Assembly (NCBI GenBank): GCA_002791545.1
Contig: PFXG01000069.1
Coordinates: 1-36,499, forward strand
Source of the DNA: Zetaproteobacteria bacterium CG_4_9_14_3_um_filter_49_83
GTDB taxonomy: Bacteria > Pseudomonadota > Zetaproteobacteria > Mariprofundales > Mariprofundaceae
Length of the DNA: 36,499 nucleotides
Direction: 5' to 3'
The notes under the pieces are model-generated. The model saw nothing but the letters and a program-made list of their open reading frames with translations, did no database searches and was not told the DNA's origin. Made by a program: the position numbers and the translations under genes. This document shows, piece after piece, positions 1-36,499 of this stretch. Position 1 is the stretch's first letter. Each line of letters begins with the position of its first letter.

Positions 1-327
1 CACCTGGCTGAAACAGGCATATCCCGAAACATGCTCAGGAACTGCCCGAATCTCACCGATACTCACATAGTCGCTCAATCTCTCCAGCCATTTCTCACAT
101 TGGAATTGCTTCAACTCCTGCTCACTTTGAGCAAATAGCCTCAGCTTTGTCCCCAGAGAAAACTCGGCCGCATCATACTCCGGAAAAGAGACCCCAATCG
201 CTGATTCGCCATCAGCACTTTTGTTCTCCGCCAGCGCAATGTGAATCTGCTGAAACAGCTTTTGCCAAAGAAAGTTCAGTGATATGTCTGAATCGTTCAA
301 TAATGATATTTCTCGATAGGCATTCAT
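1..327 (-). CDS. cas6f: Cas6f/Csy4 CRISPR RNA endonuclease, N-terminal part, cut by window edge
   Basis: This is the first 109 codons of the type I-F crRNA-processing enzyme, which cuts the pre-crRNA beneath the repeat hairpin and stays bound to the 3' handle. The deduced N-terminus (MNAYREISLL...) matches the Csy4 pattern, and a histidine falls at residue 29, the position of the catalytic His of Pseudomonas Csy4. It is followed by the family motif GVSFPEYD and an LGTKLRLF segment. The ATG at 327 has a strong AGGAGG ribosome site, and the gene starts 9 bases after the csy3 stop. The frame stays open to base 1, so about the last 80 residues, including the arginine-rich helix, lie outside. The identity is inferred from position in the operon plus these motifs. 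Confidence 0.9.
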   Translation of the reverse strand, partial: MNAYREISLLNDSDISLNFLWQKLFQQIHIALAENKSADGESAIGVSFPEYDAAEFSLGTKLRLFAQSEQELKQFQCEKWLERLSDYVSIGEIRAVPEHVSGYACFSQV

Positions 328-336
328 CTCGGCCTC

Positions 337-1368
337 CTACTTATCGCTTTCGCCGAATACGCCACCACGAACTAGAACCGCCATAACATAATGCTCATCT
401 TCCAGCCGGCCAAGGCCTTCACCCCGAGCAAACTTATCGAAGAAGGTATAAAAATCCTGTTTATCCTTTGGTGTGCGAAAAGCTTTTCCAAGATTCGTGA
501 CAGCACCATAAGGCTCGATAGCTATAGGGCCAGCGGACGATTCCTGATCAGCGAATTCCGGATACCAGGTATCAATAGTGCGTAAAGCATTGCCTATTTT
601 TTGAGAATGCATCGCTGCAATCTCGTTCACCGAATAGAGAATTTTACTTTTCTTACTCTTGCTGTTGCCTTTGTCCAACACCAGCTCTTCACTCGGGTAG
701 ACTTCCTGCGCTTTCCCCACCTTGGCAAAGCAGTTGATATCCAACATCAGGAAATCATTTTCGCTCGACAGTGCCGTAGCAATTCGCTCAGCAAGAGCAT
801 TAACATCGTCATCGTTTGCATCAAAGTTCCGTACACTGAACTGAGTGGCATCAAATACCCATCGTTGCTGTGCATTTTCATTCAATGCACTAACCTGCAC
901 TTCAATGCTTTCCGCGCCTACACGGTTGCGCCACAAAAAACGTGCGCTGGCTATATTCATGGCATAACGCCGTGCCAGCTCTCTGAATCCTTCTCTACTG
1001 ATGTAATCTTTGGTTGCTGCCTTGTAGCTCTGATTGAATGCAGCATTATTACAGGCAGATGGGTGCTCAACACCGCCCAACACTTTTAAGGAAAAATGTA
1101 ATTTAAGCGTATCCTGATCTGCTCCCAGAGCGCACGAATCGACCCTCTGCAAATTCGCCTTTTCAACTTCAGCATTCAATTTGACCGGATCATTCTGTAT
1201 TGCTGGCTTCAAACGGTTTGAAATGGTTCCCCTGACAGATTTCTCTTGTAAATTCAAAGGTGTTGCCTGTTCTCGACTCTCCCATGATGTGCCATACATA
1301 TACCCATCGGATGGAACCAGTTTTTTTTCAAATGCCAGTACTGATGCAATGTTTTCTTTTTTAGCCAT
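337..1368 (-). CDS. csy3: Csy3 / Cas7f, backbone subunit of the type I-F Cascade
   Basis: This 343-residue protein is the type I-F Cas7 family member that polymerises in about six copies along the crRNA spacer to form the Cascade filament. The start MAKKENIASVLAFEKKLVPS and the following SDGYMYGTSW segment are typical of Csy3, as is the length of about 340. The central GFRELARRYAMNIASARFLWRNR stretch is the conserved RNA-binding region. The ATG at 1368 is preceded by AGGAGATAAATC. A 37-base gap separates it from csy2; this A/T-rich gap is the largest within the effector part of the operon. No defect is seen. Confidence 0.93.
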   Translation of the reverse strand: MAKKENIASVLAFEKKLVPSDGYMYGTSWESREQATPLNLQEKSVRGTISNRLKPAIQNDPVKLNAEVEKANLQRVDSCALGADQDTLKLHFSLKVLGGVEHPSACNNAAFNQSYKAATKDYISREGFRELARRYAMNIASARFLWRNRVGAESIEVQVSALNENAQQRWVFDATQFSVRNFDANDDDVNALAERIATALSSENDFLMLDINCFAKVGKAQEVYPSEELVLDKGNSKSKKSKILYSVNEIAAMHSQKIGNALRTIDTWYPEFADQESSAGPIAIEPYGAVTNLGKAFRTPKDKQDFYTFFDKFARGEGLGRLEDEHYVMAVLVRGGVFGESDK

Positions 1369-1405
1369 GATTTATCTCCTGTTGTTTGTGTTTTTTTGTA
1401 GTTGT

Positions 1406-2305
1406 TTATTCGTTTGGTTTATTTTGCTGACAACGGTACAGATTACTTTCTAAATCCGTGTGGTAGTGCCAAAGGATCTCATCCAGAGATTGGATTCGAT
1501 GGGGCATGCGGAATTCGCCCAACGTCACGACGCTTTCTGCAAACCGATGAGGAATATCTGGATCGCGCTGATTTTTTGCCTGTCCTAACTCGCTTATGCC
1601 GTGGAATCCCGTGGCAACAGGTACAATCCAACCGGATGTTTTACGATGGCTTGACCATATCGTATTCCCATCGTCATCTTTATCACAGTGGTGATGAACA
1701 GCCAGATAATCGAGCAGCCCATCCAGTGCATCGAGCCCATTTTTCATTGCATCAAGCATCAGTTCACGTCGCTCAATGATGGCATAACCGGGCATGAGTT
1801 TACGGGTCAGCTTGCGCAGATCAGTATCGTTTCCCTCCTCTGTTCTGAAAGCAACAGGAGCTTCAAAAGAGAGAATATCTCCGCCTGCTATTTTCATGGA
1901 TGCATGAAGATGATGAGAAATCTGATCAAGCAAAATTTTCTCATCATCTTTATCGACTCCGGAATACTCAATGAGTAGGGAAACCTCCAAATGACAACGA
2001 GCCTCTTCGATAAATGCTGGTCTGGAGCCATCTTTATCCAATGGATTACCTGTTCCGATAATTGAATGGACATAATCACCAGTGCCCTTGTAGGTCTGCA
2101 AATCCATTTCATGTGTCACTACTGCCACGTTCTGAAATACAGCAGTTTCCAAAGAAGTTGCATTCACTTTTCGTTGTAAGGCATGTATTGCACCCAACCA
2201 GGCTGTCATGGCTGGAAAGCCAATCGTAAACGGGCTCGACAACGCATTGGCATTATGAACCTTGATGTGCGGCAGTAATATTAGCCGCCTGATATCGCCA
2301 ATCAT
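1406..2305 (-). CDS. csy2: Csy2 / Cas5f, crRNA 5'-handle binding subunit
   Basis: This 299-residue protein is the type I-F Cas5-family subunit that caps the 5' handle of the crRNA and pairs with Csy1 at the Cascade foot. The N-terminus (RRLILLPHIKVHNANALSSPFTIGFPAMTAWLGAIHAL) is strongly Csy2-like. The later segments DILSFEAPVAFR, RKLMPGYAIIERR and SGWIVPVATGFHGIS also match the family. Its ATG overlaps the csy1 stop by 4 bases (ATGA), so the two are probably translationally coupled. The gene contains a 14-bp perfect inverted repeat at 1907-1950, listed separately. Confidence 0.9.
   Translation of the reverse strand: MIGDIRRLILLPHIKVHNANALSSPFTIGFPAMTAWLGAIHALQRKVNATSLETAVFQNVAVVTHEMDLQTYKGTGDYVHSIIGTGNPLDKDGSRPAFIEEARCHLEVSLLIEYSGVDKDDEKILLDQISHHLHASMKIAGGDILSFEAPVAFRTEEGNDTDLRKLTRKLMPGYAIIERRELMLDAMKNGLDALDGLLDYLAVHHHCDKDDDGNTIWSSHRKTSGWIVPVATGFHGISELGQAKNQRDPDIPHRFAESVVTLGEFRMPHRIQSLDEILWHYHTDLESNLYRCQQNKPNE
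1907..1950. repeat. 14-bp perfect inverted repeat inside csy2
   Basis: Arm AAGATGATGAGAAA at 1907-1920 is exactly complementary to the arm at 1937-1950, with a 16-base loop. In the csy2 reading frame the arms encode parts of the acidic DKDDEK segment and of the ISHHLH segment. A small TTCATG-GATG-CATGAA hairpin lies directly beside it at 1893-1908. A transcript of this region could form a stable hairpin. No oligo-U tract follows, so it is not a terminator. Confidence 0.75.
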
Positions 2306-3564
2306 CGTAACCCCTCCCGATTTTCAGATACAAGTTCGTGAATATGAACGCGTTCTGCCTCGCCCAATTTGTAAGCATGCTTACCCATTAACTTTTCATA
2401 AGAACGGATGATCCAACTGGAAATTTCCATGCAGAGTTTATCCAACCACTCACTTTCTTCTTCACGTGTTTGTTGGAACTCATCACAAAGCCAAACTTTC
2501 TGATGCGGCTTTAAATGCGATAGTTCCGGTCGGTATTGCTCGGCAGATACCAATCGCACTACCCACATTCGATCAATCATTCGATCTACCAATTCCTGAA
2601 CCCGATAATCTCGACCTTCTCTGATGTTTTTGTTGTTATAATCTGTTTTGAACAGTTTGTGCAGGGCATCGAAAACCTCCCTGCATTCGTAATAGCGAAA
2701 TGATTCACCGAAAAAATTCTGCTTGGGAAAGTGAATCTTCTGTTTGTTCAGCGCAGGAGGGGCAGAGAGCAGCAAATGTGCCTTTCCTCCATTTTGATTG
2801 TTTAACACACTGATGTTTTGAGGCTTGGTTCCACCGTAACCAATTGTGGAGAGGCCGTACAATTCAGGAAACCCCTGTTCACTGAACTCATTTTTCCTTT
2901 TCAGGTCTCGCAACGACTTTAATTCATCAGAGAAACGCATGGAATCAATGCGCTTTCTCAGCTCAAAGATAAGCCCGGAATTACTCAATATAGAAAGTTG
3001 GTGATAGTTGGCATCAACAGGGAAGTAAACTTGCTTGATTTTAGAACTGGTAATACTTCCACTCCCATCACCGGCTTCTATCATTGCCAGGAAACCGTTT
3101 TTCAACGTTTGATAGTCTTCAGCTTCAATCGATAACAATGTTTCCGAAAGCTCTGATTCCTTCTGAATATGATCGATAAGCTTCCTGCCATCCGCCATTT
3201 CAAGCGTAAGAAACTTGTATACATCCAAAGCAGCTGCATTTCCCAACGCATCCGTTTCAGCAGCAGCATTGCCACTTCTTAAATATCCATCACGCATCAA
3301 ATGAGCATCAGCAATAACTGGTGTTGCATATCCATTTCTATTCTTACGCGCACTAGGGTGGCTGAATGTGCAAGGGTGCGTAGACAATGACATTTGCCCC
3401 GCGCGTTTTGCTGCATTTGGCAGCCAGACTTCAAATGAAAACAACTGCTCACACAGTGCGTTTTTTTCATGAACCGTCACTTCATCCATCAAAGTCGTGA
3501 TGTTCTTTTTTCGCCAGGCCTCTTTTCGATCTTCAAAAAATATTTTTATTGCCGGATCTACCAT
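2302..3564 (-). CDS. csy1: Csy1 / Cas8f, large subunit of the type I-F Cascade
   Basis: This 420-residue protein is the type I-F large subunit, which recognises the PAM and helps open target DNA. It is recognised from its place between cas2-3 and csy2 and from Csy1-type features: the N-terminal helical part, the HPSARKNRNGYATPVIADAHLMRDGYLRSGN region around residues 70-100 and the C-terminal ISSWIIRSYEKLMG helix. The length is normal for the family (about 430). The ATG at 3564 lies 11 bases after the cas2-3 stop and behind a strong GGGAGGAG site. It ends overlapping csy2 by 4 bases. No truncation is visible. Confidence 0.88.
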   Translation of the reverse strand: MVDPAIKIFFEDRKEAWRKKNITTLMDEVTVHEKNALCEQLFSFEVWLPNAAKRAGQMSLSTHPCTFSHPSARKNRNGYATPVIADAHLMRDGYLRSGNAAAETDALGNAAALDVYKFLTLEMADGRKLIDHIQKESELSETLLSIEAEDYQTLKNGFLAMIEAGDGSGSITSSKIKQVYFPVDANYHQLSILSNSGLIFELRKRIDSMRFSDELKSLRDLKRKNEFSEQGFPELYGLSTIGYGGTKPQNISVLNNQNGGKAHLLLSAPPALNKQKIHFPKQNFFGESFRYYECREVFDALHKLFKTDYNNKNIREGRDYRVQELVDRMIDRMWVVRLVSAEQYRPELSHLKPHQKVWLCDEFQQTREEESEWLDKLCMEISSWIIRSYEKLMGKHAYKLGEAERVHIHELVSENREGLR

Positions 3565-3575
3565 TTCTCCTCCCT

Positions 3576-6500
3576 TTATAATCCATACAGACCAAGCTGA
3601 TCCGAATATCCGTATTCCTGATTCTCTCGATCAACAAAGCTCAACTCGCCATAGCGAAGTGAAACAGATTTCTCATCGCTATCACGAGCTTCCGCCTGCT
3701 GGGTTAATAACTGTTTATAACTGCGGAACAGCCACAACCTGTTTTGCTCATTCTCACTGAGCTTCTGATGCGCTATTTGCAAAATGCCCTCCCTATTGAC
3801 CGGATAGCCACGATCATCTTTTTCGATAAACAAAAAGCACTCTTCATCCGGATCATACATCAAAAACAGCTTGGTTGTAGGTTCGCTTTTGCGGAATGGA
3901 TTGAGTACCTGCGGCAATGCAGTTAAATACCAGCATCCGGTCAAGTAACCCTGTAGGTTTTCCGGGCCTAAGCCTTGATAACTGGTAAGTTGCATCTCAG
4001 TTACCTTGTGCTCTAAGTCCGTCAGTGAATGCCGGAACTCCAACTTTTCTGGCTTTTGAATTCGTGGAATGGCATTGATACTTTTCGCAAGGGCATCGGT
4101 ATTGATGAGTTCGCGCAGATCATGCGTATCAAGTTGCTGCATCTCTTCATAACCCGGACGACAAAAATATTTCTGACCTGAGCGGTTACCATCTTTAATG
4201 GCTTTCCAGTTATATTGAAGCAATCCGATATTAGGGGAGACTGCCGCTCCCTCCCGGTGCCGCCGTACTCGCCCCGCCAACTGGATAATTGATCGATAAG
4301 ATGATGGCTCAACGATTGCCCAGTCGAAGTCATGGTCTCGCCCGACCTCTTCAACTGGTGTAGCCACCAAAATAAATATCACCTGTTTTGCTTTGCTATG
4401 ATCCAAATGGTTACGAATGACCGAATCGTTAAATGCCTTTGGCTCAGTACCAGCAGCTTCTTTGCGTTTGAGTATGCGATCCAGGTGTTTCTCCTGCTCA
4501 TGCCGAAGCAGCAAAACCTGTTGAGAATGGTAAGCCATCACCTTGACATCAATATCTTCAGGCCAATCACATATCATAAGGTGTCTGCTTAACGCGATAC
4601 ACGGTGGAATATTAGCCACTCGCACAACGCCAAATGAAACCTTACAACCTGTTTTCCGGTCCTGTGTATGGTGGAATTTATGCTTTGCCAGAACAGCTTG
4701 CTTAATCTTGGAAAAATACCGTTCCTGTTTGGTTAACTCGCTATCGAATTCGCACTCATCCACAATTTCCTGACATTCAACGATTTCGCCTATACGTCGG
4801 GCAGGCTGCTCTACCAATTTTGCAACACGTTTGGCAATAAACTGCCTGTGCTTTTCACGATAGGCATCGATAGCCTGCGGACTCAGTGTTTCTCCAACGG
4901 TTTCAACGCGCGTGTTGAACTCATCGATCCAGGCGCATCCGATTTGTTTATCCGCATCACGCGTTTGGCTAAACAATAGCCATCCTGCGCGGTATGCATT
5001 GAAATACCCCTCTGCCAAATCAGGAGGAATCGTTGCCGATGAAATCATCACCTTTCGACCCAGCATACCAGCCAAATGAATTAATCGGCCAATGGCAATC
5101 AGATCACTGCCGGTAAAGTCATCAACCTCATCAATCACCAAATCCGAGGACATCAAACGCAAGCTTGGTAAAATATATCTTCCTCCCCGTTTGGTTTCTG
5201 TCGCCGCCATCATGTGATCAATGGTGCAGGCAAGCACAGGAGCATAAAGAAATTTTCTATCTCGCTCCTGAGTCAGAACTGTTGCCAATCCTTCTTCAGG
5301 AATATCGCAATCGAAATGGACTTCCTCATCCAGCAATGACTGCGAAGATTCAGATCCCAGTTGTTCATCATTTAAGTTTTCGTCGGAATTCATATTTTGA
5401 TGATGAAGCTCCATAACCGCTCTGGAACCAATCAGAACGGCCAACTCGCTGCTATCAAGGCGGATACGTTCACGATATTCGTCGCCTGTTTGCAGCGTTA
5501 GCGTACGTAAACCCAGGGCAAGGATATACCGCAAGCTTTCACCATCTTTCGACAATGCCCGCATCACCTTGGCATTGGCAAATGTTTTACCGCAACCGGT
5601 ACTGGCCATATTGACGGCAAAAAAACCATAATGCGATTTGGCATGCGATTCCCGCCAGGCTTTTATCTTCTCAACCGCTTTATCCTGCCAGCGAAATGCA
5701 GAACGACTCGGCTTTTTTAATGCCTGTATATCTTCTGCTAACGGTGGCTCGCACTCAAAAGCAGGCAACAAGTGAGCTGTGCGCAAAGCATGTGTGGAAA
5801 CACCAACAAGATGTTCATCCAGTTTCTGTTTGAATTGTTTTGTTTTCCTGTCCGTATTGGCAAATAGACTTGTTGTATCCTGCCATTGCGGATCAGCACT
5901 CTGCGACGAGTAGTAATGATCACCCAACATCAGGCACAGGCGTGCATGGTGAAGCACAATGCGATAGCTACCATCATTCATGCTTTGCTCGACTAAAGGC
6001 AAACAACTTTGCAAGCGATCTGCCCACTTCTTCACCTGCTTTAACCATCTGGAAGATTGACTTAACAAGCCTTGAGGGAACTCAAAACAAGCTGCCAGTC
6101 TTTTCTGATAATCCTTTTCATCTCCCTGGTTTTCATAGCCCCACGCTTTAGTCACTCGCTTCAGAAGCTGAGCAATATCCGGTGCTGGTTCACCCAGCCA
6201 CTCCTTTCTTGTAACACTCTGATCATGTGAAAAGTTAGGCAGCCGATGATGAGAAACAATCAGCCATGAAAGTAGTTGTGCTGCCGGTGGAAGTTGATCC
6301 AAGGGCTTTTCTTCCTGCAATGCAACGATTGCTTTTAATTGCGATTCATCCAACTGACCATCAATCAACTTTTCTAACCAAGCCGAATCACCCTCTTGAT
6401 TTTGACAACTGTTTATCAACGCATGCAATATCAAACAGGAAATCCACTCATGGCGAATAGGGTCGCCCAACATAGACGATTTTTTAAGTTTTTGCTGAAA

Positions 6501-6887
6501 CAGAGCTGTCGCTTTACCCCAGTCATGAAACAAAGCTGCAAGCGCTGCAAGTGCTTTAATCAGTGGTAGGTAATGCCAGTCGTTCTCAAACTGGGTGACC
6601 ATTTTTTGCGTGCTATTCACTGGCACAATCCCCTGTTCATTAAACCTGCTTCGATTACCCACCACCCAGATCAACTCGCTGCGCGAACGGCTCCTGATCC
6701 AATGGCAGGAAACCGCTGTGCTTTTGCTCGCCGTCTGGCGCAGCATCTTTTTCACTGTGTTCAGGCCATCCTCGGTGATCACAGTCTGCCATGTGTTATC
6801 GCCAATGCGATCAGCAAAGGCATCGAGCACTCGCCGGGTTTTCTTCAGGGCATTCTTTTCGCACTGGGAGATAAACGTCACCATCAT
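3576..6887 (-). CDS. cas3: Cas2-3 fusion: adaptation subunit plus HD nuclease-helicase
   Basis: This 1103-residue protein is the type I-F hallmark fusion. Residues 1 to about 90 form the Cas2-like domain. An HD nuclease follows, with FHDWGK at 120-125 and RHEW at 145-148. The SF2 helicase has Walker A STGCGKT at 429-435, motif II DEVD at 586-589, SSAT at 616-619 and motif VI QLAGRVRRHR at 869-878. DEVD rather than DEAH is usual for I-F. It degrades Cascade-marked DNA and joins Cas1 in spacer acquisition. The start ATG overlaps the Bro-N gene stop by 4 bases (ATGA); a second ATG follows immediately. All key motifs are intact. Confidence 0.95.
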   Translation of the reverse strand: MMVTFISQCEKNALKKTRRVLDAFADRIGDNTWQTVITEDGLNTVKKMLRQTASKSTAVSCHWIRSRSRSELIWVVGNRSRFNEQGIVPVNSTQKMVTQFENDWHYLPLIKALAALAALFHDWGKATALFQQKLKKSSMLGDPIRHEWISCLILHALINSCQNQEGDSAWLEKLIDGQLDESQLKAIVALQEEKPLDQLPPAAQLLSWLIVSHHRLPNFSHDQSVTRKEWLGEPAPDIAQLLKRVTKAWGYENQGDEKDYQKRLAACFEFPQGLLSQSSRWLKQVKKWADRLQSCLPLVEQSMNDGSYRIVLHHARLCLMLGDHYYSSQSADPQWQDTTSLFANTDRKTKQFKQKLDEHLVGVSTHALRTAHLLPAFECEPPLAEDIQALKKPSRSAFRWQDKAVEKIKAWRESHAKSHYGFFAVNMASTGCGKTFANAKVMRALSKDGESLRYILALGLRTLTLQTGDEYRERIRLDSSELAVLIGSRAVMELHHQNMNSDENLNDEQLGSESSQSLLDEEVHFDCDIPEEGLATVLTQERDRKFLYAPVLACTIDHMMAATETKRGGRYILPSLRLMSSDLVIDEVDDFTGSDLIAIGRLIHLAGMLGRKVMISSATIPPDLAEGYFNAYRAGWLLFSQTRDADKQIGCAWIDEFNTRVETVGETLSPQAIDAYREKHRQFIAKRVAKLVEQPARRIGEIVECQEIVDECEFDSELTKQERYFSKIKQAVLAKHKFHHTQDRKTGCKVSFGVVRVANIPPCIALSRHLMICDWPEDIDVKVMAYHSQQVLLLRHEQEKHLDRILKRKEAAGTEPKAFNDSVIRNHLDHSKAKQVIFILVATPVEEVGRDHDFDWAIVEPSSYRSIIQLAGRVRRHREGAAVSPNIGLLQYNWKAIKDGNRSGQKYFCRPGYEEMQQLDTHDLRELINTDALAKSINAIPRIQKPEKLEFRHSLTDLEHKVTEMQLTSYQGLGPENLQGYLTGCWYLTALPQVLNPFRKSEPTTKLFLMYDPDEECFLFIEKDDRGYPVNREGILQIAHQKLSENEQNRLWLFRSYKQLLTQQAEARDSDEKSVSLRYGELSFVDRENQEYGYSDQLGLYGL

Positions 6888-7750
6888 TTGGGGTTGCCTT
6901 TATTACTCTTGATGCGCGGTTTTTTATCAGGAACCAGATAGTTTTCAGAGGTAATGACTTTTCTTCCGGTCTTTGTTTCCAGTTCCTTGCGTGCGTTATT
7001 AGCGATGCGTCCCCCGGATTTTGCCGCTATGGTGTTTTCATTCATGCCGGTCGCATCGACGCTTTCAGCGATCTGCCGGGTAGAGAGTTCGGCCAGGGCG
7101 GTGAAGATAAGCTCGGCTTCACTCATGTGGTCGCGCAGGTTCTGGCTTTTGAGGCCTTTCAGGTCTTTGTGTTGCCTGATACCGACCTCAGCCCATTCCT
7201 GATGAATGATGTTGGTGAGGATGGCGAATTCCTCGCCCTGTTTGATATCGTGTTCGGACCAGTAATCGGTGAGTTTGTTGCGGGTCTCCTGTCCGGTCAT
7301 ACGCCTTTGAATCCACTTTTCACTGCGGCCGTGCTTTTGCCAGGTGGAGCGGGCGCGATCAAGGGAGCGGGAAGGGTCGGCCATCTCCTGCATGCGTTCG
7401 TAGCCTACTTTGGCCAGCCAGAGTTTGATGGGCTCGGCCTTGGGGCTGGGTACGGACTGCACCAGCCGCAGCAGGGTTTCGGCGGTGGCAACGTCGGTAA
7501 GCCTCTGTTTGCCATCTGTGGCCGTCATCTTCAACTGGTGACAATTTGTCACCAGTTGACTGCCCTCCGCAGCCAAACGCTGTTTGAGCTTGTTCCAGTA
7601 CTTTCGTGCAGTCTGTGGATTGGATTGCCGGGTCAATACCTGCACGATATCGATCACCGAAAACCACCAGATTTCAGCTTCTTCGTCATAAATCCGGCGA
7701 ATTTTGTAATCCTCGAATAAGGCCATATCCATCTGCATACCCTCTTTCAC
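6884..7750 (-). CDS. Bro-N-family (phage antirepressor-like) protein inside the cas operon
   Basis: This 288-residue protein has an N-terminal Bro-N domain (about residues 4-110: ALFEDYKIRRIYDEE, IWWFSVIDIVQVLT, RKYWNKLKQRL, SQLVTNCHQLKM, SVPSPKAEPIKLWLA). A C-terminal part of the kind seen in chromosomal BRO proteins follows (GGRIANNARKELETKTGRKV). Bro-N domains bind DNA and are shuffled among phage antirepressors. I choose the GTG at 7750: it lies 8 bases after GGAG and overlaps the KilA-N stop as GTGA. The ATG at 7756 sits only 2 bases from that site. The gene end overlaps cas2-3 by ATGA, so it is coupled on both sides. Its role in this operon is unknown; a regulator or accessory adaptation factor is speculation. 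Confidence 0.85.
   Translation of the reverse strand: MKEGMQMDMALFEDYKIRRIYDEEAEIWWFSVIDIVQVLTRQSNPQTARKYWNKLKQRLAAEGSQLVTNCHQLKMTATDGKQRLTDVATAETLLRLVQSVPSPKAEPIKLWLAKVGYERMQEMADPSRSLDRARSTWQKHGRSEKWIQRRMTGQETRNKLTDYWSEHDIKQGEEFAILTNIIHQEWAEVGIRQHKDLKGLKSQNLRDHMSEAELIFTALAELSTRQIAESVDATGMNENTIAAKSGGRIANNARKELETKTGRKVITSENYLVPDKKPRIKSNKGNPK
7531..7559. repeat. Perfect 29-bp palindrome inside the Bro-N gene
   Basis: Arm TCAACTGGTGACAA at 7531-7544, one centre base at 7545, and the exact complementary arm TTGTCACCAGTTGA at 7546-7559. It encodes the motif QLVTNCHQL (about residues 65-73) of the Bro-N protein. The symmetry is in codon phase: the Gln and Leu codons of one side pair with the Leu and Gln codons of the other, Val with His, Thr with Cys. 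The opposite strand therefore reads QLVTICHQL. No U-tract follows in the direction of transcription. It could act as an operator or an RNA hairpin. Confidence 0.9.
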
Positions 7751-8052
7751 TGGCATCTCTCCTTGATCATGCTTCCGGTTTTGGCAATTCGCTCTTTCAC
7801 GCTGAGTTTATAGCTGTTCAGACCCGCCTGACTTTTAATTGTGGCGAATTCGCCATAATTAAAATCAGGATTGTGTACCGACTCCCATATCCCCAGAAAT
7901 TCGACTGTATTACGATTGCGCAACCAATCGGAGATAAAGAAATCACCATCCTTGGCTTTGAGCATGTCCGTCAACGAGATGTAATCCTGATGGCCGGAAG
8001 TCATGATTCTTATTTCAGCGTCCAGCACCTCGATTTTCTTTACCTTGCTCAT
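7747..8052 (-). CDS. Short KilA-N domain protein (C-terminal half missing)
   Basis: This 101-residue protein matches the start of chromosomal KilA-N proteins: HQDYISLTDML at 21-31, FISDWLRNRNTVEFLGIWE at 39-57, HNPDFNYGEFATIKSQAGLNSY at 60-81. Full family members run to about 280 residues and continue with an ATGAIG...GRYGGTYAH region. Here the match fades after KERIAKTGS and the protein stops at ERCQ. The ATG at 8052 overlaps the upstream small gene by ATGA and has AGGAG 7 bases ahead; the stop overlaps the Bro-N GTG. It is either a truncated remnant or a deliberately small DNA-binding protein. Intact ribosome sites and overlaps favour translation. Confidence 0.75.
   Translation of the reverse strand: MSKVKKIEVLDAEIRIMTSGHQDYISLTDMLKAKDGDFFISDWLRNRNTVEFLGIWESVHNPDFNYGEFATIKSQAGLNSYKLSVKERIAKTGSMIKERCQ
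7827..7869. repeat. 43-base near-perfect palindrome inside the KilA-N gene
   Basis: The core TGGCGAATTCGCCA (7842-7855) is fully palindromic. Beyond one G/T mismatch (7841/7856), eight more bases pair (7833-7840 with 7857-7864). After a single unpaired C at 7832, five more pair (7827-7831 with 7865-7869). It encodes the hallmark segment PDFNYGEFATIKSQ of the KilA-N protein (about residues 62-75) and is in codon phase, so the opposite strand reads FNCGEFAIIK. A second hairpin, CGATTG-N6-CAATCG at 7913-7930, covers the DWLRNR motif of the same gene. Confidence 0.88.
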
Positions 8053-8165
8053 GTCACGCTCCTGCGCAGATTCCGATTAGCTTCTTTAGTCAACCGTTGC
8101 TTCTGCTTATTCCAGCATTTCCAGGCAGGCTGATCCCCTTCAAACAAAGTCATATTTGCTTTCAT
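8049..8165 (-). CDS. Small unknown protein (38 aa) between cas1 and KilA-N gene
   Basis: A short open frame starts at the base after the cas1 stop and encodes MKANMTLFEGDQPAWKCWNK followed by a basic tail QKQRLTKEANRNLRRSVT. An AGGAG site lies 8-9 bases before its ATG, within the end of cas1. It ends with an ATGA overlap onto the KilA-N start. The tight packing argues that it is translated. The protein is basic, with two Trp and one Cys near the middle, and no signal peptide or membrane segment. I do not recognise a family. It may be a small DNA/RNA-binding or partner protein, or only a coupling peptide. Confidence 0.55.
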   Translation of the reverse strand: MKANMTLFEGDQPAWKCWNKQKQRLTKEANRNLRRSVT

Positions 8166-9119
8166 TTAATCTTTCTCCTGCATTAACGCCAATGCCTTAA
8201 CCTGATCAAACATCACATCCAGTGCTTTATGATCGGTGAAAGCCTGCAAACACTGCTGGCGAAACTCCTGCTCGGTCGCATTCTCTTTTGCACAGATAAA
8301 TGCCCACGGCAATACAATGGCATCTTTGATCAGGTCGGCCACATCAAAGACCAGTGCTCCCCTGCGTGTTTTGCCATGCATCACCGCAAAGCCGTGCGGA
8401 ATACCCAGTACCCAGAGCGTGGTGGCAGCCATGCCATAAGCGAGGTAGTTGCCGTGATTGAGAAAGCCGTTGGCTTTATCGGTTGCCTCATGTTCCCGAG
8501 TAAATGATTTCATATTCGTTGAGCGTGCTGCGAATTTATAGAGCTGTTTGGTCAACTGCGCTTCTGCCGTCAGCAAATCAACGGTTTTCATGGCCCGATC
8601 AATGTTTTTCCGACTTGAATCCAGCGCAGTGGATAAGGCAAGATCACCCATATCAAAACCTGCCACCTTCAGATCTCGGTCTTTAGCCCAGACTTTGCGC
8701 AGATAATCCAGCCGGGCATGTTGCAGTGTTTTTGCTGCATTCAGTCGTTGCTCATCATCAAACCAGAAGCCCAGCCACCCTTGCAGATACTCTGTTGGCC
8801 GATACTCACTTTGGGGTGTGAACCACTCAATGGCGTTGCCCATGTAGAGCGGTGTGCCTCCGCCGCCGCAAAATCCGATAAGCACCCCGGCCTGAGCTAA
8901 CATGCGCACAGCTGCCTGAGTAATGGAGGTGCCATTTCCCAACAGAATGACGGTGGTATTGGCTATAGGGATGTTGAAGAACTGCTTCTCTTTCTTGGCT
9001 TCGGTGAGATAGAGAACTCGCCCATCTTTCTGCATCACCCGGCAATGCTCCAACAGATACAGATTGGCCCGCTTGGAGTGCAGAATTGTTTTCAAATCAC
9101 TTGGCGATAAATCTTTCAT
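8166..9119 (-). CDS. cas1: Cas1, type I-F spacer-integration endonuclease
   Basis: This 317-residue Cas1 of the I-F subtype inserts spacers with the Cas2 part of Cas2-3. The start SPSDLKTILHSKRANLYLLE and the segments IPIANTTVILLGNGTSITQAA and GVLIGFCGGGGTP are diagnostic of I-F Cas1. Likely metal ligands are Glu186, His248 and Asp262, at the spacing of the Pseudomonas enzyme (191/254/268). The protein is therefore probably active. The ATG at 9119 has only a weak upstream site. In standard I-F loci the next gene is cas2-3; here about 1.3 kb with three inserted genes intervenes. Confidence 0.95.
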   Translation of the reverse strand: MKDLSPSDLKTILHSKRANLYLLEHCRVMQKDGRVLYLTEAKKEKQFFNIPIANTTVILLGNGTSITQAAVRMLAQAGVLIGFCGGGGTPLYMGNAIEWFTPQSEYRPTEYLQGWLGFWFDDEQRLNAAKTLQHARLDYLRKVWAKDRDLKVAGFDMGDLALSTALDSSRKNIDRAMKTVDLLTAEAQLTKQLYKFAARSTNMKSFTREHEATDKANGFLNHGNYLAYGMAATTLWVLGIPHGFAVMHGKTRRGALVFDVADLIKDAIVLPWAFICAKENATEQEFRQQCLQAFTDHKALDVMFDQVKALALMQEKD

Positions 9120-9138
9120 TCTTGTTCACGCATTATCT

Positions 9139-9333
9139 TCACCTCGTTGACACACAAAGCCGATAGGCTATTTTTTCACCTTGTGGTCGGCGGTCATCCC
9201 GCGTCAGCGCCTTGGTCTCCACGCCGTAAAGCGCTGCCGGATCATTCTCCAGCATCACCCGCTCGCCGCACAGCTGCACAATCGAGCCTTGGATTCGAGT
9301 TGACTGAATAATCAGACTTTGTCCGTTAGCCAT
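9139..9333 (-). pseudogene. ORF6N-domain fragment (64 aa) upstream of cas1
   Basis: The 64-codon frame contains an ORF6N start: IQGSIVQLCGERVMLENDPA then ALYGVETKAL at about residues 14-43, the diagnostic motif of this phage-regulator domain. Full ORF6N domains continue with a K/R-N...RFP.DFMFQL segment. Here the similarity breaks after KALT and an unrelated tail RDDRRPQGEKIAYRLCVSTR ends 19 bases before cas1. Other frames do not restore the match, so this looks like a recombination scar rather than one frameshift. The ribosome site is weak. It may be a remnant or a mini-protein leading the cas1 transcript. Confidence 0.65.
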
Positions 9334-9443
9334 GCGAACGTCCCGGTCATCTAGAAGTGCCAGACTGTGATTTTAATTTCATGCATGTCCTCCAACAAAC
9401 CAATACGTCCAACACTATCGGGGCGTGAGCTCATATAGTGACC
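9334..9443. promoter_or_regulatory. Intergenic region between WYL regulator and cas1 side, with inverted repeats
   Basis: This 110-base gap lies between the end of the WYL gene and the ORF6N fragment. The inverted repeat GCGTGAG (9423-9429) / CTCACGC (9443-9449) overlaps the WYL stop. A second, mutually exclusive pair, GTGACC (9438-9443) / GGTCAC (9455-9460), overlaps it. A GGAGG site ahead of two 11-codon frames (MHEIKITVWHF and MKLKSQSGTSR) is also visible and may be a leader or decay. A promoter for the cas operon could lie here, but I see no convincing -35/-10 pair. Confidence 0.35.
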
Positions 9444-10403
9444 TCACGCATATTGGTCACGAGCCCGTTGGAGATTTTCCGCCACGCGCTGACGCAGCGA
9501 AGCCGGGGCCAGCACTTCCACCTCTGGCCCGTGACGGCAGATTTCCATGATCAATTCGGTGGGATTGCTGTAGGGAATGCGCAATTCAAAGCGCCCATCT
9601 TCCAGCCATGTGCCTGTTTCATCCGGAAACCACTGCTCATCGGCCACCCATGCCGCTGCCCCGGATGTAAACCTGAGCACCGCCGTATCGCTCGGCTCAC
9701 CGGCAAAAATACCGAAGGATGAAGTCAGCTCCCTGTCCAATTGTTCATCGGACAGCGCCAGCACTTCACCCGCCACAAGCTTCACCGAAACAATCTTCTC
9801 CAGTGCAAAGGTGAGCAGCTTCTCCTTGTTGTGACACCAGGCATCCAGATACCAGTTGCCGCGATAGTGCACCATGCGCTGCGGTGACAGCTGACGCTGG
9901 CTACGCTGGCCATGCTGGCGACCATCATATTCGATGTATAAGCGCTGCCGTTGCAATACGGCCGTGGCAATCACCGGAAACAACGGTAAGGCCCGGCTGC
10001 GCTTTCCTGCTTCGGTCATGCGGATGCGGTGCATCTGATCAGCTGCCAGCGGCACACTCCTGCTCAGGATGCTTTCGATCTTGTCGCGTAAACGGTTCAA
10101 CTCATCTTCAAGAAAGCCGCCGGAGAGACCGGAAGCCAGTTGCTGCATGGTCAGCAGTGCATACAGCTCTTCGGCTGAAAACCAGACACCGGGCATTTCG
10201 AAGGTGGAAAGTTTATCGTAGTAATAACCATGGCCTTCGCGGTTGAGTATGGGAGCCTGCAGGATGTGTTTCATAGCCGCGATGGTTCGTTTGACAGTTG
10301 ATTCGGAACATTCAAATTGTTCACACAAGGTTTGCATGGAGACAGGCGTTCTTCTGAGCTTCAGAAGCTTATCAAGCTGATATGCGCGTTCGAGTTTATC
10401 CAT
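9444..10403 (-). CDS. WYL-domain transcriptional regulator next to the cas operon
   Basis: This 319-residue protein has an N-terminal winged helix-turn-helix (about 1-60; helix VSMQTLCEQFECSESTVKRTIAAM) and a WYL domain around 140-220 with the motif NWYLDAWC (Trp184-Tyr185-Leu186). A C-terminal part typical of YafY-like regulators follows. WYL proteins bind nucleic-acid ligands and often control CRISPR-Cas and other defence loci. It lies immediately upstream of the cas genes in the same direction, so it is a good candidate for their regulator; that link is inference. The ATG at 10403 is the first in frame. Confidence 0.88.
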   Translation of the reverse strand: MDKLERAYQLDKLLKLRRTPVSMQTLCEQFECSESTVKRTIAAMKHILQAPILNREGHGYYYDKLSTFEMPGVWFSAEELYALLTMQQLASGLSGGFLEDELNRLRDKIESILSRSVPLAADQMHRIRMTEAGKRSRALPLFPVIATAVLQRQRLYIEYDGRQHGQRSQRQLSPQRMVHYRGNWYLDAWCHNKEKLLTFALEKIVSVKLVAGEVLALSDEQLDRELTSSFGIFAGEPSDTAVLRFTSGAAAWVADEQWFPDETGTWLEDGRFELRIPYSNPTELIMEICRHGPEVEVLAPASLRQRVAENLQRARDQYA

Positions 10404-10569
10404 GCCCTCTTCTCCCCATGGCTAACAATTATCCAAGCGAGAGAAGATAACCGGATCAAAACACAGATACATCATCCATATAGATGAATGGCACTATTTT
10501 TATTGAGATAAAAGATGAAATGTGCGGGTTATTAGTGCATGGGTTGGGCCGGGTCTGTCCCGTGAAGAA
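10404..10569. promoter_or_regulatory. Intergenic region upstream of the WYL regulator
   Basis: This 166-base gap follows the end of the peptide-type ABC ATPase gene. It is A/T-richer than its surroundings. It holds a near-palindrome CATCCATATAGATG at 10473-10486 (one mismatched pair), which could be an operator. TTGATC and GATAAT elements on the minus strand lie too far apart (20 bases) for a clear promoter. No intrinsic terminator for the upstream ABC gene is seen. This gap is the likely border between the CRISPR locus and the conserved chromosome. Confidence 0.3.
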
Positions 10570-11361
10570 TCAGCGACGCTCCGACGGATGAGCCACCGGG
10601 CGTGCTGCCAGCAGCTTTTGCGTGTAGGCATCTTTGGGGTCTGAGAATACGCCTTCAACGCTGCCCTGCTCAACGACGTTGCCATTGAACATCACCAGCA
10701 CGCGATCTGCCACATGCCGAACTACCGAGAGATCATGTGAAATGAACAGATACGATAAATTAAATTCACTCTGCAAGCGTTGCAGCAAGTTTAAGATCTG
10801 CGCCTGCACGGATACGTCGAGCGCCGATACCGGCTCATCCAGCACCAGCACTTTGGGGCGTACAATCAACGCGCGGGCTATGCCGATGCGCTGGCGCTGA
10901 CCACCGGAAAACTGATGCGGATAACGATCCAGAATCGCTGCATCCATACCGCACAAGGCCAGAATCTCTGCCACTTCATCGCGGCGCTGCGTACGCGAGA
11001 GTTCCGGCCGATGCACGCGCAAACCCTCGCCGACACTTTGCCAGATGCGCATTCTCGGATTGAGCGAAGCAAACGGATCCTGAAATACCATCTGAATATG
11101 CGAACGCAAAGGGCGCAGATGATGTTCGCTTAATTGACTGACTTCCTGATCCCGCCAGTGAATTTGTCCAGAATTAGCTGGCAGCAAACGCATCACCAGC
11201 CTGGCAACCGATGATTTGCCGCTGCCGGACTCACCGACTATCGCCACGGTTTCACCTTCGGCAATGTGAAAGGAGACATCTTTCACGGCATGGTTTGCCT
11301 GCCCTCTCCTGAGCAGTCCGCCACTGTGATAGATTTTATTGAGCTTTTCGACGCTTAACAT
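10570..11361 (-). CDS. Peptide/nickel-type ABC transporter ATPase (DppF/OppF-like)
   Basis: This 263-residue ATP-binding subunit has Walker A GESGSGKS at 43-50, Q-loop FQDPFASLNPRM, signature FSGGQRQRI, Walker B VLVLDEPVSALD and the switch histidine in FISHDLSVV. The DPFASLNPRM stretch is typical of the OppF/DppF branch. It lacks the C-terminal cysteine-rich extension usual in this family, which its partner carries. Its ATG lies inside the end of the preceding gene (7-base overlap), so the two ATPases form a coupled pair. No permease or binding protein is nearby, so the substrate cannot be assigned. Confidence 0.88.
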   Translation of the reverse strand: MLSVEKLNKIYHSGGLLRRGQANHAVKDVSFHIAEGETVAIVGESGSGKSSVARLVMRLLPANSGQIHWRDQEVSQLSEHHLRPLRSHIQMVFQDPFASLNPRMRIWQSVGEGLRVHRPELSRTQRRDEVAEILALCGMDAAILDRYPHQFSGGQRQRIGIARALIVRPKVLVLDEPVSALDVSVQAQILNLLQRLQSEFNLSYLFISHDLSVVRHVADRVLVMFNGNVVEQGSVEGVFSDPKDAYTQKLLAARPVAHPSERR

Positions 11362-12338
11362 GATTCAGCTGCTTCCACATGCACGCAACGTGCCTGATGC
11401 TGATGTCTGGACCACTGATGCAGCGCCACTTTCCCGGCACAGGCCTGATCCGCATGCTTGCAGCGCGGCGCAAAACGACAGCCCGCCGCCCACAGCCCCG
11501 GCGCCGGAACATTGCCTTCGATCACCGGCAAGGGTGTACCGGGCGGATTGATTTCCGGCCGACACCCCATCAAAGCGCGGGTATACGGATGTGCCGGATG
11601 ATCAAACACATCTTCCACACTGCCCGTTTCGACAATCTCACCGGCATACATCACAGCGACATCGTCACACATTTCCGCCACCAGTCCGAAATCATGCGTC
11701 ACCAGCAACATGCCCAGGCCGCGCTGACGTTGCAGATTTCTCAGCAAAGCGATAATGCGCTTCTGCACAGAGACATCGAGGGCCGTTGTCGGTTCATCGG
11801 CGATAATAAAATCAGCATTGGCCGACATCGCCATGGCAATCAGCACCCGCTGGCGCATACCGCCCGACAGGGAATCGGGATATTGCTGCAACAGATGTCC
11901 GGCATCGTCCAACCCGACATCCTGCAACAAACGAATGGCGTGCTGCCGCGCCGCTTCGGCATCCAGATTCAGATGCAGATGAATCACTTCCAGCATTTGA
12001 CTGCCAATGGAGAAAACCGGATTTAATGCCGTCATCGGCTCCTGAAATATCATCGACACACGGCCACCGCGCATCTTGCGCAGGGTGACATCATCCATGG
12101 CAAATATGCTTTGCTGATCCAGCAGAATATCGCCACCGGTGCGACGTATTCCCTGATGCTCACCCAGGCGCAGAATGGCCTGAGCCGTCAGCGTTTTACC
12201 GCATCCTGATTCACCCACCAATCCCATGACACGGCCCCGCTGCAAACGCAGCGAGAGATTCGATACAGCGATAATGTCTGCGTCCGAATGATCTGTGCGA
12301 GCAGGTAGTGCCAGCGATAAGTCTCTGATTTCAAGCAT
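11355..12338 (-). CDS. Peptide/nickel-type ABC transporter ATPase (DppD/OppD-like)
   Basis: This 327-residue ATP-binding subunit has Walker A GESGCGKT at 42-49, Q-loop FQEPMTALNPVFSIGSQ, signature LSGGMRQRV, Walker B FIIADEPTTALD and switch histidine in VTHDFGLV. The C-terminal oligopeptide/dipeptide extension has the pattern CRFAPRCKHADQAC plus a later Cys, which in relatives binds an iron-sulphur cluster. It pairs with the DppF-like gene that overlaps its end. The 42-base gap to the kinase gene upstream suggests a possible shared transcript. Confidence 0.88.
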   Translation of the reverse strand: MLEIRDLSLALPARTDHSDADIIAVSNLSLRLQRGRVMGLVGESGCGKTLTAQAILRLGEHQGIRRTGGDILLDQQSIFAMDDVTLRKMRGGRVSMIFQEPMTALNPVFSIGSQMLEVIHLHLNLDAEAARQHAIRLLQDVGLDDAGHLLQQYPDSLSGGMRQRVLIAMAMSANADFIIADEPTTALDVSVQKRIIALLRNLQRQRGLGMLLVTHDFGLVAEMCDDVAVMYAGEIVETGSVEDVFDHPAHPYTRALMGCRPEINPPGTPLPVIEGNVPAPGLWAAGCRFAPRCKHADQACAGKVALHQWSRHQHQARCVHVEAAESC

Positions 12339-12380
12339 CGGCGGAGTGTGGCGAACTACGCTGGAATTTACCAGCCGCAG

Positions 12381-13157
12381 TTACAGGCTGGAGACGATAC
12401 GGTGCTCGTGGTCAAAGACGAACACGGTATCGGCCAGCCCCGGCATCACCTCGAAATTATGCCGCGTCAAGCGTTCAAAATGCTGAATAAAGCGGATCAA
12501 TTCCGGCTGGCTCATGCTGCCTGAGGTGGCACCCGCACGATGCTGCATCTCAGCTTCCTGCTGCATACGCCAGGCTGTAACGGCTTGCATGTCCGGTGCC
12601 CGGAGAAAAATCATGTAATCGATCAAGCAAAAAAGCTGCGGGTACTGATCTGCCAGACAGTCATTAACATAGGTGCGCCAGATGCCATCACGATCTTCCT
12701 CTGCTTCCAGCGTATTGACCGGAGCAAGCAGCGCGGCGGCTGTCTGCGGCGGAGTGCCCACGCACCAGCCTTCAAACAGAACCACATCAACAGGGCCGCT
12801 ATGCAGCGGCCAGTTATCTTCGCCTGCCCTGTCGTCTCTGGCTTTATCAAAACGAGGAATGCTTAATAGGGTATCGGCATCGGCCGTGCAGATGCGCTGC
12901 AAAAGTTCGCGACCCATCATCACATCATGCGTGCCGGGTACACCTCTGCTGCGCAGCAGCGGGTGAACACGATCGGCCAATTGCAATCGTTGCTGGCGGG
13001 TCAGATATAAATCGTCGATGGACAAGATGAGGCAACGAAGGCCGTAATGATGTTCGAGTAACATGCCAAGGCAACTGGCCATGGTGGATTTTCCGGTGCC
13101 TTGCGCACCATTAATGCCAACTAACAGCGGCTGCCCGGCTTTATTGTGAGATTGCAT
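12381..13157 (-). CDS. P-loop kinase of the D-glycerate 3-kinase family
   Basis: From the ATG at 13157 the protein has 258 residues with a P-loop GAQGTGKST at 16-24, LILSIDDLYLTRQQR, HPLLRSRGVPGTHD and FEGWCVGT, all hallmarks of plant/cyanobacterial-type glycerate 3-kinase and yeast Tda10 relatives. It would phosphorylate D-glycerate or a related small molecule. The family normally has about 30 more residues before the P-loop. The frame upstream of 13157 does encode a matching stretch (VQRHRLPAAYADLALEHWLP), but no ATG, GTG or TTG is found before an in-frame stop. The true start may be a CTG overlapping the yggT stop. The exact substrate is not proven. Confidence 0.72.
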   Translation of the reverse strand: MQSHNKAGQPLLVGINGAQGTGKSTMASCLGMLLEHHYGLRCLILSIDDLYLTRQQRLQLADRVHPLLRSRGVPGTHDVMMGRELLQRICTADADTLLSIPRFDKARDDRAGEDNWPLHSGPVDVVLFEGWCVGTPPQTAAALLAPVNTLEAEEDRDGIWRTYVNDCLADQYPQLFCLIDYMIFLRAPDMQAVTAWRMQQEAEMQHRAGATSGSMSQPELIRFIQHFERLTRHNFEVMPGLADTVFVFDHEHRIVSSL

Positions 13158-13246
13158 TGACAGCCTGGCCGCTAATGGCAGCCAGTGTTCCAGTGCCAGA
13201 TCGGCATACGCTGCTGGCAGCCGATGACGCTGAACAAACGCGTTGA

Positions 13247-13546
13247 TCAGTGCGTCAGGGTAAACGCCACCCTCTCTATCGTTTGCACCAGAAACACATC
13301 AAGAAAATACACAAGCAGCAGGATAACCATCGGAGACAGATCGATCCCCTGAAAGGCCGGCAAACGACGGCGTACAGCATACAACATCGGTTCGCTCAAC
13401 TGATAAATCGTGCGTACAATCGGATTATAAGGATCTGGTGAGACCCAGGATAAAACTGCACGAGCAATCACCAGAATCAATACCGCCATCAGCGCCATAT
13501 GCAGAACCACAGCACATGCTTGCAGGAAATAGCCAACAATAAACAT
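13247..13546 (-). CDS. yggT: YggT family integral membrane protein
   Basis: This 99-residue protein has two hydrophobic segments (about 5-32 and 70-90) around the conserved motif WVSPDPYNPIVRTIYQLSEPML, which is the YggT signature. Its neighbours proC and yggS are the classical partners of yggT, here in the order yggS-proC-yggT. Relatives are linked to osmotic or division-related functions, but no biochemical role is established. It starts 11 bases after the proC stop and its end overlaps the extended frame of the kinase gene. Confidence 0.88.
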   Translation of the reverse strand: MFIVGYFLQACAVVLHMALMAVLILVIARAVLSWVSPDPYNPIVRTIYQLSEPMLYAVRRRLPAFQGIDLSPMVILLLVYFLDVFLVQTIERVAFTLTH

Positions 13547-13557
13547 CGTCGAAACCG

Positions 13558-14358
13558 TTAACGCATCATGTCTTTCGAGCGTTTGGCTGCTGCCACTACG
13601 CCCTGACGTACTGCTTCATGGATATTCATTTCATACATCTTATCCAGCGCTGCCTGGGTGGTGCCATTCGGACTGGTGACCTGCGTGCGCAACTGCGCTG
13701 CCGTCTTTTCACTCTGCTTGAGCATCATGCCAGCACCATAAGCTGTCTGGCGGATGATTTTCTCGGCAATTTCGGTCGGCAGCTTAAGATTTTCCGCCGC
13801 GCCGTACATCAGTTCAGCCAACAGGAAAAAATAGGCCGGGCCACTGCCGGAGATTGCCGTTACCGCATGCAGCAATGGCTCCTGATCGACCCATGCCGTT
13901 TCACCGCACGCATCCATCACATAAGCGGCACGTTGCTTATGGTTGTCATCGGCATCGCTGAACAGCACAGACATACCTGCCCCGACCATGGCCGGAGTAT
14001 TGGGCATGGCACGTACCAGAGCCAGATCATCGCGTCCGAGCATCGTTTTGATGGCCGCCGTATCCACCCCGGCGGCAATGCTGATCAGGGTCATATCGGC
14101 TGAGAAAAAGGCTGTCATTTCAGTCAGCACGGCTTTCATCTGCTGCGGTTTGACAGAAAAGACAACGACGTCCGCACCGCTTACTGCGACTTTGTTACTG
14201 GTATGCGTTTTCACGCCATAGGTTCGGGAAAGTAGCTCTAATCGCGCTGGCAGCGGATCACTCACGGCAATTTTATCTGCCGGATGTCCTGATTTAAGCA
14301 GGCCGGAAAACAGTGCCTCGGCCATATTGCCGCCGCCTATAAAAGCTATTGTTTGCAT
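13558..14358 (-). CDS. proC: Pyrroline-5-carboxylate reductase (last step of proline synthesis)
   Basis: This 266-residue enzyme reduces pyrroline-5-carboxylate to proline with NAD(P)H. The nucleotide-binding motif IAFIGGGNMAEALFSGL is at the N-terminus; VFSVKPQQM and ALVRAMPNTPAMVGAGMS lie mid-protein. The C-terminal dimer domain has SGSGPAYFFLLAEL and LRTQVTSPNGTTQAALD. I choose the ATG at 14358, 7 bases after AAGGA, because family members start MQ.IAFIGGG. An in-frame TTG at 14376 is less likely. A 14-base tandem repeat lies 25 bases upstream of the start. Confidence 0.95.
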   Translation of the reverse strand: MQTIAFIGGGNMAEALFSGLLKSGHPADKIAVSDPLPARLELLSRTYGVKTHTSNKVAVSGADVVVFSVKPQQMKAVLTEMTAFFSADMTLISIAAGVDTAAIKTMLGRDDLALVRAMPNTPAMVGAGMSVLFSDADDNHKQRAAYVMDACGETAWVDQEPLLHAVTAISGSGPAYFFLLAELMYGAAENLKLPTEIAEKIIRQTAYGAGMMLKQSEKTAAQLRTQVTSPNGTTQAALDKMYEMNIHEAVRQGVVAAAKRSKDMMR

Positions 14359-14382
14359 GGTTATATCCTTTTTCAAAAATTG

Positions 14383-14410
14383 ATCGTGCGCATCATATCG
14401 TGCGCATCAT
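14383..14410. repeat. Perfect tandem duplication of a 14-base unit upstream of proC
   Basis: The unit ATCGTGCGCATCAT occurs twice in direct succession (14383-14396 and 14397-14410). It contains the palindrome TGCGCA. It lies 25 bases before the proC ATG, near its ribosome site and probably within the leader. The 167-base gap from yggS otherwise shows a TTGACA box on the minus strand at about 14434, without a clear partner. A repeated operator or a recent slippage event are both possible. Confidence 0.7.
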
Positions 14411-14525
14411 CAGCAGCCGCCTTTTGTCCGTATCCAGTGTCAAAAGTGCTCACTTACAGGAAGTATGCTGCGCGCTTTTTCCTTATCTGCGAACTAAATA
14501 CAGGCCATATGAACAGTTAAACAAT

Positions 14526-15149
14526 CTATGCCTGCTCTGAATCAAACAAAGCCCGTCCGATACGAACCATGCTTGCCCCCTCTTCCACGGCAATTTTCCA
14601 ATCACCGCTCATCCCCATGCAGAGCTGGCGAATTTTCGCATCATTCAAATTATCTCGCAAGCGGCATAATGAACGAAACTGCTGGCGTGCTTCCCCGTCA
14701 CTCGATGCCATACCCATCAACCCGATTACCTCCAGCTGCGGCACATCTTTTAATTGTTCCAATAAATCAGCAAGTTGATCCGGTGCTACACCCTGCTTCT
14801 GAGCTTCGCCGGAAATATGCACCTGAATCAACACCGGTAAAACGCGATTTTCGACGTGTCCCGCCACAGCTCGGGCTGTGTCAATATCACACAATGAATG
14901 CCACATATAGGCAAAACGGCCGATATATTTGGCTTTATTTTTCTGCAATGGCCCGATCATGTGCCAGCGAAGCTGCGGAAACAACAAAGCTCTGTCGCGC
15001 AAGGCCTGCGGCCGCGACTCAGCGAAATCCACTTGTCCCAAGGCGGCAAGACGGCTTACTTTTTCATCTTCCGAATATTTAGAGACGGCAATCAGCCTGA
15101 CGTGGCGGGCCGTTAATGCATCACGCAATGTTTCATAATTTTTCTGCAT
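14526..15149 (-). CDS. yggS: YggS/PROSC family pyridoxal-phosphate homeostasis protein
   Basis: This 207-residue PLP-binding barrel protein of the YggS family buffers free pyridoxal phosphate and affects amino-acid metabolism. The PLP lysine is in LIAVSKYS near residue 23. The family motifs RWHMIGPLQKNKAKYI, VLIQVHISGEAQKQGV, LEVIGLMGMAS and CMGMSGDWKIAVEEGASMVRIG are present. The usual FGEN.VQE motif reads FAESRPQA, a variant. It is slightly shorter than the common 220-235 residues because the N-terminus is short. It starts immediately after the stop of the glycosyltransferase-like gene (TGA-ATG), implying coupling. Confidence 0.9.
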   Translation of the reverse strand: MQKNYETLRDALTARHVRLIAVSKYSEDEKVSRLAALGQVDFAESRPQALRDRALLFPQLRWHMIGPLQKNKAKYIGRFAYMWHSLCDIDTARAVAGHVENRVLPVLIQVHISGEAQKQGVAPDQLADLLEQLKDVPQLEVIGLMGMASSDGEARQQFRSLCRLRDNLNDAKIRQLCMGMSGDWKIAVEEGASMVRIGRALFDSEQA

Positions 15150-15683
15150 TCAACCACCCACTCCCTGCAACGAAAAATAGTCCTGTGCCTGTTGTTGTAA
15201 TGCCTGTTGATCGTGCGGTTGTTGCAGCCAGACACAACAACACGATTGCAGCAGCAGCGCCAGCGATTCCGGATCGGCATGATCTGAACATGCATTGATT
15301 TTGTTCCAGCGCAGCATGGCATAGGCATCCGCCGAAAAAAACGGCTGCCGCAGGGCTATGAAAGGCAATCCATGTGTATTGGCCCACTGCAATTGTTGCC
15401 GCATCATCGCTTCGCTGCGACTGGCAGTAACATAAGCGCAGCCTTGCGCTGCATAGCCGTCCAGCTCGTGCCCGGCGATAAAGCGGACATGCGCTTCAAC
15501 ATCGAGCCAGCGGCACAGGCGCTGTAAAGGCAGCAGCAAAGCGCCACTGCCGGACAGGGCGCAAAGCACCTGCGGGCAATCCACCCTCAGCATGGCAATA
15601 GCCTGAATGAGCAAATCAACCCCGCCATCGGCGTCCAGCGGACTATCATTGATCAACAGCAGTTGATCAGAATTTAATCCCAT
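15150..15683 (-). CDS. Degenerate GT-B glycosyltransferase-like domain protein
   Basis: This 177-residue protein resembles only the C-terminal half of family-1/4 glycosyltransferases: GGVDLLIQAIAML, LCALSGSGALLLPLQRLCRWLDVEAHVRFI, then TASRSEAMMRQQLQW...GLPFIAL. In active enzymes the last motif is E-x7-E; here the first Glu is kept but the second is replaced by Gln. The acceptor half is missing. It is thus probably not catalytic and may be a remnant or a binding protein. Its start lies 10 bases inside recR and it ends adjacent to yggS, so it is held in the operon. Moderate confidence only. Confidence 0.5.
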   Translation of the reverse strand: MGLNSDQLLLINDSPLDADGGVDLLIQAIAMLRVDCPQVLCALSGSGALLLPLQRLCRWLDVEAHVRFIAGHELDGYAAQGCAYVTASRSEAMMRQQLQWANTHGLPFIALRQPFFSADAYAMLRWNKINACSDHADPESLALLLQSCCCVWLQQPHDQQALQQQAQDYFSLQGVGG

Positions 15684-16288
15684 GTCACTCGCTGATCCAG
15701 AGCCCTTGAAAGGGTGTATTCATCCAGATACTCCAGCTCACCACCCTCCGGAACACCTCGGGCGATACGTGAAACCTTCAGCGCATCAACTGCGGCGTAG
15801 CGACGGGCAATAAAATGCGCCGTGGCTTCACCGTCAACCGTGGCGCTGGTGGCGAGAATCAGTTCCTGCACCTCACCGGCTTCAATGCGGGCATCCAGAG
15901 ATTTCAAACGTAATTGTTCAACGCCCATACCATCGATGGGCGAGAGTCGCCCGTGCAGCACATGGTAATTACCGCGAAAGGTTTGCATTCTTTCCAGCAT
16001 CAGCACGTCCACCGCCTGCTCAACGACGCAAATCAGCGCATGATTTCTCGATGGTGCGTCACAAATCATGCAACGATGTTTTTCAGCAAAACAACCGCAG
16101 CGTTCACAAAATGTCATCTGTTCATGCAGGTGATGCAGGGACTGGGCCAGTGATACAACATCGTGCCGGTTCTTTTCAAGCATACTGATAGCCAGACGCA
16201 TGGCCGTTTTCGGACCAATCCCCGGCATCGCTGACAGATGTTCAATCACACTGGCTAACGGTGCCGGCATCCCCGGCAAGGAAGCCAT
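15674..16288 (-). CDS. recR: Recombination mediator RecR
   Basis: This 204-residue protein acts with RecF/RecO to load RecA on gapped DNA. It has an N-terminal helix-hairpin-helix (LSAMPGIGPKTAMRLA), a zinc finger with Cys61, Cys64, Cys73 and Cys76, a Toprim domain from about residue 84 (ALICVVEQAVDVLMLE) and the C-terminal RIARGVPEGGELEYLDEYTLSRAL motif. All are intact. Its ATG overlaps the ybaB stop by one base (TGATG). The order dnaX-ybaB-recR is widely conserved. Confidence 0.97.
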   Translation of the reverse strand: MASLPGMPAPLASVIEHLSAMPGIGPKTAMRLAISMLEKNRHDVVSLAQSLHHLHEQMTFCERCGCFAEKHRCMICDAPSRNHALICVVEQAVDVLMLERMQTFRGNYHVLHGRLSPIDGMGVEQLRLKSLDARIEAGEVQELILATSATVDGEATAHFIARRYAAVDALKVSRIARGVPEGGELEYLDEYTLSRALDQRVTWD

Positions 16289-16602
16289 CAGAGTGAAAAA
16301 CCAGGCGGCAGTGGCAAGCCACTCATGAGTTTTTCCTGTTCCTGTTTGGCGATGAATTCAGCTTTTTCGACAGCCTGATTAAACGCGGCGGCCACCAGAT
16401 CTTCGATCAGCGCTTTATCCTGCTCGTCCCACAACTTATCTTCGATAACCACCTGGCGAGCCTGCTTCTGGCCGTTCATGGTCACTTTCACCATACCGCC
16501 GCCAGCTTCGCCGGTGACCTCCATTTGCTCAAGTTCCAGCTGGAGTGCTTTCATACTCTCCTGCATTTTTCTTGCCTGCTGCATCATTTTACCAATGTTC
16601 AC
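16288..16602 (-). CDS. ybaB: YbaB/EbfC family nucleoid-associated protein
   Basis: This 104-residue DNA-binding dimer is of the YbaB family. Motifs: NIGKMMQQARKMQESM, LEQMEVTGEAGGGMVKVTMNG, VIEDKLW, LIEDLVAAAFNQAV and the C-terminal GLPLPPGF. I take the GTG at 16602 as start because a GGAG lies 7 bases ahead and the family N-terminus begins close to the IGKMM segment. A TTG at 16614 is the alternative. The gene stands between dnaX and recR as in most proteobacteria and is coupled to recR. Confidence 0.93.
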   Translation of the reverse strand: MNIGKMMQQARKMQESMKALQLELEQMEVTGEAGGGMVKVTMNGQKQARQVVIEDKLWDEQDKALIEDLVAAAFNQAVEKAEFIAKQEQEKLMSGLPLPPGFSL

Positions 16603-16627
16603 TGCCCACTCCAAATGTCCATGTCTT

Positions 16628-16655
16628 TAAAAAAAGTATGTAAAAAGTTTTTTTA
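16628..16655. repeat. A/T inverted repeat in the dnaX-ybaB gap
   Basis: TAAAAAAA at 16628-16635 is complementary to TTTTTTTA at 16648-16655, with further oligo-A/T tracts on both sides. It fills most of the short gap between dnaX and ybaB. Being pure A/T it forms a weak hairpin; it may be an A-tract bend, an attenuating U-tract or chance. Confidence 0.4.
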
Positions 16656-16664
16656 GAAAAAAAA

Positions 16665-18434
16665 TCAGTATGTGATCTGTTCAGCGTTCTCTGACATCTC
16701 TTGCTGTATCTGCATTTCTGCATCGGACACATCTCCGGCCAGCTGCACATCGACAAGACGAAACTCCAGATCTTGCGTCAGATTTCTTAGCGTTTGGTTC
16801 TGCTCGGCATAAGCCCAGAGTTGCCGTTTTTTTTCATCGGCTTCGCGATGGCGAATCTGAGAAACAGTTTCCATGACAACCACATTACTGTCGGCCTTTT
16901 TTTGCTCCCAGATCACCTCGCATCCCAGCCAGCTTGAAAATGCCTGTCTGTCCTCAACGAGGAATGTTTGCAGTTGAAATTTCTCCAGCAGCAGTCGAAC
17001 CCTGTTGGCTGAAAACTCCGCACATAACACGTGTTCCAGTACCGCCGACACTTCCGGACTTACCTCGGCGAAAGCTTCAAGCACATCCTTCCAGTTGCTG
17101 TAAGCATGACCTGTTGCCGGTGCCTGCCCCTGGTTGAGGGCGGGTGCTGATGCTGCTGCATGGATCGGAACAGCACTGGCTGATGCAAGAGAACTATCAG
17201 ACGTAGCACTGACCGGCATCGTACTGATCGGTGCAACACCGACATCGTCGGCTTTCGGATACACCGATGCTTGTGACGTCGGATTTATCGGCTTTGCTGA
17301 ATTTGCTGGGTTTGGCGGATTTTTTAGCACGGGCTGGCTGCGTTTGGGCAACGGCGCTTCACCCAGTTGAACCAGAAAACACAAACGCATCAGAATCATC
17401 TCAGTACCGCGCTGTTCATCCTGCAGAGCCAGATCGCGCAAACCGTGAATCAACACCTGATAGCGCAAATCCAGTTCATGCACAGTCCATGTTCCCGTAG
17501 ATGCTGTGAGCCAGGCATCTTCCTGATCCAGCCAGTCAGGATTCACCATGGCGCAAGCCAGTTCATGCCACAGCTCAGACAGCGCCAGCAGCAAGGCTCT
17601 GGCGGCGTAACCCTGTGTCGCGGCATGGCGTAATGTGGAAACAGCCTCGCCGGCATCACCGGCGGCAATGGCGTCGGATATCGACATGAGAATTTCAGGT
17701 CCGATCAGGCCAAGTGCGGCGTGTACATCCTGCACCGAAATCTGCTTGCCGGAATAAGCCAGCACACGCTCGGTAAGCGATAAAGCATCGCGCACACTGC
17801 CGTCAGAAGCACGGGCAATACGCTGCAAGGCTTCAGATTCAGCCTCCACAGCTTCCTGACCCAGTACATATGCAAGATAATTGCGGATTTCATCGACTGA
17901 CAAACGGCGCAAATCAAAACGCTGACAACGGGAACGAACGGTAATCGGCAGTTTGTCGGATTCGGTGGTCGCCAGAATAAACAGCACCTGCGCCGGTGGT
18001 TCCTCCAGCGTTTTCAATAAAGCATTAAATGCACTTTTCGACAGCATGTGCGCTTCATCGATGATATAAACTTTATAAGTCAGACTAACCGGCGGATAAC
18101 GAACGCCATCGAGAATTTCACGAATATCTTCAACACCGGTGTGACTGGCAGCATCCATTTCCTGCACATCCAGGTTTCGCCCCTGCACAATGGACTGGCA
18201 GGCATCACAGCTGCCGCATGGCTCACCATCTACGGCAGAAGCGCAATTCACCGCCATCGCCATCAAACGGGCAATGGTGGTTTTACCAACCCCGCGAATA
18301 CCGGTCAGCAGATAGGCATGCGCCAAACTTTGCGATGAAAAAGCATTTTTAAGGGTCCGGATCACGACATCCTGACCCACCAGATCATGAAACTTCGCAG
18401 GACGCCAGCGACGGGCTAAAACCAGATAGGACAT
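16665..18434 (-). CDS. dnaX: DNA polymerase III tau/gamma subunit
   Basis: This 589-residue clamp-loader ATPase has Walker A TGIRGVGKTT at about 44-53, zinc ligands Cys64, Cys73, Cys76 and Cys79, Walker B IIDEAH at 124-129 and the arginine-finger motif RSRCQRF at 167-173. A Pro/Ala/Ser-rich linker follows, then a C-terminal domain. I start it at the ATG 18434 because homologs begin MSYLVLARRWRP; the frame is open further upstream to 18530 without family match. Codon 512-513 holds an A-AAA-AAG heptamer that could give a shorter gamma form (516 residues) by -1 frameshifting. No SRP RNA, which often precedes dnaX, is visible. Confidence 0.96.
   Translation of the reverse strand: MSYLVLARRWRPAKFHDLVGQDVVIRTLKNAFSSQSLAHAYLLTGIRGVGKTTIARLMAMAVNCASAVDGEPCGSCDACQSIVQGRNLDVQEMDAASHTGVEDIREILDGVRYPPVSLTYKVYIIDEAHMLSKSAFNALLKTLEEPPAQVLFILATTESDKLPITVRSRCQRFDLRRLSVDEIRNYLAYVLGQEAVEAESEALQRIARASDGSVRDALSLTERVLAYSGKQISVQDVHAALGLIGPEILMSISDAIAAGDAGEAVSTLRHAATQGYAARALLLALSELWHELACAMVNPDWLDQEDAWLTASTGTWTVHELDLRYQVLIHGLRDLALQDEQRGTEMILMRLCFLVQLGEAPLPKRSQPVLKNPPNPANSAKPINPTSQASVYPKADDVGVAPISTMPVSATSDSSLASASAVPIHAAASAPALNQGQAPATGHAYSNWKDVLEAFAEVSPEVSAVLEHVLCAEFSANRVRLLLEKFQLQTFLVEDRQAFSSWLGCEVIWEQKKADSNVVVMETVSQIRHREADEKKRQLWAYAEQNQTLRNLTQDLEFRLVDVQLAGDVSDAEMQIQQEMSENAEQITY
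16896..16902 (-). other. Candidate programmed -1 frameshift site in dnaX
   Basis: The heptamer A-AAA-AAG is exactly in the dnaX frame (last base of codon 511, codons 512 and 513). It is the same slippery sequence used by E. coli dnaX. After a -1 slip the frame reads Gly-Arg-Gln-stop. A GAGGTG purine-rich element lies 11 bases upstream and could act like the Shine-Dalgarno stimulator known in E. coli. The downstream GACA/TGTC stem is weak. A second run of eight A in frame lies about 60 bases downstream. Confidence 0.5.
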
Positions 18435-18610
18435 GGGCGGCGACTCTACTGATTCAAGTGCCGTTGACCAAGCAGTGTTTGATGCCAGCGCTTGAAGCAA
18501 CGGCGCTTGAATCCGGATGTGCGTTTGCATGCAACACGATCAACGCCATACACGATCAACAGGTACTGAATCAACAAAATAAAGACTCGCCGTACACCCC
18601 ATCCATCGCT
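18435..18610. promoter_or_regulatory. Gap upstream of dnaX with an 11-base direct repeat
   Basis: This 176-base region between the lipoprotein gene and dnaX holds ACACGATCAAC twice in the same orientation (18534-18544 and 18550-18560, 16-base period). On the minus strand TTGATT followed 18 bases later by TATGGC is a possible but weak promoter for dnaX. No terminator for the preceding operon and no SRP RNA core (GGAAGGAAGCA-like) is found. Confidence 0.3.
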
Positions 18611-19327
18611 TTATTCAATGCCTTCGTCAGGAACTATCAACAATTCAACCCGTCGATTCAGCTGTCTGCCCGCTTCGCTGTCATTGCTGGCACGCGGATC
18701 ACTTTCCCCACGACCTTCAGCAATCACTCTTCTCGGCGCGATACCCTGATCTTCCAGATACCAGGCAACCGCATTGGCCCGCTCCTGCGACAAACGCTGG
18801 TTGTACTGACTCGAACCAACACTGTCGGTAAATCCGATCACTTTAATCGTCGTGCGGGGATAGCGTTGCAGAATTTCGCCAACCTTATTCAGCGTCTTGC
18901 TGAATGCCGGTTTGAGTTCAGATGAATTGAAATCGAATGACACTTCACTGTTCATGGTGATTTTCAGATTTTCATTTTTCAAGCGCTCGACCTCGATCTG
19001 ATTCGCCTGTCGCTCAGATGCCAGTTGCCGCTCAAATTCAGCTTGTTGCTTATCCATATACATACCGGTTCCGGCACCCAGTGCCCCACCGGCAGCCGCA
19101 CCGATTAATGCACCACGCAAAGCGCCACCGGAATGATCTTTCTGATAACCGATAATAGCACCGGCCGCTGCACCCACCGCCGCACCGATACCCGCATTTT
19201 GCTTGGTATGTTTGTTCGGATCATTGGCCGAAATACAGCCACTCAATAACATGCCGGACGTCAGCACCACCACGGCCATAGGCACAACAGGTGATTTTTC
19301 TTTTAACTTTCTTGCCTGATATTTCAT
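18611..19327 (-). CDS. OmpA-family lipoprotein with glycine-zipper segment
   Basis: This 238-residue protein has a lipobox LLSGC (lipidated Cys31) and a glycine-zipper stretch GIGAAVGAAAGAIIGYQ and GALIGAAAGGALGAGTGM (about 46-88). A short coiled coil follows, then an OmpA peptidoglycan-binding domain from about 125 (VSFDFNSSELKP, IKVIGFTDSVGSSQYNQRLSQERANAVAWYL, RGESDP, NRRVELLI). It anchors the outer membrane to peptidoglycan. The ATG has AAGGAG 6 bases ahead. It follows gspN by 25 bases on the same strand, so it may be the last gene of the secretion operon and could help that machine through the cell wall, which is inference. Confidence 0.88.
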   Translation of the reverse strand: MKYQARKLKEKSPVVPMAVVVLTSGMLLSGCISANDPNKHTKQNAGIGAAVGAAAGAIIGYQKDHSGGALRGALIGAAAGGALGAGTGMYMDKQQAEFERQLASERQANQIEVERLKNENLKITMNSEVSFDFNSSELKPAFSKTLNKVGEILQRYPRTTIKVIGFTDSVGSSQYNQRLSQERANAVAWYLEDQGIAPRRVIAEGRGESDPRASNDSEAGRQLNRRVELLIVPDEGIE

Positions 19328-19352
19328 GCATCACTCCTTCACGATAAAAAAA

Positions 19353-20180
19353 TTATAGGGGTTGAGTTCGAATTTGCCCCAGCACACCGGATAATTTCAA
19401 GGTCAACCCGTCGACACCCGCCGATTGAATCATCGACAACAACAAGGGTGGTGTTGACGGCGTTGCCGCAACAGAAAGTCCACCGGCAAGCTGCCATGAT
19501 TGCGGCTGCGGTGATGATATCACCAGCTCTCCGGAACCTTCTGCCTTGATATCACCGCTGATACGCAGGCCCCACTTCCAATTTTGTTGCTGATCATGTT
19601 GCAATGTCAGTTCAGCCTCAGCAAGTGAAAGTTTCACCCCCATCGCTGTAATCATTGCATCATGCAGGCTAAGTGTCACAGCTCCATCCAGCGGCATGGC
19701 CAGGCTATCCAGCAACATATCACCCTGCGCCACCGCCTCTCCCACAAGCTCTGCATCAATGGGAAAAAATGGCCGGATACTGGCGATATTCAAACTTGCC
19801 TGCAGATCGGAAACTTGCGTATATACATCCTGTCGGGAGACAACCAGCGAAACCGGATTACCCTGCCAAAGCAGCTCGATATGAGCCGCCGCCTCGGCCT
19901 GTAACAGATGCCCCCACGCCGGTGAAATAGCCAGCGAATCAAGCTCTACCGGTACCGACAGACTGGCATCCTGCCACTGCACAGCCGACAGTTCGAGCGT
20001 GGCTCCGGATAACTTCAGGCCACCCCACACCAGCGGCAAATGCTGTTGCTGAACCACCATGATCAGCTTTTGCTCCAGCCATTGTGCTTTGTCCCAGCGA
20101 ATACCGACAAAAACCAGCAGCAATGCGACAAACAGGATCAGTAAGCGGAACCCGGACAAACGTGATTCATGCTCTGGCAT
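19353..20180 (-). CDS. gspN: Type II secretion system protein N
   Basis: This 275-residue protein has one N-terminal membrane segment (about 10-27, FRLLILFVALLLVFVGI) and a periplasmic beta-rich part with repeated LELSAVQW, AVTLSLHDA and GSGELVIS segments typical of GspN. Its location directly after gspM supports the assignment, as GspN is variable in sequence. It starts 19 bases after gspM. GspN is an accessory inner-membrane platform component of uncertain role, missing from some systems. Confidence 0.78.
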   Translation of the reverse strand: MPEHESRLSGFRLLILFVALLLVFVGIRWDKAQWLEQKLIMVVQQQHLPLVWGGLKLSGATLELSAVQWQDASLSVPVELDSLAISPAWGHLLQAEAAAHIELLWQGNPVSLVVSRQDVYTQVSDLQASLNIASIRPFFPIDAELVGEAVAQGDMLLDSLAMPLDGAVTLSLHDAMITAMGVKLSLAEAELTLQHDQQQNWKWGLRISGDIKAEGSGELVISSPQPQSWQLAGGLSVAATPSTPPLLLSMIQSAGVDGLTLKLSGVLGQIRTQPL

Positions 20181-20199
20181 CGAAAGGATCCTTTTTCAT

Positions 20200-20769
20200 T
20201 TATTCTGTCACCGTCAGTTGAACCTGCACCAGACCATTCGCCTCGGCATCGGCAGCTTCATCATCCAGGCCGATATGCGCACTTTCAATCTGCAAATGCT
20301 GTTGCCCGAGTAATTCAAGAAACTTCAACACATCGGCATAAGCCACATGTTTCATTTGTAATTGCAGAGCTTGCCGACCATCCAGTGCCGGACGTGGCCG
20401 GATATGTGTCATCGATTGACGCACGTTACTCTGACGCGCCAGTGCTTCGACGGTCGAGAGTACACTGCCGTCGGATTTTCCTTCACGAACGCCTTCGGCC
20501 TGTACTTTATCGGCCAGAAGCTTCACCGCGTCAGCCTTTTGTTGCAACACAACAATCGACTGTTGCAACATCTGTTTTTCATCGTGCAGCGGCAGTAATA
20601 CGGCAAAAATCAACACCATCACCGGCAATACCAGCACAGCAAACTGAAGAATCAGCTTTTCCCGCTCCGCCAGTGTTTCGTAGTGCGGTTGCAGGCTTTG
20701 CATCCACATTTCACGGGCTCGCATTTGCACAGCCGTCGAGAGTATTGTCAGCGGATTCTGCATCACCAT
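20200..20769 (-). CDS. gspM: Type II secretion system protein M
   Basis: This 189-residue protein has the GspM layout: a short cytoplasmic N-terminus with LQPHYETLAEREKLIL, one membrane helix (about 41-62, LQFAVLVLPVMVLIFAVLLPL), a coiled coil (EKQMLQQSIVVLQQKADAV) and a small ferredoxin-like periplasmic domain. It pairs with GspL in the inner-membrane platform. The ATG at 20769 overlaps gspL; a second ATG at 20763 in a TGATG junction is equally possible. The repeated LQQ codons produce two copies of TGTTGCAACA 21 bases apart. Confidence 0.85.
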   Translation of the reverse strand: MVMQNPLTILSTAVQMRAREMWMQSLQPHYETLAEREKLILQFAVLVLPVMVLIFAVLLPLHDEKQMLQQSIVVLQQKADAVKLLADKVQAEGVREGKSDGSVLSTVEALARQSNVRQSMTHIRPRPALDGRQALQLQMKHVAYADVLKFLELLGQQHLQIESAHIGLDDEAADAEANGLVQVQLTVTE

Positions 20770-22076
20770 TTCATCCTGAAACGCACGGCCTGATCAATCA
20801 GATCGGTATCAACAACCAGAACATCCTTTTGTGTTTGCTGTTGTAAGGCCTGACGCAGCACATTAACCGCAGTCAGATCTTTCACGCTGCCGGTAATCAG
20901 CATCTCGCCATTGCGGAAGGTTACATCTTCCGACTTCCATGGCTGTTGTCTGAACACCTGCGAAATTGCGTACAATTGCGTCAGCAACTGCCCGGCCCCG
21001 GCGGTATCACTGCCGGCAGCCCGCTGTAACTGCACCAGCGCATCCACCATCGGCTGATCCGGCAACGCAGCATGAAATGCTTCAGCGATTTGCTGCTCAT
21101 ATTGATCGGACTGCTGACGCAAGGACATCAAATCCAGCGTTGTCATGCCCGACCAGACTAATGCTGCCAGCAGAGTTATCAGCGCGCTGCGACGCCATGG
21201 TTTGAGACGTTTCCAACCGGGCCCTGACGTCCACGCGCCATGCCTTAAATTCAGCGCATCCGAAGTGCCCTGATAGTGAGATAATGTAGTTTCATTGCGC
21301 GACAGGCTTTGCGAAAGTACAGAGCCTTGCCAGGCGAGGCCTGAACTGGCCAGAGACTCAGCAAACGGCTGCTCAAGGGCCCCGACAACTTGCATGCTTT
21401 CAGCGGCAAAGCCCATCGCCAGCAAGGATAATTGTATCTCTTCAACTGCATGTTGCAGCAGCGAAGTATCTTGCGCCGCAGCAGCTGACGACACATTGAT
21501 GCGCCGCATGCCGCGCCAGACGTGAGCATCGAAATAACCCAGAAACAAACCCTGCATATCCTGATCCAGCACAGCACACGCTGCCTGACCCATGCCGGAC
21601 TGCTGTTTTATGGCGGCCAAACGTGCCCAGCCATCGACATAAACGTAGCGCAGCTGATGCCACAGCGGATGCGCATCGATGTGTTGACACCATGCTTTAG
21701 GAATAGCAATAACCAGACCGGTTACATGTTGATCTTGCAGCGATAAATCCCAGCTTAACCACCAGTCCTCAGGTTCAATCCCCGCCTGATCAGCCAGTTC
21801 CTGCCCCAGAATATCCGCATCAACCAATGCCACGGAGCGCAATGGCAGGTCAATATAGCGCAGCATTACCTGTTCCATCGGTAGCAACAGGCTATCCACA
21901 ATATGCTGTTCGATGCCTTCAAGTGAATCAATCTGGCTTAACAGGAAATCAGAACTCTTTGCCTGAGCTTCCCCCCTCAGCTCAGCAAGATTCTGTTCGT
22001 AGGATTTACCCAGATGCCGGTAGCCGAGCAAGTCGCCATACCAGGCCATGTGAACGACTGAATTCAAGGCTGCCAT
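20763..22076 (-). CDS. gspL: Type II secretion system protein L
   Basis: This 437-residue protein has a cytoplasmic actin-like domain (1 to about 285; LLLPMEQVMLRYIDLPL, ILGQELADQAGIEPEDWWLSW). A membrane segment follows around 293-312 (WRRSALITLLAALVWSGM), then a coiled coil and a periplasmic domain. GspL recruits the ATPase GspE and binds GspM. I take the ATG at 22076, 8 bases after GGGAG, overlapping the gspK end by 13 bases. An earlier non-ATG start would add only six residues. Confidence 0.87.
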   Translation of the reverse strand: MAALNSVVHMAWYGDLLGYRHLGKSYEQNLAELRGEAQAKSSDFLLSQIDSLEGIEQHIVDSLLLPMEQVMLRYIDLPLRSVALVDADILGQELADQAGIEPEDWWLSWDLSLQDQHVTGLVIAIPKAWCQHIDAHPLWHQLRYVYVDGWARLAAIKQQSGMGQAACAVLDQDMQGLFLGYFDAHVWRGMRRINVSSAAAAQDTSLLQHAVEEIQLSLLAMGFAAESMQVVGALEQPFAESLASSGLAWQGSVLSQSLSRNETTLSHYQGTSDALNLRHGAWTSGPGWKRLKPWRRSALITLLAALVWSGMTTLDLMSLRQQSDQYEQQIAEAFHAALPDQPMVDALVQLQRAAGSDTAGAGQLLTQLYAISQVFRQQPWKSEDVTFRNGEMLITGSVKDLTAVNVLRQALQQQTQKDVLVVDTDLIDQAVRFRMKW

Positions 22077-23026
22077 ATCAATCGCTCCCGCCAAACCAGC
22101 TGTACTTTGGTGCCATTTCGCTCAAGAAAATACGCCTCCTGCCAGTCTGCATTACCAAAAATCGCCCGGCTTTTTACCATAAAGGCATCACTCTGCACAC
22201 TTAATTGTGCATAACCAGCGCCAGAAAGTCCCGGTATACTCGTCTGGGTCGGCACCGCCACATAGGGTCTGCCACTGATTAATGTCTCAACATCCGCCTG
22301 ACTCATCGATGGAAACATCGCTTGCAACACCTCGGGTAAAGCTGTGTTAACATTGACTCTCGTCTGACCGTTAACAGACTTTCTGGCCACTACAAATGCA
22401 GTAAGTATACGAATATCAGTCGCCGTGAAACCACGAATAAACAACAACTCCTCAAGCCGGTCCAGCGGCGCATTTTTCACTTTATACGGCTGATCGTAGT
22501 ATGAAGCATCCTCAGCGCCGCCACTGCCAAACGGATGGGCATCTTTATCCAGCCAGTCCACCAGAGCATCGACCAGCGATGTATCCAGATTCAATTGCTG
22601 AAACAGCGTTCGAAACATCACCACGACGGTCGGATTGGCTTCGCCCCTGGCATTAATTAAATCGTTAATATTAAGAAAGCGATTGGCATCAACCACTTCA
22701 GCCGATACCAGTCCATCGTCCACCGGAAATACCGGCGCATCCATCGCCCAGTCCTCTTCAAGCGAATCTTCCTGCGTATTGTTCGCATCTTCGCGCAAAG
22801 CCACTCTGGCCAACTCCAGTGCCGACAGACAGGCCAGCTCCGCCTTGCTGGCAGCCTGGCCATTGTCAGCCCGTCGAATGGCAATCAAATCTTCATAAGC
22901 TGAAGTTGCTGCCCAGCCCGCAATCACCGCAACAAGACCAAGCACCACAATCAATGCAGCACCACGCTCATGCTGACGGGCCTCAGCAAATTGATTAAAT
23001 CGAACCAATCGAATCTGCCCTTTCAT
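22064..23026 (-). CDS. gspK: Type II secretion minor pseudopilin K
   Basis: This 320-residue protein starts at the ATG 23026, which overlaps the gspJ stop by ATGA. The prepilin leader ends in HERG followed by AALIVVLGLVAVIAGWA; as usual for GspK there is no Glu at +5. The large periplasmic alpha domain includes RFLNINDLINARGEANPTVV, DALVDWLDKD, the PYKVKNAPLDRLEELLFIRG segment and RVNVNTALPEVLQAM, all conserved. GspK caps the I-J-K tip complex of the pseudopilus. The upstream extension of the frame is not part of the gene. Confidence 0.92.
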   Translation of the reverse strand: MKGQIRLVRFNQFAEARQHERGAALIVVLGLVAVIAGWAATSAYEDLIAIRRADNGQAASKAELACLSALELARVALREDANNTQEDSLEEDWAMDAPVFPVDDGLVSAEVVDANRFLNINDLINARGEANPTVVVMFRTLFQQLNLDTSLVDALVDWLDKDAHPFGSGGAEDASYYDQPYKVKNAPLDRLEELLFIRGFTATDIRILTAFVVARKSVNGQTRVNVNTALPEVLQAMFPSMSQADVETLISGRPYVAVPTQTSIPGLSGAGYAQLSVQSDAFMVKSRAIFGNADWQEAYFLERNGTKVQLVWRERLIWQP

Positions 23027-23643
23027 GGTGTATTCAAGCCCAATGGAAATGACGCCACCCACTGACGCTCCCTGCCATGGCTGATTAAATGGATGCGGGC
23101 AGCGCGTGGCCAGATAAAAGCCGCATTCGCATTGTCCCAGCGGTTGACCCACATACCCTGTGCATTCATCAACTCGACCTGAAAGGATTCGGCCTCTGTA
23201 ATATCCATGGTGACAGATTCTGTTGTCTGCCGCGCCCATGCCAGCCTCGACTCGCGCACCAGCATCTGCCGGTCTTCATCCAGCAGATAATGCACCAGCG
23301 TCAGCCCCGGTTTGCCGGCTTCGCGCACCAGCAACGTTAGCTGATCGAAGTAGCGGTCACCACGTCCATCCCGCTGCATACTCACCGGAATAATTTCGAC
23401 CATGGAACCTGCTGTAGCCATGCCGATATCCATGCGCAACTGACGCCCGGCCCAGCTAGACGATTCAAGCGAATCGCGGCCTTCCTGCAATTGCAGAAAA
23501 CCTTCACCCGCCGGACCCAGTGCCGTATAACTGACGGACAAAATCAGCACCATCACCGTCAGTGACATCAGCACTTCGATCAGGGTAAAACCGGTTTGAC
23601 CTGCGGCCATCGATGAATATTTCATGCCATTCATCCTGTTCAT
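23023..23643 (-). CDS. gspJ: Type II secretion minor pseudopilin J
   Basis: This 206-residue protein has a prepilin cleavage site GQTG|FTLIEVLMSLTVMVLIL at residues 15-19, with Glu at +5, followed by a C-terminal globular domain (WAGRQLRMDIGMA, RYFDQLTLLVRE, LVHYLLDEDRQMLVRESRLAW, VNRWDN) typical of GspJ. Its ATG overlaps the gspI stop (ATGA), and its stop overlaps gspK. It forms the pseudopilus tip with GspI and GspK. Confidence 0.92.
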   Translation of the reverse strand: MNRMNGMKYSSMAAGQTGFTLIEVLMSLTVMVLILSVSYTALGPAGEGFLQLQEGRDSLESSSWAGRQLRMDIGMATAGSMVEIIPVSMQRDGRGDRYFDQLTLLVREAGKPGLTLVHYLLDEDRQMLVRESRLAWARQTTESVTMDITEAESFQVELMNAQGMWVNRWDNANAAFIWPRAARIHLISHGRERQWVASFPLGLNTP

Positions 23644-23999
23644 GGCACCGGAACTTCACGGTAATAAAACAATGTTACTTCAGGCTCACTGGCCGTGCTG
23701 ACCGAAACATTTCGGCGGATAAACAAGCCCAACTCGGTTTTCTCTGTTGTTGCCCGCCAATGGTAAAGCTGCCCCCCCACATCTTCATCCTGACTTAATT
23801 CGTCTGCCGGTGGCTGCGGATTGGCCCGCTCAAGCTCCAGAACATTTCTTGCCACGTCCAGCGCCACGGCATGGTGGCCCAGCGTAAGCTGAGTATCTGA
23901 AGAAACGCCCAGTCGCCCCATCAGCGCCATCAGTGCCACCGAAGCAATACCAAGTGCTACCAGCACCTCAATTAAAGAAAATCCCTGCTGTTGTTTCAT
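23640..23999 (-). CDS. gspI: Type II secretion minor pseudopilin I
   Basis: This 119-residue protein has a very short leader MKQQQG|FSLIEVLVALGIASVALMAL with Glu at +5. The conserved ALDVARNVLELERAN segment and a small C-terminal domain ending in TLFYYRE follow. GspI nucleates the tip complex. The ATG overlaps the gspH stop by ATGA and the gene end overlaps gspJ in the same way. Confidence 0.93.
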   Translation of the reverse strand: MKQQQGFSLIEVLVALGIASVALMALMGRLGVSSDTQLTLGHHAVALDVARNVLELERANPQPPADELSQDEDVGGQLYHWRATTEKTELGLFIRRNVSVSTASEPEVTLFYYREVPVP

Positions 24000-24595
24000 G
24001 GTTCTTGTTTCTCAAGGCGAATACCGCCCGGCCCCGACTGCAAATGGATACGCCTTATCTCTGTCGCATCCGCCGAAGCAATCTCGATGACACCCTGCGT
24101 TACCGATCCATCCGGCCAGAATAGAAAATCAGCCAGTGGCGGCTGCTCAGCTTCCTCACGCTTTTGTGATGCCGCCGTATCATCAAAACTGTTTTGCGCG
24201 TTGTTTTGCGAACGTTTTTCCTGCCATGCCTGATCGATACTCTCAAGCGAACCCGTCATACCATCACTGCCATCGCGTGATGCATTCATAATATTAAAGC
24301 CGGGCGTCATCACATATTCAGAAAGCACGCCAGACATCGCCACCCACTGACCATTGCCGGGCACACGAAAACGCATACGGTCCGGCCAGACACTGCATCG
24401 AACCGGCCTGCCGCTCAGCTGCGCTTCATCCGCAGCCATGCGCAATTGCATATGCAATCGCCTGGCCTCGGAAGACACATCACCACCCAATGACTGGAAA
24501 AAAGAGGGTGCCACCATGGCAGTAATGACCACGATAATCACCAGAACCAGCAGAATTTCGACCAGCGTGAAGCCACGCTGTCGCTGCGTATACAT
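23996..24595 (-). CDS. gspH: Type II secretion minor pseudopilin H
   Basis: This 199-residue protein runs from the ATG at 24595 (MYTQRQRG|FTLVEILLVLVIIVVITAMV). It has the prepilin leader with Glu at +5, the RLHMQLRMAADEAQLSGRPV segment typical of GspH, and a C-terminal EIRRIHLQSGPGGIRLE part. The globular domain carries an unusual charged insertion around 115-150 (RDGSDGM... RSQNNAQNSFDD). The frame is open upstream through gspG but those residues do not fit a leader. An ATG at 24640 is the alternative. No strong ribosome site is seen, so coupling to gspG is likely. Confidence 0.88.
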   Translation of the reverse strand: MYTQRQRGFTLVEILLVLVIIVVITAMVAPSFFQSLGGDVSSEARRLHMQLRMAADEAQLSGRPVRCSVWPDRMRFRVPGNGQWVAMSGVLSEYVMTPGFNIMNASRDGSDGMTGSLESIDQAWQEKRSQNNAQNSFDDTAASQKREEAEQPPLADFLFWPDGSVTQGVIEIASADATEIRRIHLQSGPGGIRLEKQEP

Positions 24596-24620
24596 CAGCA
24601 GCGTGTCAAACCGGCCCGCA

Positions 24621-25076
24621 TCACTCCCAGTTGCCGACATCCGTATCAAAGCCACTACCACCAGCTTTTCCATCCGCACCATAAGACATAATATCGATAT
24701 CGCCATGTACACCCGGATTCAGATAGACAAACTCACCACCCCAGGCATCTTTGGGTACACTGTCGAGATAGCTTTTGCCGCCTTTACCAGAAGATACCAG
24801 AGCATTGATGCCTTCGCCGGAAGAAGGATAACGACCATATTGTAAACGATACAGCTTCAGCGCCTGCTCAATATTTTTCATCTGCACGCGGGTCGCCTCA
24901 ACTTTGGCCCCTTCTCCCACATCAAAAAATTTTGGGGCCACCATCGCCGCCATCACACCGATAATGATCAACACCACCATGATTTCGAGCAGTGAAAATC
25001 CACGCTCCGATTCACCCTGCATATCTTCACAAGCTTTACTGCGTTCCACCATTCCCTGTTTTTCTCCAGCTATCAT
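24621..25076 (-). CDS. gspG: Type II secretion major pseudopilin G
   Basis: The main pilin of the pseudopilus. The cleavage site ERG|FSLLEIMVVLIIIGVMAAMVAPKFF is followed by ALKLYRLQYGRYPSSGEGINALV, the SYLDSVPKDAWGGEFVYLNPG calcium-loop region and a C-terminal YGADGKAGGSGFDTDVGNW, all diagnostic of GspG. The ATG at 25076 has the best ribosome site (GGAG, 7 bases) and gives 151 residues with a rather long leader of about 26. The ATG at 25022 would give a normal 8-residue leader but has no good site. The frame starts close to the end of the YidD-like gene. Confidence 0.93.
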   Translation of the reverse strand: MIAGEKQGMVERSKACEDMQGESERGFSLLEIMVVLIIIGVMAAMVAPKFFDVGEGAKVEATRVQMKNIEQALKLYRLQYGRYPSSGEGINALVSSGKGGKSYLDSVPKDAWGGEFVYLNPGVHGDIDIMSYGADGKAGGSGFDTDVGNWE

Positions 25077-25102
25077 ATTTCGACTCCAATCATTATTCAC
25101 TC

Positions 25103-25465
25103 TTATGTTCCCAACCAAAAATCGTTACGCGATAACGGATCGATAACCCGTTCCTGACCGTGAATTTTCATCACCGGCCCCAGCTGCACATCATCAGCCT
25201 CGTGAATCAGACGATCAAGCATCAGCCATGAACCAATCAGTAAGCCGTGCTTTTCCAGCGCCTGACCGGCATAGACTGAGCAAACCGGAAACGACGGGCA
25301 ACTGCGTCCATCCATAGGCCCGATCGCATAGCGGTAAAAACTTAGCGCAAACTGCTGTGGCTGTGCAGCGGCAAGCCTCGCCTGAGCGGGCAGCCAGCTT
25401 AACCATAGCAGCATCAACATGCCACTGAACGCTGCCATCAGCAAATATGCCTGCCAGATACGCAT
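25103..25465 (-). CDS. YidD-like membrane protein within the secretion operon
   Basis: This 120-residue protein runs from the ATG at 25465. A hydrophobic segment or signal (about 5-27) is followed by a YidD-like core FYRYAIGPMDGRSCPSFPVCSVYAGQALEKHGLLIGSWLMLDRL (about 43-86). It resembles YidD's Y.Y.ISP..G..CRF.PTCS.YA..A...HG, with both cysteines (56 and 62) kept. YidD is described as a membrane protein insertion efficiency factor. An in-frame extension upstream to 25687 overlaps the neighbouring gene and is not used. It starts 17 bases after the preceding membrane protein gene. Its role in secretion is inference from position. Confidence 0.7.
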   Translation of the reverse strand: MRIWQAYLLMAAFSGMLMLLWLSWLPAQARLAAAQPQQFALSFYRYAIGPMDGRSCPSFPVCSVYAGQALEKHGLLIGSWLMLDRLIHEADDVQLGPVMKIHGQERVIDPLSRNDFWLGT

Positions 25466-25482
25466 GGCGATTTTTCTTTTGC

Positions 25483-26121
25483 TTACCAGGGGACACCCGG
25501 CAATGCTGATGCCTGCCACAACCCCTGCCACCAGAGTGTGTATGCTTCTGAAAAACCCCGTTGTTGCAAAGAAACGGCAGAAAAAACCGTGCCAGACCAC
25601 AACCACATGCTGATCAGGGCAAAAAACACTGTGACCGGACCCATACTGCGCCACAGAGCCCACAGCGTCAGCAGCAACATCGGCCACACCATCAAAGCAG
25701 CGATTGCCGCATCATGCCAGCGCCCCAGCCAGGCATGTCCGGCACCGGGCAATAACGTCGCCAGTATCGCCACCGGCCACTCGGGCTGCTGTAACGGAGC
25801 CTGATGTGCAGCCATATAACCCTGCGCCAAAGCAAGATTCGGATCATGTGCACTGAATTGCATCGATAATGTTGTAAGATGCTGCATGCGCATCGATAAC
25901 AACAGGGCTGCAGCAGACATACGCTGCTTCCAGTGATCCTGCTGCGGCAACACTGCCCCGGCAGCCTGCAGCGCTGTTAAGGCACCGTGCTGATCACCCT
26001 GCGAGGCCAACTGAACAGCCTGATCGTACACCTGCTTTGAGGCCTCATCAGCCTGCGCAGGTAGCGATGCCACCATCATCATGATCAGCAGGATGATACA
26101 AGTAAAAATTTTTCCAGCCAT
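25483..26121 (-). CDS. Unknown exported/membrane protein between gspF and yidD-like gene
   Basis: This 212-residue protein has a signal peptide (about 1-24, ending SLPAQA) and a helical periplasmic repeat-like part (QVYDQAVQLASQGDQHGALTALQAAGAVLP), similar in style to TPR helices. A C-terminal half with two or three membrane helices follows (LLPGAGHAWLGRWHDAAIAALMVWPMLLL, VFFALISMWLWSGTVF). The LPGAGHAWLGR motif resembles the glycine-turn motif of TM2-like proteins. The ATG overlaps the gspF stop by one base (TGATG). I do not recognise a named family. It is likely to work together with the YidD-like neighbour. Confidence 0.62.
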   Translation of the reverse strand: MAGKIFTCIILLIMMMVASLPAQADEASKQVYDQAVQLASQGDQHGALTALQAAGAVLPQQDHWKQRMSAAALLLSMRMQHLTTLSMQFSAHDPNLALAQGYMAAHQAPLQQPEWPVAILATLLPGAGHAWLGRWHDAAIAALMVWPMLLLTLWALWRSMGPVTVFFALISMWLWSGTVFSAVSLQQRGFSEAYTLWWQGLWQASALPGVPW

Positions 26122-27323
26122 CAATGGACCATCGTGTTCATTTCAACAATCGGCATCAGAATCGCCATCGCCATCATACCGACCATAATTGCCATCACCA
26201 GCATCAGAGCCGGCTCTACAATGGTTAATAAGCGCTTCAGATTACGTGATGTTTCCTGATCGAACTGATCAGCGATGCGCAGCAGCATCTGATCCAGTTT
26301 ACCACTTTGTTCACCCACTGAGATCAGACGAACAGCCAGATGCGGCACCACATGCCCCTGCTTCAGTGACTCCGCCAGACTGCCGCCCTCGCGCATGGCC
26401 TCTCTGGCTTGCTCCCCCAATCGCCTGAAGGGAACAGAAGCAAAACTCTGATTGGCAATATGCATGGCTGCCAGCGTCGGCACACCACCGCCAAGCAGCA
26501 TACCAAGCGTGCGGGTGTAGCGGGCGGTTTCAATTTTTGCCAACATACTGGCAATACCGGGAATACGCAGCAGGTTATTATCACGAAGCTCCCGAATCGA
26601 CTCCTTACGTAATGCCATATGTACGGCCAGTGCTGATGCCGCCAGTGCCAGTATCAAGGCAAGGCCATGGGCCCGTAAAAACTCGGATACACTGATGACG
26701 ATGACCGTCAGCGTCGGCAACTCACCACCGGTGCGTTCAAACACAGCAACAATTTGCGGTACAACAAACGTCAGCAGAATAATCATCACCAGAATACCGA
26801 AACTTAAAATGATCGTCGGATACAAAATGGCTGAAAGTAATTCCTGCTTCATTTGCTGGCGCTTGTCGAGCAACTCCGACAATCTCGCCGCAACAGCTTC
26901 CAGCTGACCGGTTTCTTCACCGGCCTCCACCATATTACAGATAATGTCATCCAATCCGATACTGCGCATCGCCCGTGCCAGTGATACACCTTCGACAACC
27001 TGCTGACGCACATCGTGAACGGCTCTGCGACTGCGCTTTTTATCCATGCCTTCAGCCACTGATTCCAGCGCCTCGGTTAATGGCATACCCGCCGCCGTGA
27101 GGGTGGCCAGTTGCTGTAAAAACAGTGTGATATCTGAACTGCTTAAAGCGCCGGCCTGTTCACGCGTAGCTTGTTGAGATTGCTTGGACAGCAATTCAAT
27201 TTTTCGGACAATATAGCCTTGCCGTTTTAATGCCTGTCTGGCTGAACGCTCTGATTCGGCTTCAATTTCGCCTTTTTTCTTGCGACCGGAAGCGTCGATC
27301 ACTTCCCACGAAAACTGACTCAC
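26121..27323 (-). CDS. gspF: Type II secretion inner-membrane platform protein F
   Basis: This 400-residue protein has two repeated cytoplasmic helical domains, each ending in a membrane region. The first holds TLFLQQLATLTAAGMPLTEALESV and the membrane segment LSFGILVMIILLTFVVPQIV; the second holds RYTRTLGMLLGGGVPTLAAM and a C-terminal membrane helix LMLVMAIMVGMMAMAILMPI. These are GspF hallmarks. The N-terminus MSQFSWEVIDASGRKKKGEIEA is also typical. It overlaps gspE by 4 bases (ATGA). Confidence 0.95.
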   Translation of the reverse strand: MSQFSWEVIDASGRKKKGEIEAESERSARQALKRQGYIVRKIELLSKQSQQATREQAGALSSSDITLFLQQLATLTAAGMPLTEALESVAEGMDKKRSRRAVHDVRQQVVEGVSLARAMRSIGLDDIICNMVEAGEETGQLEAVAARLSELLDKRQQMKQELLSAILYPTIILSFGILVMIILLTFVVPQIVAVFERTGGELPTLTVIVISVSEFLRAHGLALILALAASALAVHMALRKESIRELRDNNLLRIPGIASMLAKIETARYTRTLGMLLGGGVPTLAAMHIANQSFASVPFRRLGEQAREAMREGGSLAESLKQGHVVPHLAVRLISVGEQSGKLDQMLLRIADQFDQETSRNLKRLLTIVEPALMLVMAIMVGMMAMAILMPIVEMNTMVH

Positions 27324-28870
27324 GCTTCAATCGCTTCGACATCAGAACGTGTCACACGAAGCACTTCATCGACGGTGGTAATACCTCTGGCCACATGTCG
27401 GGCACCATCGCCACGCAGTGTTTTCATGCCTTCTCGCCGGGAAATCTTACGCATTTGCAACAGGCCTTTGCCTTCATGGATAGCGTTGCGCAGGTTGTCA
27501 GAAACGGTGGCTATTTCATAAATAGCGATTCGGCCGATAAAGCCGGTCTGCATACATTGATCACAACCCACCGCTTCATAAATCTCAGTAACACCGGCAA
27601 ACACATCCGCCGTCACTTCCAGAACTTCAAAGTCTTTGGCATCCGGAACTTTCGCTGCTTTACAATGCGGACACAGTCGGCGAACCAGACGCTGTGCCTG
27701 AACCATCACCAGCGATGATGCAATCAGATACGGCTCCACCCCCATATCCTGTAAGCGGTTAATCGAAGAGAGCGCATCGTTGGTATGCAGAGTTGCAAAC
27801 ACCAGATGGCCGGTCAACGATGCCTGAATGGCAATTTCTGCCGTCTCCAGATCTCGAATTTCACCGATCATCACAATATCCGGGTCCTGACGCAGAATCG
27901 AACGAAGTCCGGCAGCAAATGTGAGACCGATTTTGGGCTGAACCTGCATTTGCCCTACCCCGGTAACCTGATACTCAATCGGATCTTCAATGGTCATCAC
28001 ATTGCGGTTGCTGCGATCCACTTCCATCAAACTGGCATACAGCGTCGTACTTTTACCCGAACCGGTCGGACCGGTTACCAGCACAATGCCATGCGGTGAC
28101 TGAACGACCTGCTGCATTTTTTCAAACTGATCATGGCTCATGCCGAGTTCCTGCAAGGTGAGCATTTTGCTGGATCGATCGAGCAATCGCATCACCACCC
28201 GCTCGCCGAAGGCCGTTGGCAGAATCGACACGCGCACATCAATTTCACGCCCACCGATTTTAACCCTGAAACGTCCATCCTGCGGATGCCGTTTTTCGGC
28301 AATATCCAGCCCCGCCATCACTTTAATTCGACTGGCCATCGCCGCCTGTACGCCTTTGGGCGGGTGTACAATCGAGTGCAACACGCCATCGATACGAAAG
28401 CGAACCAACACTTCCGTTTCAAAGGGTTCAATATGAATATCACTGGCACGGTCTTTCATTGCTTGTGAAACCAGCGTGTTGACCAATCGAATCACCGGCG
28501 CATCGTCTTCAGATTCGAGTAAATCACCGACATCTTCCAGTTCACGTTGCCAGTCATCGGTGTCGGATAAATCCTCCAGCATTTGCTCGGCCGAAGCCGA
28601 TGACATATCAAACACCTGATTTAATGCCATGAGAATGGCTTCACCCGGCACCTTGACCAACTGAACATCACAGCCAAATATGCGACGACAATCGTCGAGT
28701 AACGACCATGGTAATAACTTTCCGGCATCCGAGGCGATAGCAACGGGATTATCCAGACCCTGCATTGGCTTTAAGGGAACAATCGGCCCTTGCCGAAGCA
28801 CCGGCAAGCTGAACAGCAACGTGCGCTCAGCATCAATCAGATCACTGGTTAAGCGCGACAACTCCAGCAT
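27320..28870 (-). CDS. gspE: Type II secretion ATPase E
   Basis: This 516-residue motor ATPase has Walker A GPTGSGKST at 267-275, an Asp box (TIEDPIEY), Walker B (DPDIVMIGEIRD), a His box (HLVFATLHTNDA) and the zinc domain with Cys400, Cys403, Cys436 and Cys439. The N-terminal domain that binds GspL is shorter and acidic around 95-125. All catalytic motifs are present. The ATG overlaps the gspD stop by one base. Confidence 0.96.
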   Translation of the reverse strand: MLELSRLTSDLIDAERTLLFSLPVLRQGPIVPLKPMQGLDNPVAIASDAGKLLPWSLLDDCRRIFGCDVQLVKVPGEAILMALNQVFDMSSASAEQMLEDLSDTDDWQRELEDVGDLLESEDDAPVIRLVNTLVSQAMKDRASDIHIEPFETEVLVRFRIDGVLHSIVHPPKGVQAAMASRIKVMAGLDIAEKRHPQDGRFRVKIGGREIDVRVSILPTAFGERVVMRLLDRSSKMLTLQELGMSHDQFEKMQQVVQSPHGIVLVTGPTGSGKSTTLYASLMEVDRSNRNVMTIEDPIEYQVTGVGQMQVQPKIGLTFAAGLRSILRQDPDIVMIGEIRDLETAEIAIQASLTGHLVFATLHTNDALSSINRLQDMGVEPYLIASSLVMVQAQRLVRRLCPHCKAAKVPDAKDFEVLEVTADVFAGVTEIYEAVGCDQCMQTGFIGRIAIYEIATVSDNLRNAIHEGKGLLQMRKISRREGMKTLRGDGARHVARGITTVDEVLRVTRSDVEAIEA

Positions 28871-30816
28871 CAGTTTACATTTCCGGTATCAACTTCCGGC
28901 TGTATGGCAGGCGTCATACCTTTGGGTAACTCCTTCTTTTCCTGAGGGAACAGAATCGTACCACCTTCAACCGGCTCCTCGTAAAGTCCTTTGATATCCT
29001 GATATTTTTGATTGGTAATCGATTGAATCTGATCGGCATTTTTGATGATATGCGGTTTTAAAAACACCATCAGATTGGTTTTCCGGCCCTGATTTTCAGT
29101 GAATTTAAACGGCTCACCGATAATCGGCAAGGCGCCGATACAAGGTACGCGTTGAACACTGGCTGTTTTATCATCACGGATCAGGCCACCCAACACAATC
29201 ATCTGCGAATTATTGGCCAGCACCACCGTTTTAATTGAACGTTTATTGGTAATCAAATCCGTACCCTGCACACCGGCATTGGTATCCAGACTGGATATTT
29301 CCTGGTACAGCTCCAGGCGAACCGTATCGCCTTCTGAGATTTGCGGTTTCACGCGTAACGTCAGACCAATATCCTGACGCTGAATCGTCTGGAACGGATT
29401 AGCCGTGCCACCGGTAGTTACGTTCTGACCGGTCAGGAACGGTACATTCTGACCAACGATGATTTCTGCCTCTTCGTTATCCATTGTCAGCAAGTTCGGC
29501 GTTGAAAGCACATTCGTATCCGCCTTGGTCTGTAAAGCTCGCGCCAGTGCGCCGATATTCACAAAGGTATTACCACCAAAATTAACCGTACCATCGATAA
29601 TACCAACCGCCATACCATTACCGGCAGCAAACGGATTGGCTGCAACAGCATTGATATTCACACCGCCCTGCGGTGTAAAGGAGGTACCTCCAAAAGCCTG
29701 ACGACCAGCATTATTGGGGTTGCCCAGACCTCGCCACTCAATACCGAACTGCTCAGTGGTATTGGCAGATATTTCAACAATCAGTGCTTCAACCAGCACC
29801 TGTCTGCGCCTAACATCAAGCTTATCAACAATATGATTGACCGATGAGATATCCGAAGGATCAGCTGTAATCAATAATGCATTGGTTGTTGCTTCCGCAA
29901 CCACTTTCACATCACCTGCAAAAAGAGGTCTGGACGTGACCTGGCCTGCTGCACCGATTTGTCCGCCGACCAATTCATTCACCACTTTGGCTACATCGAC
30001 AGCATTGGCGAATTTCAGATAACGGACCTGCAAACGGCCACTGTCTGACTCCGGTGCAATATCAAGTTTTTCAACCAGAGAAGAAACTTCATTAATCTGC
30101 TGAGGATCAGCCACTACCACCAGAATATTCCCCGGCTGGTGTGCAATAGCCTGCATGGAATTCGGTGAATTGGGTGCTGCCGGATAGAGCTTGGCTAAAG
30201 TAGCAGCCAATTTATCCGCCGATGCATGTTTCAACGGGTACATTTTTACGCCCACGGCATCCTTGCGATCAAGCAAAGCAAGAATACGTTGAATTCGATG
30301 AATATTACTGGCCGCATCGGTCATCAACAGCATATTTCCACGCGGATAGGCAACCAGATGGCTATTGGGAGAAATCAACGGGCGAATCAAAGCCACCAGT
30401 TGCTGAGCATCGGCAAATTCCAGCCTCAGTACCTGCGTCACCATTTCATCGCTTTCATTTTTACTGTTATTTTTCATTAAAGGAATAGCTTTTTGTTTGC
30501 TTTCCGCCATGGGCACGATCTTGGTAACTGCACCGCTTTCCACGGTAGAAAACCCGTTTACATCCAGAACAGATAAAAACACGTTATAAGCTTCTTCCTG
30601 ATCCATCGCCACGGGTGAAATAATTGTCACATTACCCTTGACGCGATTATCCACCAAAAAGTTTTTACCTGAAAAACCCGCAACAAATTCAATAAATGCA
30701 CGAATATCCGCATTTTTAAAATTCATAGTGACTTCACCGGCATACGCTTGCACAGAAGCAAGCATGGCAAAGGCCAGCACAAGTATTTTTGAAAACCTGA
30801 AACTTTGAGCAATCAT
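28870..30816 (-). CDS. gspD: Type II secretion secretin D
   Basis: This 648-residue outer-membrane secretin has a signal peptide (about 1-26, ending AYA). The N0 domain (VTMNFKNADIRAFIEFVAGFSGKNFLVD) is followed by N1-N3 domains with repeated KMYPLKHASADKLAATL and VRYLKFANAVDVAKVV. The secretin core comes next (VLVEALIVEISANTTEQFGIEW, SAPNLLTMDNEEAEIIVGQNVPF-like segment, VLGGLIRDD), then a C-terminal tail. A small Gly/Asn-rich insertion lies around 365-410. It forms the exit channel. It follows gspC by 45 bases. Confidence 0.95.
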   Translation of the reverse strand: MIAQSFRFSKILVLAFAMLASVQAYAGEVTMNFKNADIRAFIEFVAGFSGKNFLVDNRVKGNVTIISPVAMDQEEAYNVFLSVLDVNGFSTVESGAVTKIVPMAESKQKAIPLMKNNSKNESDEMVTQVLRLEFADAQQLVALIRPLISPNSHLVAYPRGNMLLMTDAASNIHRIQRILALLDRKDAVGVKMYPLKHASADKLAATLAKLYPAAPNSPNSMQAIAHQPGNILVVVADPQQINEVSSLVEKLDIAPESDSGRLQVRYLKFANAVDVAKVVNELVGGQIGAAGQVTSRPLFAGDVKVVAEATTNALLITADPSDISSVNHIVDKLDVRRRQVLVEALIVEISANTTEQFGIEWRGLGNPNNAGRQAFGGTSFTPQGGVNINAVAANPFAAGNGMAVGIIDGTVNFGGNTFVNIGALARALQTKADTNVLSTPNLLTMDNEEAEIIVGQNVPFLTGQNVTTGGTANPFQTIQRQDIGLTLRVKPQISEGDTVRLELYQEISSLDTNAGVQGTDLITNKRSIKTVVLANNSQMIVLGGLIRDDKTASVQRVPCIGALPIIGEPFKFTENQGRKTNLMVFLKPHIIKNADQIQSITNQKYQDIKGLYEEPVEGGTILFPQEKKELPKGMTPAIQPEVDTGNVN

Positions 30817-30861
30817 CGAAACTCCATGGGCAATACCGGATACAAGCTGATTTCTATCATC

Positions 30862-31719
30862 CTACTGAATGTCATAATTAATTTCTCTAACCTGGCCCGC
30901 GCGTTCCAGCTCAAGGGATATAGATGTCGCATTTTGCAATGCCTGATACATCTGCATCGCCTGCTGCGCACTGACAATTTCTTCACCGTTCACTTTTTTG
31001 ATCACATCACCATTTTGCAAGCCAATCTGCTCATACAATGAAGCCGGTACGATGTCAGTAATAATAAAGCCATTGGCCTTTCCATTTGAGAAATTAGGGA
31101 TAACGCGAGCTTGTGACAATAGCGATGAAAAATTTCTTAATTGACCCTGTAAATGATTGCGATCGACGCTCTGGTGCCTGCTTGCTGCATTTTGCTCTAC
31201 GGCAGACAACGGCGGACTTACCGGAGCAGGAGTAGACACCAGTTTAGCATTGGCATCCATTTCAATACGCTCCGGATTGCCGTGATTCATCACAACAATG
31301 GCATCGGCAAAAACTTCAGCCAGGGTGATCTCCGGCTTGATTTCATCGCCCTGAAACAATACCTGCTGATCCGATTTTCCATCAAGAATCACAATGGCGG
31401 CAGATCGATCACCAGCGACAACCGTCCCCAACAATTTCAGATTAATCCGGCTTATGGCGACCGGTTGCGGTTTTGCTTGAACCACGGGTTTTGGAACAGC
31501 TTGAACGACTTCTTTTTTGAACTCTCCAAACAATGGAATTGTTGCCATCGTCACGACATCCAGCACTTCCTTCGACTCAACACCAACAGGCAAAACCAGC
31601 CGGGTTTCCAGGCTGGTTTCCGGAACCAACCATACAGAAACCATCCATGCCATCAAACCTACCAGAGCAACTTCGGCTACCGCTGGCAGTCGATGTTCCC
31701 ACTGCTGTAATATTACCAT
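30862..31719 (-). CDS. gspC: Type II secretion protein C (inner-membrane connector)
   Basis: This 285-residue protein starts at the ATG 31719, which lies inside the end of the upstream barrel gene. It has one membrane segment (about 13-32), a Pro-rich linker, the homology region (about 88-158; INLKLLGTVVAGDRSAAIVILDGKSDQQVLFQGDEI) that binds secretin N0, and a C-terminal PDZ domain (about 216-283; GFIITDIVPASLYEQIGLQNGDVIKKVNGEEI). The PDZ end is the variant also called XcpP-like. An upstream in-frame start would add 11 residues. Confidence 0.92.
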   Translation of the reverse strand: MVILQQWEHRLPAVAEVALVGLMAWMVSVWLVPETSLETRLVLPVGVESKEVLDVVTMATIPLFGEFKKEVVQAVPKPVVQAKPQPVAISRINLKLLGTVVAGDRSAAIVILDGKSDQQVLFQGDEIKPEITLAEVFADAIVVMNHGNPERIEMDANAKLVSTPAPVSPPLSAVEQNAASRHQSVDRNHLQGQLRNFSSLLSQARVIPNFSNGKANGFIITDIVPASLYEQIGLQNGDVIKKVNGEEIVSAQQAMQMYQALQNATSISLELERAGQVREINYDIQ

Positions 31720-32570
31720 GTATACGATAAGTTCAGTGACAGCGCCTGCCATGTATTCTTAGGCCACAAATACGAAAGAGTCGTAGCACCATTGCTTTGC
31801 TGCAACATCTCATTACCCAGTTGACGATACTGATAGCCAAGTGAGGCAGTCCAGTTTTCCAACCCGGTCTGTTCAGCTATATCCCATGATACTTTTGCAC
31901 CCACACGGTAACCGGAATAAGTACCCCAAACCACTCCCGGCGAATTACTATTGGTCGTCCGAACCGATATGGGCAGACCAACATCCAACGATGTATTTAT
32001 ATGCTCAGCAACATCTGCCTGAAAGTCCAAACCAGCCCAGACGACTTGAACCGTCTCCTGAATCGGCTCACCGTAGATAGCTGTTGGAGTACCATTTACC
32101 ACAAAGTGCTGCCGCTCCTGAATATGCTGCAAATAAGAAATCCATAAGCCCGTTCCCCAGCCTTCAAAATCCTTTATCAAAGAAGTTTTCAATTCAGATT
32201 CAAAAGCCCGAAAATCATTAGTCTGAACATTTCCACTATAGGTCCAGCTTTCACTGGCTTGATAGGCAGGCAGAATAAACGTCCAGCTACTGTTTAAATG
32301 TAAACCATTACCAATTTGGATATCACTACCCAAATCAAGCCCCATCGACACACCTGAAACTTTCGAACTTAACGGTGTGCTCGCAGGCATAGCTGAACGA
32401 AAACCGGATGACTCCTGATATTGCCACCACACCGGCGCAAAACCAACGGAAAGCCCTTCAGCCTGTACTGCATGCGGCTTTACCATAACGATACTGCCTG
32501 CCAGAACAAAAAAAGCGAACGCATACGTAACGATGAATCTTTCAAATTTCCCAGTGAATGTTTTTAGCAT
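31713..32570 (-). CDS. Outer-membrane beta-barrel protein leading the secretion operon
   Basis: This 285-residue protein has a signal peptide (about 1-36, ending AVQA) and a mature part rich in alternating hydrophobic/aromatic strands, ending in the C-terminal signature LSLNLSYTW expected of outer-membrane barrels. Strand-like repeats include GLDLGSDIQIG, LHLNSSWTFIL, GLWISYLQHI, AGLDFQADVAE and VGAKVSWDIAE. I do not recognise a named family. The ATG at 32570 follows a GGAGAGGTGG site; the 45 bases upstream are unlikely to be coding. Its stop overlaps the gspC start by 7 bases, so it is likely translated together with gspC. Possible roles as a partner or substrate of secretion are inference. 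Confidence 0.65.
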   Translation of the reverse strand: MLKTFTGKFERFIVTYAFAFFVLAGSIVMVKPHAVQAEGLSVGFAPVWWQYQESSGFRSAMPASTPLSSKVSGVSMGLDLGSDIQIGNGLHLNSSWTFILPAYQASESWTYSGNVQTNDFRAFESELKTSLIKDFEGWGTGLWISYLQHIQERQHFVVNGTPTAIYGEPIQETVQVVWAGLDFQADVAEHINTSLDVGLPISVRTTNSNSPGVVWGTYSGYRVGAKVSWDIAEQTGLENWTASLGYQYRQLGNEMLQQSNGATTLSYLWPKNTWQALSLNLSYTW

Positions 32571-32599
32571 AGAGCCACCTCTCCAATCAACGTATCCAA

Positions 32600-32629
32600 A
32601 TTTTACATAACGCACTGTATACGTTTCAA
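32600..32629 (-). promoter_or_regulatory. Candidate promoter of the barrel gene and type II secretion operon
   Basis: On the minus strand TTGAAA (32624-32629) and TAAAAT (32600-32605) are separated by 18 bases and lie about 30 bases before the ATG at 32570, giving a short leader that contains the strong ribosome site. It stands in the 81-base gap after leuD. The match to the sigma-70 consensus is moderate. No terminator for leuCD is visible in the gap. Confidence 0.4.
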
Positions 32630-32651
32630 CTGTATGTGCAAAACATCCTAT

Positions 32652-33296
32652 TTATCCATTTGAAAATTGCCATGGCGCAGCCTCGCGACGCTTCAGTTCA
32701 AAGGCATGAATTTCATCAGCTTGCTGCAAAGTAAGACCGATATCATCCAAACCATTAAGCAGACAATGCTTACGGAAAGAATCGATATCGAAAGAAAATA
32801 CAGCCCCCGATGGCGTAGAAATCGTCTGGGCGTACAAATCCACACTCAGGTGATAAGCCTCGTTAGCCACTGTTTCAGCAAACAACACATCCATCGCTTC
32901 ATTACCAAGAATCACCGGCAAAATGCCATTTTTAAAACAGTTATTGTAAAAGATATCGGCGAAGGACGGTGCAATCACGCAGCGAAAGCCGTAGTCCAGC
33001 AATGCCCACGGTGCATGCTCGCGTGACGAACCGCAGCCGAAATTTTCACGCGCCAACAGAATCTCCGCACCCTGATAGCGAGATTGATTCAGCACAAACG
33101 CCTGACGCAGCGGCCGGTTGGTGCAATCCATACCGGGCTGCCCGACATCCTCATAGCGCCATTCATCAAACAGATATGGACCGTAGCCGGTTCGCTTGAT
33201 GGATTTTAAAAACTGCTTAGGAATAATGGCATCGGTATCCACATTGGCCCGATCCAGCGGTGCAACCAATCCGTTTAATGTCGTAAATGCCTGCAT
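32652..33296 (-). CDS. leuD: 3-Isopropylmalate dehydratase small subunit
   Basis: This 214-residue small subunit forms isopropylmalate isomerase with LeuC. Motifs are [26 protein letters not shown] near the N-terminus, [27 protein letters not shown] and the [19 protein letters not shown] swivel segment. The ATG at 33296 begins [14 protein letters not shown], as in relatives, 2 bases after the leuC stop. Leucine biosynthesis; leuA and leuB are not in the window. Confidence 0.96.
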
Positions 33297-33298
33297 GA

Positions 33299-34702
33299 TT
33301 AACTCCAATCCCTGATATCTACAAAATGACCGGCAATCGCTGCCGCCGCTGCCATCGCCGGACTCACCAGATGCGTACGCCCTCCGGCGCCCTGACGGCC
33401 TTCAAAGTTTCTATTAGACGTTGAAGCACAACGATCACCCGCATCCAGCCGATCCGCATTCATCGCCAGACACATCGAGCAACCCGGATCACGCCATTCG
33501 AACCCGGCAGCTACAAAAATTTTATCCAGCCCTTCCGCCTCAACTTGTTGCTTCACCAGACCGGAACCCGGCACGGCCATCGCCAGCTTCACATTGTCCG
33601 CCACCTTTTTTCCGTTCACTACTTCAGCGGCCGCACGAAAATCTTCAATACGCGCATTGGTACAGGAGCCGATGAACACCTTGTCGACAGTAATATCGGT
33701 GATGCTGATCCCCTCTTCCAGCCCCATATACACATAGGCTCGCTGCCATCCCTGACGCTGTGTTTCATCTTTCGCATCAGCCAGCATCGGTGTTTTACCA
33801 GTAATCGGCAATACCATCTCCGGACTCGTTCCCCACGTCACCTGCGGTGCAATATCGTTGGCATCCAATGTCATTTCAGCGTCAAAATTAGCATCTGTAT
33901 CGGAATGCAATGCACGCCAGGCTGCAACGGCCTGCTCCCAAACGTCTGCCTTAGGTGCATAAGGACGTCCTTTGACGTAATCAATCGTTACATCATCGAC
34001 CGCCACCATGCCACAGCGCGCTCCGGCCTCAATGGCCATATTGCAAAGACTCATCCTGCCTTCCATGCTCAACGACCGAATCGCCGAACCGGCAAACTCC
34101 AGTGCATAGCCTGTACCACCAGCTGTACCGATTTCGCCGATGATATACAAGGCAACATCCTTACCGGTCACGCCAAAAGGCAAATCACCTTCAACATTAA
34201 TGCGCATCACTTTTGGTTTTTTCTGGATCAGACATTGCGTCGCCAGTACGTGCTCCACCTCAGAGGTACCGATACCCATGGCAATAGCACCAAACGCACC
34301 GTGCGTCGCTGTATGAGAGTCACCGCAGACCACAGTCATACCCGGCAGAGTCAGTCCCTGCTCAGGCCCAATCACATGTACAATCCCTTGCCGCACATCA
34401 TTCATACCGAATTCGGTAATACCGAACTCGGCGCAATTCGCATCCAATGCTTCCACCTGAGCTCGTGAAACCGGATCGATAATTCCCTTTTCACGATGCG
34501 CCGTCGGCACATTATGATCCGGCGTGGCCACCGCTGCACTGACACGCCATGGCTTTCGTCCGGCCAAACGTAAGCCCTCAAAAGCCTGTGGACTGGTGAC
34601 TTCATGCACCAGATGGCGATCGATATACAACAGCGTTGAGCCATCTTCGTTTTCTTTTACAACATGCTGTTGCCAGACCTTTTCAAACAGTGTGTAACCC
34701 AT
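33299..34702 (-). CDS. leuC: 3-Isopropylmalate dehydratase large subunit
   Basis: This 467-residue aconitase-type enzyme of leucine synthesis isomerises 2- to 3-isopropylmalate. The cluster-binding cysteines are in [13 protein letters not shown] and in the later pair [11 protein letters not shown]. Substrate motifs [13 protein letters not shown]-like ([14 protein letters not shown]), [32 protein letters not shown] and [10 protein letters not shown] are present. The ATG at 34702 starts [10 protein letters not shown], as in relatives, behind a GGGG site. It is divergent from a LysR-type regulator. Confidence 0.97.
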
Positions 34703-34828
34703 ATTTACCCCGTTTATTGCCTTCACTCATTCAACCAAAGTGAATCAAATTCAATACCATGCGAACCATATTCTTACTTTACAAACGAATAAATCGAAAT
34801 AAATTTGATCCCATGTTGAGTTTATTTC
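34703..34828. promoter_or_regulatory. Divergent intergenic region leuC / LysR regulator
   Basis: A 126-base A/T-rich region between two divergent genes, the usual place for a LysR-type binding site and both promoters. Several AAATNN/ATTT-type near-palindromes are present (around 34785-34810) but no single clear T-N11-A operator can be fixed by eye. Confidence 0.4.
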
Positions 34829-35734
34829 ATGCCTAAGCCATTACAGACACCCTCATTAAAAGCACTTCGAGCCTTTGAAGTGGCAGGCAGACTACTGAAT
34901 CAGCGCAAGGCAGCCGACGTACTATGTGTCACACCTTCGGCCCTGAGTCACCAAATTCGCGCCCTTGAAGAATATCTGGGTTTAGCTTTATTTATTCGCT
35001 TACCCAAAGGACTGAAACTCACCGCAGCGGGCAGCAAATTATTACCCCAATTGACGCTTGCTTTCGACGGCATTGATCAGGCTATTGATTCGTTACAGCA
35101 GGATCAGCGCAATAAAATACTTACCGTCAGCATGCTCTCTACGTTTGCCATGCGCTGGTTTATTCCGAGACTATATCGTTTTCGCCTGCTTCATCCGGAT
35201 ATTGAAGTGCGCATTTCCACCTCGATTGAACTGGTGGATTTCAACAAGGAGGATATCGATTGCGCCATCCGTTCCGGTCAGGGCACCTGGCGCGGCACGC
35301 AATCGCTGAGGCTACTTGACGAACAATTCGCCCCTGTTTGCAGCCCCGCCCTAATCAGCAGCGAACAACCACTTTCCACACCGCAACAACTATCAAAACA
35401 CACGTTACTGCATTCAAAATTACGGCCCAATGACTGGCAAACATGGCTCACATCCGTTGACCTGCCCAACCTTAAAGGGGCACAGCAACTGGAATTCGAA
35501 ACACGTAATTTTGCTATAGCTGCGGCCATTCGCGGCCTTGGCATTGCGATCATTGACCCGTTACTGGTCGAAGAAGAACTCAAGGATAGTCGCCTGATTC
35601 AGCCATTCAAACACACCATGCCCTCAAGCAGAGCTTATTATCTCGTCTGGCCGGAGAATCGGCCGCCTTCACCGGAACTTTCCGCCTTCCGCAGCTGGCT
35701 GCTAAGCGAAGTAGGCATCGCCGAAACTGTCTGA
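34829..35734 (+). CDS. LysR-type regulator of the GcvA branch
   Basis: This 301-residue protein has an N-terminal helix-turn-helix (about 8-65; SLKALRAFEVAGRLLNQRKAADVLCVTPSALSHQIRALEEYLGLALF) and a periplasmic-binding-like effector domain (LTVSMLSTFAMRWFIPRLYRF, VDFNKEDIDCAIRSGQGTW, FAPVCSPAL). The ALRAFEVAG and SHQIRALEEYLG signatures fit the GcvA group. It is the only clear plus-strand gene. Its target is unknown; divergence from leuCD suggests it may control leuCD or itself. The ribosome site is weak. It ends 12 bases before a strong terminator. Confidence 0.9.
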   Translation: MPKPLQTPSLKALRAFEVAGRLLNQRKAADVLCVTPSALSHQIRALEEYLGLALFIRLPKGLKLTAAGSKLLPQLTLAFDGIDQAIDSLQQDQRNKILTVSMLSTFAMRWFIPRLYRFRLLHPDIEVRISTSIELVDFNKEDIDCAIRSGQGTWRGTQSLRLLDEQFAPVCSPALISSEQPLSTPQQLSKHTLLHSKLRPNDWQTWLTSVDLPNLKGAQQLEFETRNFAIAAAIRGLGIAIIDPLLVEEELKDSRLIQPFKHTMPSSRAYYLVWPENRPPSPELSAFRSWLLSEVGIAETV

Positions 35735-35746
35735 TTCAGACAAAAA

Positions 35747-35781
35747 AAAGAGGGCAAACTCATCAAGACTTTGCCCTCTTT
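35747..35781 (+). terminator. Intrinsic terminator after the LysR gene, probably bidirectional
   Basis: AAAGAGGGCAAA at 35747-35758 is exactly complementary to TTTGCCCTCTTT at 35770-35781, with an 11-base loop. The stem is flanked by an A-run on the left and a T-run on the right, so it can end transcripts from the LysR gene and from the convergent exported-protein gene (stop at 35851). Confidence 0.93.
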
Positions 35782-35850
35782 ATAACATTCATTCTCAGCT
35801 TTAAATTTACAGCGTTGCCGAAATATTACATCCGACAATCAGGCAGCTTA

Positions 35851-36399
35851 TTAACTTTCCGCATTACCATAAATAACAACACTCGCATCCTGATAAATCA
35901 ATTTCCAACGCTCTGCTTGTCCTGCTTCGATATCCGGCAATTCAACTGGCTTGATAATTGCGGAGCTGTTTACCTTTTCTCCGGAGTGGGTAATCAGCGC
36001 TGCTTTACAATGCCCTGTAACTTTTATGCCATTATGCTTACCTGATTCATCCTTCATCATCACACCAAAATTACAGTCGATGCCATAGTCTTCAAATTCA
36101 CCGGAACTTTGACGAAGTAAATTATTCTGGATATTCACGACATCATCATGAGTAACACCTGCCTCGTGACTTAAAAATATGTAGTGCCCTTTGCCATCAA
36201 GTTGAGTTAACAAATCGGCTTCATCCCCTTTGATCTCTTCAGGGAAAGCATAAGCCTTATCCGCTTTATAAAAGCCAGCCAGATTAATGAAATGCTGTTC
36301 CTCTGCATTCGCCTCAGCCAGAGCAGACACACTGAAACCAAAAACAATAGCTGCAGTGATAATCACACTTTGTAATAAAGTACTTTTCTTGTTTTTCAT
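35851..36399 (-). CDS. Small exported protein of unknown function
   Basis: This 182-residue protein has an N-terminal signal peptide (about 1-28; KKSTLLQSVIITAAIVFGFSVSALA). The mature part is acidic, with no membrane segment, and two cysteines (109 and 131) that could form a disulphide in the periplasm (YGIDCNFGVMMKDE ... VTGHCKAALI). I do not recognise a family. The ATG has AGAGGA 5 bases ahead. It is convergent with the LysR gene and shares its terminator. Upstream, 36400-36499 holds a small CCGC-TATC-GCGG hairpin at 36431-36442 and no clear promoter. Confidence 0.75.
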   Translation of the reverse strand: MKNKKSTLLQSVIITAAIVFGFSVSALAEANAEEQHFINLAGFYKADKAYAFPEEIKGDEADLLTQLDGKGHYIFLSHEAGVTHDDVVNIQNNLLRQSSGEFEDYGIDCNFGVMMKDESGKHNGIKVTGHCKAALITHSGEKVNSSAIIKPVELPDIEAGQAERWKLIYQDASVVIYGNAES

Positions 36400-36499
36400 G
36401 ACATCCTCTTTTTCATATTGTTGGACGAACCCGCTATCGCGGAGAAAAAGAATTCACGCACTCAAATACCCTCCCTCTCGCCAAATCATCTAAAATGTA

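Follow-up and report, generated by a model that had tools for sequence, protein, structure and literature searches.

What is a long near-palindrome doing inside the coding sequence of a KilA-N gene that itself sits within a type I-F cas operon? The gene lies in a 36,499-nt stretch of DNA, here called the window (contig PFXG01000069.1 of assembly GCA_002791545.1, from Zetaproteobacteria bacterium CG_4_9_14_3_um_filter_49_83), in which the operon reads, on the minus strand, cas1, KilA-N, Bro-N, cas2-3, csy1-3. Around the palindrome the window holds:

3576-6887, minus strand: cas2-3 (type I-F), which follows the inserted genes and overlaps the Bro-N stop with its start.
6884-7756, minus strand: Bro-N gene (Pfam PF02498), 290 aa, apparently intact.
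7486-7645, minus strand: Bro-N tract straddling the palindrome, exchanged relative to the orthologue in genome G070.
7531-7559: Bro-N-type palindrome with 14-bp arms and a 1-nt centre, at the codons for QLVTNCHQL.
7747-8052, minus strand: KilA-N gene (Pfam PF04383, E = 2e-9), 101 aa, a truncated relic.
7827-7869: KilA-N-type palindrome, CCTGA-C-TTTTAATTGTGGCGAATTCGCCATAATTAAAATCAGG, with 20 pairs, one mismatch and one bulged base.
7833-7864: inner, conserved part of the KilA-N palindrome, coding strand TTTTAATTATGGCG-AATT-CGCCACAATTAAAA.
8057-8165, minus strand: possible Bro-N-like remnant (MTLFE...CWNKQKQRL), identified by eye without a tool score.
8166-9119, minus strand: cas1 of the type I-F operon, preceding the inserted genes.
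9196-9285, minus strand: remains of an ORF6N gene upstream of cas1, a sub-threshold match to the family (E = 7e-4) that has lost the palindrome part.

The 43-base near-palindrome is present exactly as the preliminary description gave it, mismatch and bulge included, and the two outliers that it reported in adjacent genes are indeed the two strongest palindromes of the 36.5-kb window, with the Bro-N palindrome first and the KilA-N palindrome second. The best palindromes of 18 other window genes score 4-7.5 versus 13, and none of 1000 within-gene synonymous codon shuffles equalled the KilA-N palindrome, the Bro-N palindrome being likewise unmatched. The KilA-N palindrome is real and far beyond chance. 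Its inner ungapped arms (7833-7848/7849-7864) are paired at 15 of 16 positions. The outer CCTGA/TCAGG step, complete in the window, is intact at just one of 75 homologous loci in genomes, which keep on average 2.6 of its 5 pairs, and the conserved unit is therefore the inner ∼32 bp; a long 43-bp unit is ruled out, since its outer five pairs are not kept among homologs. The window copy is the only one in its host genome, where a search allowing up to three mismatches found no other. A further strong imperfect palindrome in the window, at 35747-35781 (AAAGAGGGCAAACTCAT/AAGACTTTGCCCTCTTT), is probably a terminator after the gene at 34829-35734.

KilA-N homologs from three sources were aligned on the motif: the class to which the window genome belongs, 80 genome contigs covering many phyla, and 80 viral contigs. 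The same position is palindromic but differs in sequence across 125 KilA-N sequences, which come from many phyla and include phages and archaea: there are 33 distinct left arms, 17 of them perfectly paired, and among the compared homologs essentially all are palindromic at the motif, with only L164 clearly lacking a palindrome. Across 58 distinct 20-base cores, 353 of the 406 cells at pairs 4-10 from the centre are paired, versus 203.5 ± 10.8 when arms are re-paired, 192 ± 7.6 under protein-preserving codon randomisation and 86-146 when the arms are slid; these cells count sequences rather than independent events, the number of distinct arm types being itself large. Positions 1-3 and 11-16 show no added covariation and are constant or set by the protein. 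Residues shift together with the arms (NYGEFATI, NSIEFDGI, KLVEFDQF, NLVELHQI), and the palindrome types include:

AATTATGGCGAATTCGCCATAATT, coding for NYGEFAII.
AATTCCATCGAATTCGATGGAATT, coding for NSIEFDGI.
AAACTGGTCGAATTCGACCAGTTT, coding for KLVEFDQF.
AATGTTACCGAATTCGGTAACATT, coding for NVTEFGNI.
AATTTGGTGGAATTACACCAAATT, coding for NLVELHQI.

Along the whole KilA-N gene, codon choice is conserved above background mainly at the palindrome codons (GGC 60/60, GCC 61/61, ATA 30/30, ATT 85/87), the other peaks being few and falling on six-fold serine and leucine codons. Protein constraint alone as the cause is ruled out by the synonymous nulls, both shuffles and codon randomisation. The preliminary description had proposed a covariation test across homologs and had named loss of pairing with retention of the protein motif as the outcome that would count against it; what we find is the opposite, in that pairing is kept while the KilA-N motif changes, and the same is true of Bro-N, RhuM and ORF6N. 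Because the arms change together across distant microbes, even where this changes the protein, we conclude that these genes carry a hidden DNA site within their coding sequence, one that is probably used in their spread and exchange. At one locus (L029:671-1042), an intact KilA-N gene has upstream of it an array of KilA-N fragments, each with a different palindrome.

Bro-N homologs of the class have a covarying palindrome at the LVTNCHQLK position, and the motif itself varies along with it (EGNETVTNCNRLK, EGSEVYDKIVRLK, LDSYWGTNCTPLG, ENNQLVSATNQLK). Many ORF6N genes (L351-L380) are palindromic at RSQFATS, again with covariation; in one of them (L351) a second, similar palindrome is found ∼300 bp upstream. 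The RhuM palindrome keeps to a single register close to the beginning of the Pfam domain; its forms include CCGGAAATTCCGG, GTGCAAATTTTGCAC, ACCGAGGAATCCTCGGT and TCAACCATTGGTTGA, and 18 of 30 loci score at least 9, nearly all in this register, versus 0 of 180 background windows, some of the other loci apparently having been read on the wrong strand. RhuM genes L381-L410 have six or more unrelated core sequences at this one register. Genes of the four families repeatedly adjoin each other, in the window and in five other genomes (G021, G031, G061, G070, G076). The shared design that had been claimed for the KilA-N and Bro-N palindromes thus holds, both covarying at their own signature motifs; the shared function claimed with it is supported in so far as pairing is kept in all four families, and its nature we can only infer.

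Is the CRISPR setting part of the answer? The window gene is a member of the KilA-N family, scoring 37.6 bits against PF04383 (curated cut-off 23.8), and covers only profile positions 7-59 of 107. Its homology to intact relatives of ∼272 aa reaches about codon 90, and with an ORF of 101 aa it is therefore a truncated copy. The last codons of the ORF (RIAKTGSMIKERCQ) match the Bro-N leader of G070, a genome of the same family as the window genome, and the ORF therefore consists of a 5′ fragment that continues into older sequence; no KilA-N match was found in G070, where the locus reads cas1, Bro-N, cas3 and the Bro-N orthologue is 92% identical to the window gene. The window KilA-N copy, lying between cas1 and cas2-3, is what remains of a truncated element in decay, and the cas1 neighbourhood looks like a landing zone, with an ORF6N remnant on one side of cas1 and a possible second Bro-N remnant on the other. 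Among 73 flanking proteins of KilA-N homologs that were scanned, restriction-modification proteins are commonest and the remainder are varied. The link to the cas operon implied by the preliminary description did not survive this comparison: with neighbours that are mostly restriction-modification and unrelated genes, and with a truncated copy in the window, a CRISPR-Cas-specific role is ruled out, and the CRISPR context of the gene looks incidental.

The palindrome also occurs without the gene. The consensus TTTTAA-N6-CGAATTCG-N6-TTAAAA, used as a search pattern, is found in 67 stretches of the viral contigs; in these and other loci together, 92 matches lie inside KilA-N sequence and 28 outside, and nearly all of the latter have variable arms that are still complementary. 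Most free-standing palindromes are intergenic, some lie in frame within unrelated ORFs (L210, L188, L234), and an identical palindrome is present in two non-homologous surroundings, on Alteromonas plasmids and in genome G375. The pattern is rare and specific and is no high-copy repeat: it occurs in 13 of 399 genomes with at most two copies in each, and a reversed-pattern control gave 0 matches. A search for 20 palindrome types in 5,426 E. coli genomes gave none. Bro-N-type cores are likewise free-standing in viral contigs. In four viral contigs (L256, L276, L284, L321) such Bro-N-type palindromes stand in tandem, ∼57–60 bp apart, and at L242:3751-3812 a free-standing KilA-N-type palindrome lies 15 bp from a Bro-N-type one, outside either gene. 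Where free-standing palindromes lie near KilA-N genes (L053, L050, L012), their arms are other than those of the neighbouring gene, with none matching, so that matched reader-site pairs in trans are not seen. An empty site for the free-standing palindromes was sought and none was found; the argument for their mobility is thus their dispersal.

Signs of exchange surround the palindrome. When the window Bro-N gene is compared with its G070 orthologue at the same locus, a tract of ∼160 bp (−100 to +60 of the palindrome) is ∼67% identical and the remainder ∼93%; in a fixed test interval of 170 bp, slightly wider than the tract, there are 54 differences, versus 57 in 694 bp elsewhere (Fisher p = 7.6e-14), and the differences between the arms are compensatory. 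Exchanged tracts around the palindrome are seen also in two KilA-N pairs (L097/L140 and L130/L139) that were selected for differing palindromes. It should be noted that the centring of the tracts is only modest evidence, because the KilA-N pairs were preselected and the tract roughly coincides with the DNA-binding domain.

The gene as a whole inserts alone and ORF-precisely into operons. A mod-res operon without an insert, mod and res overlapping (...AAATAATGG...), is found on Aminobacter and Sinorhizobium plasmids (L414, L415), and in L005, L010, L011 and L061 only a KilA-N ORF lies between mod and res, starting inside the end of mod or just beyond it and stopping at the start of res with the translational overlap kept. 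This is a lone insertion at a defined place, with the empty site found elsewhere, as in homing genes. The filled and empty sites differ by the ORF alone, with none of the terminal inverted repeats or transposase of a transposable element, and by eye the flanks show no conserved sequence. The insert of L061 carries the ribosome-binding and start region twice, once at either end. Closed ORFs of <255 aa make up 22 of the 80 genome loci, and such shortening in over a quarter of copies is as expected of decaying selfish genes. Judging from these loci, lone insertion and decay are the life cycle of a selfish single gene, restriction-modification loci being prominent among its neighbours.

A full-length model of the KilA-N family (49 sequences, pLDDT 91.5) places the palindrome-coded residues in a predicted helix (66-75) between the HTH-like helices and a beta hairpin, the C-terminal half being helical; a Bro-N structure predicted from a single sequence was of too poor a quality for use. 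The best PDB fold matches are DdrC entries of Deinococcus radiodurans (Foldseek probability 1.0), a borderline match at E = 1.1e-3 and a TM of 0.3. DdrC binds single- and double-stranded DNA and anneals strands, with no sequence specificity in vitro (PMC5436757). It resembles the KilA-N protein as the closest solved fold, DNA binding and strand annealing being features of DdrC itself, but is a repair protein without reported sequence specificity. No nuclease or transposase domain was recognised in the KilA-N protein.

All four families, then, have a selected, covarying palindrome whose place is constant within the family, accompanied by free copies and exchange tracts. The explanation that we favour, while holding it a little short of an even call, is that the palindrome is a DNA-level cis-acting site built into single-gene, horizontally moving elements (KilA-N, Bro-N, ORF6N and RhuM). 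The encoded DNA-binding protein, with its DdrC-like fold, would recognise the palindrome, whether duplex or folded from a single strand, and this putative binding would promote gene conversion and insertion; the site and its putative reader would always travel together, both being in one gene. The window would hold two elements of this kind side by side, a decayed KilA-N and an apparently intact Bro-N. A self-read site has against it that no matched reader-site pairs are seen in trans, that DdrC is without sequence specificity in vitro and that the fold match is borderline, and a conversion site has against it that ordinary domain swapping under selection could centre the tracts, since these roughly coincide with the DNA-binding domain. 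It is possible, and we put it forward still more tentatively, that the four families form one class of selfish element in which the DNA coding for the domain is the DNA that the domain reads and in which the site drives conversion and spread.

Dimeric DNA-binding proteins commonly have palindromic operators, and the palindrome might instead be an autoregulatory operator, at which the protein represses or stops transcription of its own gene; the free copies would be other operators, and the arms would vary as binding specificity drifts together with the protein. The near-strict Watson-Crick pairing, the presence of phage regulators in these families and the mostly intergenic position of the free copies all agree with this. 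The palindrome, however, lies ∼190 bp inside the coding sequence and not at a promoter, that of the window is the only copy in its own genome, the free copies near a KilA-N gene have other arms, and spread, decay and centred exchange would require further explanation; we consider an operator unlikely, if a serious contender. An RNA or antisense-RNA hairpin governing translation or stability of the gene is improbable. Antirepressor genes of P1 and P22 are under antisense RNA control, and compensatory change with a tolerant centre (positions 1-3, loop-like and without covariation) is a classic sign of a stem, but the G:U tolerance on the transcribed strand that marks a conserved RNA stem is missing despite the compensatory change: the sense-strand mismatches among distinct cores are 9 GT versus 26 AC and 18 others, and GGT and GCT never occur although G:U pairing would survive. 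This near absence of sense G:T pairs argues against a sense mRNA hairpin, whereas a duplex site or an other-strand hairpin (RNA or single-stranded DNA) fits, because sense A:C is G:U there. There is also no Rfam match, and free-standing copies exist without the gene.

Bacteria are known to repair quasi-palindromes, and such repair would yield perfect arms whatever their sequence, so that the palindromes could be a functionless by-product of correction by template switching. Such a process should affect any gene, yet the other window genes have no similar palindromes, the place is constant within each of the four families and across phyla, and conserved residues are altered while the palindrome persists, which together leave this reading very improbable. 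An independent, mobile palindromic mini-element, inserted once into an ancestral antirepressor gene and kept in the protein, would explain the free-standing ∼32-bp copies, some of them in frame inside unrelated genes (L210, L188). A palindrome-free gene is, however, almost absent (only L164 is clearly so among the compared KilA-N homologs), the core sequence is peculiar to each family and there is about one copy per genome; we give this origin only a slim chance.

A cis-acting site within a moving gene also differs from the systems that it most resembles. Rickettsia/Wolbachia palindromic elements, too, are palindromic DNA translated in frame in dispersed copies, but they are larger repeats in housekeeping genes of one lineage, whereas the KilA-N unit is ∼32 bp long, occurs in many phyla, invariably at one motif of a single gene family, and has arms that change in compensation. 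PARCELs share coding sequence with dyad symmetry and horizontal spread; they are tandem 25-residue repeats (DUF285-like) of surface proteins, for which an antirepressor link and covariation are not described (PMC2996958). Neither an insertion absent from orthologues nor tandem 25-residue repeats, the marks of RPE and PARCELs, are seen here, the KilA-N palindrome being single and at the native motif in nearly all compared homologs. Short free-standing palindromes and a gene possibly mobilising them recall REP/RAYT, but the KilA-N consensus is untagged (no GTAG/CGTC), there is no tyrosine-HUH protein, the palindrome lies in the gene itself, and there is about one copy per genome, at most two in the 399 genomes, instead of tagged high-copy palindromes with a RAYT gene. 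Homing endonuclease genes (free-standing, intronless homing) share the lone insertion, wide spread, decay and exchanged tracts around the site; unlike them, the KilA-N gene has its site inside itself, not destroyed by it, and codes for no recognised nuclease domain, none being found among the confident matches of the fold search.

No report of KilA-N palindromes was found in the open-access literature, where PARCELs came nearest; since the search covered open-access papers only, novelty is provisional. For experiments, the Bro-N gene of this window is the better target, its palindrome behaving like that of KilA-N and the gene looking intact. The "hallmark motifs" that define these common phage and bacterial families are partly imposed by a DNA palindrome. 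If self-reading is true, reader and target lie in the same bases, and specificity can change without separating them; if the protein indeed reads the gene that encodes it, such a gene would represent a novel type of selfish gene, and the wide spread and shuffled DNA-binding domains of these families would be easier to explain.
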